This document shows positions 1 to 64,000 of a DNA stretch of 64,000 bases, in pieces. The notes under the pieces are model-generated. The model made no database searches, was not told the origin of the DNA, and saw only the letters and a program-made list of their open reading frames with translations. Origin of the DNA: Arthrobacter oryzae (GTDB taxonomy: Bacteria > Actinomycetota > Actinomycetes > Actinomycetales > Micrococcaceae); the NCBI RefSeq assembly GCF_030718995.1, contig NZ_CP132204.1, forward strand, positions 3,844,001-3,908,000, read 5' to 3'. Position 1 is the first letter of the stretch. Each line of letters begins with the position of its first letter. Both the position numbers and the translations under genes were made by a program.

Positions 1-332
1 CGGCTTTCGGAGGCCGTGCTGACCACAATCACGCTGGCCCCTGTTTTCACGGCGGGGTCGCGGATCACCGCTGAGGTGTCCACGCCTTCTGCCTGCAGGC
101 CGCTGATGATGCGGTCGCCCTCCTCGTCCGTTCCCAGAACTCCGGCGAACGCTGTGTTTGCGCCGGCCCGGGCTGCGGCAACGGCTGCGGTTGCCGCGGG
201 TCCGCCGCCTGCAGTGGCGAAGTCTGAGGCAACGGTGCGGCTGTCTGCGGCAGGGTAATCCTGGACAAGTGCAATGGAGTCAAGAGTTGCGCAGCCTATG
301 AAGAGCAGGGTTCCTGATGACGGTTGGTACAC
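1..332 (-). CDS. PfkB-family carbohydrate kinase, N-terminal part
   Basis: The 110 visible codons encode a ribokinase-type (PfkB) N-terminus; the rest lies beyond the left edge. The start is GTG at 332, with GAGGTGG as ribosome binding site about 6 nt upstream. The segment LLFIGCATLDSIALV is the first beta strand, followed by the glycine-rich substrate segment ATAGGGPAATAAVAAARAG and the GVLGTDEEGD segment typical of the family. Members phosphorylate sugars or sugar-like alcohols with ATP; the substrate cannot be told from the N-terminus. It is divergent from the Gfo/Idh gene, and the 138-bp intergenic region carries a DeoR-type palindrome, so both genes are probably controlled together. Confidence 0.85.
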   Translation of the reverse strand, partial: MYQPSSGTLLFIGCATLDSIALVQDYPAADSRTVASDFATAGGGPAATAAVAAARAGANTAFAGVLGTDEEGDRIISGLQAEGVDTSAVIRDPAVKTGASVIVVSTASES

Positions 333-365
333 GTTCCACCTCGTTGTAGTCACGGCTTGTACTGA

Positions 366-1613
<1,248 letters not shown>

Positions 1614-1622
1614 GTAGATTTG

Positions 1623-1638
1623 TGTTGGAATTGCAACA
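1623..1638. promoter_or_regulatory. Palindromic operator 2 (TGTTG-N6-CAACA)
   Basis: TGTTG GAATTG CAACA lies 10 nt after the Gfo/Idh stop and 48 nt before the DeoR start. Arms and spacer length are identical to the sites at 384 and 4560. Its position suggests autoregulation of the DeoR gene; this is inference from pattern and position. Confidence 0.6.
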
Positions 1639-1685
1639 GGCTGCCAGGGTAACGCATCCGGCTAAGGGAAGCAGGAGAAGGGGAT

Positions 1686-2468
1686 ATGAGCAGCTCACAT
1701 GAAGAGGCGCCGCTGACGCCCCGCCAGCGCACCATCCTGGACCAACTCGAGCGTCGGGGGTTCATCTCCACGATGGACCTCGCCGAAACGTTCGCGGTCT
1801 CGGACATGACGGTTCGGCGGGACACCCGCGTGCTGTCCCAAAAGGGGCTGGTGCGGGTTGTGCACGGCGGAGTCAGCGCGGTCAACGCCAACGGGCAGAA
1901 TGCGGACTTCGCGGCCAGGGTTCGGGAGGACTCCGACGCGAAGCAGAGGGTGGCGCGGGCCTGTGTGTCGATGATCAGCGAGCGGGACGCCATCATCCTG
2001 GACGCCGGAACCACCACCTACCAGATCGCCCAGGAGTTGCCGGCGTCGTTTGCGGGCACCATCATCACGCATTCGGCCCCCGCCATCCAACGGTGCCTGC
2101 AGCTGACATCTGCCCGGACCATCTGCCTCGGTGGTGAGCTGCTCCTGGACAGCCAGGCCTTCAACGGGCCCATGACGGTCTCCGCCGCAGCCGGCCTCCG
2201 CGCGAAGACGGCGTTTATCGGGGTCAGCGGAATCCATGACGAGGCGTTCTACATCGAACGGGACGTGGAACGCGCCACCAAGATTGCGCTGATGAATTCC
2301 GCGGAACAAGTGGTGGTGGTGGCCACGCACCAGAAAATGCTGCGGTACGCGCTGGCCCGGCTTGCGGCGTTTGACGCGGCCGACGTCCTGATCACGGATG
2401 CTCCGCCGCCGCGGGAGATCGAGGCAGCGCTGCGGGCCGCCAACGTCAAACTGGTGGTGGCGCGGTGA
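1686..2468 (+). CDS. DeoR/GlpR family transcriptional regulator
   Basis: A 260-residue DeoR-family protein. Residues about 10-65 form the winged helix (TPRQRTILDQLERRGFIS, then SDMTVRRDTRVLSQKG with the family RRD signature). The rest is the sugar-phosphate sensing domain related to phosphosugar isomerases (DAGTTTYQIA, LGGELL). The start ATG 1686 follows GGAGAAGGGGAT. Family members usually repress sugar catabolic genes and are relieved by a phosphorylated sugar. Three matching palindromes near this gene, the kinase/Gfo-Idh pair and manB make a local regulon likely. Confidence 0.92.
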   Translation: MSSSHEEAPLTPRQRTILDQLERRGFISTMDLAETFAVSDMTVRRDTRVLSQKGLVRVVHGGVSAVNANGQNADFAARVREDSDAKQRVARACVSMISERDAIILDAGTTTYQIAQELPASFAGTIITHSAPAIQRCLQLTSARTICLGGELLLDSQAFNGPMTVSAAAGLRAKTAFIGVSGIHDEAFYIERDVERATKIALMNSAEQVVVVATHQKMLRYALARLAAFDAADVLITDAPPPREIEAALRAANVKLVVAR

Positions 2469-2473
2469 CGGCC

Positions 2474-3121
2474 CGATGCCGTTGGGCCCCCCGACGATGT
2501 CGACTTCGTGCTGTGGGACCTGGCCGGGCCCGCCCCGTCGGAACGGTTTGACCTCCGGGTACGACGGCGTAGCGGCCGTCTTACCCGCGGGTTGCCTTGA
2601 TGATTGCCAGCCAGCGCGGGATTCAGGATTTTGTGCGGGGCCAGGCGACTGGGACCTGGGACAACGGCCAGCGTCCCAGCCTGGCAGACCGCCGCGTGCT
2701 GCTGGTGGGTTACGGGGGAGTGGGCAAGGCCATCGATGCCAGGCTGCTGCCGTTTGAAACCCATGTGACACGGATGGCCAGCCGTGAACGCGACGACGGG
2801 CGGGCCGCATCCACGGGATCGATTCGCTGTACGCGCAGCTGCCGCTGCACTCCCGGTGAACGTGGCACGCGGCCCGGTGGCCGTCACTAAGGCGTTGCTT
2901 CGTGAGACGGCCTCGGGAGGCTGCGGGCCGCGCTGGACGTGACCGACCCCGAGCCGTTGCCGGCGGGCCATCCGCTGTGGACAGTTCCCGGGGTGCTGAT
3001 CACGCCCCATGTGGGCGGGGCCAGTTTGGCCATGCTGCCGCGGATGGCCAGACTGGTCCGCAACCAGATCTCTCTGCTGCTTGCGGGCGAGGAGCCGGTG
3101 AACGTGGTGCTGGGCCGCTAG
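2474..3121 (+). pseudogene. Decayed D-isomer-specific 2-hydroxyacid dehydrogenase
   Basis: Fragments of a phosphoglycerate-dehydrogenase-like protein appear in successive frames. They are DDVDFVLWDLAGPAP near 2500, SGYDGVAAVLPAG near 2560, the NAD-binding stretch RRVLLVGYGGVGKAI near 2690, and the C-terminal VTDPEPLPAGHPLW / GVLITPHVGGAS at 2938-3035. The usual length is about 310 residues, but only some 650 nt remain, so there are both frameshifts and internal deletions; the catalytic Arg/Glu region is missing. It lies directly after deoR and its last codons abut the end of manB on the other strand. The protein is very unlikely to be made. Confidence 0.85.
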
Positions 3122-4506
3122 GCGCGGATCTGCTGCAGGACGGCGTCGCGCACCCGGGCCATGGTGGCGGCGTCGGCGGCTTCGACGTTAAGCCGCAGTA
3201 GTTCCTCCGTGTTGGAGGCCCTCAGGTTGAACCACCAGTCCCCGTCCTTGCTGCTGACGCTGAGCCCGTCGAGTTCATCGATCACGGCACCGTTCGCGTA
3301 GCTGGCCCGCACGTCCGCCACCTTGCTGTCGACGCCGTCCACGGATGAGTTGATTTCGCCGCTGGCCGCGTACGGGTCGAACTCGCGGGCCAGTTCAGAC
3401 AAGGGCCGCTCCTGCTCGCCGAGGGCGGCCAGGACGTGCATGGCGGCAAGCATGCCCGTGTCCGCGTTGTAGAAATCGCGGAAGTAGTAGTGGGCCGAGT
3501 GTTCGCCGCCGAACACGGCGCCCTCCTCGGCCATCCGGGCCTTGATAAAGGAATGCCCCACCCGGGTCCGGACCGTCCGTCCGCCCGCGGCGGCAACAAT
3601 TTCCGGCACCGCGCGCGACGTGATCAGGTTGTGGATGATCACCGGCTCGGCTTCCCCGGCGGCCTGGGCGCGGTGGATCTCCCGGACGGCAATCAATGCC
3701 GTAACGGCCGACGGCGTCACTGGCCTTCCGTTCTCGTCGACCACGAAGCAGCGGTCGGCGTCGCCGTCGAAGGCCAGGCCAATGTCGGCGCCGTGGGCGA
3801 TGACGGCGGCCTGCAGGTCGCGGAGGTTCTCCGGCTCAAGGGGGTTGGCAGGATGGTTGGGGAACGTCCCGTCGAGTTCGAAGTAAAGCGGGACAACAGT
3901 GAGCGGCAGCGCGGGGTGGAACTGGTCCCCAAGGACCGCAGGAACGGTCAGGCCCGCCATGCCGTTGCCGGCGTCCACCACCACTTTCAACGGCCGGACG
4001 GCATTCAAGGGCACCAGCGAGCGGAGCTTTTCGGCGTAGCCCGCGAGCACGTCAAGCGTGGACACGGTGCCCTGGGCCGCGGCTGCGGGGATCTCGTGGT
4101 CGACATACTGCTGGGCCAGGTCCCGTATGGCCGTGAGCCCGGATTCGGCGGAGACCGGCACGGCGCCGGCTTTAGCCATCTTGATCCCGTTGTATTCCGC
4201 GGGGTTATGGCTCGCGGTGAAAATGGCCCCGGCTATGTCCAGGGCGCCGCACACGTAGTAGAGCTCATCGGTGGAGATAAGGCCCAGGGACTTCACATCC
4301 GCACCGCGCCGGGCAGCGCCCGCCGCAAAGGCGCCGCTGAAGCCGGGTGAAGAGGGCCGCATGTCCCCTCCGCAGGCGATGGTCTGGCCGGACAGGCCCA
4401 GCACGTCCACAAACGCGGCGCCCACGGCTTCGGCGCTTTTCTCGTTGATGGAAACGCCGACGAGGCCCCTCACGTCATAGGCCTTGAAGGACGGTGACAG
4501 GTCCAT
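3118..4506 (-). CDS. manB: Phosphomannomutase/phosphoglucomutase
   Basis: A full-length alpha-D-phosphohexomutase of 462 residues that interconverts hexose 6- and 1-phosphates, feeding GDP-mannose or other nucleotide sugars. The phosphoserine loop is TASHNPAEYNGIKM, the metal loop is FDGDADRC, the sugar-binding loop is GGEHSAHYYFRDF, and the C-terminal phosphate-binding domain holds RASNTEELLRLNVE. All four family domains are present. A DeoR-type palindrome lies 53 bp upstream of its start, linking it to the neighbouring sugar genes. It overlaps the end of the decayed dehydrogenase by a few bases, tail to tail. Confidence 0.93.
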   Translation of the reverse strand: MDLSPSFKAYDVRGLVGVSINEKSAEAVGAAFVDVLGLSGQTIACGGDMRPSSPGFSGAFAAGAARRGADVKSLGLISTDELYYVCGALDIAGAIFTASHNPAEYNGIKMAKAGAVPVSAESGLTAIRDLAQQYVDHEIPAAAAQGTVSTLDVLAGYAEKLRSLVPLNAVRPLKVVVDAGNGMAGLTVPAVLGDQFHPALPLTVVPLYFELDGTFPNHPANPLEPENLRDLQAAVIAHGADIGLAFDGDADRCFVVDENGRPVTPSAVTALIAVREIHRAQAAGEAEPVIIHNLITSRAVPEIVAAAGGRTVRTRVGHSFIKARMAEEGAVFGGEHSAHYYFRDFYNADTGMLAAMHVLAALGEQERPLSELAREFDPYAASGEINSSVDGVDSKVADVRASYANGAVIDELDGLSVSSKDGDWWFNLRASNTEELLRLNVEAADAATMARVRDAVLQQIRA

Positions 4507-4558
4507 ATTGCTCCCGGGAAGTCGTGGCCATGCGCATTAGTAGCTATGCGAACATGGA

Positions 4559-4576
4559 GTGTTGGAATTTCAACAC
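4559..4576. promoter_or_regulatory. Palindromic operator 3 (GTGTTG-N6-CAACAC)
   Basis: GTGTTG GAATTT CAACAC has perfect 6-bp arms and is the best copy of the three. Read on the minus strand it contains TTGAAA as a possible -35 for manB, whose start lies 53 bp downstream. Occupancy would therefore block transcription of manB. Confidence 0.62.
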
Positions 4577-4852
4577 AACTCTAGCAGGTGAAGGTCACGT
4601 CTCACGGAATCGGCTCAGCAATAGACCGACGGGTCGCCGGAACGGTGCGGGCCCGCCTGAGCGTTCCGGTGCCACTGCACCGCCTCGGCGTTCCCGGGCG
4701 ACGCCGGGCGACGCCGGTCAGCGAAAGACTGCGGCGAGACTTGGTTCGCTCCGTCACGGTGGCGTGCCGGGAGTTGGACCCCGGATACGCCGAAGTGCTC
4801 GGCTTTGAGAGCGAAGGCGTATTCAATCGCCCTGAGCTGGTGGTTCGACTAA
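4577..4852 (+). other. Unassigned stretch between manB and the GH53 remnant
   Basis: A GTG-started frame from 4588 runs to 4852 without a stop (it contains PGYAEVLGFESEGVFNRPELVVRL), but I recognise no family and see no convincing ribosome binding site. It may be debris from the loss of the front of the galactanase gene. Confidence 0.3.
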
Positions 4853-5269
4853 GTACCGGCCCGCGCGGTGCCCTTCCACATCATCGGATTGTCCTACTAC
4901 GGCTACTGGCACGGGACACTGGCCAACCTCCAAGGCGCCGTGACGACGCTGTCCTCCCGCTTCAACAAAGGCGCCATCGTCGTCGAAACGTCCTGCTCGT
5001 TCACCCTCGCCGACAACCCCAACGCCCACTGGGTGAACGTCATCACCAGCACCACACAGTTGGTGAAGAACTGCCCGGCCACCCCGGCCGGGCAGGCAGC
5101 CAACTTCCGCGCCGTCCAGGACGTCGTGGCTTCCGCCCCAGGCGGCCGCGGACTCGGCGCTGTCTACTGGGAGCCAGGTTGGCGCTCGGTCTCGGAGGCA
5201 TTCGCGGTGTCCGGCAACGTCCTGGAGTTCATGACCCCGGAGCTCGTGGCCCTACCCCGTCAGCCATAG
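4853..5269 (+). pseudogene. GH53 endo-beta-1,4-galactanase, C-terminal remnant
   Basis: The frame opens just after a TAA at 4850 and encodes about 138 residues that match the C-terminal third of arabinogalactan endo-beta-1,4-galactanase (GH53). The segments are FHIIGLSYYGYWHGTL, the strand with the nucleophile region IVVETSCSFTLAD, TPAGQAANFRAVQDVV and GLGAVYWEPGW. The first two thirds of the barrel, including the acid/base Glu, and any signal peptide are missing. A GTG at 4868 could start translation, but the product would not be a functional barrel. The ancestor would have cut pectin side-chain galactan outside the cell. Confidence 0.8.
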
Positions 5270-5270
5270 G

Positions 5271-6287
5271 CTACGAAGCCGAATCGGAGTTGCGGTTCGC
5301 CGGCTCATGCACGGCGGCTGCGTCGCTCTCATCGTGCCCGTTGTTCTTATTGCCGAACGGCAGCACTTTCAGCAGCGGGCCCACGATGGCCATGACAATG
5401 AGGCCCCAGGCGAGTCCGAGGACAGCCGAGCACAGCGTGTTTACGAGCCAGCCCAGGAAGGCACCAACCACCGCGATCCCGGCGGCAGGCTCCTCAAGGA
5501 CATGGACGAGGTCGTATGGGGCGTGCCAGCCGAGGTCGTAGGCTCCCTGCAGCATGATGTGCCCGCCAACCCAGAGCATGGCGATCGTCCCGACGAGGGT
5601 AATAGCGGCCAGCACGGAGGGCATCCCCTTGACGAGCATCTCGCCGACGCGCTGGGAACCCTTGGACTCCTTGGCGGCCAGGTGCAGGCCGACGTCGTCC
5701 ATTTTGACGATGAGTGCGACGGCGCCGTACACGAGCACTGTGATCACGAGAGCCACGACGACCAGGATGAGGGCCCGGACCCACAGGGATTCAGCGGCCA
5801 CCTCGTTCATCGAGATGACCATGATCTCGCAGGACAGGATGAAGTCGGTGGTGATGGCGCCCTTGACGACCTTGGCCTCCGCCTCGGGTCCCCGTTCGAC
5901 CGCCGGCGTATCTTCGTCCGCGGAGTGATGCCCGCGGAGCTTGTGCCAGACCTTCTCGGCGCCTTCGTAGCAGAGGTAGGTGCCGCCTGCCATGAGGATG
6001 AAGGGAATGGCCCCCGGGATGAAGGCGCTGATGAGCAGCAGTGCCGGCAGGATGATTAGCAGCTTGTTTTTGAGCGAGCCCCAGAAGATCCGCTTGATCA
6101 TCGGCAGTTCGCGTGACGGGTCTGCACCGGACACGTACTGCGGGGTGACGGCGGCGTCGTCGATCACCACACCTGCGGCCTTCGCCCCCGCTTTGGCGGC
6201 ACCGGCAGCGACGTCGTCCACCGAGGCGGCAGCTATGCGGGCCAGGGCTGCGATGTCGTCCAGCAGGGCGACAAGACCGCCGCTCAC
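5271..6287 (-). CDS. DUF808 family membrane protein
   Basis: A 338-residue integral membrane protein of the DUF808 (YedI-like) family. The N-terminal signature is GGLVALLDDIAALARIAAASVDDVA, followed by conserved VSGADPSRELPMIKRI. Several hydrophobic segments follow (for example LLIILPALLLISAFIPGAIP and ALILVVVALVITVLVYG). The function of the family is not known. Its 3' end lies 2 bp from the GH53 remnant, tail to tail, so it is transcribed away from the left block. Confidence 0.88.
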   Translation of the reverse strand: MSGGLVALLDDIAALARIAAASVDDVAAGAAKAGAKAAGVVIDDAAVTPQYVSGADPSRELPMIKRIFWGSLKNKLLIILPALLLISAFIPGAIPFILMAGGTYLCYEGAEKVWHKLRGHHSADEDTPAVERGPEAEAKVVKGAITTDFILSCEIMVISMNEVAAESLWVRALILVVVALVITVLVYGAVALIVKMDDVGLHLAAKESKGSQRVGEMLVKGMPSVLAAITLVGTIAMLWVGGHIMLQGAYDLGWHAPYDLVHVLEEPAAGIAVVGAFLGWLVNTLCSAVLGLAWGLIVMAIVGPLLKVLPFGNKNNGHDESDAAAVHEPANRNSDSAS

Positions 6288-6489
6288 AGCTCGCTCCCAC
6301 GCTGGTCGAGGGCAGGCTGCTGGGCGTGAAGGTCCTGGGTGAGGCGCGTGATTGGCATGCTCAGATTATATGAGCGGAACCTGGCAAAGCCGCACCCGCG
6401 TACCGGCCCATGAACCTGGTGGCGTAGGCGACCCCGTCCCCCTCCTCGCACGGGATGCCTTCAACGGCGTTGCCCCGGCCGCCAGGTGC

Positions 6490-6687
6490 ATGTCTGTTGC
6501 GATGGGTTCCGGGGCGGTCATTGGCGTGCTTGCAATCGCAGGAGTTCTGAAAGCATCGACTGGCCGTTTGATCATCTCGAGTCTCGTTTTCGCACTGCTG
6601 CTATTAGCTGCCGCCGTCGCGCCGGCCGTGTCGGACCAGGTCCTGGAACTGCAGACAACACGAGGCCTCACGGCGCGCAGTGAGTGA
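6490..6687 (+). CDS. Small hypothetical membrane protein
   Basis: A 65-residue open frame from ATG 6490. It has two hydrophobic stretches (AVIGVLAIAGVL and LIISSLVFALLLLAAAVAPAV) and a short polar tail, consistent with two membrane helices. The frame is open further upstream to 6352, but that part looks non-coding. No clear ribosome binding site or family is recognised. Confidence 0.35.
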   Translation: MSVAMGSGAVIGVLAIAGVLKASTGRLIISSLVFALLLLAAAVAPAVSDQVLELQTTRGLTARSE

Positions 6688-7529
6688 TTTCTCCTAATGC
6701 CTGACTGCCCGGGAACGTGGGCCATCAGGCCATGGAAGGGCTGAAGAGTTTGAATCGCGGTGAAGAACCGTGAAAACCATTGAATTCATGTGCGCCAGAT
6801 ACCCCAAGCCAACCCGTCATGCCCTCGCGAGAGGCGTGCTTACAAACGCGGGTGAACATTCCAGCACTCCGATCCTTTGTCAGCGCAAAGAAGAACCGCG
6901 ACCCTTCGTTGCGGGGTGCGGCCGTTGGCCTGATGCCCTCAAGCGGAGAAATTGGCGTGCGGACAGTGTCCACAAAATTGCGCTCCGTATCGGGTCGTAC
7001 ATCGGCCGGACTGGCTCGGATTCCCAGCGTCGGAGTTCCCACTGTTTGCAAGGGCTGGAACCCGGTTCGAGTCCCACCTCAGGCACAGATACCTTCGGCG
7101 CGGAGCACATCGCGCTGCGGATTTTTAGCGTGATGTCCCGAGGTGAGGTACCTGCTGCCTTGCTGGTCTCCATATCTGTTCGTTACCGGCCTGTCGCGGA
7201 TGACTACATGCCGGAATGGTGAGACGCCGAAGTGCCCCTTGGCCATTAGGACCCCCATATGTCGGTCGGTACTCTGCGTATCGCACCGGGTGCACTTCTC
7301 TGGGTTCCGGGTTTCATATGCGCTGTTATTGGCGTTTGGGCAGCGAGTTCCCGGTGACAGTTGCCTCTCCCATCGCCCAAACCTTCGGAACAGAGGGTTG
7401 TCGGCCGCGGCCTGGCTCCTAGGAAAATCGCCAGCCGAGCTCGCGCTCAGGAATGATGAGCTCCGTCGCTATCTTTAGATCCATGCCATCAACGTGACAC
7501 AGCCTGCGAAGCCCGTAGCCGCAATTCCC
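6688..7529. other. Gene-free stretch
   Basis: No convincing protein gene was seen in 840 bp; overlapping short frames are low-quality. The only recognisable element is a tRNA-like 3' end at 7061-7086. Confidence 0.5.
7061..7086 (+). other. tRNA 3'-end-like fragment
   Basis: CCCGGTTCGAGTCC followed by CTCAGGCA resembles a tRNA T-loop (TTCGAGT) and the 3' acceptor strand of a leucine-type tRNA (GCCTGAG...CTCAGGC-A). The T-stem pairs at only two positions, there is no CCA and I cannot find a paired 5' acceptor half. It is therefore a remnant, perhaps an old att site, or chance similarity. Confidence 0.3.
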
Positions 7530-8297
7530 TTAGAACAGCGGCCAGGGCACCGCCGGCATCTCACCGCTCGGAGCCGGAAACCGCCCGGCCGAGCGCAACC
7601 GGGCGCAGCGCGCGGCGAGCGATGCGATTTCTTCGGCGCTAAGCAAGTCCGCCAAGTTTCGGCCCAGCTCATCGTCCAGTCCTTCGCTCACACGGTCGAT
7701 GCCGTCGCGTTCCTCGATGGTCAGATCGTCTCCCATCCATCCCCACAGCACCGTGCGCAGCTTGTGGTCACGGTGAAAGGTGAGCCCATGGTCCACTCCG
7801 TGCCGGTGTCCGTCCGTCATGGCCAGAATGTGGTTGCCTTTGCGGTCGGCGTTGTTGACGACCATGTCGAACACCGCCATTCGTCTGAGCGCTGGCGAGT
7901 CTTCGTGAACGAGGGCAACCATCCGTCCGTTCTCATCCTGACCCTCAAGGACTTGTTTCCACCCGGTCTCCGGTACGTCGTCCGCCGCAACGAGGTCCAC
8001 TGCGTTCTGGTCGGGGTCTGACTCCTGCCACAGCTGCACCATTCCTTTACCTAATGGACCATCACGCAGCCAGGTGCGCGGCACGACGTCCCAGCCGAAG
8101 ACTTGCGAGACCAGGTAGGCGGCCACCTCCCGGTGAGCCAGGGTGCTGTGCGGAAAATCCCACAGCGGACTTTCGCCTGCTATCGGCTTATAGACGACCG
8201 CCACGTTGCCGATGCTGCCCAGGAATGTAGCGTTTGAAGCCGTCGTGATGCGGCCCGTGAGCGTCAGCTCGGCGGTCACTAGGTCCGGCGCTGGCAT
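7530..8297 (-). CDS. SCO1664 family (PI3K/PI4K-like) protein
   Basis: A 255-residue member of the actinobacterial SCO1664 family, distantly related to phosphatidylinositol 3-/4-kinases. It has TLTGRITTASNATFL, the nucleotide-binding-like VAVVYKPIAGESPLWDF, the catalytic-loop-like VVNNADRKGNHIL and a metal-loop-like HGVDHGLTFH. The start ATG 8297 shares its A with the TGA of the DUF3090 gene (TGATG), so translation is coupled. The frame is open further upstream, but that part belongs to the neighbouring gene. It is the third gene of a conserved trio; the biochemical role is not established. Confidence 0.88.
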   Translation of the reverse strand: MPAPDLVTAELTLTGRITTASNATFLGSIGNVAVVYKPIAGESPLWDFPHSTLAHREVAAYLVSQVFGWDVVPRTWLRDGPLGKGMVQLWQESDPDQNAVDLVAADDVPETGWKQVLEGQDENGRMVALVHEDSPALRRMAVFDMVVNNADRKGNHILAMTDGHRHGVDHGLTFHRDHKLRTVLWGWMGDDLTIEERDGIDRVSEGLDDELGRNLADLLSAEEIASLAARCARLRSAGRFPAPSGEMPAVPWPLF

Positions 8298-8851
8298 CAG
8301 ACCTCGGGAAGGGTGCAGATGTGCCCATCGGCGTCTATGGGGTAACCGCAGAGCGAACACGTCGGACGCCCGGCCCCCACGATCTCACGGGTGCGCTTGG
8401 CGAATGCGCGGGCGGTGCCGACCGGCATTCGCAACAGCAGCATTTCGGGTTCGTTGGCGCCGTCCTCATCAAGCGATTCGTCGTTGTCATCAGCATCGAC
8501 ATCGGTGATGGGGTACGCCTCTACTACGACCTGGGCCGTGGTTGGGTCCCAACCCAAGCTCATGGCACCGGCGCGAAACTGCTCCTCAACGGCCTCAAGC
8601 TGGTCATTGTCGACAAGTTCAATGGGAGTACCCGCGGGAACGCTGAAGGGGTTGCCCTCGACGGTGATGAGCTGGTCGAGAATTTCGTCGATCTTCTCCG
8701 CGAGCAGAGCCGACTGCTGCTTCTCCAGGGCGATACTCACGATCTGCGTCCCTGAGCGCACCTGCAAATAGAACGTGCGCGTCCCCGGAAGGCCAATGGT
8801 GCCAACGACGACCCGATCAGGCCAGGCAAACTCGTGAACTCGTGTAGGCAT
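8297..8851 (-). CDS. DUF3090 family protein
   Basis: A 184-residue DUF3090 protein. Conserved segments are FAWPDRVVVGTIGLPGTRTFYLQ and SIALEKQQSALLAEKIDEIL. The C-terminal zinc-type motif is CSLCGYPIDADGHIC (C-x2-C and a later Cys). It sits between a histidine phosphatase and the SCO1664 kinase-like protein, 24 bp after the former and overlapping the latter. This order is standard in actinobacteria, often near mshC, which is not present here. The function is unknown. Confidence 0.92.
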   Translation of the reverse strand: MPTRVHEFAWPDRVVVGTIGLPGTRTFYLQVRSGTQIVSIALEKQQSALLAEKIDEILDQLITVEGNPFSVPAGTPIELVDNDQLEAVEEQFRAGAMSLGWDPTTAQVVVEAYPITDVDADDNDESLDEDGANEPEMLLLRMPVGTARAFAKRTREIVGAGRPTCSLCGYPIDADGHICTLPEV

Positions 8852-8875
8852 GTCAGTATTCTAGGCACATGAGGT

Positions 8876-9568
8876 TCATGGCGCCTTTTGCCCTGCACCG
8901 CCGCCCACCGGCGCATCGCCAGACTGGATGCCGTTCGACAGCCACGACAGATCACCCGCGTCGGTGTTGGTCGCGTAAACGCTCGGCCGACTAGCCCCGT
9001 AGCGCACGATCGACACGGAAGCGGGGCCTACGTTAATACGCTGGAACAGGTCAAGGTGCATGCCGAGCGCGTCGGCGAGGATTGACTTGATGATGTCACC
9101 GTGACTCACCGCCACCCACACGGCCCCTGGCCCGTACTCGGCTTCGAAGGCTGTATCGTGGCGTCGAATCGCTGCCACCGACCGAGCCTGCATCGCGGCC
9201 ATGGATTCACCACCGGGAAAGACGACGGCCGACGGTTGCGACTGCACAACCGGCCACAAATCCTCGGTCGCGAGATCACTTAGCGTGCGGCCCTGCCACT
9301 GGCCGTAATCGCACTCGGTGAGATCGGGCTCGACCGGCGCGTACGGCGAGCCAGCCTGGCGATCGAGGATGAGCTGGGCGGTCTGCTGACAACGCTCAAG
9401 AGGGCTGGACACCACCCCGACGACTGGCACGGCCGCGATCCGGTCTCCCGTCAGAGCCGCCTGTTCGCGCCCGATCTGGTCCAGGCTGACGCCGACGGCC
9501 CGGCCGGCCAGCAGTCCAGTGGCATTGGCTGTGGTGCGGCCGTGCCGCACGAGGATAACTGTCGCCAT
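8876..9568 (-). CDS. Histidine phosphatase family protein (MSMEG_4193 type)
   Basis: A 230-residue phosphoglycerate-mutase-like phosphatase. It has the RHG nucleophile motif at residues 8-10 (ILVRHGRTTAN), YGQWQG, the second catalytic-site motif PGGESMAAMQAR, and SHGDIIKSILADALGMHLDLFQRI with the distal His. It begins a three-gene operon with DUF3090 and SCO1664. A second, separate copy of this phosphatase lies at 55939. The in vivo substrate is not known. Confidence 0.9.
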   Translation of the reverse strand: MATVILVRHGRTTANATGLLAGRAVGVSLDQIGREQAALTGDRIAAVPVVGVVSSPLERCQQTAQLILDRQAGSPYAPVEPDLTECDYGQWQGRTLSDLATEDLWPVVQSQPSAVVFPGGESMAAMQARSVAAIRRHDTAFEAEYGPGAVWVAVSHGDIIKSILADALGMHLDLFQRINVGPASVSIVRYGASRPSVYATNTDAGDLSWLSNGIQSGDAPVGGGAGQKAP

Positions 9569-9966
9569 CCTCCCAGCCTAACCACCCGCTCGATGTCGGT
9601 GTGAACCGCACCGGGTCGGGCGTCGAACGGGCACATAAAGCACTGGCGGAACCTTTCAAGGCACTCCGACGCGCACAAAGCCGCCCAGACGGACTCAGGA
9701 CGCATTGACCAGCTCATGGCTGACGCAGCAAAACCGGAAGAACCGGCACCGCCAGAACCCCCGGCCGAAGCCGCCCCCGCATGGAGGACGTCCTGTACCC
9801 GCTCCGCGACGGATCCAGTAGTTCCCGCCCTCTCAAAGCGGTCGTGTGCCATTAATTGTGATGGACCACACCAGCCCCGCGCTGTGCGCCCAGGGGCAGT
9901 CTGAATAACGGCGGATCCGGGGTTTAGCCTGACACGCCGGGCGTTGCCTGGCGGGGAGGACTGATC
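9569..9966. other. Gene-free stretch before an IS remnant
   Basis: No recognisable gene. One plus-strand frame around 9630-9900 contains KHWRNLSRHSDAHKAA and a Pro/Ala/Glu-rich tail, which could be transposase or relaxase debris, but I cannot place it in a family. Confidence 0.35.
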
Positions 9967-10140
9967 ATGAGCGACACCATAGATTCCATGGCGACTGATG
10001 AGGATCAGCAAGAGTTAGCGCAGCAGCTCCCTGGCCCAGGCCAGGGAGCTGGGCATCGACCTCGTCGGCCTGACGGGTTGTTGAACCGGCTCACGAAGCC
10101 AACGGCAGGCAACGGTAGCTACGGTGCTTCCGCCCCGGGA
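9967..10140 (+). pseudogene. IS256-type transposase, N-terminal remnant
   Basis: After a good ribosome binding site (GGGGAGGAC), ATG 9967 starts MSDTIDSMATDEDQQELAQQL. The next segments are LAQARELGIDLVGLTG and LLNRLTK, lying in shifted frames. Together they match the usual start of IS256-family mutator transposases (LLAQAREQGIDLVG...GLLNQLTK). Everything after about residue 45, including the DDE domain, is gone. The later part of the frame does not resemble a transposase. Confidence 0.55.
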
Positions 10141-10271
10141 ACTGAACGTCACAGACGCGCCTCCGCTCGTCCCCGAGATGGAGGACGCTGTTCTGCAGAC
10201 AGCCAGGAGCATGTGCTAGCTAGAACACCACAATCCGCACGGGCATCCATCTACTTGCGGGACGGCCGGCC

Positions 10272-10445
10272 TCACCCTCCTGCCGTCGGCCCTATCCAGG
10301 CACTGTAGTTGCCTCCCGATCCTCCGCCGCCGCTATCGTCATCCTTGCCGCATCGTCGACAGCGTCTATACACGCCCCCGTCGTCGGCATGTTCGACGTG
10401 CCAATCGTGCCGAATGTTCAGCTTGCACAGCAGGGCCTGGATCAT
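10272..10445 (-). CDS. Small zinc-ribbon-like hypothetical protein
   Basis: A 57-residue protein starting MIQALLCKLNIRHDWH. It continues with a conserved-looking block EHADDGGVYRRCRRCGKDDD, where CRRC and the His residues could bind a metal, and ends in a Gly/Ser tail. I recall similar 55-60-residue orphan proteins in actinobacteria with the same RHxWH...YRRCxRCGK layout. The ATG 10445 is preferred over the upstream in-frame ATG because the conserved part begins there. The function is unknown. Confidence 0.6.
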   Translation of the reverse strand: MIQALLCKLNIRHDWHVEHADDGGVYRRCRRCGKDDDSGGGGSGGNYSAWIGPTAGG

Positions 10446-10939
10446 GGCAGCCTCCGATTCAAATCGCAACGCCCATACCTCTAATGATGGCCTCCGCACC
10501 GAACCTGGGAAACGGGCAATCGTTGGATAGCGATTGACGTGTGTTTCCGTGTCCTATGGATGCTGAATGTTTCGTGGGACCGGGCTACTGAAGCGGAGAC
10601 GGCGGTTCGGGTGAAGTGGCTTCGGATTTCATCCACCCGCAGCGCAGGCGATCCTTTGGGCTTCTGTTGCCGATCTTCAAAACATCGGTCGATTGACGTG
10701 CAGAAAGGACGGATGGCGTAGGGAGTGGACGGCCCGGAATCTACCCTGGGACACCTCCGCGACAAACACGGCCGCGCGATCCGGCTGCAGGAACAGAATC
10801 CGGCCGCGCCAGCGTGTTCACCGTGTACCCGTCGCTGAGCGGTTCCGTCTCTGAAGCCGCGTGGCGTCTCCGCGTCCATGTGCAGTTACCGGGGCAACAG
10901 TTCCCTGAAAGCGTGGCAGGCCACTGTTACACTCTGCCC
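10446..10939. other. Gene-free stretch
   Basis: About 490 bp without a convincing gene on either strand. It contains a possible -10 TTACACT about 8 nt before the ATG at 10940, consistent with a leaderless transcript for the Lgt-like gene. Confidence 0.45.
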
Positions 10940-11701
10940 ATGATCGGGCTTCCCTTCGCGGGAGACGGGCTAGTGCACGCCGGCCTGTTAGGGCTGGGAA
11001 TCCTCGCAGCCTTGCTGTTCTACGCCTGTGAGAAGCGCTGGCGTGGCCTGTCCGACCCGCGGTTGTGGCCCATTGCCGGTTTCGCTGTAGCCTTCGGGGC
11101 GATCGGTTCGAGGGTGCTCACGTGGGATGTTTCCCGCCAGGTCTCCTTGGCGGACTGGTGGGAAAACGGTGACCTCAGCATCCTCGCGGGCCTTGTAGGG
11201 GCGTGGCTCGGCGTCCACTTGGGTAAGCGGCTGACACATTACGGCGAATCGACCCGGGATTTGCTTGCGCCCGCGGTCGCCTTGGTGCTGGTCATCGGGT
11301 GCGTCGGCTGTCTCTTGACGGAACTGCCCGGCACCCCGGGTGGGGGCGCATGGGGGATAACACTCACGCCCGGGCAGGCAGCGATGCTGGGCGGACGACC
11401 CGGGGAAGGGCTCCACCCGTCCTTTGCCTACGAAATCCAGTTCCATGTGGCCGCATTCGCGCTCATGTGGCGCTATCGTGACCGCCTGCCTCATCCTGGC
11501 GACCTCTTCATCTGCTACGTGACTTCCTACGCCTTGTTCCGGTCCGGGGTCAAAGTCGTCCGGGGCAACGAGCTGTTCTGGCCGGGGATGAGTCGTCCCC
11601 AATGTTTCCTCCTGATGATTCTCCCCCTGCTGCTCTGGCGGATGCTGCGGGATTCGGGAAACCACTCCGCCCAAAGTCGGAAAGAAGAGTGGCATGAGTG
11701 A
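10940..11701 (+). CDS. Divergent prolipoprotein diacylglyceryl transferase-like membrane protein
   Basis: A 253-residue polytopic membrane protein related to Lgt, which transfers a diacylglyceryl group to the lipobox Cys of prolipoproteins. The Lgt-like features are LHPSFAYEI (family HPxxLYE), FRSGVKVVRGNE in place of the GRxxxExxR region, and about seven hydrophobic helices. The HGGL motif is not preserved (SILAGLVGAWLG at the equivalent place), so catalysis is doubtful. ATG 10940 has no ribosome binding site but a -10-like TTACACT just upstream. It overlaps the next small membrane gene by 8 nt, so they form an operon. Confidence 0.7.
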   Translation: MIGLPFAGDGLVHAGLLGLGILAALLFYACEKRWRGLSDPRLWPIAGFAVAFGAIGSRVLTWDVSRQVSLADWWENGDLSILAGLVGAWLGVHLGKRLTHYGESTRDLLAPAVALVLVIGCVGCLLTELPGTPGGGAWGITLTPGQAAMLGGRPGEGLHPSFAYEIQFHVAAFALMWRYRDRLPHPGDLFICYVTSYALFRSGVKVVRGNELFWPGMSRPQCFLLMILPLLLWRMLRDSGNHSAQSRKEEWHE

Positions 11702-12056
11702 CGACAACCCCGAAGAAGCCTGGAGCCCACTGCCACCGCCCCGAGAAGAGGAGCCGCCCTCTAAAACAGGGTTCGGCCTCGTGATGCTCGGAATCCTGTT
11801 AGGGGCTCCTGCCCTTTATGCCCTTTATTTTGGGACAACAAGGGGTATCGCTCCGGATGAAGGGTACAAGACCTTCCTCGCCGGGCCTGCAGCGTTCATA
11901 CCCATCGCCATCTATCTGGCGGTGGCGATTGTGCTGGCGGTCCGGCCACGCACGTCCCGGTTGGGTGCGGGGCTGCTCATGGGCCTGGGAATCTTCACCC
12001 TGCTCGGCGGCGGGCTCTGCGTCGGATACCTCTCCCAGATGAGAGGCCTGAGATGA
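11694..12056 (+). CDS. Hypothetical membrane protein, three helices
   Basis: A 120-residue protein with a Pro/Glu-rich cytoplasmic N-terminus (residues 1-27) followed by three hydrophobic segments (FGLVMLGILLGAPALYALYF, PIAIYLAVAIVLAV, GAGLLMGLGIFTLLGGGLCV). The start overlaps the end of the Lgt-like gene by 8 nt, so the two are translationally coupled and may act together. No family is recognised. Confidence 0.65.
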   Translation: MSDDNPEEAWSPLPPPREEEPPSKTGFGLVMLGILLGAPALYALYFGTTRGIAPDEGYKTFLAGPAAFIPIAIYLAVAIVLAVRPRTSRLGAGLLMGLGIFTLLGGGLCVGYLSQMRGLR

Positions 12057-12092
12057 ATCCGTCCTCGTTCGCTTCCCGACCGTCGTTGCCCG

Positions 12093-12122
12093 GCCCCGGA
12101 TGGTGGCAGAGGCTGCCGGGGC
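12093..12122 (+). terminator. Possible hairpin after the Lgt-like operon
   Basis: GCCCCGG and CCGGGGC form a 7-bp perfect stem with a 16-nt loop, 37 nt after the stop at 12056. There is no T run. A terminator role is plausible but weakly supported. Confidence 0.3.
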
Positions 12123-12265
12123 AAAGCCCAGTATTCCTGCGATTAAAACGGCACCCCGACCCGGGGCAACGCCGTGACCCCAGCATCCCCGGTAGGACTC
12201 TCGGCACGAGTAGTCAGTACTCATATTTCCGAACTCTGTAACCCCCTCCCGGTACAGCACTGCGG

Positions 12266-12504
12266 GTGCCTACACGAGAGCAGGCCATGGACTTCTACGA
12301 GGGCATGGTCGCCCGTGCTGACCCCGCTGACACGAATTCAATGACGCAGCGGGCCCGGTGGAACCTTCGCTGTCCCGGCAGGAATGACGACCAGCAATCT
12401 GCCAGCAGGCGTTCAAGTCGTCGCCCCCCTATCTCGAGGACCGGACCGCAATCGACATCGGCCGACACGTCGAACAGATAGTGGGCCGGCTGACCCGTAA
12501 CTAA
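12266..12504 (+). pseudogene. Frameshifted small hypothetical ORF
   Basis: TTG/ATG-started frame MPTREQAMDFYEGMVARADPA at 12266 and, in another frame, QAFKSSPPYLEDRTAIDIGRHVEQIVGRL ending at TAA 12502-12504. Both halves look coding and are joined by a frame change near 12390. No family is recognised; it reads as one decayed small gene of about 80 codons. Confidence 0.35.
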
Positions 12505-12555
12505 AGTATTGATCGGCACCTGCTGACATGTGGCCACGCAGGACTAAAATGAGCC

Positions 12556-13272
12556 ATGCCCGTCACCGGCCGAGTCGTCTCTGCCGCGGTGCTGCTCGTC
12601 ATTGGGGCAGGACTGGCCCTCCTGGCTGTGCTGGTCCATTACGGTTTCATGGCAATGTACGGTGGTGTCACCGATACGGCGTTCGAGGGGTTCATGTGGG
12701 GGTTGACGTCCGGTCCCTCCGGATTGGCGCTCGGTCTGGTCGTGGTGGTTGCGCTGATCGGCTTCATGCTCTCGACAAGACGGTGGATGCGGCTGACGGC
12801 CGTGGCCGTTCCGGTCCTTATGCTGATCGGTATGTTCGCTGTCACCCCTGCGGCGCTGGTGCAGAAGATGGAGAAACAGTTTGTTTCCGCTCCGCAGTGC
12901 GTGACCGAAGGCACTGACGAGCCCATGGCCACCGCAGACCGTGAGTCTCAGCAGGTGTTCGATTCCATCGAGCACATCGGCCATTTTAAGGGTGGCGGCG
13001 GCATGAGTGGTGTCGCCGGCTGTACGCGCTGGTTTGTGCTCCCGGAAGACGTCGATGTGTTGCAGCACTATCGTGCAGCGCTGCCAGCGGCGGGGTGGGA
13101 AGTGGTCGAGGATGACGGGCGTCACGTGCGGGCGCACCTTGATGGCCGGGCGTTCGACGTGATGACCTGCCCCGGAGGCGGTGTCGTCTGGGCCGGAAGC
13201 GACGATGACCGCTCATACGGACAGGGAAGGCCTGAGCTGGCGGGCACTGAAATTTGTCCACACGACCTCTGA
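12556..13272 (+). CDS. Hypothetical membrane protein with extracytoplasmic domain
   Basis: A 238-residue protein with three hydrophobic segments in the first 105 residues (VVSAAVLLVIGAGLALLAVL, GLALGLVVVVALIGFML, LTAVAVPVLMLIGMFAV). A C-terminal domain of about 130 residues with four Cys (QCVTEG, AGCTRWF, MTCPGGG, EICPHDL) probably faces outside. No family is recognised. The ATG 12556 lies 15 nt after an ACTAAAATG sequence with only weak ribosome binding potential. Confidence 0.6.
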   Translation: MPVTGRVVSAAVLLVIGAGLALLAVLVHYGFMAMYGGVTDTAFEGFMWGLTSGPSGLALGLVVVVALIGFMLSTRRWMRLTAVAVPVLMLIGMFAVTPAALVQKMEKQFVSAPQCVTEGTDEPMATADRESQQVFDSIEHIGHFKGGGGMSGVAGCTRWFVLPEDVDVLQHYRAALPAAGWEVVEDDGRHVRAHLDGRAFDVMTCPGGGVVWAGSDDDRSYGQGRPELAGTEICPHDL

Positions 13273-13412
13273 AAACACGTAAACGTAGGCGTTTGCCTCG
13301 CTTGTCGTGTCGGTGTCTATATTTCGGGATCGACAACGGCGCGCCCCTGCGCAGACCCTTTGCGCTGCAGACGAACCACCGACTTAATGTGTTCTGCGTT
13401 TCCTCCCAGCCA

Positions 13413-13720
13413 CTATTGGCAGCTGATGCTTTCCGGCCAACGCGTGTTGCAGGTGTTGAGGGTTGTGCCGTCGGGGTTGACGTTCATGTCGAGCAGGTCG
13501 ACCTTTGGGTAGTCCTTTGTGCAAGGCGTCGGTGTGCATCCTCGGCCGATGGGATAGGTGAGGGTGCCGCCGCCTGGCGCGTTGCCGATGGCGGTGTTGT
13601 TGGAGAAGATGTTCCCTCTGGCTGTCTGGCCTCCAGGCCGGGTCGGTGTTGGGGTTGTTGGTGACGACGACACCGAACTTCCAACCGCCAAGAATCCGGC
13701 CGGCACAACAGGCCCGGCCC
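13413..13720 (-). pseudogene. Remnant of a secreted-protein gene
   Basis: Two adjacent minus-strand frames look coding. One gives LGGWKFGVVVTNNPNTDPAWRP (about 13630-13700). The next gives NIFSNNTAIGNAPGGGTLTYPI through CNTRWPESISC to the stop at 13413. They appear to be one C-terminal region broken by a frameshift near 13620; the Cys-rich, Thr/Asn-rich composition suggests an exported protein. The 5' part is missing at the junction with the next plus-strand gene. The family is not identified. Confidence 0.4.
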
Positions 13721-13809
13721 GGAACGATCAACCATGATCGCTCCAGCGGTGCCCATTCATATTTCAGCAGGCGTACCGCCTGACCAAGACATTCGATAAG
13801 GTTGATGTC

Positions 13810-14337
13810 GTGGGGGAAAAGAAGGCTGCCGACGCGCACTTCCTGCGGGCAGTGAACCGTCCGTACTACTACGGGTACGCCAAAACAGGTAAAACCGTCT
13901 ACGCCTACACGAAGGAAGAATGGGGCATCGGTGCAAGCTCCGGCGGCGGCGACCAGCACGTGATTCGCTCCTTCTACTTCAGCCTCCTGGGAACCGTCCT
14001 GATCTTTCTCCCGGCCACCCTTGCCTGTGTCATCTTCGGGCTCCTTGTGCTGTTCAAGATGCCGCTCATGGCGTTGGTCATGCTTTTCTTCGCCGCCCTC
14101 TTCGGACTCGGAGTCCTCCAGGGATACTTTAACGTCACCGAAGAATGGCGGGGGAGGAAGGCCCGGAAACTCAAAGGCCTCCCCAAGCCCTGGTGGGAGG
14201 CGGCCGATGACCACGCCTACGAATGGTTCCTCACCCACCCCGATCCCCGCATCCAGTTGACCCTGGATTACTTCCCGTATTCGGTGAAACTCCGGAACGA
14301 AGACCGACGCAACGGCCAGATCAGCGGAGGGGCCTGA
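13810..14337 (+). CDS. Hypothetical membrane protein, possibly 5'-truncated
   Basis: Coding-like sequence for 175 residues from GTG 13810: a basic/aromatic start, two adjacent hydrophobic helices (YFSLLGTVLIFLPATLACVIFGLLV, PLMALVMLFFAALFGLGVL) and a soluble tail. The frame stays open and coding-like upstream to 13738 (FQQAYRLTKTFDKVDVVG), with no good start there. The gene may therefore have lost its front at the junction with the remnant on the other strand. No family is recognised. Confidence 0.5.
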   Translation: MGEKKAADAHFLRAVNRPYYYGYAKTGKTVYAYTKEEWGIGASSGGGDQHVIRSFYFSLLGTVLIFLPATLACVIFGLLVLFKMPLMALVMLFFAALFGLGVLQGYFNVTEEWRGRKARKLKGLPKPWWEAADDHAYEWFLTHPDPRIQLTLDYFPYSVKLRNEDRRNGQISGGA

Positions 14338-14338
14338 C

Positions 14339-14612
14339 GTGCCTGGTGGCTCGCCTGCAGACTCCGACATCCCGCTCGAGGTGAGCATGAGCGTTAAAGG
14401 ACGGCTGGGCCGGGTGGCCGCCCGTCGATGAAGAGTTGACCGTCACCCTTCCCGTCTCCGCATGGCACTTCGCCATGCGGCAGCTTCGCAAATGGGACCA
14501 GGCTGCGCGACAAACCAACGGCAGTGAGCCGGGGCAGCCCGAACTCAGGGGCCCGGTAATCGCGTCGTTTGAACATCATCATGGCCCACCCGTCGTTTCC
14601 CTGGCAGGATGA
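14339..14612 (+). pseudogene. Small hypothetical gene with a probable frameshift
   Basis: GTG 14339 overlaps the previous gene's TGACGTG junction and reads VPGGSPADSDIPLEVSMSVKG. In the next frame coding-like sequence continues with DGWAGWPPVDEELTVTLPV and SAWHFAMRQLRKWDQAARQ, ending at TGA 14610-14612. One frame change near 14400 would join them into a protein of about 90 residues. No family is recognised. Confidence 0.3.
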
Positions 14613-14625
14613 GGCCCCACCGCCC

Positions 14626-15117
14626 CGGTGGAGGAATACGACGCCGGGGCTTTCGCCGCCGTTCGTGGGCGTCAACCTGCAAGGGGACGTTCAACCTCAC
14701 CCAGCGGGCCATTTCGCTGCTGAAGGAATCCGACGCAGCCTCTATCGTGACCATGTCCTCCCTGGCCGGCCGCTTCGGGTACCCGCACCGTGTTGCGTAC
14801 TCCACCACCAAGTGGGGACTGGTCGGCTTTGCCAGGACCCTCGCCATGGAACTGGGCCCTTCGGCATCACCTCGAACACGATCCATCCGGGAGCTGTGGA
14901 CGGCCCGCGCATCATGAGCGTCTTCGAAGGCCGCGCCTCCGTCCCCGGGCGCACCCTCCAGAAGGAAATTGACTCCGCCATGGACAACCGGTCCGTGAAG
15001 AAGTTCATCAACCCTGATGACATTGCCGCGCTGATCCTGTTCCTCGCCGGGCCGCACGCCCGCACCATCTCCGGCCAGATGTTCCCCATCGACGGCGACT
15101 CAAAGTGTGCAGTCTAA
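14626..15117 (+). pseudogene. Frameshifted short-chain dehydrogenase
   Basis: SDR segments run through three frames: VEEYDAGAFAAV, then TFNLTQRAISLLKESDAASIVTMSSL with the catalytic RVAYSTTKWGLVGFARTLAMEL (YxxxK), then FGITSNTIHPGAVDGPRIM to DDIAALILFLAGPHARTISG. The N-terminal NAD-binding TGxxxGxG half is missing. The C-terminal half is nearly intact, so this is a truncated, twice-frameshifted gene. It lies tail to tail with the LysR gene beside a Rieske oxygenase, so it may once have belonged to that catabolic cluster. Confidence 0.8.
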
Positions 15118-15166
15118 ATGCGCACCCAAACAGCTCCCAACGAATCCCGTTTCCAGCCAAGCGGTC

Positions 15167-16099
15167 TCAGAGATCGTCTTCGGGCCGGGCAGTGAGGATC
15201 CGGTTGGCCCTGACCTGAAGGATGCCGAGCGACTCCTGGATCAGGGGCGATGCGATGCTGCCGCTGCGCACCGCAGCGACAATGCGGCGAGCGGGCTTCC
15301 CCTTGCCAGTAATGCGCAGTCGAACCACGTTTTCGGCTCCACGCAGGGGTGCCAGTCGCGGCAGCAGGCCCACGCCCAGCCCCGCGCCAACGAAGGCGAT
15401 CTGGGTTTCCCATTCAACGGCCTCATGGGCAATCCTCGGTGTCACTCCGACTGCCGTGAACGCCGCGGTGAATAGCGAATGGTAGGTGGAGCCGGCGGCC
15501 TCGGTGATCCAGGGTTCCGATGCCAGCTCTTCGAGCGTCACCGTTTCCCGCGATGCCAACGGATGGTCAGCCGGAATGATCACGTCCAGGGGATCGTCAA
15601 GCAGAACGGTCTGCTCGAAGCGCGGATCGTCCTCAACGTAGGTGTCGGACTGCATGGCGACGATGACCGCGAGGTCGATTCGCTCGGCAACCAACAAGTC
15701 AAAGCAACGGTCCGGGTTGGCCTCGAGTACTTGGACATCCAGCAGAGGGCGTGTTGAGCGCAGGGTAGCTGCCAGCGGCGCGAGCAACTGTGCAGCTGCC
15801 GTGGAGAATCCGCCGAGGCCAAAATGGGACTGCACCTGGTCGCCGGCCTCCATGGCTGCGGCGCGCAGGCTCTCCCATTCGGCAATGAGGGTGTCCGAGC
15901 CCGCCACGAGAAAGCGGCCCGTGGCGGTCAGCCGCACACCCCGGCCGTCCTTCGTCAGCAGCTGCATTCCAAGCACGCGCTGGAGCTCCCGCAACTGCGC
16001 GGAGACGGCGGAAGGAGAATAACCTGTCAGCTCCGCAGTCGCGCCAATGGTGCCGCACCGGGCAAACACCCGAAGTGTGATGAGCCTTGGGTCAATCAT
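15167..16099 (-). CDS. LysR family transcriptional regulator
   Basis: A 310-residue LysR protein. The N-terminal winged helix is RLITLRVFARCGTIGATAELTGYSPSAVSAQLRELQRVLG, and the C-terminal effector domain has two periplasmic-binding-like lobes (LGVGLLPRLAPL near the end). It is divergent from the Rieske oxygenase genes and is the likely activator of that pair. ATG 16099 is chosen; an in-frame GTG at 16114 with GAAG upstream is an alternative. A TGCA-N7-TGCA dyad overlaps the start region. Confidence 0.9.
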   Translation of the reverse strand: MIDPRLITLRVFARCGTIGATAELTGYSPSAVSAQLRELQRVLGMQLLTKDGRGVRLTATGRFLVAGSDTLIAEWESLRAAAMEAGDQVQSHFGLGGFSTAAAQLLAPLAATLRSTRPLLDVQVLEANPDRCFDLLVAERIDLAVIVAMQSDTYVEDDPRFEQTVLLDDPLDVIIPADHPLASRETVTLEELASEPWITEAAGSTYHSLFTAAFTAVGVTPRIAHEAVEWETQIAFVGAGLGVGLLPRLAPLRGAENVVRLRITGKGKPARRIVAAVRSGSIASPLIQESLGILQVRANRILTARPEDDL

Positions 16100-16113
16100 G
16101 CACCTATTATGCA
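16099..16113. promoter_or_regulatory. TGCA-N7-TGCA dyad, possible LysR site
   Basis: TGCACCTATTATGCA is an A/T-centred inverted repeat of the kind bound by LysR proteins. It overlaps the LysR start, so it could serve autoregulation. Support is by pattern and position only. Confidence 0.35.
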
Positions 16114-16197
16114 CGGTTATCTTCTAAATCTTGCGCTTTTGTTGCAGTTCAATCGTCCCTAATCTCATGACTACAAGGATTTCGACAACGCGGTTGC

Positions 16198-16212
16198 ACC
16201 ACGCACCGTGGT
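16198..16212. promoter_or_regulatory. ACCACG-CAC-CGTGGT dyad upstream of the Rieske gene
   Basis: A perfect 6-bp inverted repeat with a 3-nt centre lies 45 bp before the ATG of the oxygenase. It is a candidate regulator site in the LysR/oxygenase intergenic region; no other copy was noticed. Confidence 0.3.
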
Positions 16213-16256
16213 CGTCACGAAACGCATACTTACCCAGGCCTCCCGGGAGGAAACAC

Positions 16257-17558
16257 ATGTCTGCTCCAGTCTTGCCCCTCAACTCACGCGGAAAACTCGC
16301 TTCATCTTTGCCTGCAGAGCAGTTGACGGAGATCAGCGAGCTGTTCGAGTTCCGGCGCAAGGGATATTCCCTCGACGCGCCCTTCTATACCGATGCCACG
16401 ATTTTCAAGATCGACATGGAGGCCATTTTTGGCCAGCACTGGATTTTTGCCGCCAGCATCGCCGAACTCCCGGAGCCGGGCGACTACGTCACCGTCGACT
16501 ATGGGCCTTACTCCCTGATCGTGCTGCGCAATGACGACGGCGGCGTGAACGTTCTGCACAACGTGTGCCGCCACCGCGGCGCCCGCGTCCTGACTCAGCC
16601 CGCCGGGTCAACAGGAAACCTGGTCTGCGGCTACCACTCTTGGACTTACTCTCCGGAGGGCAATCTGATCCACGCCTCTGCACCGGGGGAGACGAAGTTC
16701 GACAAGGGGTGTTTCGGCCTCAAGCGCGCCCACAGCCGGGTGGTTGCCGGACTCATCTTCGTCTGCATTGCGGACGAACCGCCGGCGGATTTTGACGAAA
16801 CCGCCAAGATTTTCGAGCCCTACCTCGCGCCCCACGATCTGTCGAAGACGAAAATCGCCTACCAGCAGAACATCGTCGAGGAGGGCAACTGGAAGCTCGT
16901 CATGGAGAACAACCGTGAGTGCTACCACTGCGACGGCCACCCGGAGCTCGCCTGTTCCCTCTTCCCCACCTGGGGCCTGACGGAGGGCCTGATTCCGGCC
17001 CACCTTGAGGAAGTGTGGGACCGCAACAAGGAAGCACAGTCCTCGCTCGAGGAGCGTTGCCGCCGCTATGGCCTTCCCTACGAAGTTGTGGAGGAGCTCG
17101 ACACCCGCATAGCGGGAATCCGCATCTCGCGGGAATCGCTCGACGGCGACGGCGAATCGTTCTCGCCCGATGGGCGCAGGCTGTCCAAGAAGCTGCTCGG
17201 CGACTTGCGGGACTTCCGCCTTGGCCGCTGCTCGATGCACCTGCAGCCCAACAGCTGGTTCCACTTCCTGGGGGACCATGTCATCACGTTCGGCGTTTTC
17301 CCCATCAACGAACACCAGTCCTTGGTACGCACTACCTGGCTGGTAGCTGACGACGCCGAGGAAGGCGTCGACTACGACCTGGACAAACTCACCTACACCT
17401 GGAAGCAGACCAATCTGCAGGACAAGGCGTTCGTGGAGCTGTGCCAGACGGGCGCCGGCAGCCCCGCCTACGAGCCCGGCCCTTACATGAAGAGCGAATA
17501 CCAGGTGGAGGCGTTCATCAACTGGTACGTGCAGCGCGTCCAGGAGCACTTGGCATGA
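16257..17558 (+). CDS. Rieske oxygenase subunit, quaternary-amine N-demethylase type (GbcA-like)
   Basis: A 433-residue Rieske non-heme iron oxygenase. The Rieske cluster ligands are Cys104 and His106 (NVCRHRGA) and Cys124 and His127 (CGYHSW). The mononuclear iron motif is ENNRECYHCDGHPEL at 218-231. The Glu at 218 in place of the Asp of ring hydroxylases is the hallmark of the glycine-betaine/stachydrine/carnitine branch. The likely reaction is oxidative removal of an N-methyl group, or a related C-N cleavage, from a quaternary amine; the exact substrate cannot be read. ATG 16257 follows GGGAGGAAA. It overlaps the reductase gene (ATGA) and is divergent from LysR. Confidence 0.85.
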   Translation: MSAPVLPLNSRGKLASSLPAEQLTEISELFEFRRKGYSLDAPFYTDATIFKIDMEAIFGQHWIFAASIAELPEPGDYVTVDYGPYSLIVLRNDDGGVNVLHNVCRHRGARVLTQPAGSTGNLVCGYHSWTYSPEGNLIHASAPGETKFDKGCFGLKRAHSRVVAGLIFVCIADEPPADFDETAKIFEPYLAPHDLSKTKIAYQQNIVEEGNWKLVMENNRECYHCDGHPELACSLFPTWGLTEGLIPAHLEEVWDRNKEAQSSLEERCRRYGLPYEVVEELDTRIAGIRISRESLDGDGESFSPDGRRLSKKLLGDLRDFRLGRCSMHLQPNSWFHFLGDHVITFGVFPINEHQSLVRTTWLVADDAEEGVDYDLDKLTYTWKQTNLQDKAFVELCQTGAGSPAYEPGPYMKSEYQVEAFINWYVQRVQEHLA

Positions 17559-18970
17559 CTGAACTCCTCACTGAGACCGTAGTCCAGGAACCACATCGCA
17601 TTCGCGGTCTTGAGATGCCGTGGAACAGGGTGATGGGCAGCACCGAGGGACCCGCCAGCGCTGCCCGTGCGTTGGGTCCCTGGCATCCGCAGGAGTTCAT
17701 GGCCGAATGTGTCGAGATTGTTCCCGAAGTGGGCGGCATGATGACCTTTGTGTTCCGTCGCTCCGACGGTGCGCCCCTGGCGTTCCGTGCCGGCCAATAC
17801 GTCAACGTTGCCTTCCCCGTGAACGGCGAGGACCATGATCCGCTGGACCGCAGCTACTCGCTGTCCAGCGCGCCCACCAAACCGTGGACCTTCGACATTA
17901 CAGTCAAACGTGATCCCACTGGTCTGGTCTCACCGTGGGTGCACGAGAACATCAAACCCGGCACCGTCCTTGAGATGCTCGGACCGGTGGGGGCATTCCA
18001 CCTGCCCGACGCCGACCGGCGGGCTCGGTACCTCCTGCTGGCCGCCGGTGCAGGCATTACCCCCATCATGTCGATGGTGCGGACCATTCACTCCCTGCCC
18101 GGACAGGCCGATGTGGTGGTGCTCTACCACGGAGCGGAGGCGGGAGGCTTTGCCTTCCACAAGGAACTGGCCTACATCGCGTCCGTGGATTCGCGCATCA
18201 AGGTCTTCTACTCGCTGGGCGACCGCAGCATACCCGAGGGCTGGGAAGGGCTTAGTGGAAGGCTGACGGCGGCCATGCTGGAGGAGGTGGCCCCGGATGC
18301 CAACGGCCGCCAGGTCTATGCCTGCGGCCCCGAGGGCTACCTGAACACCGCCACCGAGCTCCTCGGGAAAGTGGGCGTCGACGACACCTCCATCCACATG
18401 GAATTCTTTACGGGTGATCGCCAGACGATCCTTGAATACCAGGCGGAGCTCGCGCTTGCAGTGGACATCGCCGAGGAAATCGCCGAAGAAATCGCGGATT
18501 CCGCCGAGGACTACTACGAAAGCCAGCCCACAGCGTTCGGGCTTTACGAGCCCGGCTACGACGCGGAGGGGCCCCTGAAGGCTGCGGGGTTGCCGCTGGA
18601 AACCGTCGACCCGAACGCACCCGATTCCGGGGCCTCCGACGGCAGTTCGGATGTGGGGGCGGAGGCCGCGGCCCCTGATGCTTCGAGCTTCGACACAGTG
18701 GGAACGGGAAGCCTCACCCTGTCCTTCATGCGCACCGGCATCAATGTGCGCATCGACCCCACCGAGCACATCCTTGGCCCGGCCCAGCGCGCCGGCGTCA
18801 GGATCGGCGCGAACTGCAAGGAAGGCATGTGCGGTTCCTGCAAGGTGGTCAAGCTTTCAGGGGAGGTGGAGATGAACCACCAGGGCGGCATCCGGGCACG
18901 GGAAATCGATGCAGGGAAGTTCCTGCCCTGCTGCTCCACCGCGCGGACCGATATGGTGATCGATGCCTAG
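17555..18970 (+). CDS. Oxygenase reductase: FNR domain plus [2Fe-2S] ferredoxin (GbcB-like)
   Basis: A 471-residue electron-transfer partner of the preceding Rieske protein. The FAD-binding beta barrel has RSYSLSSAP at 99-107. The NAD domain has LLAAGAGITPIMSM at 161-174 and YACGPEGYL at 255-263. The C-terminal plant-type ferredoxin has Cys421, 426, 429 and 459 (NCKEGMCGSCK). Between NAD and ferredoxin domains, residues about 291-383 form an acidic, Ala/Glu/Asp/Ser-rich linker, longer than expected for GbcB. The start overlaps the oxygenase stop by 4 nt, so the two are made together. A strong hairpin follows. Confidence 0.85.
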   Translation: MTELLTETVVQEPHRIRGLEMPWNRVMGSTEGPASAARALGPWHPQEFMAECVEIVPEVGGMMTFVFRRSDGAPLAFRAGQYVNVAFPVNGEDHDPLDRSYSLSSAPTKPWTFDITVKRDPTGLVSPWVHENIKPGTVLEMLGPVGAFHLPDADRRARYLLLAAGAGITPIMSMVRTIHSLPGQADVVVLYHGAEAGGFAFHKELAYIASVDSRIKVFYSLGDRSIPEGWEGLSGRLTAAMLEEVAPDANGRQVYACGPEGYLNTATELLGKVGVDDTSIHMEFFTGDRQTILEYQAELALAVDIAEEIAEEIADSAEDYYESQPTAFGLYEPGYDAEGPLKAAGLPLETVDPNAPDSGASDGSSDVGAEAAAPDASSFDTVGTGSLTLSFMRTGINVRIDPTEHILGPAQRAGVRIGANCKEGMCGSCKVVKLSGEVEMNHQGGIRAREIDAGKFLPCCSTARTDMVIDA

Positions 18971-19003
18971 CCACTTCCAGCTGCCCTAGGCGAAAAACCA
19001 AAT

Positions 19004-19030
19004 CAGGGTGTGGACAACGTCCACACCCTG
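19004..19030. terminator. Hairpin, 12-bp perfect stem
   Basis: CAGGGTGTGGAC, a 3-nt loop, and GTCCACACCCTG, 33 nt after the reductase stop. It lies in the convergent region with the TetR gene and probably acts with the next hairpin as a terminator. Confidence 0.6.
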
Positions 19031-19069
19031 GGCTCCGGATCGTGCCGGAGCGCTTCAGTTGGGAACGAA

Positions 19070-19110
19070 AAGGCGTACGACGGCGGGTGCCTCCCGCCGT
19101 CGTACGCCTT
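19070..19110. terminator. Bidirectional terminator, 18-bp perfect stem
   Basis: AAGGCGTACGACGGCGGG, loop TGCCT, then the exact complement. It sits between the convergent reductase and TetR genes. The core GTACGACGGCGGG recurs in the hairpins at 30608 and, partly, 33631, so it is a repeated intergenic element. Confidence 0.75.
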
Positions 19111-19139
19111 AGATGTTTTCGCTTGATCGCAGGGCGGAG

Positions 19140-19757
19140 CTAGGAAGGGCTGCGGTCCGAGGTAACGAGCAGGCGGACCTGGGTCCCGATGTCCTGCACG
19201 ATATCCTCGACGCGAATAGCGGGATCCGCGCTCACTGCCATGCTGAGGAACATGATTGCCGAGACGATGCGTGCGGTGGTTGCGGCATCACTGGCGCTAA
19301 AAAGTCCATTGCGGCCCAAGACTGCAGCGATGGCTTCCTCAGTCTGCGCGACGACGCGAAGGGCTTCACTGTGGCTTGGCTCCGTCGGGTCACCGAAGAC
19401 CATCTCCCGCAGGTAGGTGCGGCCATTATGGACTTGGACACGGTTGCACTTCACGATCGGCTGCACAACGGCCATCACCGCATCCAGTGCATCAGGGATG
19501 GTGTCAGCATCTGCCCGGCCCCGCTCGAGCGCTTCGGCGTAGTGGGCATTCTGCACGAGCAGGAGGAGTTCTCCCTTGGTCTTTGCGTAGAGGAACAGGG
19601 TTCCGTTGCCAATGTCGGCCTTATCAGCGATCTGCTGCGTGGTCACATCCTCGATCCCGTGTTCTGCGAACAGCTCACTGGCTGCGGCAGTGATCCGTTC
19701 CAGCTTCTGCTGCTTGTTCCGCTCGCGCCGTCCGAGTGGCTGGGAAGCGACAGGCAT
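19140..19757 (-). CDS. TetR/AcrR family transcriptional regulator
   Basis: A 205-residue TetR repressor. The N-terminal helix-turn-helix is KLERITAAASELFAEHGIEDVTTQQIADKADIGNGTLFLYAKTK (residues about 18-61), followed by an all-helical ligand domain. ATG 19757 is followed upstream by a palindrome at 19787-19800. A similar site precedes the oxidoreductase at 20813, so it probably represses itself and the adjacent hydrolase/oxidoreductase genes. The inducer is unknown. Confidence 0.9.
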   Translation of the reverse strand: MPVASQPLGRRERNKQQKLERITAAASELFAEHGIEDVTTQQIADKADIGNGTLFLYAKTKGELLLLVQNAHYAEALERGRADADTIPDALDAVMAVVQPIVKCNRVQVHNGRTYLREMVFGDPTEPSHSEALRVVAQTEEAIAAVLGRNGLFSASDAATTARIVSAIMFLSMAVSADPAIRVEDIVQDIGTQVRLLVTSDRSPS

Positions 19758-19786
19758 GAGGACTCCTCCGGATTCAAACTGACTGG

Positions 19787-19800
19787 ACTCAATTATGAGT
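19787..19800. promoter_or_regulatory. TetR operator candidate A
   Basis: ACTCA-ATTA-TGAGT is a perfect 5-bp inverted repeat 30 bp upstream of the TetR start. The related sequence AATCA-ATTA-TGACT lies upstream of the co-oriented oxidoreductase. The shared core TCAATTATGA supports a common regulator. Confidence 0.5.
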
Positions 19801-19898
19801 ATAGGGCGATCGGTCGCGCGAGTCAGGTGAAGTGCTTCATGTCCGATTGTGCGGTGACCGACGAGGTGTCTTTTATTGCCTTCTTTTCCGAGCCTGGG

Positions 19899-20765
19899 TC
19901 AGTTGGCGAGGAATTCGGCGGCGGCACGGCCGAACTTGGCATGGTGCTGGAAGATGCCGCCGTGGCCTGAGTCGGGGTAGATGATCAGTTCGGATCCCTT
20001 GATGCGGCGGTGCAGGTCCTCGGAGAGTACGGAGGGCACCATACGGTCGTTGTCGCCATTGGCGATGAGGGTGGGGAGCGTGAGCGCGGACAGGTCCGAC
20101 GGGGCCGAACGGCCGAACTTTTGGATTGCCTTAAGCTGCGTCTGGAATGCACTGGTGCGGATCGGCTTGTCACGGTCCATCGTGCGTTCGTGGAGGCGTT
20201 TGATGAACGCCTTGGCGGCAGGCCTGCCGGTGGAATTGCGGTTGAAGAACAGGAACTCTTTTGGGTCCGACCGTGTCAGGGTTGCGCGGAGTATGTCCCA
20301 ATAGGTGGTGACGACCACCTTGTCCATGTCCTTGCCTCCCCGCGGGCCCGTCCCTGCCAGCACGAGCTTGCGGACAAGGTGGGGATGCTTGAGGGCCAGG
20401 TCCTGGGCGATCATGCCACCCATCGAGAAGGAGAAGGCGTCGATCTTATCGAAGCCGAGCGCCGTGATGAAGTTGTGGGCGTCGTCGGCCATCGCCTCGA
20501 TGCTGCGCGGAACCCGCCCGCTGGATGCGCCAACACCGGGCTGGTCGAAGGTGATGACGTGGCGGTTCCGGGCAATGGGGTCCACGATGCGTGGATCCCA
20601 GTTATCCATCGTGGCCGCGAGGTGCACGAAGAAGACGACGGGAATGCCGCCCTTCGGTCCCAATTCCCGGTAGGCATAGGTGGTGCCCCTTGCGGCAATG
20701 GCTTTAGTAGGTGCTTTCGCGTAGGAGGTGATGACGGAGTCCTGCGGGGTGTCGTTGTTGTTCAT
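19899..20765 (-). CDS. Alpha/beta hydrolase
   Basis: A 288-residue alpha/beta-hydrolase fold enzyme. The nucleophile elbow is FSFSMGGM (Ser near residue 115), the acid is in ANGDND, and the catalytic His is in PDSGHGGIF near the C-terminus. The oxyanion segment is VVFFVHLAATMDNWD. It is similar in layout to haloalkane dehalogenase and haloperoxidase-like esterases, but the nucleophile is Ser, so an esterase or lactonase role is likely. It follows the oxidoreductase gene by 47 bp on the same strand and ends next to the TetR gene. Confidence 0.88.
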   Translation of the reverse strand: MNNNDTPQDSVITSYAKAPTKAIAARGTTYAYRELGPKGGIPVVFFVHLAATMDNWDPRIVDPIARNRHVITFDQPGVGASSGRVPRSIEAMADDAHNFITALGFDKIDAFSFSMGGMIAQDLALKHPHLVRKLVLAGTGPRGGKDMDKVVVTTYWDILRATLTRSDPKEFLFFNRNSTGRPAAKAFIKRLHERTMDRDKPIRTSAFQTQLKAIQKFGRSAPSDLSALTLPTLIANGDNDRMVPSVLSEDLHRRIKGSELIIYPDSGHGGIFQHHAKFGRAAAEFLAN

Positions 20766-20812
20766 GACGGTCTTTCTCCTGGAGGGTGGGCTGGTGGAGG
20801 GCTGGCGGCGGA

Positions 20813-21811
20813 TCAGTCGTTAAGGCTGAGCACTGCTTTGCCGCGGATGCCGCCCTGAGTGAGGGATTGCAGCGCCTGTGGGGTGTCGTCAAAATCGAAG
20901 ACTTTGCCTACCACGGGGCGCAGCACGCCGTCGTCCACCAGGGCACTGATCTGGCGCAACTGGTCGCCACTGGCACGCATGAAGAGGAATTCATAGCTGA
21001 CGCCGAGCTTCCTGGCCTGCCGCCGGACCTTGCTGCTGAGCACGGTGATCGCCAGTCGCAGCACTGGGTTCAGGCCGGCTTTGCGTGCGAACGCCGGGTC
21101 CGGCGGCCCGGAGATCCCGATCGCCTTGCCGCCGGGTTTGAGGATGCGCAGAGACTTCTCCAGGTTCTCCCCACCGAGGCTGTCCAGCACAAGGTCGTAT
21201 GCGGTTAGGAGTTGCTCGAAGTCCTGGGTGCGGTAGTCGATCACGATGTCCGCTCCGAGGTCACGCACGAAGTCGGCGTTGGAGCCGCTCGCGGTGGTTG
21301 CAACGGTCGCGCCGAGGTGCTTGGCGAGCTGGATGGCGATCGAGCCGACCCCGCCAGCGCCGGCGTGAATGAGAACCTTCTGCCCCGCCTGAACGCTTCC
21401 CTGCTCGACGAGGGCCTGCCAAGCCGTAAGGGCAACGAGTGGCAGTGAGCCGGCCTCCTCCATGCTGGCTGTCACGGGCTTCAGTGCCAAGTCTTCCTCG
21501 GCGACGGCGATGCGCTCGGCGAACGTGCCGATGCGGTCCGTGGCGGGGCGGGCGTAGACCTGGTCGCCGGGTTTGAACCCCCGCACCTTAGACCCGGTGC
21601 GGAGAACGGTACCCGCGAGATCATGGCCGAGGATCAGCCGGAGCTTGTAGGGGAGGACCTGCTTAAATTCGCCAAGCCGGATCTTCTCGTCCAACTGGTT
21701 CAAGCCCGCCGCCTCCACCTGCACCAAGACATGCCGGTCCCCGACGATTGGCTCGGCAACCTCCGCTTCGCGCAGCGGCTCCCTGTACTTGGTAACGACG
21801 AACGCCCGCAT
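20813..21811 (-). CDS. NADP-dependent quinone-oxidoreductase-like enzyme (MDR family)
   Basis: A 332-residue zinc-free medium-chain dehydrogenase/reductase of the quinone oxidoreductase group. The N-terminal GroES-like domain has GLNQLDEKIRLGEF and LGHDLAGTVLRTGSKV. The nucleotide-binding domain has VLIHAGAGGVGSIAIQLAKHLGA. Such enzymes reduce quinones or alpha,beta-unsaturated ketones with NADPH. ATG 21811 with GGAG upstream is chosen over the longer open frame. It forms an operon with the alpha/beta hydrolase, under a TetR-type site at 21953. Confidence 0.9.
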   Translation of the reverse strand: MRAFVVTKYREPLREAEVAEPIVGDRHVLVQVEAAGLNQLDEKIRLGEFKQVLPYKLRLILGHDLAGTVLRTGSKVRGFKPGDQVYARPATDRIGTFAERIAVAEEDLALKPVTASMEEAGSLPLVALTAWQALVEQGSVQAGQKVLIHAGAGGVGSIAIQLAKHLGATVATTASGSNADFVRDLGADIVIDYRTQDFEQLLTAYDLVLDSLGGENLEKSLRILKPGGKAIGISGPPDPAFARKAGLNPVLRLAITVLSSKVRRQARKLGVSYEFLFMRASGDQLRQISALVDDGVLRPVVGKVFDFDDTPQALQSLTQGGIRGKAVLSLND

Positions 21812-21952
21812 GCCGTGATGCTCCTTTTTGGGTGGGTATTGGTTGAGTGGGTGCTGCTCTTGGCACAGCGATATCGGGGGAAGCCCTCCGGCCGCGCATA
21901 GGTGCGTTGTCCATAAGGGAACTCCTGGGTGGCTCTGATTTTTATTGACTGT

Positions 21953-21966
21953 AATCAATTATGACT
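21953..21966. promoter_or_regulatory. TetR operator candidate B
   Basis: AATCA-ATTA-TGACT lies 142 bp upstream of the oxidoreductase start, in an A/T-rich stretch with TTGACT nearby. It matches the site upstream of tetR in 12 of 14 positions. Confidence 0.45.
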
Positions 21967-22178
21967 ATGCTCAGATTTTTGTCAATGGGCGCTGCGTTGA
22001 TCACCGAGCTCTCCGTCGTGGTCCGCTCAGGGGACCACGAACCTCTCATCGAACACTTCATCGACTGCTATGCCCCCGAAGTCGTGACTTGAGCTCGTGC
22101 GGACGTGACGGCACACTAAGTGGGATCACGGATCCTGAACGAAACCATCCCTGCAGCGGCCGGACCCGAAAGAGAACA

Positions 22179-22802
22179 GTGCCCAAGAACAAAGTGAGCG
22201 GTCCCCTCGATTACTGGCTATCCCCGGAACTAGCCCGTATCAGCCCGCAGACCGCCCCTTCCCGGTTGCGGGAATTAGCCGATACTCAAGGGACCCTGGC
22301 GGCAGGCTGGAGCAGTGCGATCGCCGGCGGACCCGTCCTGGCTGTGGCGGGTGCGTTCTTCTCAGCCATGTCAGGAAACCCTGCCCCGGTGTTGGTGCTC
22401 GGCCCACTGGGTGCCGCCCTCCTGGTGCTTGGCCTGACCTCGTGGAAGCGGGTTCGTGGCAGGCTTCCCAATACTGACAAGCTGCTTATCACCCGAGGCC
22501 CCGGTAACGCCCGCGGCGGCATCACCATGGTGGCCGTACTGGCCGGCCTCGTTGGTGCGGCCATGGCCGCGGCCGCACCAACGGCCGCCGAACGCGGCAC
22601 AAGCGTTTCGCTGATTGGTGCGTACCTGCTCATTGTGGCTCTCCTGGTGGCCTGCATTGCGGTCCCGTCGGCAGTAATGGGCCGGGCCAGGCAGTCCTTC
22701 CGACGAAGGGTGCAGGAGAACGGTGTTCTCCGCCAGGCGGTCGAAGAGGATCTGGCCACTTGGCGTGACCCCTATGGCAATGCAGGTTATGGACCGCTCT
22801 AG
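22179..22802 (+). CDS. Hypothetical membrane protein
   Basis: A 207-residue protein from GTG 22179. A soluble N-terminus (residues 1-40) is followed by two pairs of hydrophobic helices (GGPVLAVAGAFFSAM / VLVLGPLGAALLVLGLTS; GGITMVAVLAGLVGAAMAAAAP / LIGAYLLIVALLVACIAV). The basic C-terminal tail includes GRARQSFRRRVQE. The frame extends upstream to 21945, but that part overlaps an A/T-rich promoter region and does not look coding. No family is recognised. Confidence 0.6.
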   Translation: MPKNKVSGPLDYWLSPELARISPQTAPSRLRELADTQGTLAAGWSSAIAGGPVLAVAGAFFSAMSGNPAPVLVLGPLGAALLVLGLTSWKRVRGRLPNTDKLLITRGPGNARGGITMVAVLAGLVGAAMAAAAPTAAERGTSVSLIGAYLLIVALLVACIAVPSAVMGRARQSFRRRVQENGVLRQAVEEDLATWRDPYGNAGYGPL

Positions 22803-22936
22803 GCGTCCGTGGCCCTGCTTATGACAGTCCCCGCTATCCTGGCCCCCGGCGCAATGATGCCTTGTACGCCGAACACAAGAAGGTTGCCGCATGCCTGACG
22901 GCACACCTGTATAACCCAAGCAGCTTCACTGTGAGA

Positions 22937-23668
22937 CTACGTCAGGCGGGCGACGCTCCGGCGGCTGGCGCGTGGTGCGGCGCCATCGGAAAACAGTTCC
23001 GGGGTTGATTCCTGGATGCGCTGGACGTCTTCGAAGACGCCCCGCAGGTGCAGGCGAAGGCTGCTGTCGGCCTCGGCCAGCTTGCCGGCCTCCAGTGCGT
23101 CCACCACCGCCGTGTGCTGCTCGATCAGTGTGGCCACCGGCCTGGTGTCGCGAAGGCTTAGGCGCCGGGCGCGGTCCAGGTGTGCCTTGGCGGAGTTGAC
23201 CGCAGCCCATGCGGACTCATGGCCGGCCAGCCGAAGGAGTTCGCGGTGGAAGTCCTCGTCGAGGCGGAAGAACTCCTCCACATCACCATTGGCGTCGGCC
23301 GCCGCCTGGCTTTGCAGCATCTCCCGCAGGCCGGCGAGGCCCGCCGTGTCCGCCGCAACGTCCCGCAGGGACGCGCATTCAATGGCTTCACGGACGAACT
23401 GGGCCTCCGAGACGCGCGCCAGGTCCACCAGGGAAACAAAGGAACCGATCTGCGGGAAGACCTGGACCAGGCCTTCTTCGCGGAGCAGTATCAGGCTTTC
23501 GCGCACGGGCGTGCGGCTCACGCCCATTTCTTGTGCAAGTTCGTTCTCTGAGAGCGGCTCACCAGGGGGAAGTTGCAGGGAAATGATGCGACGCCGAAGC
23601 GTTTCCAGGGTCTGATCCCTCACGGACAGTCGGGGCTGCTGTCCCTTGCCGCTTTTCTCGGTTGCCAT
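22937..23668 (-). CDS. GntR family regulator (FadR/UxuR subfamily)
   Basis: A 243-residue protein. The GntR winged helix is LETLRRRIISLQLPPGEPLSENELAQEMGVSRTPVRESLILLREEGLV (residues about 20-70). The C-terminal FCD domain has metal-binding type residues (EDFHRELLRLAGH, EQHTAVVDALEAG, LRLHLRG). ATG 23668 is preferred to an in-frame start at 23695. It is divergent from the MFS-led hexuronate operon and is the likely repressor, with the inducer an intermediate such as fructuronate or mannonate (inferred). Confidence 0.9.
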   Translation of the reverse strand: MATEKSGKGQQPRLSVRDQTLETLRRRIISLQLPPGEPLSENELAQEMGVSRTPVRESLILLREEGLVQVFPQIGSFVSLVDLARVSEAQFVREAIECASLRDVAADTAGLAGLREMLQSQAAADANGDVEEFFRLDEDFHRELLRLAGHESAWAAVNSAKAHLDRARRLSLRDTRPVATLIEQHTAVVDALEAGKLAEADSSLRLHLRGVFEDVQRIQESTPELFSDGAAPRASRRSVARLT

Positions 23669-23686
23669 GGCTCCAGTATAAGACTC

Positions 23687-23708
23687 TTGACACACTAGAA
23701 TGGTAGTG
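23687..23708 (+). promoter_or_regulatory. Promoter -35 with overlapping GntR operator
   Basis: TTGACA at 23687-23692 is a consensus -35. It is followed immediately by CACTA-GAATGG-TAGTG, a perfect 5-bp inverted repeat at 23693-23708. TGGTAGT is repeated at 23714. Binding there would block transcription of the MFS operon starting at 23819; this also is the upstream region of the GntR gene. Confidence 0.55.
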
Positions 23709-23818
23709 CTTGTATGGTAGTAGCAAACGGAATGCGGCGGATCACAACAGAGGATCTGCAGTCCAGCTTCCGTTCACACTCTCCCCTTCGTTTTTCATCG
23801 CCTGCAAAGGAGCATTAG

Positions 23819-25201
23819 ATGACTGAGAGCATCGCGCCGCCGACAACCAAGCCGGAAGCAAAGCCCACCCGTGAACTGGCCAAAGTGGCGGTTTCCGGCT
23901 GGCTGGGGACGGCCATGGAGTTCATGGACTTCCAGCTCTACTCGCTGGCAGCAGCCATCGTTTTCAACAAACTCTTCTTTCCCGACGTCAGCCCGGTCAT
24001 CGGCCTGATCGCCGCCATGGCAACCTATGGCGTAGGCTACGTGGCCCGCCTCGCAGGTGCCGTCTACTTCGGCCGCATGGGTGACAGGATCGGCCGCAAG
24101 AAGGTCCTTTTCATCACCATCGCCCTGATGGGTGCGTCCACCACGCTCATCGGTGTCCTGCCCACTTACGCGATGATCGGAGTCTGGGCTCCCATCCTGC
24201 TGGTCGCGCTGCGGCTGGCGCAAGGCTTTGGTGCCGGTGCCGAGATCGCCGGAGCCACCGTGATGCTGGCTGAGTTCGCTCCGGCCCGCCGGCGCGGCCT
24301 GATCTCCTCTCTCGTCTGCCTCGGCACCAACTCCGGCACCCTCGCCGCCTCCGCCATCTGGGCAATCCTCGTCTCCACGCTGTCTGAAGAAGACCTGCTC
24401 AGCTGGGGCTGGCGCATCCCGTTCCTGTTCAGCTTCGTGCTCATGATCTTCGCCGTCTGGGTCCGCCGCTCCGTCAAGGAAAGCCCCGTCTTCGAAGAGC
24501 GTGCCGACGTTGTGGATGGCGTGGCACTGTCCAAGCGGGAAATCGCTGCCGCCGAAGAGCTCGCCAACACCAGCACCATCGAAGCTGCGCTGCATCAGCG
24601 CAAGGGAAAGGCGTTCCTGATCGCCCTGGGCCTGCGCTTCGGACAGGCAGGCAACTCGGGCCTGATCCAGACCTTCCTCATCGGCTACCTCGCCACCGTC
24701 CTCCTCGTCGATAAGAGCGTGGGCACCACCGCCATCATGTACGGCTCACTGCTGGGGTTCCTCACCATCCCCGTCATGGGCATGCTCGGTGACCGCTTCG
24801 GGCGCCGTCCGCTCTACCTGGCACTGAGTTCCCTCACCGCGCTGTTCGCGATCCCCATGTTGATGATGGTCACCAGTGGAAACACGGTCCTCATCACCGT
24901 CGCCATGGTGATCGGCCTCAACCTGGGAGTGCTGAGCCTCTTCGCCATGGAGAGCGTCACCATGGCCGAGTTCTTCGGCGCCCGCACCCGCTTTACCCAG
25001 CTGGCCCTGGCCAAGGAAATCGGCGGCATCCTGGCCACCGCCATCGGGCCGCTGCTTGCAGCAACCCTCACCGCAATCACCGGCCACTGGTGGCCCCTGG
25101 CTGCGATGCTCATCGCCTACTCACTGATCACCCTGGTCTCGGCCTTCGTGGGACCCGAGGTCCGCGGCCGCGACATGGTCCGCCTGGAAGACGCCGTATG
25201 A
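23819..25201 (+). CDS. MFS transporter, metabolite:H+ symporter (MHS) family
   Basis: A 460-residue, twelve-helix major facilitator. MHS/MFS signatures are GTAMEFMDFQLYSLAAAIVF in helix 1, GRMGDRIGRKKVLF in loop 2-3, and RLAQGFGAGAEIAGATVMLAEFAP in helix 4-5. It is the first gene of an operon for sugar-acid breakdown, so it probably imports the substrate (a hexuronate, idonate, gulonate or related aldonate) with protons. ATG 23819 follows AAAGGAG. It overlaps the next gene by ATGA. The exact substrate is inferred from context only. Confidence 0.9.
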   Translation: MTESIAPPTTKPEAKPTRELAKVAVSGWLGTAMEFMDFQLYSLAAAIVFNKLFFPDVSPVIGLIAAMATYGVGYVARLAGAVYFGRMGDRIGRKKVLFITIALMGASTTLIGVLPTYAMIGVWAPILLVALRLAQGFGAGAEIAGATVMLAEFAPARRRGLISSLVCLGTNSGTLAASAIWAILVSTLSEEDLLSWGWRIPFLFSFVLMIFAVWVRRSVKESPVFEERADVVDGVALSKREIAAAEELANTSTIEAALHQRKGKAFLIALGLRFGQAGNSGLIQTFLIGYLATVLLVDKSVGTTAIMYGSLLGFLTIPVMGMLGDRFGRRPLYLALSSLTALFAIPMLMMVTSGNTVLITVAMVIGLNLGVLSLFAMESVTMAEFFGARTRFTQLALAKEIGGILATAIGPLLAATLTAITGHWWPLAAMLIAYSLITLVSAFVGPEVRGRDMVRLEDAV

Positions 25202-26232
25202 AAGCCGTCGTAGTCCATGGCGCCAACGATCTCCGGATCGACGAACGGCCGGAGCCGGAGGCTGGCCCCGGGGAGGTAGTGCTCGACGTCGAATGGGGCG
25301 GCATCTGCGGATCTGACCTTTCGTACTGGCGCCACGGAGCCTCCGGGACCGCGGCCCTGAAGTCGCCGCTGGTCCTCGGCCATGAGGTGGCCGGCCGGAT
25401 CGCCCAGCTGGGCGCCGGCGTCGAAAACCTGGAGATCGGACAGCCGGTTACGGTCCACCCTGCCGAACTCGTCGGAAACGGCACCATGCCTGACCGGCTC
25501 AGGGGGAGGACCAACCTCTACCCGCAGATCCGGTACTTCGGTTCCGCGGCCTTTGACCCCCACACCGACGGCGGCTTCAGCGAACGCAAGCTCGCAAAGG
25601 CTTCCCAGATCCGCCCGCTGCCCGACGGCGTGAGCACTCTTCACGGTGCGCTGGCCGAACCGCTCGCCGTCGCGATGCACGCGGTCGGCCGCGCCGGTGA
25701 CCTTACCGGCCGGGACGTCCTGGTCAACGGTGCCGGCCCCATCGGCTCCCTGGTGGTGGCAGCGGCCAAGCACGCCGGTGCCAGGACGGTCATTGCCGCC
25801 GACATCAACGACGCGGCGCTGCAGATCGCCAAGGCCATGGGCGCGGACGAGGTCCGCAACGTCTCCGGCGGGGGCACCCTGCCGGAGGACATGGAACTGG
25901 TGTTCGAGGCTTCCGGGATTCCCGCGGTGCTGGGCGGCGTCCTGCGGGCCACGGCCCGGGGCGGCAGGCTCGTCCAGGTCGGAAACCTGCCGGGAGCTCC
26001 GGCCCCGGCGGCCCTGGGCGACCTGGTCACCCGGGAAATCACCTGGATCGGTTCCTACCGTTTTGTGGACGAGATCACCGACGCACTGCGCGCCATGGCC
26101 GAAGGCCTGGACGTATCCCCGGTCATAACGCACACGTTCGGAATCGACCAGGCCGCCGAAGCCATGCGCGTCTTCGGCGACGCTGCCGCCGGCAGCAGCA
26201 AAGTGATGCTCCGGCTCAGCCCAACTGAGTAG
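25198..26232 (+). CDS. idnD: L-idonate 5-dehydrogenase-like zinc enzyme
   Basis: A 344-residue zinc-type medium-chain dehydrogenase. The catalytic zinc region is GICGSDLSYWRHG and LVLGHEVAGRI. The IdnD-like signature RYFGSAAFDPHTDGGFSE is present. The NAD(P) fold is VLVNGAGPIGSLVVAAAKHAGA. The usual four structural-zinc cysteines between residues about 85 and 110 are absent (this stretch reads HPAELVGNGTMPDRL). Likely reaction: oxidation of L-idonate or L-gulonate to a 5-keto acid / D-fructuronate, feeding the mannonate route encoded next door. It overlaps the MFS stop by 4 nt. Confidence 0.82.
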   Translation: MKAVVVHGANDLRIDERPEPEAGPGEVVLDVEWGGICGSDLSYWRHGASGTAALKSPLVLGHEVAGRIAQLGAGVENLEIGQPVTVHPAELVGNGTMPDRLRGRTNLYPQIRYFGSAAFDPHTDGGFSERKLAKASQIRPLPDGVSTLHGALAEPLAVAMHAVGRAGDLTGRDVLVNGAGPIGSLVVAAAKHAGARTVIAADINDAALQIAKAMGADEVRNVSGGGTLPEDMELVFEASGIPAVLGGVLRATARGGRLVQVGNLPGAPAPAALGDLVTREITWIGSYRFVDEITDALRAMAEGLDVSPVITHTFGIDQAAEAMRVFGDAAAGSSKVMLRLSPTE

Positions 26233-26273
26233 CAGCAGGTGTCGTTATGGGAGCGCATAACGACACCTGCTGC
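26232..26273 (+). terminator. Intra-operon hairpin, 18-bp perfect stem
   Basis: GCAGCAGGTGTCGTTATG, 6-nt loop, and the exact complement start at the last base of the idnD stop codon. It lies 40 bp before manD. It may attenuate or end transcription after idnD, or protect processed mRNA ends. An ATG inside it, at 26239 region, is not a credible start. Confidence 0.65.
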
Positions 26274-26313
26274 GACCTACATGCAGATCCAGATACCTAC
26301 GAAGGACCAACCA

Positions 26314-27525
26314 GTGAAGATCACCGACGCACGGGTAGTGGTTTCGTCACCCGGACGGAATTACGTCACGCTCGTTATTGAAACCGAGGACGGCATCACC
26401 GGCATCGGCGACGCCACCCTCAACGGCCGCGAGCTGGCTGTGGCGTCATACTTGTCCGAACACCTCTGCCCGCTGCTTATCGGCCGCGACGCGCGCCGGA
26501 TCGAGGACGCCTGGCAGTACTTCTACAAGGGTGCCTACTGGCGCCGCGGGCCGGTGACCATGACGGCGATCGCCGCCATCGACGTCGCACTCTGGGACAT
26601 CAAAGGCAAGGCTGCCGGCATGCCGGTATACGAACTGCTGGGCGGTGCCGCCCGCGAGGGCGTCATGGTCTACGGGCATGCCAGCGGCTCCAGCCTTGAG
26701 GACCTCAGCGCCGACTTCCAGCACCACCTGGACCTCGGGTACAAGGCCATCAGGGCACAGGCTGCGGTTCCCGGCCTGGACAAGACCTACGGCATTGCGC
26801 CGGTGGACGGGAAACTTTACGAACCGGCCAGCGGCAACGTACCCCAGGAGGACACGTGGGAGACCTCGGCGTACCTGGACTTCGCGCCGAAGATGATGGC
26901 CCACGTCCGCGACGAATTCGGCTACGGCGTCCACGTCCTGCACGACGTCCACCACCGCCTCTCGCCGATCGAGGCCGGCAGGCTGGGCGCCACCCTCGAG
27001 CAGTTCCGTCCGTTCTGGATCGAGGATCCGACGCCGGCCGAGGACCAGTCGGCATTCCGCCTGATCCGGCAGCACACCACCACCCCCATTGCGGTGGGCG
27101 AGGTGTTCAACTCGATCTGGGACTGCCAGCAGCTGATCACCGAACGCCTGATCGACTACATCCGCACGTCCGTTTCGCACGCAGGCGGGATCACGCACCT
27201 GCGCCGGATCTTCTCCCTGGCGGACCTCTACGGTGTGCGCTCCGGCTCGCACGGCGCCGGCGACCTTTCGCCGGCGTCGTTCGCCGCGGCCCTGCACGTG
27301 GACATGAGCATCCCGAACTTCGGCATCCAGGAATACATGGGCCACCGGGAGCCGGCCAACGAAGTGTTCACTACTTCCTACAGCTTCAACGATGGCTACA
27401 TGCACCCCGGCGACGCCCCGGGCATCGGCGTAGAGTTCAACGAGGAAGCAGCCGCAAGATTCCCCTTTGACCCCAAATACCTGCCCGTCAACCGGCGGCT
27501 CGACGGATCGGTGCATGACTGGTGA
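26314..27525 (+). CDS. manD: D-mannonate dehydratase (ManD/RspA family)
   Basis: A 403-residue enolase-superfamily enzyme that converts D-mannonate to 2-keto-3-deoxygluconate. Seen are [19 protein letters not shown] at the start, [22 protein letters not shown], the metal and acid/base residues in [20 protein letters not shown] and [10 protein letters not shown], and [10 protein letters not shown] near the end. The GTG at 26314 is preferred because family members begin with MKI and GAAGGA lies upstream. An open frame from 26239 lies within the hairpin. The stop overlaps the kinase start. Confidence 0.88.
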
Positions 27526-28511
27526 GCCACTCCAACCAACAACCCGTGGCCCCGTTCGACGTCGTCGTTATGGGGGAGATCCTCGTTGAGGTGGCCACCG
27601 ACGTGGCCTTCGCGCACGGAGTGCCGGCCCAGCTCGGTATTTCCGGCGACGCACTCAACGTCGCGGCTGCCGCGGCGGCAGCCGGCGCCCGCGTGGGCCT
27701 GCTGTCAGTACTGACCGACGACGACCTTGGCAAGGCGATCGCTGCCCGGATCGTTGAACTCGGCGTTTCCCCGGACCTGCTGACGTTCCGGACCGGGCAG
27801 CAGGGCGTTTACCTGGTGCACTGCGACCCGGACGGGCAGCGCGAGTTCTCCTACGCCCGCAGCGGCAGTGTCGGATCCAGCCTTGGCCCCGATGACGTTG
27901 ACCCGGCCGTGTTCTCGGCCGCCGGCGCCGTGGTGGCAGGCGGCATTGCCTGCGCCATCTCGGAATCGTCCCGCGCCGCCGTCCTCAAGGCCTCCGCGCT
28001 GGCCAGACGCTTTGTGTTCGATCCCAATTTCCGGCCGCGGCTCACCTCAGTGGAGCAGGCGACGGCGGCGCTCCTGCACCTTGCTCCGCGCACGTTCCTG
28101 GTGACCCCCTCCTTCCCCGGTGAAACGTCCGCGCTCCTGGGCTGCGACACCGCGGTGGACGCGGCGGCCAAGCTGCGCGGCCTCGGCGCCGCCAACGTTG
28201 CCGTGACCTGCGGCGCAGACGGGATCCAGCTGGAGGGTGAAGGCGAAGGAAGTACCTGGATCGAGTCCATCCCGGCGCCCGCTGTGGTGGACCAGACCGG
28301 CGCGGGTGACGCGTTCGTCGGCACCCTGACCGCCCGGATGGTCCTGGGGGACGCCCTTCCCCTGGCGGCCCGCCTTGGTGCGGCGGCTGCGTCGCTGGTG
28401 GTGGGCGGCAAGGGCGGCACAGGCTTCATCCCCACCCTGGAACAGACCCGCTCCCATGCCGGATCTGCCGTCGCGCCACCCCACGAGGGAGCGCAGCCAT
28501 CACACGCCTAA
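27522..28511 (+). CDS. kdgK: 2-keto-3-deoxygluconate kinase-type PfkB kinase
   Basis: A 329-residue PfkB kinase. [13 protein letters not shown] and [21 protein letters not shown] are at the N-terminus, and the catalytic anion-hole motif [12 protein letters not shown] is near residues 263-274. In context it should phosphorylate KDG to KDPG between ManD and the aldolase. Start GTG 27522 overlaps the manD stop (GTGA). The last 13 bases overlap the start of the following reductase. Ser/Ala-rich C-terminal tail. Confidence 0.85.
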
Positions 28512-29968
28512 ACGCAGCCACTCTCGCGGCCGCCGGCAAGCACCAGCCGCCGCTGGCCCCCGGCACGCTCAAGCCCGGCATTGTGCACCTCGGCCTCGGC
28601 GCCTTCGCCCGTGCCCATACCGCCGTCTTCACCGAAAACGCCATGCTCGCCACCGGCTCCTCAGCCTGGGGGATAGTGGGGGTGACCCAGCGCTCGGACA
28701 CCGTGGCACGCCAGCTCGCACCGCAGGACGGGCTGTTCACCGTGGCCGAGCGGGGCAGCGGAGCTGCTCCGCTGCGCGTGGTGTCCAGCATCGTGGAAGC
28801 CATTTCCGGCCGGGACGATCCCGACACTGTCGTGGAGCGGATCGCCGCCCCCACCACGCAGGTGGTCACGCTCACCGTCACGGAAAAGGGATACCGGATC
28901 GATCCGAGCACGGGTTCGCTCAACACCGCCGACCCGCAGGTCCAGGCCGACCTCGCCGGGCGGCCGCCGCAGACGGCGGTCGGACAGATCGCCCGCGGCA
29001 TCCAGCAGCGCGCCCGCACCGGGGCCGGTCCGCTCACCGTCGTCTCGTGCGACAACCTGCCCGGCAACGGCGAGCTGACCGGAACCCTGGTCCGTGCGTT
29101 CGCCGCGGCCCTGCCGAACACGGAAGCGGAGCCGCTGCTCGCCTGGCTGGATGCCAACGTCACGTTCCCGTCCACCATGGTGGACCGAATGGTGCCGGCC
29201 ACTACGGAAGGCGACCTCGCCGCCGTCGAGCATGAACTCGGACTCCGGGACGAAGCCGCGGTGGTGGCGGAGCCCTTCATGCAGTGGGTCATCGAGGACA
29301 AGTTCGCCGCTGGGCGGCCGGCATGGGAGGAAGCCGGTGCGCTGTTCAGCACCGACGTCGCCGCGTGGGAGGCAGCCAAGCTGCGCCTGCTCAACGCCAG
29401 CCATTCGATGCTCGCCTACCTCGGCCTCGCCACCGGGAAGGTGACCATCGCAGACTCCCTGGGGGAGAATCCCTTCCGCGCGGCGTGCCGCCTCATGCTG
29501 GGCGAGGACGCCCTTCCCACCATCAGCCTGCCCCAAGGCCTGGACGGCAAGACCTACTGCGCCCAGATCCTGGACCGCTTCGCCAACCCGGCCCTGGGAC
29601 ACACCACCGCCAAGGTGGGCAGCGACGGCTCGCAAAAGATCGGACTGCGGCTGCTGACCACTATCCGTGCAAACCTCGACGCCGGGCGCGAACCGAAGTG
29701 GGCTGTGCTCGCCGTGGCAGCGTGGATGCACCACGTGGCCACCACGCCCGCGAACGAGCTGAACGATCCCCTCGCGGCGGACCTCAGCGCCGCACTCCCC
29801 GCGGAGCGCACCGCCGCCGCCGTCATTCCGGCGCTGCTGGGCGTGCGAAGCATTTTCGACGCCGGGCTCGCGGCCAACACAGCCTTCACGGAACTGCTCA
29901 CACACTGGTACAACATCATCGACACCGACGGGCTGGACGGCCTGAGAAAAGAGATCACCCATGGCTGA
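28499..29968 (+). CDS. uxuB: Mannitol dehydrogenase family, fructuronate reductase type, apparent ATC start
   Basis: About 489 residues with family signatures VHLGLGAFARAHTAVF (Rossmann strand 1), VSCDNLPGNGELTGTLV and SHSMLAYLG. The expected reaction is NADH-dependent reduction of D-fructuronate to D-mannonate. The first in-frame ATG/GTG is GTG 28583, inside the first Rossmann strand, which would remove conserved residues. The ribosome binding site GAGGGAG (28485-28491) sits 7 nt before ATC 28499, and the peptide from there ([19 protein letters not shown]) looks coding. ATC is therefore the likely start or a mutated ATG. The stop overlaps the eda start by 8 nt. Confidence 0.82.
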   Translation: MTRLNAATLAAAGKHQPPLAPGTLKPGIVHLGLGAFARAHTAVFTENAMLATGSSAWGIVGVTQRSDTVARQLAPQDGLFTVAERGSGAAPLRVVSSIVEAISGRDDPDTVVERIAAPTTQVVTLTVTEKGYRIDPSTGSLNTADPQVQADLAGRPPQTAVGQIARGIQQRARTGAGPLTVVSCDNLPGNGELTGTLVRAFAAALPNTEAEPLLAWLDANVTFPSTMVDRMVPATTEGDLAAVEHELGLRDEAAVVAEPFMQWVIEDKFAAGRPAWEEAGALFSTDVAAWEAAKLRLLNASHSMLAYLGLATGKVTIADSLGENPFRAACRLMLGEDALPTISLPQGLDGKTYCAQILDRFANPALGHTTAKVGSDGSQKIGLRLLTTIRANLDAGREPKWAVLAVAAWMHHVATTPANELNDPLAADLSAALPAERTAAAVIPALLGVRSIFDAGLAANTAFTELLTHWYNIIDTDGLDGLRKEITHG

Positions 29969-30590
29969 CGCAACCAGCGCCCTGCATGTTTCCCCCGTCA
30001 TCCCGGTGGTCACCATCGCCGATCCGCAGCACGCCGTCCCGGTGGCACGCGCCCTGGTTGCAGGCGGCATCTCAATTATCGAACTGACACTGCGCACGGA
30101 CACTGCCCTCGAATCGCTGAAGAGGATCGCCAATGAAGTTCCGGACATCCTGGTGGGAGCCGGCACCATCCTCACCCCGGCGCAGGCCGACGCCGCTATG
30201 GCAGCGGGCGCCCAGTTCCTGGTGAGCCCCGGCGTAACGCCTGCCCTGTTGGACCACATGCTGCAACTCGACGTTCCGGTCCTTCCCGGCGTGGCCACCG
30301 TGGGCGAAGTGATGGCCGTCCTCGAGCGTGGATTGACCGCCATGAAGTTCTTCCCCGCAGGTCCCGCCGGAGGGCCGGACTACCTTGCGGCCATCGGCGC
30401 ACCCGTTCCCGCCGTGCAGTTCTGCCCCACCGGCGGCATCAGCCTGGCCTCCGCGCCGGACTACCTGTCGCTGGCGAACGTCACCTGCGTCGGCGGCAGC
30501 TGGCTGACCCCCCGGGCAGCGGTCGAGGGCGAAGACTGGCAGGAAATCACCCGCCTCGCACGGGAGGCAGCCGGGCTGCCGCGAGGCTGA
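29961..30590 (+). CDS. eda: 2-keto-3-deoxy-6-phosphogluconate aldolase
   Basis: A 209-residue class I KDPG aldolase that splits KDPG into pyruvate and glyceraldehyde 3-phosphate. The catalytic Glu is in IIELTLRTDTAL, the Schiff-base Lys in AMKFFPAGPAGGPDYL, and the phosphate-binding CPTGGIS and GGSWLTP follow. It is the last gene of the operon and is followed by a strong hairpin. Overlap with the preceding gene (ATG at 29961, stop at 29968) indicates coupled translation. Confidence 0.92.
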   Translation: MADATSALHVSPVIPVVTIADPQHAVPVARALVAGGISIIELTLRTDTALESLKRIANEVPDILVGAGTILTPAQADAAMAAGAQFLVSPGVTPALLDHMLQLDVPVLPGVATVGEVMAVLERGLTAMKFFPAGPAGGPDYLAAIGAPVPAVQFCPTGGISLASAPDYLSLANVTCVGGSWLTPRAAVEGEDWQEITRLAREAAGLPRG

Positions 30591-30607
30591 GCATTTCCAG
30601 CCCCAAC

Positions 30608-30636
30608 GTACGACGGCGGGCTTCCCGCCGTCGTAC
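30608..30636. terminator. Bidirectional terminator, 13-bp perfect stem
   Basis: GTACGACGGCGGG, loop CTT, CCCGCCGTCGTAC. It lies between the convergent eda and lipoprotein genes and has the same stem core as the hairpin at 19070. Confidence 0.75.
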
Positions 30637-30639
30637 TGT

Positions 30640-31476
30640 TCAGGCCTTGGCGAGCGGCAGCACCAGCATGTAACCGGTCGGCAGGTCGCTGCTCCAGCGT
30701 CGCGGCTCGCGGACGACGAACTGCGTCGCCAACTGTTCAGGGGTGAGTACGGCGTTGGGCGCGGGGGACGGTCCCCACTGCCCGTCGCCGTACGGGTAGA
30801 GCGGATCCTGGACGCGGATGCCGGTGACTGAGAAGTCCTGGAAACTGTCGGGATCGCCGAGTGACTCGAAGCCGCTCATCACCCATACGTGGCGGCCGCG
30901 CCACATGACCAGCCCGACCGGCCGGTCCGTGTCGGCGATGGCGCGCGCAGCGGTCTGCAGCGCTTCCTCGTAGTCAGCGATGCTGACAACGGCGTACGGC
31001 CCCATCCCGACCTCGTTCAGCACCTGCGCCCAACCCAAGGGGTTGGCACCGTTGAACGAGTTGGACGACCGTGCCCGGGCCATCTCCCACAGCTCGCCCT
31101 GCTGAACGCTATCGGCCCACGTGACGGTCCCCGTTTCGTCGATGAGGTTGTGCATCATCTGGATGCTCGCCGCCACACACCACTCAAAGGTGTACTGCGG
31201 CACGAAGTCCCCCTCCTGGTAGAGGTTGAGGGCGAACGCCTGGGGCACAGGGGGCGGCGCGGGAACCGGGGGCGGCGTGGCGACCGATGGCGGGGTCGGC
31301 GTGGGGACCGATGGCGGGGCGGGGACGTCATCGCGTGCGGCGGGAGGGGCCGAGGAGGACTGGATGGGTTGATCGGGGGTGTTCTCATCGAGTCTGATCG
31401 CGGGTGTGCAGGCCGAGAGGAGGGTCGCCAGGATGACGAACCAGGCCAGAAGCAGACGGAGCTGGGCACCGATCAT
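30640..31476 (-). CDS. Lipoprotein with C39-like cysteine peptidase domain
   Basis: A 278-residue predicted lipoprotein. The signal is LLLAWFVILATLLSAC with lipobox Cys23. A Pro-rich linker at about 50-79 spans the wall. A papain/C39-like domain follows, with Cys100 in FEWCVAASIQMM and His196 in RGRHVWVMSGF. The fold and residues suggest a cysteine protease or related amidase at the cell surface; the substrate is unknown. The start shows no ribosome binding site but GATAAA sits just upstream, so the transcript may be leaderless. Its start codon overlaps an opposing ATG. Confidence 0.8.
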   Translation of the reverse strand: MIGAQLRLLLAWFVILATLLSACTPAIRLDENTPDQPIQSSSAPPAARDDVPAPPSVPTPTPPSVATPPPVPAPPPVPQAFALNLYQEGDFVPQYTFEWCVAASIQMMHNLIDETGTVTWADSVQQGELWEMARARSSNSFNGANPLGWAQVLNEVGMGPYAVVSIADYEEALQTAARAIADTDRPVGLVMWRGRHVWVMSGFESLGDPDSFQDFSVTGIRVQDPLYPYGDGQWGPSPAPNAVLTPEQLATQFVVREPRRWSSDLPTGYMLVLPLAKA

Positions 31477-31627
31477 GATCGATCCAGTTTATCCCGGTCA
31501 GGCGCAGTTCGCCCTCAGCATCGGGACGCTCGTGGCAGCACTGGCGGGGGTCATCCTCGTCGCCGTGCCCTATGCGGAAGCAGGAGTCCAGTTACTCCGC
31601 GAGCGCAAGGATGTCGCCGGCGGATGA
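31475..31627 (+). CDS. Possible small membrane protein
   Basis: A 50-residue frame from ATG 31475, which overlaps the start codon of the divergent lipoprotein by two bases. It has one hydrophobic segment (SIGTLVAALAGVILVAVPYA) and a short polar tail. No ribosome binding site is seen; it could be leaderless or spurious. Confidence 0.3.
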   Translation: MIDPVYPGQAQFALSIGTLVAALAGVILVAVPYAEAGVQLLRERKDVAGG

Positions 31628-31661
31628 TGCGAGCTACCCTGCCGCCCGGACTGCAGCCGGA

Positions 31662-32630
31662 CTAGGTGTATTGACCTGAGAGGTTAGTGACGCGGCTGGC
31701 CGGTGTCTGACCCTTAAGGGCAGTGTGGGCTCGGTGGTGATTGTAAGCATGGAGCCAGTCGGGGAAGGCGGCAACACGCTCGGCCTCGGAGCGGTAGGGG
31801 CGGGCGTAGGCCCATTCCTCCAGCATCGTGCGGTTGAACCGTTCGACCTTGCCGTTGGTTTGCGGGCGATAGGGGCGGGTGCGTTTGTGCTTGATGTCCG
31901 GGCCCAGGGCTTGGGCGAAGGCGCGGGACCGATAGCAGTTTCCGTTGTCGGTCAGGACGCGCTGGACCGTGATCCCTTGGGCTTGGAACCAGGCGTTGGC
32001 GCGGTGCCAGAAGGCTGCTGCGGTTTCCTTTGTCTCGTCGGTGAGGATCTCGGTGTATGCAAGGCGTGAATAGTCATCGACGGCATTGTGGAGGTAGTGG
32101 TAGCCGGGCCGGCGGTTGGATGGAGTCCGGGCCTTGTTCCGGCGTCCGGTGGCCCTGCCGAGGGCGCGGTGTCCGCCGCCGTCCGGGATCCGACCAAGTT
32201 TCTTGATATCGACATGGACCAGGTCCCCGGGCTTCTCGTGTTCGTAGCGGCGGATCACTCTTCCGGTGCCACGATCAAGCCAGGCCAGTTTCGCCAGCCG
32301 GTAGCGGGACAGGACGCGGTGCACCGTGGAGGGGTGGATTCCCAGCAGATAACCGATCCTTGCCGGCCCCCACCGGCGGTTCACGCGCACGGCGATGATC
32401 CGCCGCTCCGTCCGCGTTGCTGTCCGCCGGGGCGAGGAATGCGGGCGGCTGGAACGGTCATTCATTGCCTCCGGGCCGTGCTCGCGGTAGCGCTGCGCCC
32501 AACGAGCCGCCGTTGGCACTGAGACCTGGAAGCGTTCAGCGGCACGGCGCAGACTCCAGCATTGGTCAACGACACATTGTGCGAGCTGCAGCCGGCCACG
32601 AGGGGTCAGAAGAGCGTTAGGGTGGGACAT
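31662..32630 (-). CDS. IS481 family transposase
   Basis: A 322-residue DDE transposase of the IS481/IS3-like type. The N-terminal helix-turn-helix is SLRRAAERFQVSVPTAARWAQRY. The rve catalytic core has DLVHVDIKKLGRIPDGG, VDDYSRLAYTEI and TDNGNCYRS, with Glu in RPQTNGKVERFNRTMLEEW. The frame is intact, so the protein is probably active. Its last codon and stop (ACC TAG) lie beyond the terminal repeat, in the duplicated target sequence. Confidence 0.95.
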   Translation of the reverse strand: MSHPNALLTPRGRLQLAQCVVDQCWSLRRAAERFQVSVPTAARWAQRYREHGPEAMNDRSSRPHSSPRRTATRTERRIIAVRVNRRWGPARIGYLLGIHPSTVHRVLSRYRLAKLAWLDRGTGRVIRRYEHEKPGDLVHVDIKKLGRIPDGGGHRALGRATGRRNKARTPSNRRPGYHYLHNAVDDYSRLAYTEILTDETKETAAAFWHRANAWFQAQGITVQRVLTDNGNCYRSRAFAQALGPDIKHKRTRPYRPQTNGKVERFNRTMLEEWAYARPYRSEAERVAAFPDWLHAYNHHRAHTALKGQTPASRVTNLSGQYT

Positions 32631-32739
32631 GAAGACCTCCGTGCGTGGAATTGGACTCTAGACAAGCCCCACTCCACCCGGAGGTCTTCTTCATGTCACC
32701 AAACCACGCCGCATGTAACTAACGTCCGTGGTCAATACA
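31667..32739. mobile_element. IS481-type insertion sequence, 1073 bp, complete
   Basis: The ends are TGTATTGACC at 31667 and its complement GGTCAATACA ending at 32739, with further matches such as GTTAGT inside. The element is flanked on both sides by ACTAGG (31661-31666 and 32740-32745), a 6-bp target duplication, which indicates a recent single insertion. One intact transposase gene on the minus strand fills it. It landed between a small ORF and the alpha/beta hydrolase gene and may have separated the latter from its promoter. Confidence 0.92.
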
Positions 32740-32791
32740 ACTAGGATGGCCCAAAACGAAGGGCTTCCAGAAACGAGCGGAGAACGACCTG

Positions 32792-33628
32792 ATGGATCAG
32801 CAAGCGACGGCGGCCCCCGAAACCGGGTACGCCCCCGTCAACGGAATGCAGATGTACTACGAGCTGCATGGTGCCGGCGGCACGCCGCTGCTGCTATTAC
32901 ATGGCGGACTGTTCGATATCGAGCAGCAATTTGGGGCTTTGCTTCCGGGCTTGTCGGCAGGCCGCCGGGTCATCGCGACGGACTTCCAAGGTCACGGCCG
33001 AACCAACGACATCGACCGTCCACTGAACACCCGCGACCTCGCCTCCGATATCGTCGGACTGCTGGAACATCTGGACGTCCGGGAAGTGGACATCTTCGGA
33101 TTCAGCGTCGGCGGCGCGGTGGCACTGCATCTGGCAGTCAAGCGCCCGGACCTAATCCGCAAACTCATTGTCTCGTCCGTGTCTTTCCGGCCAGACGGCG
33201 ATCGGGGCGAAAACTCCGAAGCGGTCGCCGCAATGACCGTGGACATGATCGCCGGCACCCCCATGGAAGAGCGCTATCTGACGGTGTCGCCGCACCCCGA
33301 CCACGATCATCTGCAAGGACTCCTGGACAAGCTGGGGCGCTACGACGCGGGCGCCACGGGATGGAATGATGACGAGATCCGGGGCATCGCGGCCCCCACC
33401 CTGATCACCGTCGGCGACTGCGACATGGTCAGGCTCGAGCACGCGGTGCGGTTCCTGCAACTGCGCGGGGGAGACGTGAACGGCGACTTCGAGGGCGTAC
33501 CGGCGTCGCAGCTCGCGGTTTTTCCCGGCACGACACATTTTTTCGGGCTCGCGAAGACACGTCTGGTGCAGGAAGTTGTGACCACTTTTCTGGACTCGCC
33601 TCCGCCGTCCGGGTGGCGGGACCTGTGA
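32792..33628 (+). CDS. Alpha/beta hydrolase
   Basis: A 278-residue alpha/beta-hydrolase. The oxyanion region is LLLLHGGLFD, followed by DFQGHGRT, the nucleophile elbow GFSVGGAVAL (Ser near 110), an acid in VGDCDMV and His in PGTTHFFGL. It resembles esterase or haloperoxidase-like enzymes; the substrate is unknown. The IS481 copy ends 52 bp upstream, so its expression may depend on new signals. A hairpin separates it from the convergent metallo-hydrolase gene. Confidence 0.88.
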   Translation: MDQQATAAPETGYAPVNGMQMYYELHGAGGTPLLLLHGGLFDIEQQFGALLPGLSAGRRVIATDFQGHGRTNDIDRPLNTRDLASDIVGLLEHLDVREVDIFGFSVGGAVALHLAVKRPDLIRKLIVSSVSFRPDGDRGENSEAVAAMTVDMIAGTPMEERYLTVSPHPDHDHLQGLLDKLGRYDAGATGWNDDEIRGIAAPTLITVGDCDMVRLEHAVRFLQLRGGDVNGDFEGVPASQLAVFPGTTHFFGLAKTRLVQEVVTTFLDSPPPSGWRDL

Positions 33629-33630
33629 CC

Positions 33631-33679
33631 ACCTGAAGCGTCCGACGGCGGGTGCGCGCCGCCGTCGAACGCTTCAGGT
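33631..33679. terminator. Bidirectional terminator overlapping a stop codon
   Basis: A 21-bp stem with one mismatch and a 7-nt loop; the arms begin ACCTGAAGCGT. It starts 2 nt after the hydrolase stop and covers the stop codon of the convergent metallo-beta-lactamase-fold gene (33674-33676). Its centre CGACGGCGG resembles the hairpins at 19070 and 30608. Confidence 0.75.
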
Positions 33680-34486
33680 CAAATGGTCGAAGTCTCCTCG
33701 CGCCCAGGCAGCGTGTCTTTGGGCGGAATCGTGCAGGATGGCTTTGGCTCCGGACGCGATGACGTTGTTGAAGTTGCCGTAGATCCGGTCGAACGTGAGC
33801 CCTTCCAGCTGCGCGGCGATGCGCAACGCCACCTGTCCGGATAGCGGTAAATGATTCGGGTAGCTGCGCATGAACGAGATGGAGCGGCGGTCCGGATTCG
33901 GATACACGCTGTCGCCGGTCAGCAGGACTCCTTTGCCGTCCGCGCCTGCCGGCCAGTGCACCACTGCGCTGCCCGGGAAGTGCCCGCCGGTCTGGTGGAG
34001 CGTCAACCCTGCGGCGATGGTTTGACTGCCGGACCAGTAGTCGATGATCGCATCGTGGCGCCCCAGCCACCGCCGGTCTGCGTCCGCCACGAGCACCGGG
34101 ACGCCACCGAGCCGACGCGACCATTCGACCTGCACACCGAACATATGTGGATGGCTGGCGGCAATCGCCACGACCGGGCCTCGCTCGAGCACTGCCCTCA
34201 CAGCGCTGTCATCGACATATCCGACCGGATCCCACAGCAGGGAACCTTCGGGTGTCACCACAAGTTGGGCGGTCTGGCCGATCCCGACTTTGGGCTCCGT
34301 CTTGATCCCGGTAAGTCCAGGCTCGTTCTCTTTCAGGATTGTCTGCTGGCCGGCGTTCGCCAGCTCGTCCAGGGTGAGCCACTTCTGTCCGTCTTCGGGC
34401 ACATACTGCCGCTCATCGGTGCAGATCGGGCAGAGCCCGGGAGCGGGTTCGTCGCGTTCGACGGCGCAGGTTGCGCAGATCAGCAT
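33674..34486 (-). CDS. MBL-fold metallohydrolase with N-terminal zinc ribbon
   Basis: A 270-residue protein. The N-terminus carries a Cys4 ribbon (C4, C7, C19, C22 in LICATCAVERDEP and LCPICTD). The metallo-beta-lactamase-like domain follows, with SLLWDPVGYVDD, ASHPHMFG in place of the usual HxHxDH, HQTGGHFPGSAVVH, and LLTGDSVYPNPDRR with the metal Asp. The metal set is therefore atypical. ATG 34486 with GGAGGG upstream is preferred to 34534. The function is unknown. Confidence 0.8.
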   Translation of the reverse strand: MLICATCAVERDEPAPGLCPICTDERQYVPEDGQKWLTLDELANAGQQTILKENEPGLTGIKTEPKVGIGQTAQLVVTPEGSLLWDPVGYVDDSAVRAVLERGPVVAIAASHPHMFGVQVEWSRRLGGVPVLVADADRRWLGRHDAIIDYWSGSQTIAAGLTLHQTGGHFPGSAVVHWPAGADGKGVLLTGDSVYPNPDRRSISFMRSYPNHLPLSGQVALRIAAQLEGLTFDRIYGNFNNVIASGAKAILHDSAQRHAAWARGDFDHLT

Positions 34487-34771
34487 GGTTGGTCCCTCCA
34501 GGGCGTCTGGTGTCCAGCTTTCAGCCTTGTTCACCTTTGGCCTCAGGCTGGCGTGCCCAGACTATGGCACACGAACGTGTCCGAGGAAGACTCTTCCGGG
34601 AGACAGTGAACGCGTTCCGGTTCACGGCCGCGGCTGTTGTGCCTGGGTTCCCACGCTATGACGCCGTGACCTTGCCAAACAGGAACCGTCATAACACCTC
34701 ACAACAGGTACTCCCACGCTCATGAAGGGACTGGTTTCCTGGAATCAGTTCCGCTTTCCCGCACTGAAGGA

Positions 34772-35259
34772 CATGATGCACTCGCCGGCGACCGCACCGA
34801 CCTGGAAGTCGGCAACACTGAAGTGCTGGCCGGCATGATCCGGGAGCTGATCGGATGCGACGTCCACCTGATCGAGGCAGCGGACCCCTATCCGGAAGAC
34901 TACGAAGAAACCGTTGCGCGGAACAGCCGGGAACAACGCGAAAACGCCCGGCCGGCCATCGCCAATCCACTCCCGGACCTGTCACAATATGACACCGTGC
35001 TGCTGGCAAGCGGCATCTGGGCAACCGGGCACCGATCATCATGACGACATTCACCGAGGCGCTCGATTTCGCCGGCAAAGCCATCCACCCCGTCACCACC
35101 TTCGCCGTGAGCGGTCTCGGGTCCACCGAACGGGACTACGCAGCTGCCTGCCCCGGGGCCACCGTCGGCGAAGGGCTCGCCGTGCGCGGCGAGGAAGTAA
35201 AGGAAGCCGGGGCCGACGTCGAGGCCTGGCTCCGCCGCACCCTGCTGCTCGGCAGCTGA
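34772..35259 (+). pseudogene. Decayed flavodoxin family gene
   Basis: Fragments in different frames: GDRTDLEVGNTEVLAGMI through NPLPDLSQYDTVLLASGIW (34795-35020), then APIIMTTFTEALDFAGKAI to EAWLRRTLLLG (35027-35259). A few codons (YSHAHE) near 34713 may be the start of the FMN-binding TxTGNT-type region. The segment between SGIW and APIIM and most of the phosphate loop are lost. The product would not bind FMN properly. Confidence 0.75.
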
Positions 35260-35676
35260 ACAGCGCGCCTTAGCCGAAAGTTCTCCGGGAAAGCACTCAT
35301 CGCTTCGGGATGCCTTGCCGGTCTCGCTTACTACGCAGGAATGACTTTTGTCGCCGATCCGATCACCCTTGTCGGGCTTCAGCTGCTCCATGCCTGGTTC
35401 TTCGGAGTAGTGGCCGGCGTAGGCCTGACCTTGTTTCAGCAGATCATCCCGCGTCCGGGTCTGGCGTCAGGCCTGTTCACCAACACGCGGCGTCTTGGCG
35501 CAATTGCGTCCGGTCCGATTATCGCCGTTGGATCAATGACGGCGTTCGGGTACCAAGCAGTCTTTGCCGCCTGCGCGGTCCTCACGGCCGTGGCCCTGGT
35601 AATCATTGAACTGACAGCAAAGACCCGGGAGCAACCGCGGAGCCAGGCCGAACGGCGAGTAGCGTTGAGGCCATAA
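35260..35676 (+). pseudogene. C-terminal remnant of an MFS sugar-efflux (SetB/SotB-like) transporter
   Basis: The open frame gives RKFSGKALIASGCLAGLAYYAG, LVGLQLLHAWFFGVVAGVGLTLFQ and the family-typical SGLFTNTRRLGAIASGPIIA, then two more helices. Only about the last four to five helices remain; the first two thirds of the gene are absent, and the frame begins directly after the flavodoxin remnant's stop. It is a truncated gene. Confidence 0.75.
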
Positions 35677-35704
35677 GTGGTCAAGTACCGAGAGGGGATA
35701 GACG

Positions 35705-36322
35705 TTGAAACTGACACTCACGCAGTTCCTGACCCTGGATGGTGTTTCCCAGGGTCCTGGATCCCCAGAGGAGGACGCCAGCGACGGATTCAGTAAGGGA
35801 GGCTGGTTCGTGCCCTACCTTGACGAGGAGTTCGTGAAACTGGCCGCGGACTGGCTGGGCCGGGCCGATGCTTTGCTGTTTGGCCGCCGCACCTACGACA
35901 ACTTTTCGCGGGACTGGCCACGGATCACGGACCCGGATGATCCGTTCACGGAAAAGATGAATGGACTCCCAAAGTACGTGGCCTCCCGCAGCTTGAAGAC
36001 AGCGGATTGGGCTCCGACGACGATCCTGTCGGGAGACATCGCCGCGCAAGTTTCTGAACTAAAGCAGGAGTCCGGCCGGGAGTTGCAGATTCACGGCAGT
36101 GCAACCTTGGCCCAGTCGCTGTTGGCCGCAGGGCTGCTCGACGAGTTGCGCCTGGTGATCGCTCCGGTCGTGTTGGGCAGCGGCCGGAGGCTCTTTCCTG
36201 AGGGAGGCGCCGAGGCCGGGCTGCGGCTGATTCGCAATGAGACGACGCCGGGCGGCCTGGCGGTTCACGTCTATGAGTCGGCGGGTCTTCCCGAGTACGG
36301 GACCTACGAGCCGGGCGCGTAG
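35705..36322 (+). CDS. Dihydrofolate reductase family (RibD C-terminal domain) protein
   Basis: A 205-residue stand-alone RibD_C/DHFR-like protein. It starts at TTG 35705 after GAGGGGATAG. Seen are [42 protein letters not shown], and [41 protein letters not shown], which carry the NADPH-binding and dimer segments. Such small proteins are common in actinobacteria and their substrates are mostly unknown. It stands alone among decayed genes. Confidence 0.88.
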
Positions 36323-36431
36323 TTCCCCGGAGGTTCTACCGCTGCTCCTCGTTTTTTCGGACAATCTCAGGGCCCTTGACGGCCTGCCTCGATCTTGGGA
36401 TCGTGGAAATTGGACCGAGGAGGCGGCCACC

Positions 36432-36698
36432 ATGCAAGAGAAAAACTGGTCGGTGAAAATCGTCATCGACGAACATGAAAACCAAACAAGGGCCACCGCG
36501 CGATTGAGGACCGGGAACCCGGCTGAACTGGAAGGCGTCGGGTTGGCCAGGCTGAATCCGGTGGACTCCAATGTGCCCGAGATCGGGGACGAGTTGGCGA
36601 CCGCACGCGCCCTGGCGGACCTGGCGCATCAGCTGATCGAAGTCACCGCGGCCGATATCGAGAAAATTACCAAGGAACCTGCGCATCTCCGCCCGTAA
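36432..36698 (+). CDS. DUF1876 domain protein
   Basis: An 88-residue protein with the DUF1876 layout: [61 protein letters not shown]. The alpha-beta pattern resembles a small RNA-binding-like fold. ATG 36432 with CGAGGAGG upstream is chosen over the longer open frame. The function of the family is unknown; members are typical of actinobacteria. Confidence 0.85.
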
Positions 36699-36742
36699 GC
36701 CCGGGCGCTGCGTCGCTGGCAGTGTCGCCGTACCCTTGATAC

Positions 36743-38206
36743 ATGAGTGACATCGCGCATTCGACCGTCACGTTTGATGGCCGCTTCGCACGGGACTTCA
36801 AGGAGATGGCCATTCCCTGGCGGGCGGAGGAAGCTCCCGACCCGCAACTCCTGGTCCTTAACGAGGCCCTGGCCGCCGAGCTCGCTCTCGATCCTGCCTT
36901 CCTCCGGAGCCCCGAGGGTGTGCGTCTGCTGATCGGCAACGCCATACCTGCGGACGCCACTCCGGTGGCGCAGGCGTACGCCGGCCACCAGTTTGGCTGG
37001 TACGCGCCACGTCTGGGGGACGGGCGGGCGCTCCTGCTCGGTGAGGTCGGGCATGCGGACGGGCACCCTCGCGAGATCCACCTCAAGGGGTCGGGACGGA
37101 CGCCGTTCGCGCGGAACGGGGACGGCCGGGCAGTGGTCGGGCCCATGCTGCGTGAATTCATCCTGAGCGAGGCAATGCACGCTTTGAACATCCCCACCAC
37201 GAGGTCCCTCGCCGTCGTCGCGACCGGGCGTTCTGTGCAGCGGGAGTCTCCGCTGCCGGGCGCCGTTCTGACCAGGGTTGCCAGCAGCCACCTGCGCGTG
37301 GGCAGCTTCCAGTACGCCAGGTCCACGGGCGACATCGGCCTCCTTCGCCGCCTCGCCGACTACGCACTCGCGCGTCACTACCCGTCCATAGCTGCGGCGG
37401 GGAACCCATATCTCGCACTGTTCCAAGCGGTCATATCCGCCCAGGCGTCGCTGGTGGCGCGGTGGATGCTCGTGGGATTCGTGCACGGGGTTATGAACAC
37501 CGACAACATGACGATCTCGGGCGAAACCATCGATTACGGGCCGTGCGCCTTCATGGAAGGCTTCGATCCCGGGGCCGTCTATAGTTCGATCGACGAGGCC
37601 GGACGCTACGCATACCGGAATCAGCCGGTGGTCGCGGAATGGAATCTTGCCCGGCTCGGCGAGTCTCTCCTGCCCCTGATCCACGATGACCAGGAGCAGG
37701 CGGTGGTCCTCGCGGTGGAAGCACTAGGCGGCTTCCGCCGGCAGTACAGTGACGCCTGGGCGGCGGGGATGAAGGCCAAGCTGGGGTTCCGTGCGGGCCT
37801 TGACGATGAGGTGGCCTCGGCTCTCGTGGACGAGCTTGTGGCTCTGGTGCAGGAGTCCCGTGCGGACTACACGTCGTTTTTCCGTCACCTCGCCAACGCT
37901 GCCCGCGGACGAGCAGGGGCTGCGCGCGGCATGATGGTTGACCTGGCCGCATTTGATGCCTGGGCTGAGCGCTGGCGCGCCTTGGGGCCGGATGCGGACG
38001 CCATGGACCGGGTCAACCCCGCGTACATCCCGCGGAACCACATGGTGGAGGAGGCATTGACGGCCGCCACTGGCGGGAACATGGGTCCGCTGCAACGGTT
38101 GATGGAAGCAGTTGGTTCACCCTTCGTTGAGCGGCCCGGACTCGAGCGTTACACCGTGCCCGCACCGGACAGCTTTGGCCCCTACCGGACCTTCTGCGGA
38201 ACCTGA
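36743..38206 (+). CDS. selO: SelO (YdiU) family protein adenylyltransferase
   Basis: A 487-residue pseudokinase-fold protein of the SelO/YdiU family, whose members transfer AMP to Ser/Thr/Tyr of target proteins. Conserved parts are [97 protein letters not shown] and PAYIPRNH. The C-terminus ends in YRTFCGT, with Cys where eukaryotic forms have selenocysteine. The length is normal. It stands alone. Confidence 0.95.
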
Positions 38207-38226
38207 ACCGCTGCGTCTGATGCGTG

Positions 38227-38718
38227 TCATCGTACGCTTCGCATCCCGCTGTAGGCTGCGACGGCCCCTACCAGGAAAATGAGGACGGTCAGATAGACCG
38301 GGCCGAGGTGCCCGGGCGTGGCCAGCCCCCATGGGTAGTGTGCAGGGAGGGCCACGGCGAGTCCGACGACCGGGACGACAACGGCTGTGGCGAAGGCCCA
38401 CCGGTCTCCGCGGCGCACCCCGAACCAGGACAGGCCTGCGATGGCCAGTCCGGTCGCAGCGATGAAGCCGCTGAGTGCGATGTGCAGATGGCTGATGTAG
38501 TGATACAGCTGCGGGCTGAACGCCTCGACGTCCGCCTTCCCCTTGTCCACCTCATCGGGGCCGATGCCCAGCTCGAGGAAGGTGCCCGAAAAGTTCAGTA
38601 CCAAGAAGACTGCGGCATACCCCACGAAGGCCAGGCCGGCAAGCGTCATGAGAGCGGCTCCTGTCCGGAGGCGGGACTGTTTCCCTTGGGGAGCTTGGAC
38701 GGCAGACAAGGCCACCAC
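38227..38718 (-). CDS. Hypothetical four-helix membrane protein
   Basis: A 163-residue protein with four hydrophobic segments (GAALMTLAGLAFVGYAAVFLVLNF, IALSGFIAATGLAIAGLSWFG, FATAVVVPVVGLAVALPAHY, PVYLTVLIFLVGAVAAYSGM). An extracytoplasmic loop has ELGIGPDEVDKGKADVEAFSPQLYHYISHLH. No signal peptide and no recognised family. It is convergent with selO. Confidence 0.7.
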   Translation of the reverse strand: MVALSAVQAPQGKQSRLRTGAALMTLAGLAFVGYAAVFLVLNFSGTFLELGIGPDEVDKGKADVEAFSPQLYHYISHLHIALSGFIAATGLAIAGLSWFGVRRGDRWAFATAVVVPVVGLAVALPAHYPWGLATPGHLGPVYLTVLIFLVGAVAAYSGMRSVR

Positions 38719-38886
38719 CCCCTTTCCTATTCACGTAGATAGGTGAATGGGAGTCCCCTCGCCTCTGGCTTGTCAAGAGACGACTTGTAGATGCACAGGC
38801 TGGTCAGGAACCCGCACGGGAAGGCTAGACTCTGATCGGACTGCCGGAGGCGGTCCTGCAATCGGAACGCACGCAAAGGAGCAGCG

Positions 38887-39681
38887 ATGGCCGGCGGCAG
38901 CCGCGAACCTGGCCGTTCCGTGACGTCCAAGGTCCTGGCCATCCTGGAAGCATTCGAGAAATCCCGCGGCGCAATGAGCCTGACCGACATTGCGGAACAA
39001 TCAGGGCTGCCGCTGAGCACCGCACACCGTCTGGTCAACGAACTCACGGACTGGGGTTTCCTGACGCGCGAACCCAACGGCCGCTACCAGCTGGGCATCC
39101 GGCTGTGGGAACTTGCCCAGAACACCGGACGGCAGCTCCGCGAAGCTGCCCGTCCCTACATCCAGGACCTGTTCTCCCTGACAGGCGAGACAGCGCACCT
39201 GGCCATCCGGGCGGGACATGAGGTCCTTTACATCGACCGGGTCTACGGTTCCAAGCGCGTGCCCCGGGCCTCCCGCGTCGGCGGCCGCCTTCCCATGCAC
39301 GCCACAGCCGTCGGGAAAGTCATCCTTGCGTTCGAGGACGACTGGGTCCGGGACGCCTACCTCAACCGCGACCTCGAGCGGCCCACCGCCCATACCCACA
39401 TTGACCCGCGGCGGTTTGCCGAAGAGCTGATCCAGATCCGGGAACAGGGCTACGCCACCACCATGGAGGAGATGCGGCTCGGGTCGTGTTCCATTGCGGT
39501 CCCGGTTTTCCACACCGGCAGGATCGGCGCCGGACTGGGCCTCGTGCTGCCCACATCGCAGGCATCCACCATGACCAGGCACCTTCCCGTCCTCAAGGGC
39601 ATATCGGCCCAGATTGAGCGTGCCACTGCACGGATTCCGCTGGAAACGTTGATTGGCGTGCATCGCGGAGCAAGGGACTGA
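38887..39681 (+). CDS. IclR family transcriptional regulator
   Basis: A 264-residue IclR protein. The N-terminal winged helix is VTSKVLAILEAFEKSRGAMSLTDIAEQSGLPLSTAHRLVNELTDWGFL (residues about 12-60). The C-terminal effector domain has RVGGRLPMHATAVGKVILA and EEMRLGSCSIAVPVFHTG. It lies 154 bp upstream of, and in the same direction as, the cre-like operon, so it is the likely regulator of that operon. The effector is probably the aromatic substrate or a product (inferred). Confidence 0.9.
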   Translation: MAGGSREPGRSVTSKVLAILEAFEKSRGAMSLTDIAEQSGLPLSTAHRLVNELTDWGFLTREPNGRYQLGIRLWELAQNTGRQLREAARPYIQDLFSLTGETAHLAIRAGHEVLYIDRVYGSKRVPRASRVGGRLPMHATAVGKVILAFEDDWVRDAYLNRDLERPTAHTHIDPRRFAEELIQIREQGYATTMEEMRLGSCSIAVPVFHTGRIGAGLGLVLPTSQASTMTRHLPVLKGISAQIERATARIPLETLIGVHRGARD

Positions 39682-39763
39682 CGGGTCAAAGCGGCGACGC
39701 CGGGCCGGCTCTGACATTGCCTTCCGCTCAGTGGAAGTCAAAGCTGTTATCCCGAGGTGAGGT

Positions 39764-39778
39764 GGACCACACTGGTCC
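39764..39778. promoter_or_regulatory. GGACCA-CAC-TGGTCC dyad, candidate IclR operator
   Basis: A perfect 6-bp inverted repeat 57 bp upstream of the P450 start, in the only long intergenic gap of the cluster. A further imperfect hairpin (GGCACCGT...ACGGTGCC) lies at 39790-39810. A role in operon control is inferred from position. Confidence 0.4.
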
Positions 39779-39835
39779 GTAAGAACCCCGGGCACCGTTG
39801 ACGGTGCCGGGCGGAACCACTTTTCAAGGAGCCCC

Positions 39836-41113
39836 ATGTCATCGTCGACAGAAACGGCCGGCCGCTGTCCCTTCGGATACGGCGCCGAAGCCCCCGCCGG
39901 ACACCACGGCTATGAGCCCTTCCAGATGAAGGACCCTTTCGGTGCCTATGCCGAGCTCCGGTCCGAACAGCCGGTGATGTTCGATGAGCGCGTCGGCCTC
40001 TACGTTGTCTCCCGCTACGACGACATCAAGGCCGTTTTTGAGGACTGGGAAACCTTCTCCAGCGAAAACGCCCAGGCCCCGGTCCGCGAGCGCGGACCCG
40101 CCGCGAAAAAGATCATGGAAGACGGCGGCTTCACCGCCTACTCCGGACTTTCCGCCCGTCGCCCGCCGGAGCACACCCGGATCCGCGCCGTGGTGCAGAA
40201 GGCCTTCACGCCCCGCCGCTACAAAGCACTGGAGCCTTTCATCCGGGAAAACGTCGTCAAACTCATCGAGAAAATGCTCTCCCGCGAAGAGCGCCGCGGC
40301 GACATGGTCAAGGACCTCGCCTACGACGTCCCCACCATCACCATCCTCACCCTGATCGGCGCGGACGTTACCCGGGTGGACACCTTCAAGCGCTGGAGTG
40401 ATTCCCGCGCCGCCATGACGTGGGGTGACCTGAGCGATGAGGAACAGGTCCCGCACGCCCGCAACCTGGTCGAATACTGGCAGGAATGCCTGCGCCTGGT
40501 CCGCGTGGCCCATGAGGAAGGCGGGGACAACCTCACCGCTGACCTCGTGAAGGCACAGCACGAAGGCGCGGAAATCTCGGACCATGAGATCGCCTCGGTT
40601 CTCTACAGCCTGCTCTTCGCCGGTCACGAAACCACCACCACGCTGATCGCCAATGCCCTGCGGGAGCTGCTGGCCCGTCCCGCGCAGTGGCAGCAGCTGG
40701 TCGAAGACCCCAAGAAAATCCCCGCAGCGATCGACGAGGTCCTCCGCTACGCCGGCTCGATCGTCGGCTGGCGCCGCAAGGCCCTGAAAGACACCGAAGT
40801 GGGCGGGGTCCCCATCGAGGAGGGGTCGCAGCTGCTGCTCCTGATGGGCTCTGCCAACCGCGATGAAAGCAAGTTCGAAGCCGGCGAAGACTTCGACATC
40901 ACCCGCCCCAACGCCCGCGAGCACCTCTCCTTCGGCTTCGGAATCCACTACTGCCTGGGCAACATGCTGGCCAAGCTCCAGGCCAAAATCGCGCTCGAGG
41001 AAGTGGCCCGGCTCGCCCCGGAGCTGCAGCTCGAGGACCCGGAGGCCATCGCCTTCCGCGAGAACCTCTCCTTCCGTGTCCCCGAGACCGTTCCTGTCAC
41101 CTGGAAGGCCTGA
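39836..41113 (+). CDS. creJ: Cytochrome P450, CreJ-like (alkylphenyl phosphate hydroxylase)
   Basis: A 425-residue soluble bacterial P450. The I-helix is LLFAGHETTTTLIAN, ExxR is in DEVLRY, and the heme ligand is Cys373 in FGFGIHYCLGNM. It opens an eight-gene unit whose order equals that of the Corynebacterium glutamicum cre genes, where CreJ oxidises the para side chain of phosphorylated alkylphenols. Electrons would come from the ferredoxin and reductase encoded downstream. ATG 39836 follows AAGGAG. P450 membership is certain; the CreJ role is by gene context. Confidence 0.85.
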   Translation: MSSSTETAGRCPFGYGAEAPAGHHGYEPFQMKDPFGAYAELRSEQPVMFDERVGLYVVSRYDDIKAVFEDWETFSSENAQAPVRERGPAAKKIMEDGGFTAYSGLSARRPPEHTRIRAVVQKAFTPRRYKALEPFIRENVVKLIEKMLSREERRGDMVKDLAYDVPTITILTLIGADVTRVDTFKRWSDSRAAMTWGDLSDEEQVPHARNLVEYWQECLRLVRVAHEEGGDNLTADLVKAQHEGAEISDHEIASVLYSLLFAGHETTTTLIANALRELLARPAQWQQLVEDPKKIPAAIDEVLRYAGSIVGWRRKALKDTEVGGVPIEEGSQLLLLMGSANRDESKFEAGEDFDITRPNAREHLSFGFGIHYCLGNMLAKLQAKIALEEVARLAPELQLEDPEAIAFRENLSFRVPETVPVTWKA

Positions 41114-41117
41114 CCCC

Positions 41118-42197
41118 ATGCAAAGCAATGAATACATCCAGTTCTTCGACGGCGGCATCGAACCTGAGCTTGAAAACCTTGGGGGCAAGGGCGCTTCCCT
41201 GGTCACCATGACCTCCGCCGGCATGCCTGTCCCGCCCGGCTTTGTGGTCACCACCGCCCAGTTCGATGCGTTCATGGACGAAGCAGGCATCACCCGGCAC
41301 ATCCACCAGCTCCTCGCCGATCTGGATCCCGAGGACATGGGCCAGGTGGACAAGGTGTCCGCCGCCATCCGCGAGGACATCTGTTCCCGCCCCGTACCGC
41401 CGGCAATGCGTGAACTGACCATCACCGCCTACGAGTCGCTCATGGCCCGCTTCGACTCGCCGGTGCCGGTGGCCGTCCGCTCCAGCGCCACCGCCGAGGA
41501 CCTGCCCGACGCCTCCTTTGCCGGCCAGCAGGACACCTACCTGTGGCTCGACGGGGTCAAAGCGGTCACCGAGCACATCCGCCAGTGCTGGGCCTCGCTC
41601 TTCACCTCCCGCGCCATCATCTACCGGCTCAAGAACAGCATCCCCAATGAGGGCCTGTCGATGGCCGTTGTGGTGCAGAAGATGGTCAACTCACGGGTGT
41701 CCGGCGTCGCCATCACCATGGACCCCACCAACGGTGACCGCTCCAAGATCACCATCGACTCCTCCTACGGGGTGGGGGAGATGGTGGTGTCCGGCCAGGT
41801 CACCCCGGACAACATCCTGCTGGACAAGGTGACGCTCGCCGTCGTCAGCGAACACCTCGGCGATAAGCACGCCGAACTGGTCCCCGACGCCGGCGCCAAG
41901 CGCCTGGTGGAACGCGAGGTCGACGCCGAACGCCGCGGCCGCCGCAGCCTCACCGATGCGGAACTCACCGCCGTCGCCCGGATGGCCAAGCGGGCCGAGA
42001 AACACTACAAGTGCCCCCAGGACATCGAATGGGCCCTCGACGCGGACCTGCCCGACGGCGACAACCTGCTGCTGCTCCAGTCCCGCCCGGAGACCGTGCA
42101 CTCCTCGAAACCTGCCCCGCAGACGGCCCCGCAGCCGGTCGTCTCCGGCGGCTTCTTCAGCGCATTCAGCACGCCAACACTCAACCCTTCCGCCTAA
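41118..42197 (+). CDS. creI: PEP-synthase-like ATP-binding subunit, CreI-like
   Basis: A 359-residue protein consisting of a PEP/pyruvate-dikinase N-terminal (ATP-grasp) domain only. Seen are ENLGGKGASLVTMTSAGMPVPPGFVVTT, VAVRSSATAEDLPDASFAGQQDTYL, SGVAITMDPTNGD, and QDIEWALD...LLLLQSRPET. The catalytic-His swivelling domain is on the next gene product, so the two make a split phosphotransferase like phenylphosphate synthase. In the cre pathway CreH/CreI phosphorylate 4-cresol with ATP. H versus I is assigned from gene order only. It starts 4 nt after creJ. Confidence 0.78.
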   Translation: MQSNEYIQFFDGGIEPELENLGGKGASLVTMTSAGMPVPPGFVVTTAQFDAFMDEAGITRHIHQLLADLDPEDMGQVDKVSAAIREDICSRPVPPAMRELTITAYESLMARFDSPVPVAVRSSATAEDLPDASFAGQQDTYLWLDGVKAVTEHIRQCWASLFTSRAIIYRLKNSIPNEGLSMAVVVQKMVNSRVSGVAITMDPTNGDRSKITIDSSYGVGEMVVSGQVTPDNILLDKVTLAVVSEHLGDKHAELVPDAGAKRLVEREVDAERRGRRSLTDAELTAVARMAKRAEKHYKCPQDIEWALDADLPDGDNLLLLQSRPETVHSSKPAPQTAPQPVVSGGFFSAFSTPTLNPSA

Positions 42198-42244
42198 GGC
42201 TCCACACACCAAGGCTCACCGCTGAGCCCTATGAAAGGACCGCC

Positions 42245-44116
42245 ATGTCCCTGAAGTCCTTCCCCAAACCCTCCGAGCTAGCGGTCCCCGCCGGCGCCGA
42301 CGGCTGGGAAAAGATCTACCCCTACTACCTCGTGTTCCAGGACAGGCTCAAGGAACAGGAGGACGCCAAGTTCTGGTTCTGCGACAGCCAGCACTGGCCC
42401 ACCGTCTTCAAGCCCTTTGAAACCATCGGCGGCGAGTTCGCGGTCAAGTGCCTGGGCCAGTACAACGCCCGGCACCTGATGATCCCCAACGCCAACGGCA
42501 TCGAATTCCGCATCCACCTTGGCTACCTCTACATGTCGCCCATCCCCGTGCCGGAAGACCAGATCGCCGCGCGTGTGCCGCTGTTCGAGCAGCGCGTGGG
42601 CCACTACTTCCAGAACTGGGAGCAGCTGCTCAAGGAGTGGCACGTCAAAGTCAAGGGCACCATCGCCGAGATGGAAACCATTTCCTTCCCCAAACTTCCG
42701 GACATGGTCCCCATGGAGGACATCGTTACCGGCAAGGGCAAGGACGGTTCCGAAAAGCTGCTGGAAAGCTACGACCGCCTGATCCAGCTGGCCTACCAGA
42801 ACTGGCAGTACCACTTTGAATTCCTGAACCTGGGCTACATCGCCTACCTGGACTTCTTCAACTTCTGCAAGCAGGTCTTCCCGAACGTCCCGGACCAGTC
42901 GATCGCCACCATGGTGCAGGGCGTGGACATGGAGCTCTTCCGCCCGGACGACGAACTCAAGGGACTCGCTAAGCTCGCCGTGGAACTGGGACTCCAGGCC
43001 CACTTTGGCAACACGGACGACGTCGATGCCACCTTGGGTGCCGTCGCCGCCGCTCCGGGCGGGGACCGCTGGATCGCCCAGTACGAAGGGGCCAAGGACC
43101 CGTGGTTCAACTTCACGGTGGGCAACGGCTTCTACGGCCACGACAAGTACTGGAACGAGCACCAGGAAATCCCGCTCGGCTACATCGCGGACTACATCCG
43201 GCGCGTGGACGACGGCCAGGAAATCATGCGTCCCGTCGAAGCCCTGATCATCGAACGGGACCGCATCATCGAGGAGTACCGCGACCTGCTCGAAGGCGAC
43301 AACCAGGCGGTCTTCGACGCCAAGCGCGGCCTTGCCGCCACCGCCTACCCCTACGTGGAGAACCACAACTTCTACATCGAGCACTGGACCATGGGCGTCT
43401 TCTGGCGCAAGATCCGTGAGCTCTCCCGCATGATGCACGCCGAGGGCTTCTGGACCGAACCGGACGACCTCCTCTACCTGGGCCGCAACGAGGTCCGCGA
43501 CGCACTCTTTGACCTGGTCACCGGCTGGGGCGTCGGCGCCAAGCCGATCGGGCCGGACTTCTGGCCGGAGGAGATCGAACGCCGGCGCGGCATTGTGGAC
43601 GCGCTCAAGACCGCCCGGCCTGCCCCGGCGCTGAACACGCCGCCGGAGTCCATCACCGAACCCTTCACCCGGATGCTCTGGGGCATCACCACCGAGCAGG
43701 TCCAGCAGTGGCTGGGTGCCGGCGAAGCGGTGGAAGGCGGCGGACTGCGCGGCATGGCAGCCTCACCTGGTGTGGTGGAAGGCCTGGCCCGCGTTGTCAC
43801 CGACGCGGACCAGCTCTCCGAAGTGCAGCAGGGCGAGATCCTCGTTGCCACCGTGACGGCGCCTTCATGGGGTCCGATCTTCGGGAAGATCAAGGCTACG
43901 GTCACGGACATCGGCGGCATGATGAGCCACGCCGCGATCGTGTGCCGCGAATACGGACTTCCGGCCGTGACCGGGACCGGTTCGGCCTCCACCACCATCA
44001 AGACCGGCCAGAGGCTGCGGGTGGACGGGACCAAGGGCACGGTCCAGATCCTCGACGCGCTGGAACCTGACCTCCTGGCCGCCGGTTCCGGCGCGCACGC
44101 CCACAGCCATGTCTGA
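42245..44116 (+). CDS. creH: PEP-utilizing-enzyme subunit with catalytic His domain, CreH-like
   Basis: A 623-residue protein. The long N-terminal and middle region (residues 1-510) matches phenylphosphate-synthase-type subunits. The C-terminal PEP-utilizer mobile domain carries the phospho-acceptor His562 in GGMMSHAAIVCREYGLPAV, after ILVATVTAPSWGPIF. Together with the ATP-grasp subunit upstream it should phosphorylate a phenol hydroxyl. ATG 42245 follows AAAGGA. It overlaps the SDR start by 8 nt. The specific substrate, 4-cresol or another alkylphenol, is inferred from the cluster. Confidence 0.8.
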   Translation: MSLKSFPKPSELAVPAGADGWEKIYPYYLVFQDRLKEQEDAKFWFCDSQHWPTVFKPFETIGGEFAVKCLGQYNARHLMIPNANGIEFRIHLGYLYMSPIPVPEDQIAARVPLFEQRVGHYFQNWEQLLKEWHVKVKGTIAEMETISFPKLPDMVPMEDIVTGKGKDGSEKLLESYDRLIQLAYQNWQYHFEFLNLGYIAYLDFFNFCKQVFPNVPDQSIATMVQGVDMELFRPDDELKGLAKLAVELGLQAHFGNTDDVDATLGAVAAAPGGDRWIAQYEGAKDPWFNFTVGNGFYGHDKYWNEHQEIPLGYIADYIRRVDDGQEIMRPVEALIIERDRIIEEYRDLLEGDNQAVFDAKRGLAATAYPYVENHNFYIEHWTMGVFWRKIRELSRMMHAEGFWTEPDDLLYLGRNEVRDALFDLVTGWGVGAKPIGPDFWPEEIERRRGIVDALKTARPAPALNTPPESITEPFTRMLWGITTEQVQQWLGAGEAVEGGGLRGMAASPGVVEGLARVVTDADQLSEVQQGEILVATVTAPSWGPIFGKIKATVTDIGGMMSHAAIVCREYGLPAVTGTGSASTTIKTGQRLRVDGTKGTVQILDALEPDLLAAGSGAHAHSHV

Positions 44117-44873
44117 CGTGACCATGCCTGAAGCAGGGAAAACTGTCCTGATCACCGGTGCCGCCGGCGGGCTGGGCCGGGCGTTCGCGCTCGGCTTCGC
44201 CGGCCGCGGCTACCGGGTCGCGGTGGCGGACATCAACCTTGAAGGCGCCGAGCAGACGGCGAAGCTGGTCCGCGAAATCGGCGGCGAAGCCGCAGCCTTC
44301 CCAGCGGACGTCACCAGCGTGGACTCCACGGAGGACCTCGCGAAAAGCTGCGCGGAGTTCGGAAACGGAAGCATCGACGTCGTCCTTAACAACGCCGCGG
44401 TGTACGCCGGGGTGACCCGGAGCCCGTTCGAGGACATTGACCCGGCCGAATGGGACCTGGTCATGAACGTGAACCTCAAGGGCCCGTGGCTGGTGACCCG
44501 CGCGGCCAGCCCCTACCTCCCGGAGGGCGGACGCGTCATCAACCTCTCCAGCGCCACCATCTTCAGCGGCTCCGAGCAATGGCTGCATTACGTCGCCTCC
44601 AAGGGAGGCGTGGTGGCCATGACCCGGGTCATGGCCAAGGAACTGGGCCGGCGGGGGATCACGGTCAACGCGATCGCCCCGGGCTTCACTCTCACCGAGG
44701 CCAGTTACGGGCTGATGGAAAACGCCGAGAACTACGGCGTGGACCGCGGTGCGATCAAGCGGGCCAGCCAGCCGGAGGACATCGTGGGTGCCGCGCTCTT
44801 CCTCGCCGGACCCGACAGCTCCTACTACACCGGCCAGACCATGGTGGTGGACGGCGGCCGCCAGTTCATCTGA
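44109..44873 (+). CDS. creG: Short-chain dehydrogenase/reductase, CreG-like
   Basis: A 254-residue classical SDR. NAD(P) binding is by TGAAGGLGRAFALGFAGRG, then NNAAVYAG, the catalytic Ser in INLSSATIF, the Tyr/Lys in HYVASKGGVVAMTR, and PGFTLTEASYG. In the cre pathway it would oxidise 4-hydroxybenzyl alcohol to the aldehyde. It overlaps creH by 8 nt and is followed by the ferredoxin gene after 48 nt. Family is certain; role from context. Confidence 0.82.
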   Translation: MSDVTMPEAGKTVLITGAAGGLGRAFALGFAGRGYRVAVADINLEGAEQTAKLVREIGGEAAAFPADVTSVDSTEDLAKSCAEFGNGSIDVVLNNAAVYAGVTRSPFEDIDPAEWDLVMNVNLKGPWLVTRAASPYLPEGGRVINLSSATIFSGSEQWLHYVASKGGVVAMTRVMAKELGRRGITVNAIAPGFTLTEASYGLMENAENYGVDRGAIKRASQPEDIVGAALFLAGPDSSYYTGQTMVVDGGRQFI

Positions 44874-44921
44874 CGAGCCCGTCATCCAACCAAACATCCA
44901 ACTTCAATCCAAGGAGGACCA

Positions 44922-45242
44922 ATGCCAACGGTTCACTTCACCGACGCCCAAGGCGCCGTCCGCGACGTTCAGGGCAACGCGGGCGACTCGGTCATGGAAA
45001 CCGCGGTACGCAACGGCGTCCCCGGAATCGTGGCCGAATGCGGCGGCTCACTGTCCTGTGCCACCTGCCACGTCTTCGTCCGGGAGGACTGCGTTTCGCA
45101 GCTGCCGCCCATGGAGGACATGGAGGACGAAATGCTCTACGGCACCGCCGTGGACCGCGAGGACAACTCCCGGCTGTCCTGCCAGCTGCGCCTGACGGAC
45201 GACATCGAACTGTTCGTCACCACCCCGGAAACGCAGGTGTAG
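44922..45242 (+). CDS. creF: [2Fe-2S] ferredoxin, CreF-like
   Basis: A 106-residue vertebrate/putidaredoxin-type ferredoxin. Cluster ligands are the Cys of ECGGSLSCATCHVF (C-x5-C-x2-C) and the later Cys in RLSCQLRL. It ends in TTPETQV, without extra domains. It carries electrons from the reductase next door to the P450. AAGGAGG precedes the ATG. It is followed after 2 nt by the reductase start. Confidence 0.9.
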   Translation: MPTVHFTDAQGAVRDVQGNAGDSVMETAVRNGVPGIVAECGGSLSCATCHVFVREDCVSQLPPMEDMEDEMLYGTAVDREDNSRLSCQLRLTDDIELFVTTPETQV

Positions 45243-45244
45243 CC

Positions 45245-46570
45245 GTGGGCACCCACGCAGCGGCGCAGCCGACCAGCGTCACAGCCGGGGCACAAACCCT
45301 CCCCACACGGACGGGGCTCCTGATCATCGGCGCGAGCCAGTCGGGCGTGCAGCTCGCTGTATCCCTTCGCGCCCTGGGCTTCGACGAGCACATCACCCTC
45401 CTCGGCGACGAGGACCACCGCCCGTACCAGCGGCCGGCACTGTCCAAGGAGTTCCTGCAAGGCACGGTGGAGAGCGAATCACTCATCTTCCGCTCCAACG
45501 AGTACTGGGCCGAGCACAACGTGGAGCTGGTCAAGGGCGAATACATCGTCCGCATCGACAAGGAAGCGGACGGGTCCGGGGTGGCGCATGCGTCCTCCGG
45601 CCGGGAGTTCCCCTTCAAACGGCTCGCGCTCACCGTGGGTGCCCGTGCGCGGAAACTGGACATCGACGGCGGGGACCTGGACGGCGTGCTGTACCTGCGC
45701 AACGCCGACGACGCCCTGGCACTTAAGGCCCGGGTGGGCAACGCCACGGACGTGGTGGTGATCGGCGGCGGGTTCATCGGCCTCGAAGCCGCGTCCAGCC
45801 TGCATAAAATGGGCAGGAACGTCACGGTCCTCGAGTTCGGTCCGCGCCTTGTGGGCCGGGCCGTGGGGGAGGAGACCGCCGAGTACTTCCTGCAGGCACA
45901 CCGCGCCCGCGGCCTGGACATCAGGCTCAACACCAGCGCGGCCCGCTTTACCGCGAACGACGCCGCAGGTGAAAATCAGAATTCAGTCGCCGCCGTCGAA
46001 CTTCAGGACGGCACTGTGCTGCCTGCCCAGATTGTACTGATCGGCATCGGCGTCATTCCGAATACCCAGCTGGCCGAACAGCTGGGACTGGCCGTGGACA
46101 ACGGCGTGGTGGTGGACCGGTTCGCGCTGGCGTCGGACGGGACCACCGTGGCGGTGGGGGATGTTGCCAACATGCCCAACCCCGTGCCGGGTTCCGAGCC
46201 GGGCGAACGGATCCGGCTGGAGAGCGTCAACAACGCCATCGAGCATGCCAAGGTGGCGGCCTACTCGCTCACGGGCAGGCGGGAGGAATACGCCGGCATC
46301 CCGTGGTTCTGGTCCAACCAGGCCGACCTCAAGCTCCAGATCGCGGGCCTCTGCAACGGCTACGACCGGACCGTGCTCCGGCGCGACGAGGAACGCGGCA
46401 AATTCAGCGTCCTGTACTACCGCCAGGGCCGGATCATTGCAGCGGACTGCGTCAATGCGCCGCTGGACTTCATGGCTGTCAAGAACGCCCTGGCCAAGGG
46501 CCGGAACATCCCGGCCGATGCCGCCGAGGACACCGCAACACCCCTCAAGACCATCACCACGGACAGCTAG
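45245..46570 (+). CDS. creE: FAD-dependent ferredoxin reductase, CreE-like
   Basis: A 441-residue putidaredoxin-reductase-type flavoprotein. FAD binding is by LLIIGASQSGVQLAVSLRALGF, then DEDHRPYQRPALSKEFL, NAD binding by VVVIGGGFIGLEAASSLHKMG, and FAD contact VAVGDVANMPNP. The C-terminal part PWFWSNQADLKLQIAG is typical of this class. GTG 45245, 2 nt after creF, is taken as start because the frame upstream belongs to other genes. It passes electrons from NAD(P)H to the ferredoxin. Confidence 0.88.
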   Translation: MGTHAAAQPTSVTAGAQTLPTRTGLLIIGASQSGVQLAVSLRALGFDEHITLLGDEDHRPYQRPALSKEFLQGTVESESLIFRSNEYWAEHNVELVKGEYIVRIDKEADGSGVAHASSGREFPFKRLALTVGARARKLDIDGGDLDGVLYLRNADDALALKARVGNATDVVVIGGGFIGLEAASSLHKMGRNVTVLEFGPRLVGRAVGEETAEYFLQAHRARGLDIRLNTSAARFTANDAAGENQNSVAAVELQDGTVLPAQIVLIGIGVIPNTQLAEQLGLAVDNGVVVDRFALASDGTTVAVGDVANMPNPVPGSEPGERIRLESVNNAIEHAKVAAYSLTGRREEYAGIPWFWSNQADLKLQIAGLCNGYDRTVLRRDEERGKFSVLYYRQGRIIAADCVNAPLDFMAVKNALAKGRNIPADAAEDTATPLKTITTDS

Positions 46571-46610
46571 CTGTACCCAGACAGCAGGTTGGCCCACCCG
46601 AAGGAGCATT

Positions 46611-47372
46611 ATGAGCACCCCCAAGACTCCGGTCGCCGAGGCTGGCCCCGGCGCCGTCCCCACCGCTGTGGATACCGAAAATCCGGACCCGTTGGCCGAG
46701 GCCTTCGCCGCCGAGTACAGCATCCGGCCCGTTCCCGCACCGGGGCCGGTGGACACCACGCCCATCTGCACCACCCCTGCAGCCCTTGAGGAGCTCGACG
46801 CGCTGTGGCAGGCCGTTGTCCACGAGACACGGACCCGCGGAAACGACATCCACCTGCCGATTTCCCTCGCCTTCGCCGAACGGCTGTGCCGGGCCTACCC
46901 CCAGGCCGACGCCGGACTGGTGAGGGTGGCCACCCTGCTCCACGACACCGGCTGGGCCCACGTTGATGAAACCCGCATCATTTCGGAGGGCTTCGCCGGG
47001 GACTGGCGCAAGGCGGCCATCCGCTACGAACACGAGCAGCAGGGCTGCGACGTGGCACGCCGGGTGCTGCCCGGGCTGGGCTATTCGGCCGCGTTCGTGG
47101 AAAGCGTCTGCGAGATCATCGACGGCCATGACACCCGTCCCGTGGCGCGCTCGCTGGAGGATGCCCTGATGCGCGACGCCGACCGGCTGTGGCGGTTCGA
47201 CCGTGCCGGGATTGCGCTGGCCTCCTCGTGGTTCAAGATGGATCCGGCAACCTACACGGACAGGCTGGCCACCGAGATCGTGCCCGAACTCATCACCCAG
47301 GCAGCCGTGGACATGGCCGCCGCAGACCTCGACCGCTCCAACGCCCTGCTGAAGACGGCGGTGATCCGATGA
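46611..47372 (+). CDS. creD: HD-domain phosphohydrolase, CreD-like
   Basis: A 253-residue HD-superfamily protein. The HD motif is VRVATLLHDTGWAHVDETRI, followed by EHEQQGCDVARRVLPGLGY and IIDGHDTRPVARSLED with a further metal His/Asp, and MRDADRLWRFDRAG. In the cre pathway this enzyme removes the phosphate from the oxidised alkylphenyl phosphate. AAGGAGC precedes ATG 46611. Its stop overlaps the aldehyde dehydrogenase start by 4 nt. Residues 1-60 are a Pro/Ala-rich extension. Confidence 0.82.
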   Translation: MSTPKTPVAEAGPGAVPTAVDTENPDPLAEAFAAEYSIRPVPAPGPVDTTPICTTPAALEELDALWQAVVHETRTRGNDIHLPISLAFAERLCRAYPQADAGLVRVATLLHDTGWAHVDETRIISEGFAGDWRKAAIRYEHEQQGCDVARRVLPGLGYSAAFVESVCEIIDGHDTRPVARSLEDALMRDADRLWRFDRAGIALASSWFKMDPATYTDRLATEIVPELITQAAVDMAAADLDRSNALLKTAVIR

Positions 47373-48886
47373 CGTCCGCCACCCATGACGCTCCCGCCCT
47401 GACAGCCCGGAGTGGACTCTCCCTGCCGCACACCCACGTGGACACGATTTTCGTCGACGGTGCCTGGCAACCATCCCGCGGCACCGGCCGGAACCCGGTC
47501 ACCGACCCTGCCACGGGCGAAGTCTGGGGCTCGGTCCCGGACGGCACGCCCGAAGACGTGGACGCCGCCGTCGGCTCCGCCCGGCGGGCGTTCCATAATT
47601 CCGACGACGGCGCCTGGCCCCGTCTGACACCTTCCGAGCGCGCCGCCTATCTGCTGCGGATTGCCGACGAAGTGGAACAGCGGGCTGACGAGCTGTCGCT
47701 GACCAACTCCCGGGAGAACGGCTCTCCGGTGGCCGAGTCCGCCGGTGCCGCGGCCAACGCGGCAGGCATCTTCCGCTACTTCGCGACCCTGGCCGAATAC
47801 CTGGAGCGTGAGGACGTCCGTCCCTTCCCGCGCGGCGGGGGAGAGTCTGTGGTCCGGCGCGATCCCCTGGGAGTGTGCGCACTGATCGCGCCGTGGAACT
47901 TCCCCATCAACCTTGTGGTCATCAAGCTGGCGCCGGCACTGCTGGCCGGCTGCACCGTCGTGATCAAACCGGCGTCGCCCACGCCCTTGTCCATCCGTGT
48001 GATCATCGACGCGGTGGCCGCTGCCGGAGTACCCGCCGGCGTCGTCAACCTGGTCACCGGCTCCGGCCGGCTGGGAGATGCGCTGGTGAAGCATCCCGGT
48101 GTGGACAAGGTGGCCTTTACAGGTTCGACGCCCGTGGGCCGGAAAATTGCCGCCGCATGCGGGGAGCTGCTGCGCCCGGTCACGCTGGAGCTCGGCGGTA
48201 AGTCCAGCGCCATAGTACTGCCCGACGCCGACCTGGAGGCCATGTCCAAGGTGCTGATCCGCTCCTCCATGCGCAACACCGGCCAGACCTGCTACATCTC
48301 CACCCGGATTCTTGCACCCGCGAGCCGTTACGACGACGTAGTGGACATGGTCACGGCCACCATCGCCGCCGGGAAGCAGGGTGATCCGCTGGACCCCGCC
48401 ACCGTCTTTGGGCCCTGTGCCACGGAGTCCCAGTACCGGACTGTGCTGGAGTACCTGGAATCGGGGCTTGCCGAAGGGGCGCGCGCCACGACCGGCGGCC
48501 GTGCGGCGTCGTTGGCCGGCGGGTTGGAGGGCGGCTACTTTGTGGAGCCCACGGTGTTCGCCGACGTCACCCCTGACATGCGGATCTCCCGCGAGGAGAT
48601 CTTCGGCCCGGTGATCTGCGTCCTCAAATACGATGAGGTCGATGAGGCGGTTGCCCTCGCCAACAACACGGACTTTGGGCTGGGAGGCCTGGTGTTCGGG
48701 CAGGACCCCGAAACGGCCCTCGCTGTTGCTGACCGGATGGATACGGGCTCCGTAGGCATCAACTTCTTCGCCTCCAACCATGCCGCACCCTTTGGCGGCC
48801 GGCACGACTCGGGCCTGGGCACCGAGTACGGGATTGAAGGCCTGAATGCCTACCTGAGCTACAAGTCCATCCACCGCCGCGGGTAG
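47369..48886 (+). CDS. creC: NAD(P)-dependent aldehyde dehydrogenase, CreC-like
   Basis: A 505-residue aldehyde dehydrogenase. IAPWNFPINLVVIKLAPALLAG, FTGSTPVGRKIA, VTLELGGKSSAIVLPDADLE (catalytic Glu) and nucleophile Cys308 in NTGQTCYISTRI are all present, and the length is usual. As the last gene of the cluster it should oxidise 4-hydroxybenzaldehyde, or a related aldehyde, to the acid for ring cleavage; no ring-cleavage genes lie in the window. The start overlaps the creD stop (ATGA). Confidence 0.87.
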   Translation: MTSATHDAPALTARSGLSLPHTHVDTIFVDGAWQPSRGTGRNPVTDPATGEVWGSVPDGTPEDVDAAVGSARRAFHNSDDGAWPRLTPSERAAYLLRIADEVEQRADELSLTNSRENGSPVAESAGAAANAAGIFRYFATLAEYLEREDVRPFPRGGGESVVRRDPLGVCALIAPWNFPINLVVIKLAPALLAGCTVVIKPASPTPLSIRVIIDAVAAAGVPAGVVNLVTGSGRLGDALVKHPGVDKVAFTGSTPVGRKIAAACGELLRPVTLELGGKSSAIVLPDADLEAMSKVLIRSSMRNTGQTCYISTRILAPASRYDDVVDMVTATIAAGKQGDPLDPATVFGPCATESQYRTVLEYLESGLAEGARATTGGRAASLAGGLEGGYFVEPTVFADVTPDMRISREEIFGPVICVLKYDEVDEAVALANNTDFGLGGLVFGQDPETALAVADRMDTGSVGINFFASNHAAPFGGRHDSGLGTEYGIEGLNAYLSYKSIHRRG

Positions 48887-49008
48887 AGGGAGCCGGTTCC
48901 CGTCGGCGTGACGCCCGCCGCGCTGAACCTCACGGCCTGCCTTCTCCCGCTGATGATCCGTCAGATAAACTGCCGTCGACGCTTCGGCAATGCCGGAAGG
49001 AGACCCGG

Positions 49009-49944
49009 ATGGTGCAGCTAGGCCGGCCGTGGACACCCGGGGATTCGTGGTGGGTCCGGGACAACCTGCGTGAAGCCATAGACCGGCTCGTCGAGGTGGG
49101 CTACACGGTGAGAGGCGGGCAGGGCGAGGACCCGGAGCTGATTGACCCCGGGGGCTCGGCCGTGCAGACCTGGCGGGAGGACTACCCCTACCAGGAGCGG
49201 ATGTCCCGGGAGGAATACGAACTCGAAAAGTATCGCCTGCAGGTGGAACTGCTGAAGTTTCAGTACTGGGGCCAGGATCACGGCCTGAAAATCGTGATCG
49301 TATTCGAGGGCCGCGATGCCGCCGGCAAGGGCGGGACGATCAAGCGGTTCACCGAACACCTTGATCCCCGCTCGGCCCGGACCGTGGCACTGAGCAAACC
49401 GTCGGACCGCGAGCACGGTCAGTGGTACTTCCAGCGCTACATCCAGCACCTTCCCACCGCCGGAGAGATCGTGATGTTCGACCGGTCCTGGTACAACCGT
49501 GCCAACGTGGAGCGGGTGATGGGCTTTTGCACCGACGATGAGTACGAGACCTTCATGGGGCAGGCTCCGTTGTTCGAGAAGATGCTGGTGGATTCCGGCA
49601 TCCACCTCAGCAAGTTCTGGTTCTCCGTCACCCGGCACGAGCAGCGAACCCGCTTCGCGATCCGCCAGATCGACCCTGTGCGGCGCTGGAAGCTTTCGCC
49701 TGTGGACCTGGCCTCCCTGGACCGCTGGGAGGACTACACGAAAGCCAAGGAAGAGACGTTCCTGCGCACGGACACCGACCACGCACCATGGATCACGGTC
49801 AAGTCCAACGACAAGAAGCGGGGACGGGTCAACGCCATGCGCTTCTTCCTCAACCAGTTCGACTACGCCGACAAAGATGCCTCGGTTGTGTACGACCCGG
49901 ACCCGCTCATCGTCCGCCGGGGCCGCGACGCCGTCGGAGACTGA
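49009..49944 (+). CDS. ppk2: Polyphosphate kinase 2
   Basis: A 311-residue PPK2 enzyme. Walker A is EGRDAAGKGGT at 100-110, Walker B is VMFDRSWYNRANVERV at 155-170, and the lid region is SVTRHEQRTRF. One PPK2 domain and this length fit the class that makes nucleoside triphosphates from diphosphates with polyphosphate. ATG 49009 follows GGAAGGAGA. It is convergent with a small helical protein and a CYTH-CHAD protein, also linked to polyphosphate, so the group looks functionally related. Confidence 0.92.
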   Translation: MVQLGRPWTPGDSWWVRDNLREAIDRLVEVGYTVRGGQGEDPELIDPGGSAVQTWREDYPYQERMSREEYELEKYRLQVELLKFQYWGQDHGLKIVIVFEGRDAAGKGGTIKRFTEHLDPRSARTVALSKPSDREHGQWYFQRYIQHLPTAGEIVMFDRSWYNRANVERVMGFCTDDEYETFMGQAPLFEKMLVDSGIHLSKFWFSVTRHEQRTRFAIRQIDPVRRWKLSPVDLASLDRWEDYTKAKEETFLRTDTDHAPWITVKSNDKKRGRVNAMRFFLNQFDYADKDASVVYDPDPLIVRRGRDAVGD

Positions 49945-49959
49945 AGGGTCCCACCGAAG

Positions 49960-50178
49960 TCAGAGTTCAGCGCTTTGAGCGTTGAACTCGCGGTTGAGGC
50001 GGTCCTTGGCCCGATGTTCCACCAGGGTGGGGATGTAGGTCCGGATCCTGCTGTCATCCAATGTTCCGTATTCCTCCGCGACAATCCGGCCCACAAGGGG
50101 GCGCGGTGCCTCGGGATATCGGGCGGCGAGCCGTTCCGTGATTTTGGCGATGGTGTCGGGCTTTTCCGTGTCGTCCAT
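49960..50178 (-). CDS. Small three-helix-bundle dimerization-domain protein
   Basis: A 72-residue, all-helical protein: DTIAKITERLAARYPEAPRPLVGRIVAEEYGTLDDSRIRTYIPTLV and a basic C-terminus. It matches small actinobacterial proteins annotated with a three-helix-bundle dimerization domain. ATG 50178 is preferred to the in-frame ATGs at 50214 and 50217. It is downstream of the CYTH-CHAD gene on the same strand (54 bp). The function is unknown. Confidence 0.75.
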   Translation of the reverse strand: MDDTEKPDTIAKITERLAARYPEAPRPLVGRIVAEEYGTLDDSRIRTYIPTLVEHRAKDRLNREFNAQSAEL

Positions 50179-50232
50179 TAGATTATTTTGACGCCGGGGG
50201 GCCGCGGCGTCCATCACTTCGTAAGGCCTTCG

Positions 50233-51750
50233 TCAGTGGCGCAGCCGGATCTTGAGTGAGTTCTTTGCGGCAGCCTTCCGGTACGCGGCCTGGGTGTCGC
50301 GGGCGATGTCCTCTTCGATCTTCAGCAGCCGGGTGTAGGTGCGCGCCGCTTCCGGGGGCAGCCCCGGCTCCGAGGCCAGCCGGGTCAGGAGTCCGCGGGC
50401 CAGGACGCTGTCCTGGTGGTCGCCCAGGATCTGCTGAAGCCGTTTGGCCGCCTTGGCGAGTTTGCGGGCGCGTTTTCCGTGGATTTCCTCGACGGACTCG
50501 GCCGCGTGCCGCACTCTTTTGGCGTCCTTGCGGACCTGGTGCAGCGCGGCATCGCGGCCACCGGACTTGGCTTGTTTGGCAGTCTTGCGGGCACGCCTGA
50601 GGCGTTTGCCCGCCTTGTCGACCAGCGGGGCCGTTGTGGTGCCCGCGGGCCGGGAGGCGCGGGGAGTGGTTGGCGGATGGTCGCGGAAGTTCTCCAGATC
50701 CGTCAGGAGTTGGTGGTAGCGGCCGGAGTCCAGCGCGCTGAGGGTTTCCCTGAATCCGGTGTTGTAGGTGGTTTCGAGCTCATGCTCGATCGTTGCCTCG
50801 ACGGGTCCGGTGCCGGACTGCCCCGGCAAGTCGTTCAAATGCTGACGGAGGCGTTCACGCATGACTTCGGCGTCCCGTGCTTTGCCGAGAATCCGGGCAA
50901 GCCACTTCAGTTCACCCGCAAGCTTCTTGACGGTGGATTTGTCGAAGAGCGGACGGTAGGTGGCCAGGGCGGAGCGGGCACGCCGGGTCGCGGACCTCAT
51001 CTGGTGGACGGCGTCCGGTGCTTCCACGCGCACACCGGGGTCGTGAGTGAAGAGTTCAGTGATCTGTGCGCCGAGATAGGCGGATACGACGTCGGCCGCG
51101 GGTCCCTTGTTCCGCGGTTCCCGCGTGCAGGCCACCCGTTCCGGCGGCCAGGCATCCCCGAGAGCCCGCGCCAGTTTGGAGGGATGGCCCGAGCGGACCG
51201 CACCGGTTGAGGTAAGGACTTCCTCGGCGTCTGCGAAGAGGCGCTCCGTGCCGTGGACGAGTTCGACCTCCCATTCGCGCCAATCCTGCACCGTCTGGGC
51301 CGGATGCAGGGTCTCAGCGTGGACCATGTCGTCGGCAAGGTCGGCAAGGTGTTCGCCTGCCGGACCGTAGAGCCTGTGCGTGGTGCGCCCCGTGCTTAGC
51401 CGGGCGACGGGCACAAGTTTTTCTCCCCGGGTGTACACGTGCACGTGGCGGCCCAGTTCCTCCGGCACGGTGTCCGGTTGTCCGAGCGGGGCGTGAAGTT
51501 CCTGCCGCTGGTTGCCGCCGGCGGGGAGTTTGAGGTGCCACCCGTGGTCGTTGCCGCCGGTACGGCGGCGCAAAGTGATGCGCCGGGCAGCCAATGCAAG
51601 GGTGGGGGTGTCGAAGTACACCGCCTCAAGGCGATCCGTGACCGGTTCCGCGACGCGTCCCACACCGGGGACCTGCATCAGCTCCGGAAGCGCTGTGGAG
51701 GCATCGACGTCGTACTTCTGTTCGGTTTCGAGGCTCTCCATGGACGGCAC
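50233..51750 (-). CDS. CYTH and CHAD domain protein
   Basis: A 505-residue fusion. The N-terminal CYTH domain starts with ETEQKYDVD (the ExExK signature) and has VYFDTPTLALAARRITLRRRTGG. The C-terminal CHAD domain (from about residue 220) has VHQMRSATRRARSALATYRPLF and later VRKDAKRVRHAAESVEEIHG, rich in conserved His/Lys/Arg. CHAD domains bind polyphosphate and CYTH enzymes act on triphosphates. With PPK2 nearby a role in polyphosphate metabolism is likely. Start codon 51750 or the ATG 3 codons later (51741). Confidence 0.9.
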   Translation of the reverse strand: MPSMESLETEQKYDVDASTALPELMQVPGVGRVAEPVTDRLEAVYFDTPTLALAARRITLRRRTGGNDHGWHLKLPAGGNQRQELHAPLGQPDTVPEELGRHVHVYTRGEKLVPVARLSTGRTTHRLYGPAGEHLADLADDMVHAETLHPAQTVQDWREWEVELVHGTERLFADAEEVLTSTGAVRSGHPSKLARALGDAWPPERVACTREPRNKGPAADVVSAYLGAQITELFTHDPGVRVEAPDAVHQMRSATRRARSALATYRPLFDKSTVKKLAGELKWLARILGKARDAEVMRERLRQHLNDLPGQSGTGPVEATIEHELETTYNTGFRETLSALDSGRYHQLLTDLENFRDHPPTTPRASRPAGTTTAPLVDKAGKRLRRARKTAKQAKSGGRDAALHQVRKDAKRVRHAAESVEEIHGKRARKLAKAAKRLQQILGDHQDSVLARGLLTRLASEPGLPPEAARTYTRLLKIEEDIARDTQAAYRKAAAKNSLKIRLRH

Positions 51751-51755
51751 GGCGG

Positions 51756-52022
51756 TCAGGCGTCCGCGCCGGCGGCGCCTTCAACCGTCAAGGGGGCAAA
51801 GATCGCTGCGACGACGTCGTCGCGGAGGAAGTACTGGCGTCGCTCCAGGGGTACCAGGCTGCCGCGGACTACGTAGTAGCCGCGGCCCTCGCCGGGGCCG
51901 CCGGCAGCAGTGTCGATGGCATCAAGCATCTCCGGGGCCAGGACCTGGTCCGGGCCCCGCTCCTGCAGCGCAGTCAGGTCTTCGGGCCGGAGGGAGCTGA
52001 CGAGCCCCTGAATATCTGTCAT
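51756..52022 (-). CDS. Hypothetical small protein
   Basis: An 88-residue protein: DIQGLVSSLRPEDLTALQERGPDQVLAPEMLDAIDTAAGG followed by GYYVVRGSLVPLERRQYFLRDDVVAAIF. ATG 52022 has AAGGA 9-10 nt upstream. It lies 5 bp before the CYTH-CHAD gene, so the two are co-transcribed. No family is recognised; the second half looks like a small beta-rich unit. Confidence 0.65.
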   Translation of the reverse strand: MTDIQGLVSSLRPEDLTALQERGPDQVLAPEMLDAIDTAAGGPGEGRGYYVVRGSLVPLERRQYFLRDDVVAAIFAPLTVEGAAGADA

Positions 52023-52248
52023 TGTCCGTATCCTTGCCGGCACCGCTGGAATGACATTTGTTCCCCCCGCGGGCGATCCCGGGGTGCCATGGCCGGTTGC
52101 GTCCACCCCGATTGTAGGACCCGTCGTAGCGCGGGGCCAGACCTTGAATTCGGACAGGAAAAGTGACTTCAACTGATCGCTTCGCGTTTACCCTGCGTTA
52201 GTGGTGGTCCCGGATGCTGTCCGGACGATCCCGCAAGGAAAGGTCACC

Positions 52249-52878
52249 ATGACACTTCGCCTTCCCCGCGCCCTGCCGACGCTCCACACGGCCACAGGCC
52301 GCTTTGTCCTGTCGCCGTTCAGTCCGGACGACGTCGAGCCGCTGGCGCACCTCCTGGCCAATGACGACATCTGGGCCACGGGGTTCGGTGACGGGCACCA
52401 CCGGCCAGGTACGCACGAGGAATTGGTCCGCTTCATCGACCGGCGCCATGAAGGTCTCCGGATCTTCGCGGTGCACTATACGGGCTTGCCAGGCGGACCG
52501 TTGTTCGTTGGCACCACTGGTATTACGGAGTCGCACACACCGACACAGCGCGTGAAAATCGGCCGGACCCTCATCAGCCCGGCCTTCTGGGGAATGAAGG
52601 CAAACCATGAGGTGAAGCTGGCCCTGCTGGACTGGGTGTTTGCCCGCGGAGCAGGGCGCGTTGAATGCGATGTGGATCCGCGAAACCGCAGGTCACTGTC
52701 GTCCCTCAAACGGTTCGGGTTCACTGTTGAGGGCACCCGCCGGCGTTCTTCGCGGCGGAACGACGGATCATGGCGGGACATCGTCGTGCTGTCATTGCTG
52801 ACGGAAGAGTGGCCTGCGACCAGGGAACGGGCTCTACGTGCCCTGGCAGATGTGGGCAATTTCCCGATGTGCCTCTGA
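52249..52878 (+). CDS. GNAT family N-acetyltransferase (RimJ/RimL type)
   Basis: A 209-residue acetyltransferase: RFVLSPFSPDDVEPLAHLLAND at the start, GTTGITESHTPTQRVKIGRTLISPAFWGMKANHEVKLALLDWVF, and DPRNRRSLSSLKRFGFTVEGTRRRSSRRNDGSWRDIVVLSLL with the acetyl-CoA site and C-terminal strand. The closest type is the RimJ/RimL protein N-terminal acetyltransferases; the substrate is unknown. ATG 52249 follows GGAAAGG. It is divergent from the polyphosphate group. Confidence 0.9.
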   Translation: MTLRLPRALPTLHTATGRFVLSPFSPDDVEPLAHLLANDDIWATGFGDGHHRPGTHEELVRFIDRRHEGLRIFAVHYTGLPGGPLFVGTTGITESHTPTQRVKIGRTLISPAFWGMKANHEVKLALLDWVFARGAGRVECDVDPRNRRSLSSLKRFGFTVEGTRRRSSRRNDGSWRDIVVLSLLTEEWPATRERALRALADVGNFPMCL

Positions 52879-52995
52879 AGCCGCCGAAGAAGGCATGCGC
52901 CTGGTTCGAGGTGAAGGGGGCATTCCGCCCCTAGCCCGGAGGAGGCACCCGGTCGACGATTGAATGAGACGACATGCGCGATGGGAGGTGCCGTC

Positions 52996-53310
52996 ATGCA
53001 GTGGGATCTGGGACTTCAGGGTCTGGCGGTGCTGGGAGCGATGTCCGTTGGGCTCGGCATAGTCGCGGGGTTGACTGTGGGCGGGGGCGTGGGACGCCGG
53101 CTGTGGTCCATCGTGATCGCGGCCGTAGCGTGCTTCGGCGTCGGGCTGTTCACCAGCGAGGTGTGGTTCGGCTGGGCCACCGAGGCGGAGCTCCAGCCGA
53201 ACATCGACGGGCTCTCGTTCGACGAAGTGCTCCTGTCCGGTGTGGTGACGACTGCCGTTGTCATCGTGGCCGCGCGGCTCCTGGCGCGCCGGGAGAGTTT
53301 TCGCGCCTAG
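52996..53310 (+). CDS. Hypothetical small membrane protein
   Basis: A 104-residue protein from ATG 52996 with three hydrophobic segments (GLAVLGAMSVGLGIVAGLTV, LWSIVIAAVACFGVGLFT, LLSGVVTTAVVIVAARLLA). A short loop holds EVWFGWATEAELQPNIDGLSF. GGGAGG lies upstream. No family is recognised. It is convergent with arfB. Confidence 0.65.
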   Translation: MQWDLGLQGLAVLGAMSVGLGIVAGLTVGGGVGRRLWSIVIAAVACFGVGLFTSEVWFGWATEAELQPNIDGLSFDEVLLSGVVTTAVVIVAARLLARRESFRA

Positions 53311-53367
53311 ATCCTTGTCCAAGGCTTCGAAGGCAGGGTCCAGGCCACCCTTCGGCCCGCGTCGGAG

Positions 53368-53790
53368 CTATTCGGCGGACGGCCGCTGGCGTTGCCTTTT
53401 GGTAGCCGACCGCTGCTGCTTTGTGGCGAGGCGACGCCGTTCCGACCCTCGGGTGGGCTTCGTCGGACGGCGGGGAGCCGCATCGGGAGCAAGGCCCTCG
53501 GAGACGAGTTCAGCCAGTTTGGCCAGCGCGGTCTGTCGATTGCGGAGCTGTGATCGACGCTCGGCGGCAGTCACGGTGATCACCCCGGAGCTTAGGCGAC
53601 GTCCGAGCCGGGCGACGAGCATCGCCCGCTGGCCGTCCGAGAGCACAGCCGACTCGGCGACGTTCCAGGAGAGCTCGGCACGGCTGTCCGAGGTGTTCAC
53701 GTGCTGGCCGCCCGGCCCGGATGAACGCGAGAACCTCCAGCTGAGTTCCGACGACGGGATCGTGAGCGCGGGGGTGACCTCCAGATCCAT
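53368..53790 (-). CDS. arfB: Peptidyl-tRNA hydrolase ArfB (ribosome rescue)
   Basis: A 140-residue release-factor-like protein. The catalytic GGQ motif is SSGPGGQHVNTSDSRAEL at about residues 23-40, and the basic C-terminal tail (RGSERRRLATKQQRSATKRQRQR) enters the mRNA channel. It frees stalled ribosomes that lack a stop codon. ATG 53790 fits the family start (MDLEVTPALTIPSSELSW). This ATG lies in a 26-bp perfect palindrome that also carries an out-of-frame ATG (53806) with a better ribosome binding site. Confidence 0.92.
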   Translation of the reverse strand: MDLEVTPALTIPSSELSWRFSRSSGPGGQHVNTSDSRAELSWNVAESAVLSDGQRAMLVARLGRRLSSGVITVTAAERRSQLRNRQTALAKLAELVSEGLAPDAAPRRPTKPTRGSERRRLATKQQRSATKRQRQRPSAE

Positions 53791-53810
53791 GCAACAAGTG
53801 TTGCATGGAT
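53785..53810. promoter_or_regulatory. 26-bp palindrome over the arfB start codon
   Basis: ATCCATGCAACA-AG-TGTTGCATGGAT has perfect 12-bp arms. In the arfB mRNA it would form a hairpin that hides the AUG at 53790. On the minus strand GGGAG sits 6 nt before the other AUG (53806), which is out of frame with arfB. It may be a protein operator or a translational control site. Confidence 0.55.
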
Positions 53811-53863
53811 GCTCCCTGCCGGTGCCTGACGGACTGGCACGGACGGCTCCTGCGCCTTGTTGC

Positions 53864-55030
53864 TCAGGCTGCCTGCCAGCCGGCGGGAAGCGTCTTCAGC
53901 CCGTAGACGATGGTGCTGTCCATCCGTTCCAGGCGCGCTCCCGGGGCGAGGGCCAGTCCGGGCAGCCGGGACAGCATGGCGGACAGTGCGATCCTTGCTT
54001 CCAGTCGTGCCAGCGGCGCTCCGAGGCAGAAGTGAATGCCGTGGCCGAAGGCCAGGTGCCGGTTCTGGCTCCGGTCGACGTCGAACTGCGCCGGGCGCTC
54101 AAATTGCCGTTCGTCGCGGTTCGCGGAGCCGATCCACGCGACCAGCGGGGCGCCGGCCGGAATCCGGACGTCGCCCAGGGTGGTGTCAGCTACGGTCACC
54201 CGGTACATGGACTGCACGGGGGACCGGAAGCGGAGCACCTCTTCGATGGCCCGGGGAAGCAGGGCCGGCTCCTGCCGTAACCGCTCGATGGTGCCGGGCA
54301 CTTCAGTCAGGCAAAGAACCGCGTTGCCAATCAGGTTGGTGGTCGTTTCATTGCCAGCCACGAGAAGCAGGCTGCAGAAACCCAGCAGCTCGGCCACACT
54401 GAGCTTCTGCCCGTCAATCTCGGCCGAGAGCAGGTTGCTGATCAGGTCGTTGCCGGGCCGGCTCCGGCGCTGCTCGATCAGGTTCAGGAAATACTCGGTC
54501 ATCTCCACGTTGGTGACGTGCTGGTCCTCATTCACCGCACCGGCCCGCGTTTGGCTGACGACGACGTCGGACCAGTGCTTGAAGCGGTCGCGGTCTTCAG
54601 CGGGTACCCCCATGAGTTCCGAGATCACGATGACAGGCAGCGGATACGCCAACTCCTGGATCAGGTCTGCCGATCCCAGGGCAGCGATCCCGTCCAGGAG
54701 TTCGTCCGTGAGCCGGGAGATGCGGGGAGCGAGAGCATCCACGGCTTTTGGCGTGAACGCCTGGGTCACCAGGGAACGCAGCTGCCGGTGCCGCGGGGGA
54801 TCGGCCGTGATCAGGCTGGACGCGAACAACTGCCCCGTCTCGGACGGGTCGTCACCGCCCATCCGCGAGGAGAACCTGGCATATTCGGACAATACCCGCT
54901 GCACATCGTCATACCGGAAGACATGCCAGCTGCCGGATTGGTCGTCATGAAAGACGGGTGCGGCCTGCCTCATTCTCTCGTAATGGGGAAAAGGATCCAG
55001 CGGATGCTCATCGGCCGCCGCGAAGTCCAT
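53864..55030 (-). CDS. Cytochrome P450
   Basis: A 388-residue soluble P450. I-helix LLVAGNETTTNLIGN, ExxR Glu264/Arg267, and heme Cys335 in FGHGIHFCLGAPL are present. The type resembles CYP107/CYP-pks-like actinobacterial P450s. No ferredoxin lies beside it, so it must share redox partners, possibly those of the cre cluster. It starts 7 bp after a small protein gene, with which it forms a unit, and is followed by arfB. The substrate is unknown. Confidence 0.93.
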   Translation of the reverse strand: MDFAAADEHPLDPFPHYERMRQAAPVFHDDQSGSWHVFRYDDVQRVLSEYARFSSRMGGDDPSETGQLFASSLITADPPRHRQLRSLVTQAFTPKAVDALAPRISRLTDELLDGIAALGSADLIQELAYPLPVIVISELMGVPAEDRDRFKHWSDVVVSQTRAGAVNEDQHVTNVEMTEYFLNLIEQRRSRPGNDLISNLLSAEIDGQKLSVAELLGFCSLLLVAGNETTTNLIGNAVLCLTEVPGTIERLRQEPALLPRAIEEVLRFRSPVQSMYRVTVADTTLGDVRIPAGAPLVAWIGSANRDERQFERPAQFDVDRSQNRHLAFGHGIHFCLGAPLARLEARIALSAMLSRLPGLALAPGARLERMDSTIVYGLKTLPAGWQAA

Positions 55031-55037
55031 GGCTGTG

Positions 55038-55292
55038 TCAGGCAGTCGCCGGGTAGCTGGAGAGGATGTAGTCCGCCGCGGCAGGTCCTTTCATCCGCCG
55101 CCGGGAGTTGCGCAGGTCGATGCCGCAGCGCTCCATGGCAGCCCGGAAGGCGATGTCGTCCACCGGAGCGATGCTGTGAAGCAGGCACCAGCTCGTGTAC
55201 AGGCCATAGAGACAGTCCGGTCCCAGGGGACAATGTGTGTCATCCGGAGCAGTGGCGTCGAGAAGGAATCGTTCGAAATGCGAGATGGCCAT
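55038..55292 (-). CDS. Small conserved protein upstream of the P450
   Basis: An 84-residue protein: ISHFERFLLDATAPDDTHCPLGPDCLYGLYTSWCLLHSIAPVDDIAFRAAMERCGIDLRNSRRRMKG. The pattern (DCLYGLY..WC, then F..A..R.G, then basic KG) resembles the small winged-helix unit found at the end of phage D5/P4-type primases, but this is only a pattern match. ATG 55292 is chosen over 55319. Coupling to a P450 suggests a role with it, perhaps regulatory. Confidence 0.7.
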   Translation of the reverse strand: MAISHFERFLLDATAPDDTHCPLGPDCLYGLYTSWCLLHSIAPVDDIAFRAAMERCGIDLRNSRRRMKGPAAADYILSSYPATA

Positions 55293-55319
55293 CAGGGCTC
55301 TTTTCCGCGGGTGCAACAT

Positions 55320-55488
55320 GGCGCCACCGTTCGGCTACAGCGGCTCTCCTTGCGGCCGTGCACCCGGCGGCAAGGGGTCCCCACCTTGGAAAGGTGATTA
55401 GGGCTGTTACGAATCTACGGAATTCCGACGCGCCTGTCTAGACTACGAGCCGGTCCGGAGGGAGCCTGGGACTATCCCGCGATGTAAC
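55320..55488 (-). promoter_or_regulatory. GC-rich leader upstream of the small protein and P450
   Basis: About 170 nt without a gene. On the minus strand it contains several possible stems (for example CAAGG...CCTTG around 55370-55390 and GCCG...CGGC nearby) directly before the small ORF. A TAGATT-like -10 lies near 55425. It may be a structured 5' leader; no known riboswitch was recognised. Confidence 0.3.
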
Positions 55489-55925
55489 CTACACGAGCGG
55501 CCACGGGTACCGTGTCCCGGTGCGGTCAACCGCAGCACACCGTCGCGCAGCAAACGCTGCACCCGGCGCTGCAATGCGGTGACCTCCTCGTCGTCGAGGA
55601 GTCCGGCCACGCATGCCGGTACGGTTTCCGCGAGCGGGGTGATGTCCTTGAGCAGGGCGCGGGTGGAATCCTCGCGTATTACCGTGGGCGGCACGATATT
55701 CCACCTCAGGTGTTCGCTCAGCAGGTAGGCCGCGCGTTCCCGCCGGTACAACCCGGGCTCGAAGTCGTGCAGCGGCCGTTCCCCCGCCTCGGGCTTGTAT
55801 ACGGCACATGCCGAATCTTCAGCGGAGGAAACCCGGACGAGGAACGTCTCGTTGCTGCTGCGCAGCATGCGTCCAAGCAACTCAATGCGGCCCTCGGCGA
55901 GCAGTGTCAGCTCCCGGCCGGACAC
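55489..55925 (-). pseudogene. Internally deleted SCO1664-type gene
   Basis: The N-terminal 85 residues (LTLLAEGRIELLGRMLRSSNETFL, CAVYKPEAGERPLHDFEPGLYRRE, LRWNIVPPTVIRE) match the SCO1664 family. They are joined directly to the C-terminal part (ETVPACVAGLLDDEEVTALQRRVQ). The catalytic-loop region of about 95 residues is missing. Near the end a 1-nt loss shifts the frame, and the normal ending YPWPLV-stop at 55489 is only in another frame. The gene is disabled and follows the phosphatase by 13 bp. Confidence 0.8.
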
Positions 55926-55938
55926 CGGCTGTCCCCTG

Positions 55939-56607
55939 TCACAACGCCCTCAGGCCGCTCAAGGGTTCCGACGACGAGTTCACCATGAGTACGGCCGGCG
56001 CCTGACCCTCAACGAATGAGACAACCGAGACCGACCCCGGGCTGATGACTATCCGCTGGAAGAGGTCCAGCGGCGTACCCAGGGCGTGGGCCACGGCGGC
56101 CTTGATCGGGTCGGCGTGGGAGAAGCACACGACGACGCCCCCGGCGTGCGCGGCGCACAGCACCTCGAGCGCGGCGACAATCCGCTCTTGCATCTCGGTG
56201 AAGCTCTCCCCGTCCGGGAAGCGGAACGCAGACGGGCTGCGCTGCACGGTCTGCCACTCGGGCAGGCCGGTCAGGCCGGCGAGCGCAGCGCCGGTCCACC
56301 CGCCGAAATCGCATTCGATCAGCCCGGCGTTGTCGTTCACCTCGAGCCCGGTGCGCGCTCCGGTGGGCTCTGCAGTCTCCCGGGCGCGCTCCAGCGGCGA
56401 GGAGTAGAGGCCGTCAATGGGAAGTCCCGTGAGCCGCTCGGCGACCCGTTCCGCCTGGACCCGGCCCCGGTCGGACAGGTGGAGTCCGGGGGCGCGTCCG
56501 GGCAGCACGGTTCCCGTGGTGGGCGTTTCCCCGTGGCGCACCAGCAGGAGCAGGGTGCCCTGCGATGTCGAAGGCGGTGTCGATTCCGACGGCGTTGCTG
56601 CAGTCAT
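55939..56607 (-). CDS. Histidine phosphatase family protein, second copy
   Basis: A 222-residue member of the same family as the gene at 8876. RHGETPTTG with the nucleophile His, LYSSPLERARETAEPTG, IECDFGGWTGAAL, PDGESFTEMQERIVAALEVL and SHADPIKAAVAHALGTPLDLFQRI are present and the frame is intact. The DUF3090 gene that normally follows is absent and the SCO1664 gene is broken. ATG 56607 is chosen over 56616. It is divergent from the MoxR gene. Confidence 0.88.
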   Translation of the reverse strand: MTAATPSESTPPSTSQGTLLLLVRHGETPTTGTVLPGRAPGLHLSDRGRVQAERVAERLTGLPIDGLYSSPLERARETAEPTGARTGLEVNDNAGLIECDFGGWTGAALAGLTGLPEWQTVQRSPSAFRFPDGESFTEMQERIVAALEVLCAAHAGGVVVCFSHADPIKAAVAHALGTPLDLFQRIVISPGSVSVVSFVEGQAPAVLMVNSSSEPLSGLRAL

Positions 56608-56699
56608 CAGGACCAAGCGTAGGCCGTTCCTCGGGTCCGCGCTCGGGAACTTCAGAAATTCCCTCGATTCCCCCCGTATTCGAGGTCTACCGTAGAGAG

Positions 56700-58088
56700 G
56701 TGAGTGATCGTCCCGATATCTTCACCGTAGGTGAATTGCGTGCCTCCGGCCACGTCCACAAGGACCTGCGCCACGAAATCCGTGACAACCTGCTCGCCGC
56801 GCTCGCGGCCGCCCGTGATCCGTGGCCCGGGATGTACGGTTTCAGCAGGACGGTCCTTCCCCAGCTGGAGCGTGCCCTGATTGCCGGCCACGACGTCGTC
56901 CTGCTCGGTGAGCGGGGACAGGGCAAGACGCGCCTCCTCCGCACCTTGGCGGGGCTGCTGGACGAGTGGTCTCCGGTGATCGAGGACTCGGAACTGAACG
57001 AACACCCTTATGAACCCATCACGGAGCACTCGCGCGCCCGGGCACTCACCGAAGGCGACCGGCTGCGGGTGGCGTGGCGACACCGCTCGGAACGCTACGT
57101 CGAGAAGCTCGCGACGCCGGATACCTCCGTTGCCGACCTCATCGGCGACGTCGACCCGATGCGCGTAGCGGAAGGCCGCCGGCTCGGGGACCCGGAAACC
57201 ATCCACTACGGCCTCGTTCCGCGCTCCAACCGCGGCATCATCGCCATCAACGAACTCCCGGACCTGGCTGAGCGGATCCAGGTGGCGATGCTTAACGTGA
57301 TGGAGGAGCGGGACATCCAGATCCGCGGCTACGTGCTGCGGCTGCCGCTGGACGTGCTCGTCGTCGCCTCCGCCAACCCGGAGGACTACACCAACCGTGG
57401 CCGGATCATCACACCGCTGAAGGACCGCTTTGGCGCCGAGATCCGCACGCACTACCCGATAGAGCTGGACGACGAAGTGGCCGTCATTCGGCAGGAGGGG
57501 CGGCTGGTGGCCGACGTCCCGCCCGTCATCCTGGAAATTCTGGCACGGTACACCCGGGCGCTGCGGCTGTCCCCGGCCATCAACCAGACCTCCGGGGTTT
57601 CCGCGCGGTTCGCCATCGCGGGCGCCGAGACTGTGGCCGCTGCCGCGCTGCGCCGGGCCAGCGTGCGCGGGGAGGATGAGGCAGTGGCCCGGATTGTCGA
57701 CCTGGAGGCGGCGGTTGAAGTTCTCACGGGCAAAATTGAGTTTGAATCCGGTGAGGAGGGGCGTGAGCAGGCTGTCCTCGACCATCTCCTGCGGACTGCG
57801 ACGGCTGAAGCCGTGCGGGCGCACTTCCATGGCATCGACCTCGGCCCGCTCGTGGCCGCGCTTGACGGTCACACTACCGTGACTACCGGGGAGCAGATCA
57901 CCGCCCGGGAGTTCCTCGAGAACCTTCCGTCCCTTGACGGGTCGAGCCTCTATGACGAGATCAGCGGGCGCCTGGGGGCCAAGAACGACGGGCAGCGGGC
58001 CGCGGCCATCGAACTTGCGTTGGAAGGCCTCTTCCTCGCACGGCGGATCGCCAAGGAGTCCGACGACGAGGAAACGGTTTACGGCTAG
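56700..58088 (+). CDS. MoxR-type AAA ATPase
   Basis: A 462-residue AAA+ protein of the MoxR/magnesium-chelatase-like group. Walker A is VVLLGERGQGKTRLLRTLAG, Walker B is NRGIIAINELPDLAERIQVAMLNVMEERDI, sensor 1 is VLVVASANPEDYTN, and the lid is YTRALRLSPAINQTSGVSARFAIAG. It pairs with the following VWA protein, as in RavA-ViaA or BchI-BchD systems that remodel or assemble proteins and metal centres. GTG 56700 has no good ribosome binding site; start uncertain by a few codons. Confidence 0.88.
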   Translation: MSDRPDIFTVGELRASGHVHKDLRHEIRDNLLAALAAARDPWPGMYGFSRTVLPQLERALIAGHDVVLLGERGQGKTRLLRTLAGLLDEWSPVIEDSELNEHPYEPITEHSRARALTEGDRLRVAWRHRSERYVEKLATPDTSVADLIGDVDPMRVAEGRRLGDPETIHYGLVPRSNRGIIAINELPDLAERIQVAMLNVMEERDIQIRGYVLRLPLDVLVVASANPEDYTNRGRIITPLKDRFGAEIRTHYPIELDDEVAVIRQEGRLVADVPPVILEILARYTRALRLSPAINQTSGVSARFAIAGAETVAAAALRRASVRGEDEAVARIVDLEAAVEVLTGKIEFESGEEGREQAVLDHLLRTATAEAVRAHFHGIDLGPLVAALDGHTTVTTGEQITAREFLENLPSLDGSSLYDEISGRLGAKNDGQRAAAIELALEGLFLARRIAKESDDEETVYG

Positions 58089-58128
58089 CAATGGCCCCAG
58101 GCTGACACAGGATAGGGAAGGCAGCACC

Positions 58129-60132
58129 ATGACCGCACACAACCGGTCCCGGTACAGCCGGTACCGGGGAGGGCCGGATCCGCTCGCCCCGCCGGTGGAC
58201 CTGGCGGAGGCGCTGGACGCCGTCGCCGAGGACGTCATGGCCGGATACTCGCCCCGGCACGCCCTGCAGGAATACCTGCGGCGTGGCGGCCGCAACCGGG
58301 AAGGGCTCGACGACCTCGCCGGCCGCGTCCAGCAGCGGCGCAAGGACCTGCTGGGCCGGCACAAACTGGACGGCACCCTCAACGAGGTCCAAAAACTGCT
58401 GGACACCGCAGTGCTGGAGGAGCGCAAGCAGCTCGCCCGCGACGCCATGATAGACAACACCGACCGCGCATTCCGGGAAATGCAACTGCAGAACCTGCCC
58501 CGGTCCACGGCGGCGGCTGTCAATGAACTGGCGTCCTATGACTGGCAGTCGAGCACGGCGCGGGAGGCCTACGAGCGGATCAAGGACCTGCTGGGCCGCG
58601 AGGTGCTGGACCAGCGTTTCGCCGGGATGAAGGAGGCCCTCGAGGGTGCCACGGAGGAGGACCGCGCGGCCGTGGCCGAGATGCTGCAGGACCTCAACGG
58701 GCTGCTCGACAAACACCGGCGCGGCGAGGACACCGACGCGGACTTCCAGGAGTTCATGGCGAAGCACGGCCAGTTCTTCCCGGAGAACCCGCAGTCGGTC
58801 GAGGAGCTGATCGACGCGCTCGCGCAGCGCGCGGCCGCCGCCCAGCGGCTCCTGCAGTCCATGTCCGCCGAGCAGCGCGAGGAGCTGATGCGGCTCTCCG
58901 CGCAGGCGTTCGGCTCGCCCGAGCTTATGGCACAGCTGGGCCAACTCGACGCCAACCTTCAGGCCTTGCGACCCGGCGAGGACTGGAGCGGTTCCGAACG
59001 CTTCGAGGGCGAGGAAGGGCTGGGGCTCGGCGACGGCACCGGCGTGCTGCAGGACCTCGCCGAACTGGACGAGCTCGCTGAACAGTTCTCCCAGTCCTAC
59101 AACGGCTCGCGTCTGGACGACCTGGATCTGGACGCCCTCGCCCGCCAGCTGGGACAGGATGCCGCGGTGTCGGCCCGGACCCTGGCGGAAATCGAGCGGG
59201 CCATGCACGACGGCGGCTTCCTGCAGCGCGGTGCCGACGGCGACCTCCGGCTCTCCCCGCAGGCCATGCGGCGGCTCGGCAGGTCGCTGCTGCGGGACAC
59301 CGCCAGGCAGCTTTCCGGCCGGCAGGGCCGCCGGGACACGCGCGTTGCCGGGGCGGCGGGGGAGCAGACCGGCTCCAGCCGGCCGTGGGAGTTCGGCGAC
59401 GCCGAACCGTGGGACGTCACTCGGACCATCACCAACGCCATCCGCCGCACAATCGGCAACGGCGGCGACCCCGGCCGCGGACTGCGCCTCGCCGTGGACG
59501 ACATCGAGGTGACGGAGACGGAAGCCCGCACGCAGGCCGCCGTCGCCCTGCTGGTGGACGTCTCCTTCTCGATGGCCGCCGAGGGACGCTGGGTGCCGAT
59601 GAAACGCACCGCGCTCGCCCTGCACCACCTCGTCACCACCAAGTTCCGCGGCGACCGGCTGCAGCTGATCTCGTTCGGCCGCTACGCGCAGTCTATGGAC
59701 ATTGGCCAGCTCATCGCCCTGGCGTCCCGGCGGGAACAGGGAACCAATCTGCATCACGGTCTGCTGCTGGCCGGCCGGTTCTTTCGCCGCCACCCCTCGA
59801 TGCAGCACGTCCTCCTCGTGGTGACCGACGGCGAACCTACCGCGCATTTGTTGCCGGACGGGGACTCGTGGTTCGACTACCCGCCGGACCCGGAGACCAT
59901 CCGTGTCACGGTTGCGGAGCTCGATCGCCTTGGCCGCGCAGGCGCGCAAGCCACGTTCTTCCGGCTTGGGGATGATCCGGGGCTGGAGCGGTTTGTTCAG
60001 CGGATGGCCCGCAGGGTCGACGGCCGCGTGGTTGCGCCTGAGGCCGGGGACCTCGGGGCCGCAGTGGTGGGGGAATACCTTCGCGCTCACTTCCGCGGCC
60101 GCCCCTACGACGACGCCGACTGGGCTTCGTAG
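58129..60132 (+). CDS. VWA domain protein, partner of the MoxR ATPase
   Basis: A 667-residue protein. Long helical, Gln/Arg/Asp-rich N-terminal and middle region (residues 1-460), then a von Willebrand factor A domain. The MIDAS motif is LVDVSFSMAAEGRWVP near 483-490, with REQGTNLHHGLLLAG and VVTDGEPTAHL completing it. ATG 58129 lies 40 nt after the ATPase stop, so the two form an operon. The pair probably acts as an ATPase-driven chaperone; its client is unknown. Confidence 0.9.
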   Translation: MTAHNRSRYSRYRGGPDPLAPPVDLAEALDAVAEDVMAGYSPRHALQEYLRRGGRNREGLDDLAGRVQQRRKDLLGRHKLDGTLNEVQKLLDTAVLEERKQLARDAMIDNTDRAFREMQLQNLPRSTAAAVNELASYDWQSSTAREAYERIKDLLGREVLDQRFAGMKEALEGATEEDRAAVAEMLQDLNGLLDKHRRGEDTDADFQEFMAKHGQFFPENPQSVEELIDALAQRAAAAQRLLQSMSAEQREELMRLSAQAFGSPELMAQLGQLDANLQALRPGEDWSGSERFEGEEGLGLGDGTGVLQDLAELDELAEQFSQSYNGSRLDDLDLDALARQLGQDAAVSARTLAEIERAMHDGGFLQRGADGDLRLSPQAMRRLGRSLLRDTARQLSGRQGRRDTRVAGAAGEQTGSSRPWEFGDAEPWDVTRTITNAIRRTIGNGGDPGRGLRLAVDDIEVTETEARTQAAVALLVDVSFSMAAEGRWVPMKRTALALHHLVTTKFRGDRLQLISFGRYAQSMDIGQLIALASRREQGTNLHHGLLLAGRFFRRHPSMQHVLLVVTDGEPTAHLLPDGDSWFDYPPDPETIRVTVAELDRLGRAGAQATFFRLGDDPGLERFVQRMARRVDGRVVAPEAGDLGAAVVGEYLRAHFRGRPYDDADWAS

Positions 60133-60174
60133 CGGGGCGGAGGACGGCCAGGAAGCGCAACTAACGATCAGCCG

Positions 60175-60194
60175 CGTCAGCGCGGGCCCTGACG
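60175..60194 (+). terminator. Possible hairpin after the VWA gene
   Basis: CGTCAG, 8-nt GC-rich loop, CTGACG, 42 nt after the VWA stop. No T run, so terminator function is uncertain. Confidence 0.3.
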
Positions 60195-60247
60195 GATAAT
60201 TGATGCGACCTGGCCAGGTGCGGAATTCCCTATGTGAGACTGGTCTG

Positions 60248-60538
60248 GTGATTACAGAACATGCCGTCTTGCCAGTCATTCCGGGCCAAGAACAGGACTT
60301 CGAGCGGGCGTTTAGTCAGGCGAGGCCAATAATTGCCTCGATGCCTGGCTTCCGAAAACTATCGTTGTCGCGTTCGATCGAGTCGCCGGGTACTTATCTG
60401 CTGCTTGTTGAATGGGATCGGCTCGAAGACCATACCGTTGGATTCCGACAGTCAGCGCAATACGGGAACTGGCGCGCATTACTGCACCACTTCTACGCTC
60501 CCTTCCCTGTCGTGGAGCACTACACGCAAGTCCTCTAA
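60248..60538 (+). CDS. Antibiotic biosynthesis monooxygenase (ABM) domain protein
   Basis: A 96-residue ferredoxin-like-fold protein: EHAVLPVIPGQEQDFERAF, IIASMPGFRKLSLSRSIESPGTYLLLVEWDRLEDHTVGFRQSAQYGNWRALLHHFYAPFPVVEHY. The layout is typical of small ABM enzymes. GTG 60248 corresponds to the usual family start; ATG 60203 is an alternative but adds a non-conserved stretch. Function unknown, perhaps quinone or small-molecule oxidation. Confidence 0.85.
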   Translation: MITEHAVLPVIPGQEQDFERAFSQARPIIASMPGFRKLSLSRSIESPGTYLLLVEWDRLEDHTVGFRQSAQYGNWRALLHHFYAPFPVVEHYTQVL

Positions 60539-60669
60539 GCGGTCGAGATGTGGCGGATCACGGACCGCTTCGCGCGATGGAGGCCGTGGGCCCGCTGAGT
60601 CAGATGCGCAGCTCAACCGCATCTGCGAGGATAGTCCGGTCCCTGCAGTGCGAAGAAGGAGTCGACGCG

Positions 60670-61011
60670 ATGACGAAGTACCTGATCTCGTTCCCGAGTG
60701 CAGCAATGGTCTTTCCCGACGAGGACCTGCAGGCAGTTTCGGATGCGTCGCACGCGGTCGTGCAGGAGGCGAAGGACGCCGGCGTCTGGGTGTTCGGCGG
60801 CGGCATCGACGAGAGCATCCCGCCCGTCATGGTCGACGGCGACGGGACCGTGAGCGAGGGCACCTACCCGCAGACGGCGCAACTCGAAGGCGGCTACTCC
60901 GTGCTGGAGCTGCCCTCGTACGATGCGGCACTGGAATGGGCAGCGAAGATCGCGGCTGCCTGCCGATGCGCGCAGGAGGTGCGCGCGTTCCAGTACGACC
61001 CCGCCAGCTGA
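60670..61011 (+). CDS. YCII-related (DGPF) domain protein
   Basis: A 113-residue protein: KYLISFPSAAMVFPDEDLQAVSDASHAVVQEAKDAGVWVFGGGID, VDGDGTVSEGTYPQTAQLEGGYSVLELPSYDAALEWAAKIAAACRCAQEVRAFQY. It matches the YCII/DGPF family, whose role is unclear and which often sits near ECF sigma factors, not present here. ATG 60670 follows GAAGGAG. Confidence 0.85.
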   Translation: MTKYLISFPSAAMVFPDEDLQAVSDASHAVVQEAKDAGVWVFGGGIDESIPPVMVDGDGTVSEGTYPQTAQLEGGYSVLELPSYDAALEWAAKIAAACRCAQEVRAFQYDPAS

Positions 61012-61043
61012 CGGCCCTCCACGTTCCTCTGCATCACGTGCGC

Positions 61044-61571
61044 TCACCACCCGGCCGTGCCCGGGCCACCCTTGAACGGGCCAACGATCTTCGTGGTGAT
61101 CCAGCCGCCGTAAAAGTTACCTTCCTGGAAGGTGACCCGCTCGCCGTCGACCTCGCAGGAATCCATCGGACCCGGGTAGAGGGCCACTCGGGTGCTGAGG
61201 GCCTCGAAACCCCGGGCCGGTTCCGGGTAGGTCCACCCGCCACGGGGAACGAGGACTCCGCCGGCAACGACGTCGAAGTAGTGCGCTTCTCCCTTGAACT
61301 CGCAGAAGCTGGTGCCCTCGACCGGGACCAGTACACCTGCAGGGAATGCGTCCAGCGGCAGATAGTAGACAGGCGGATGACTCGTCTCCAGGACTCGCAC
61401 TGCATCGGTGGTGTCGGCAATCACCTGCCCGCCTAGGCGCACAATAATACGTTCCGATCGCGGCTCCACCCTCGGCGGCCGCGGGTAGTCCCACACCGAT
61501 TCTTGACCAGCCTTGGGTTTGATGGGCTTGGGACGCCGCACGAAGCCGGGAAATCCGTGAGCAGGAGTCAT
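61044..61571 (-). CDS. DUF427 family protein
   Basis: A 175-residue protein with the DUF427 domain: SVWDYPRPPRVEPRSERIIVRLGGQVIADT, YYLPLDAFPAGVLVPVEGTSFCEFKGEAHYFDVVAGG, TYPEPARGFEALSTRVALYPGPMDSCEVDGERV and EGNFYGGWITTKIVGPFKG. The frame is open to 61727, but ATG 61571 matches the family start. The function is unknown; the domain has a beta-tent fold. Confidence 0.88.
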   Translation of the reverse strand: MTPAHGFPGFVRRPKPIKPKAGQESVWDYPRPPRVEPRSERIIVRLGGQVIADTTDAVRVLETSHPPVYYLPLDAFPAGVLVPVEGTSFCEFKGEAHYFDVVAGGVLVPRGGWTYPEPARGFEALSTRVALYPGPMDSCEVDGERVTFQEGNFYGGWITTKIVGPFKGGPGTAGW

Positions 61572-61617
61572 GTCCCCATGGTGCCATCTTTCCCGGGCAT
61601 GCCGCCTGATACCAGGT

Positions 61618-62775
61618 TCAGCTTCCGCGCAGCGGCCAGGGACGCCACGCGACGGGTATATCGCGTAGCCGGACCTCCGCGTCGTCGAGTCGGTAGGATG
61701 CGACAGGGACAGGTTCACCTTTTCCACTTTCAGAGCCGGATCCGTCGTACGCTGTCAGCGCGTATTCACTCCACCGCTGGCTGCCCACGGGGTAGCGTTC
61801 GCGGTAGCCGCCAGCCGCGACGGTGAGCACCAGCCGCTCCATCCGGTCTGCCGTTGTCTCAGCCGTTTCGTCACATGCATCGCAGCCGCACACGGGAAAT
61901 GGAAAGTCGTGCAGCACTCCGGCGTGCACTAAGACGCCCGGATACCCGGTCAGCACAAACGTCAGGGACGCTGCCCCGGACCGCCGCGGCGTGACCTTTA
62001 CCGCCTGCAGCACGTCTCTGGCCTCTGTTAACAGAGCCGCGGCGTGCGCCGGGCTTTCGTGGACTTCCACGTCGTACACGGCAGCCAAGTAATCGAGGAG
62101 AGCAAGGGCCACCCTGTGAAGGCCGGCAAATCGCTCCGGGTGGCTGTCGATGCCATAGGAATCCGGGTCCGGGCCGCCATCGCCCCATTGCTGACCGTAG
62201 GGAATGGGTTTCCCTTCATCGGAGTAGTACGTGACCGCGGGAAGGGGCGGCCGGACGTAGCGCGGGTGTTCTGCAGGCGGTGAAACCGGGAGAGGAAGCC
62301 CTGGCGGGGACTCGTCCGGCTTTTCCTGGGCCCAGTCTGCCAACACATCAATGAGCGCCTGCACCGCGGCTTCGTCTGCGCTGCGCAGGCCGTCGAGCAG
62401 GCGATCGACCTCGAACTGCTTCTTCCTGTTTCCCACCGTAGGAGAGCCGCCTTCGTAGGCGGTCCACCGTGAGTCTGGCCTCAGCCGGGCAATAGTGTTC
62501 CCGGCAAATATGGCTGCAGCAGACCTGAGCATGCTGTCCTGCTCCAATTCGGACCCGTAAGTCCGAAGAAACCAAAACAGTCGGCCAGGGTCATCGGCCA
62601 GTTCTTCGGCCCGCACTCCGTGCCCGGCACAAAATCTCATGAACAGGACATAACCTCCAACATGCTTGACCTGCGGCTCAGGGCCCGATCTTGGCATATA
62701 CAGCCCGGTGCGGCGGGCCATTGGAACGGGCAGTCCAGTTGGCTCCCCCTCGAACAAGTCTTCTGCCGATCCCAT
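61618..62775 (-). CDS. DUF6226-like hypothetical protein
   Basis: A 385-residue protein. The N-terminal half looks like a DUF-type helical region (VKHVGGYVLFMRFCAGHGVRAEELADDPGRLFWFLRTYG). The C-terminal half has AVTYYSDEGKPIPYGQQWGDGGP, HPERFAGLHRVALALLDYLAAVYDVEV and the DUF6226-like GYPGVLVHAGVLHDFPFPVCGCDACDETAE with CGCDAC. I recall DUF6226 from this last block; the fused N-terminal part is not identified. No neighbours suggest a role. Confidence 0.65.
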   Translation of the reverse strand: MGSAEDLFEGEPTGLPVPMARRTGLYMPRSGPEPQVKHVGGYVLFMRFCAGHGVRAEELADDPGRLFWFLRTYGSELEQDSMLRSAAAIFAGNTIARLRPDSRWTAYEGGSPTVGNRKKQFEVDRLLDGLRSADEAAVQALIDVLADWAQEKPDESPPGLPLPVSPPAEHPRYVRPPLPAVTYYSDEGKPIPYGQQWGDGGPDPDSYGIDSHPERFAGLHRVALALLDYLAAVYDVEVHESPAHAAALLTEARDVLQAVKVTPRRSGAASLTFVLTGYPGVLVHAGVLHDFPFPVCGCDACDETAETTADRMERLVLTVAAGGYRERYPVGSQRWSEYALTAYDGSGSESGKGEPVPVASYRLDDAEVRLRDIPVAWRPWPLRGS

Positions 62776-62796
62776 GCCGCGATCCTAGTCCGGGTG

Positions 62797-63234
62797 TCAG
62801 TCTCGCTTCAGTTTCTGGGCGAGCATCACGAGGATTCCGCTGGGACCGCGGAGGTAGGTGAGTTTATATTCGTCGCCGTAGGTCGCCACGCCGCGTAGCG
62901 GATGGCATCCGTGCTTCGCGGCTACCTCTAGGGCTTTGTCGATGTCGTCGACCGAGAAGGCCACGCGGTGCATGCCGATATCGTTGGGACGTGTTGGGCT
63001 GGACTCGATCGCTTTGGGGTGGATGTATTCGAAGAGCTCAAGTCGACCATGGCCGTCCGGTGTCTGGAGCATCGCAATCTTGGCATGGTTGCCGTCAAGG
63101 CCGACAGCAGTGTCGGTCCACTCGCCGCTGACCGTGTCACGGCCGACGACCGTGAGCCCGAGGTCGGCGAAAAAGTCGATGGTTGCTTCGAGATCGCGAA
63201 CGGCGATACCGACGTTCTCAAGTTTGATGGCCAT
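62797..63234 (-). CDS. VOC family protein (glyoxalase/bleomycin-resistance fold)
   Basis: A 145-residue VOC protein with two beta-alpha-beta-beta-beta halves. The first is KLENVGIAVRDLEATIDFFADLGLTVVG with LELFEYIHP; the second is IGMHRVAFSVDDIDKALEVAAKHGC with YLRGPSGILVMLAQ. Potential metal ligands include His110 in GMHRVAF and Glu residues. Catalytic role unknown. Intact, with ATG 63234. Confidence 0.88.
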   Translation of the reverse strand: MAIKLENVGIAVRDLEATIDFFADLGLTVVGRDTVSGEWTDTAVGLDGNHAKIAMLQTPDGHGRLELFEYIHPKAIESSPTRPNDIGMHRVAFSVDDIDKALEVAAKHGCHPLRGVATYGDEYKLTYLRGPSGILVMLAQKLKRD

Positions 63235-63611
63235 GCGTTGAAGCTACCAAGGCGGACCCATTAGCTCCAGTGGCAGCACTGGACGCGACTGAACAAGCAC
63301 CGGGAAGGCACAGAGCTTTTCTTGGGCGAAGCCGAACCCTGACCGGGCTGAAAGTTGGCCTCTTCAGAGCCTCCCTTCCAAGGTGGGAAAGAATAGGCGG
63401 TCCGAAAGATTGCAACCTAATCGGGCATTATTCATCGCATCAAAAAATGCCAAAACCCATCTTCGGCGAATGGCGCGCTCCCCGCACCCGGGCTGGCATC
63501 TTCCGGTGAGGAGCGGGCCGTTCTAGCTCCGCGGTGGTTTCTCGGACAACGATATGGGGACGAGTATCTGAATGAATATGAAGCCAGCGCCTACCGAACC
63601 ATAATGATGAA
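63235..63611. other. Gene-free stretch
   Basis: About 375 bp without a convincing gene; short frames are low-quality. It is followed by the lipoprotein gene at 63612, whose promoter may lie here. Confidence 0.45.
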
Positions 63612-64000
63612 ATGAAGCTCTGTTCCCAGGTTTCTTTTCCCCGCCACAGCAAGCGATTTGCGGTGTCTGTTGCGGCCTGTTCCGGTATGGTGATCACTTT
63701 TTTGTCAGGTTGCATTGTGTCTTCGGGGGACGGATACCCGCCTTGTATGCCGTCGGCTTTCTCAGTGAACCCGCCGAGCGCGACACCCGGCGGCATGGTG
63801 ACGGTCCAAGCATCGGACGCCGGCTGTGATCCCCGCTATGGGGAGAACGCCCGCATCCAGGTCACCGTAACCGATGCGGCCGGCACGAAGGTCATCAACA
63901 CAACTGCCCCGATGAATGACGCAGGCGGTTTCACCTACACCTTTGAGGTTCCATCCCAGGTGGCCATAGGAGACGCGACAGTTGAGGCTACACCGTACGG
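63612..64000 (+). CDS. Putative lipoprotein, N-terminal part
   Basis: An open frame from ATG 63612 runs off the right edge (129 codons seen). A basic start (SFPRHSKRFAV) and hydrophobic segment lead to the lipobox VITFLSGC. The mature part starts IVSSGDGYPPC and then has a beta-rich domain (GGMVTVQASDAGCDPRYGENARIQVTVTDAAG, GGFTYTFEVPSQVAIGDATVEA), like an immunoglobulin-type or carboxypeptidase-regulatory repeat. Secreted and anchored to the membrane; function unknown. No stop is reached in the window. Confidence 0.7.
   Translation, partial: MKLCSQVSFPRHSKRFAVSVAACSGMVITFLSGCIVSSGDGYPPCMPSAFSVNPPSATPGGMVTVQASDAGCDPRYGENARIQVTVTDAAGTKVINTTAPMNDAGGFTYTFEVPSQVAIGDATVEATPY

Follow-up and report, generated by a model that had tools for sequence, protein, structure and literature searches.

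The breakdown of lignin and protein yields alkylphenols, which are toxic. We ask here whether a run of eight genes in an actinobacterial chromosome makes up a complete cre-type pathway, in which such phenols would be degraded by way of aryl phosphates, and what the locus adds to the cluster already described. The window, that is, the whole stretch of 64,000 nucleotides analyzed, covers positions 3,844,001 to 3,908,000 in a 4.65-Mb genome that consists of one contig; its nearest named relatives belong to Arthrobacter and Pseudarthrobacter.

The eight genes (39836-48886) lie on the plus strand in the order J-I-H-G-F-E-D-C, separated by gaps of 2 to 48 bp or overlapping by 4 to 8 bp (Table 1). 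The SDR gene overlaps creH by 8 bp, the HD and aldehyde dehydrogenase genes overlap by 4 bp, and the reductase gene begins 2 bp past the ferredoxin gene. All eight proteins score above the Pfam gathering score, with E-values of 1e-7 to 1e-157, and CreH matches NCBIfam NF006150 over residues 1 to 622 of 623 at 1282.8 bits (cut-off 650). The first-pass annotation had described eight same-strand genes with overlaps or short gaps and an IclR gene directly upstream; all are present, the eight at the limits it gave, with their domains identified by Pfam and NCBIfam. Consensus searches of 38700-49200 returned no sigma-70-type promoter (0 matches, 0.8 expected) and, on the plus strand, no terminator-like site.

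Table 1. Features of the cre-type locus, in window coordinates
Feature	Coordinates	Strand	Evidence and remarks
IclR-family regulator	38887..39681	+	PF01614 124 bits, PF09339 65 bits; 154 bp ahead of creJ
Predicted IclR operator CTTCCGCTCAGTGGAAG	39721..39737		Inverted repeat, centre 107 bp before creJ start
CRP/GlxR-like site GTGAGGTGGACCAC (putative)	39757..39770	+	GTGA-N7-CAC; pattern weaker than the operator's
CreJ, class I cytochrome P450	39836..41113	+	PF00067; heme motif FGFGIHYCLG, I-helix AGHETT
CreI, ATP-grasp (PPDK_N) subunit of aryl kinase	41118..42197	+	PF01326 365.6 bits
CreH, substrate-binding and His-swivel subunit (PEP-utilizer mobile domain)	42245..44116	+	PF00391, NF006150
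CreG, SDR alcohol dehydrogenase	44109..44873	+	PF13561 200.5 bits/PF00106; TGAAGGLG, YVASK
CreF, [2Fe-2S] ferredoxin	44922..45242	+	PF00111; Cys 40, 46, 49, 87
CreE, FAD ferredoxin reductase	45245..46570	+	PF07992 and PF14759; GTG start
CreD, HD-domain phosphohydrolase	46611..47372	+	PF01966 36 bits; HD at 111-112, 173-174
CreC, aldehyde dehydrogenase	47369..48886	+	PF00171 523.6 bits; GQTC, ELGGK
PPK2	49009..49944	+	PF03976 323 bits; 122 bp downstream of operon

The comparison with Corynebacterium glutamicum draws on citing papers, including a gene table, on one solved chain and on the near relative L148, a cluster from a Corynebacterium-group genome. CreJ scores 714 bits against PDB chains 5xjn and 7ccf and 713.5 bits against 5gwe, the next chain standing at 245 bits; we take these three to be C. 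glutamicum CreJ (the listing calls them Cytochrome P450 only), and the window's CreJ is presumably of the CYP288 type. Set against Cre proteins, as had been proposed for a check, CreJ shares 308 of 405 aligned residues (76%) with 5xjn, and all eight proteins are 66 to 77% identical to those of L148, which carries the eight cre genes in the same order with an adjoining iclR (56%) and has a CreJ that matches the solved chain at 96% identity. Identities to Corynebacterium-group homologues are 76% for CreJ, 77% for CreH and 66% for CreD. The C. glutamicum gene table, the part of its source used here, runs from cg0637 (creC) to cg0645 (creJ) with the same functions, and the order in the window is that of the table reversed; it lists creC as aldehyde dehydrogenase, creD as phosphohydrolase, creE and creF as P450 partners, creG as alcohol dehydrogenase, creH and creI as kinase subunits and creJ as P450 (PMC7764795). 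The expected motifs are intact: the P450 heme and I-helix motifs, the SDR YxxxK, four cluster cysteines, the HD motifs and the aldehyde dehydrogenase Cys and Glu. PF01326 and PF00391 lie on separate proteins and CreH carries a swivel motif (TDIGGMMSH, residues 554-562, fitting T/SxxGGxxxH with Ser preceding His), the combination expected of a two-component small-molecule dikinase.

The window supplies the genes, their order, motifs, kinship and conserved sites; the catalytic and regulatory steps are all modeled on characterized homologues. With ATP as donor, CreI would phosphorylate the swivel His of CreH, and CreH would pass the phosphate on to the phenol hydroxyl of 4-cresol or a similar 4-alkylphenol. 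CreJ, with electrons delivered through CreE and CreF, would then oxidize the aryl phosphate at its side chain, CreD would take the phosphate off, and CreG and CreC would convert the alcohol to the aldehyde and on to the acid. The product, 4-hydroxybenzoate, would be taken to protocatechuate by genes elsewhere on the chromosome. About 2.3 Mb from the operon, the same genome has a 4-hydroxybenzoate hydroxylase-like gene (1596164-1597321; 415 bits, below the family cut-off of 538.7) and a match to the protocatechuate 3,4-dioxygenase beta subunit (1616239-1616895; 352 bits, above cut-off) with a weaker match adjoining. For the kinase step, the available sections of one paper report that both components are required in HpeHI, CreHI and PpsAB, propose a phospho-His relay and AMP-forming chemistry for PpsAB and HpeHI, and state that Ser precedes the swivel His in CreH and PpsA and not in HpeH (PMC12167813).

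The operon might mainly serve another phenol with a para side chain, such as 4-ethylphenol or a lignin-derived alkylguaiacol, with 4-cresol as a minor substrate. The C. glutamicum Cre enzymes accept a range of p- and m-alkylphenols, according to the portion of the source consulted (PMC9549646), and the homologous kinase HpeHI shows a substrate preference of its own, as an excerpt of another paper has it (PMC12167813). We nevertheless consider this assignment unlikely, given the closeness of CreJ and CreH to the Corynebacterium-group proteins noted above and, for a longer side chain, an operon with no processing gene beyond the eight cre genes. The wider alkylphenol range that the first-pass annotation had suggested as a possible novelty is not one, because that range is already in print for the C. 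glutamicum system, and we saw no sign of a differing range in this cluster.

The PPK2 gene adjoins the operon on the same strand and, since excerpts of PMC12167813 describe the homologues of CreHI as dikinases, it could belong to the operon as a ninth gene, recycling the AMP that CreHI produces. This is highly improbable: a PPK2 match occurs in none of the best 80 of 400 related loci, within the stretch taken for each, and two further copies, 88% identical, lie in the same genome at 3761389 and 3774112. In a set of 61 genomes from the genus, copies at 85% identity or above occur in 4 of the 13 that have cre and in 12 of the 48 that lack it, so PPK2 is not associated with cre. With neither adjacency in the best 80 of 400 loci nor co-occurrence, we ruled it out as a functional partner.

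CreH sides with the cre clusters, not with either of the other kinase clades in the sample. In a tree of 103 rows, made by a quick method, with a long-branch warning for the outer groups and without a named HpeH or PpsA sequence, the window's CreH falls among cre clusters, in a clade of 84 rows with SH-aLRT 100. The other two groups, of 14 and 5 rows, lie outside this clade and comprise the sequences at 52-54% and 43-47% identity. No carboxylase gene was found among the proteins scanned, namely, those of the eight genes, IclR, PPK2, SelO, 38227-38718 and the CHAD protein. A pathway built on phenylphosphate synthase (PpsAB, anaerobic phenol) or the hydroxyphenylethanone (Hpe) pathway would share the kinase superfamily, HpeH, CreH and PpsA being about 45% identical to one another in the available part of the source (PMC12167813), but here the P450, ferredoxin and reductase are all present, CreH is 93 to 97% identical to that of other cre clusters and apart from the 43-47% group, and the swivel His is preceded by Ser, not Cys, so we reject this reading, by tree, gene content and swivel motif, as very improbable.

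The cre reading, by comparison, holds gene by gene. The CreJ-I-H-G-F-E-D-C assignment made in the first-pass annotation is borne out by the gene table, the 5xjn match and the CreH clade, and the cre chemistry it proposed gains support from the gene table, CreJ identity and the same clade. A better match to a different pathway, named in advance as part of what would count against it, did not appear; tree, gene content and motif all favor cre. We conclude that the locus is very probably a complete and intact cre-type operon of an Arthrobacter/Pseudarthrobacter-group bacterium, for 4-cresol or a similar 4-alkylphenol. The cluster type is already described; the host is new.

Relatives carry the cluster widely and unevenly. 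Among related loci, of which the best 80 of 400 were kept, 72 have all eight genes in identical order, so the arrangement is beyond chance. Five of the eight exceptions end at a contig edge near the missing genes (L016, L017, L044, L063 and L077); the three uncut ones, at the thresholds used, lack J and I (L023 and L076) or the ferredoxin and reductase (L079). Within the genus, CreH is matched at E<=1e-150 in 37 of 198 genomes, with 93 to 100% identity in 35 of them; a second CreH type, at 45 to 46%, occurs in 7 genomes, five of which also carry the 93-100% type. Across the class, 21 of 394 genomes match at E<=1e-100: the window's own, one at 76%, one at 67%, fourteen at 52 to 54% and four at 43 to 47%. 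One group in the CreH tree bears the provisional label hpe_like45; the four neighbors scanned for one of its members gave one HAD hydrolase and no carboxylase. Two Rhodococcus plasmids bear CreH at 76 to 77%, and with 5xjn as the query, a CreJ-like chain at 80 to 96% was found in 12 of 201 genomes of a Corynebacterium-group genus. To judge from these sequences, the patchy spread and the differing flanks suggest movement of the cre cluster. A second HD-domain gene, in most cases immediately ahead of iclR, is present in 37 of 69 testable loci and is absent from the window and from the whole of its genome, where the sole match is CreD itself; a second such hydrolase encoded elsewhere was ruled out on this basis. 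The analysis locates a complete Cre pathway on this chromosome, and CreH orthologues in 35 of the 198 sampled genomes of the genus.

The IclR gene had been put forward as an added control and a novelty. In 62 of the 71 testable loci, those with creJ and at least 1.5 kb of upstream sequence, an iclR gene (>45% identity) is the immediate upstream neighbor of creJ; it is further upstream in 2 and was not found in 7. It also accompanies creJ in 12 of 12 Corynebacterium-group loci, some of whose genomes contributed to the 80-locus set as well. The regulator, which we take to be creR-like, is by these counts an ordinary part of the cluster, and the claim of novelty falls. For C. glutamicum, the accessible text of one paper reports induction of the cre operon by indole and an increase in creF RNA on deletion of another IclR-type gene, cg3388, describes the inducer of the pathway as unknown, and contains no statement that we found on an IclR gene beside creJ (PMC7764795).

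Between iclR and creJ lies a palindrome, CTTCCGCTCAGTGGAAG (39721-39737), that is likely the IclR operator. The form CTTCCRYTSARTGGAAG, at <=1 mismatch, occurs at this single place in the 4.65-Mb genome. For the looser pattern CTTCC-N7-GGAAG, the count covered 70 distinct regions between iclR and creJ (those left from 76 rows, the window plus 75 loci, once repeats were removed; regions of >700 bp or with iclR elsewhere were excluded): perfect copies occur in 29 and copies with a single mismatch in 14, where shuffles give 0.04 and 0.54. As the motif was derived from the same regions, the 43 of 70 at <=1 mismatch overstates independence, and the pattern fails in part, with two mismatches in 14 regions (6.0 expected) and three or four in another 13. 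Within the window, there are six sites at <=1 mismatch against 2.2 expected, the one at 39721 alone being perfect; none lies before iclR itself. In separate alignments of Arthrobacter-like, Streptomyces/Nocardioides-like and Corynebacterium-like sets, the palindrome is among the best conserved blocks. In 33 of the 35 genomes of the genus that carry cre, a degenerate form, YTTCCRYYSARYGGAAG, stands 2500 to 2652 bp ahead of creH, a position upstream of creJ; the pattern was widened after those loci had been viewed, and its independent part is its rarity elsewhere, with any copy in 20 of 163 cre-less genomes (23 sites) and 7 more sites distant from creH in cre genomes. The two cre genomes without a nearby copy are G014, in which creH is at a contig end, and G011, which has no match. 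By sequence, the promoter region appears to hold a palindromic site specific to the cre operon.

The second element, GTGA-N7-CAC, is perfect in 35 of the 70 regions against 1.9 in shuffles; the pattern is short, and its one-mismatch regions (19) are no more than the 23.7 expected. Its likeness to a CRP/GlxR site is our assumption. The IclR protein would work through the palindrome upstream of creJ, with a CRP-family protein probably active beside it. We lean toward the view that phosphorylation-initiated alkylphenol breakdown may be under an old control unit, common to Corynebacterium, Arthrobacter, Nocardioides and Streptomyces, that consists of a dedicated IclR and a single 17-bp palindrome (consensus near CTTCCRYTSARTGGAAG), in most cases followed about 36 to 70 bp downstream by a CRP/GlxR-like site; here it would govern a one-operon regulon, silenced under better carbon and opened by the phenol or an aryl phosphate. 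A literature search found no title on a cre operator, and an earlier description may exist. The remaining interest of the locus is this conserved predicted operator and its single site in the genome, a concrete site at which control of the cre pathway can be tested.

Compared with known systems, the locus shares its eight functions and their order with C. glutamicum cre (cg0637-cg0645), with CreJ 76% identical to 5xjn, and differs in genus and flanks. Relative to L148, its IclR is more divergent (56%) than its enzymes (66 to 77%), and the predicted operator is at 115 bp before creJ, whereas the distance is roughly 160 to 195 bp in most aligned Corynebacterium-group loci. Of the 80 clusters from Arthrobacter, Pseudarthrobacter and further Actinomycetes (L001-L080), 72 agree with it in all eight genes and their order, and CreH identity reaches 97%, but the second HD-domain gene found in 37 of 69 testable loci is missing here. 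HpeHI and PpsAB are, in the portion of their description used here, likewise two-component kinases with ATP-grasp and swivel-His parts and likely the same two-step phosphoryl transfer; their pathway partners are carboxylases, whereas the partner in cre is a P450.

Many cre clusters include an additional HD-domain gene (PF01966), about 35% identical to CreD; among the 69 loci that could be tested, 37 have it. In most carrier loci it lies immediately 5′ of iclR; it is absent from the window and from the window's entire genome. Two Pseudarthrobacter clusters have additional genes between iclR and creJ. Immediately 3′ of the window's cre genes is a PPK2 gene, two further copies of which (about 88% identity) are found in the same genome, some 120 to 130 kb distant.

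The CreH of L017, a locus on a contig labelled Acidobacteria MAG, is 93% identical to that of the window and falls within the Arthrobacter clade of the CreH tree; the contig is probably mis-binned. The Microbacterium lacus cluster contains J, I, H, G, D, and C, but CreF and CreE are not recognisable in it, and CreJ there may therefore be served by other redox partners.

Coordinates of the cre-associated features and related loci
Feature	Location	Remark
PPK2 gene	window 49009-49944	
iclR and creJ with additional genes between them	L010:2242-7573	Pseudarthrobacter
iclR and creJ with additional genes between them	L012:5072-7542	Pseudarthrobacter
Additional HD-domain gene (example)	L071:5761-6480	PF01966; similar places in other loci
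Cluster without recognisable CreF/CreE	L079:7594-14904	Microbacterium lacus
CreH-homologue locus	L150:4655-14337	14-row clade
CreH-homologue locus	L151:4985-11265	14-row clade

Two further loci, L150 and L151, each carry a CreH homologue from the 14-row clade (52 to 54% identity). No CreJ-like P450 was matched at either locus, and the CreH homologues neighbour extradiol-dioxygenase-like, histidine-phosphatase-family, and Rieske oxygenase-like genes. These gene sets possibly represent a different phosphorylation-initiated aromatic pathway.
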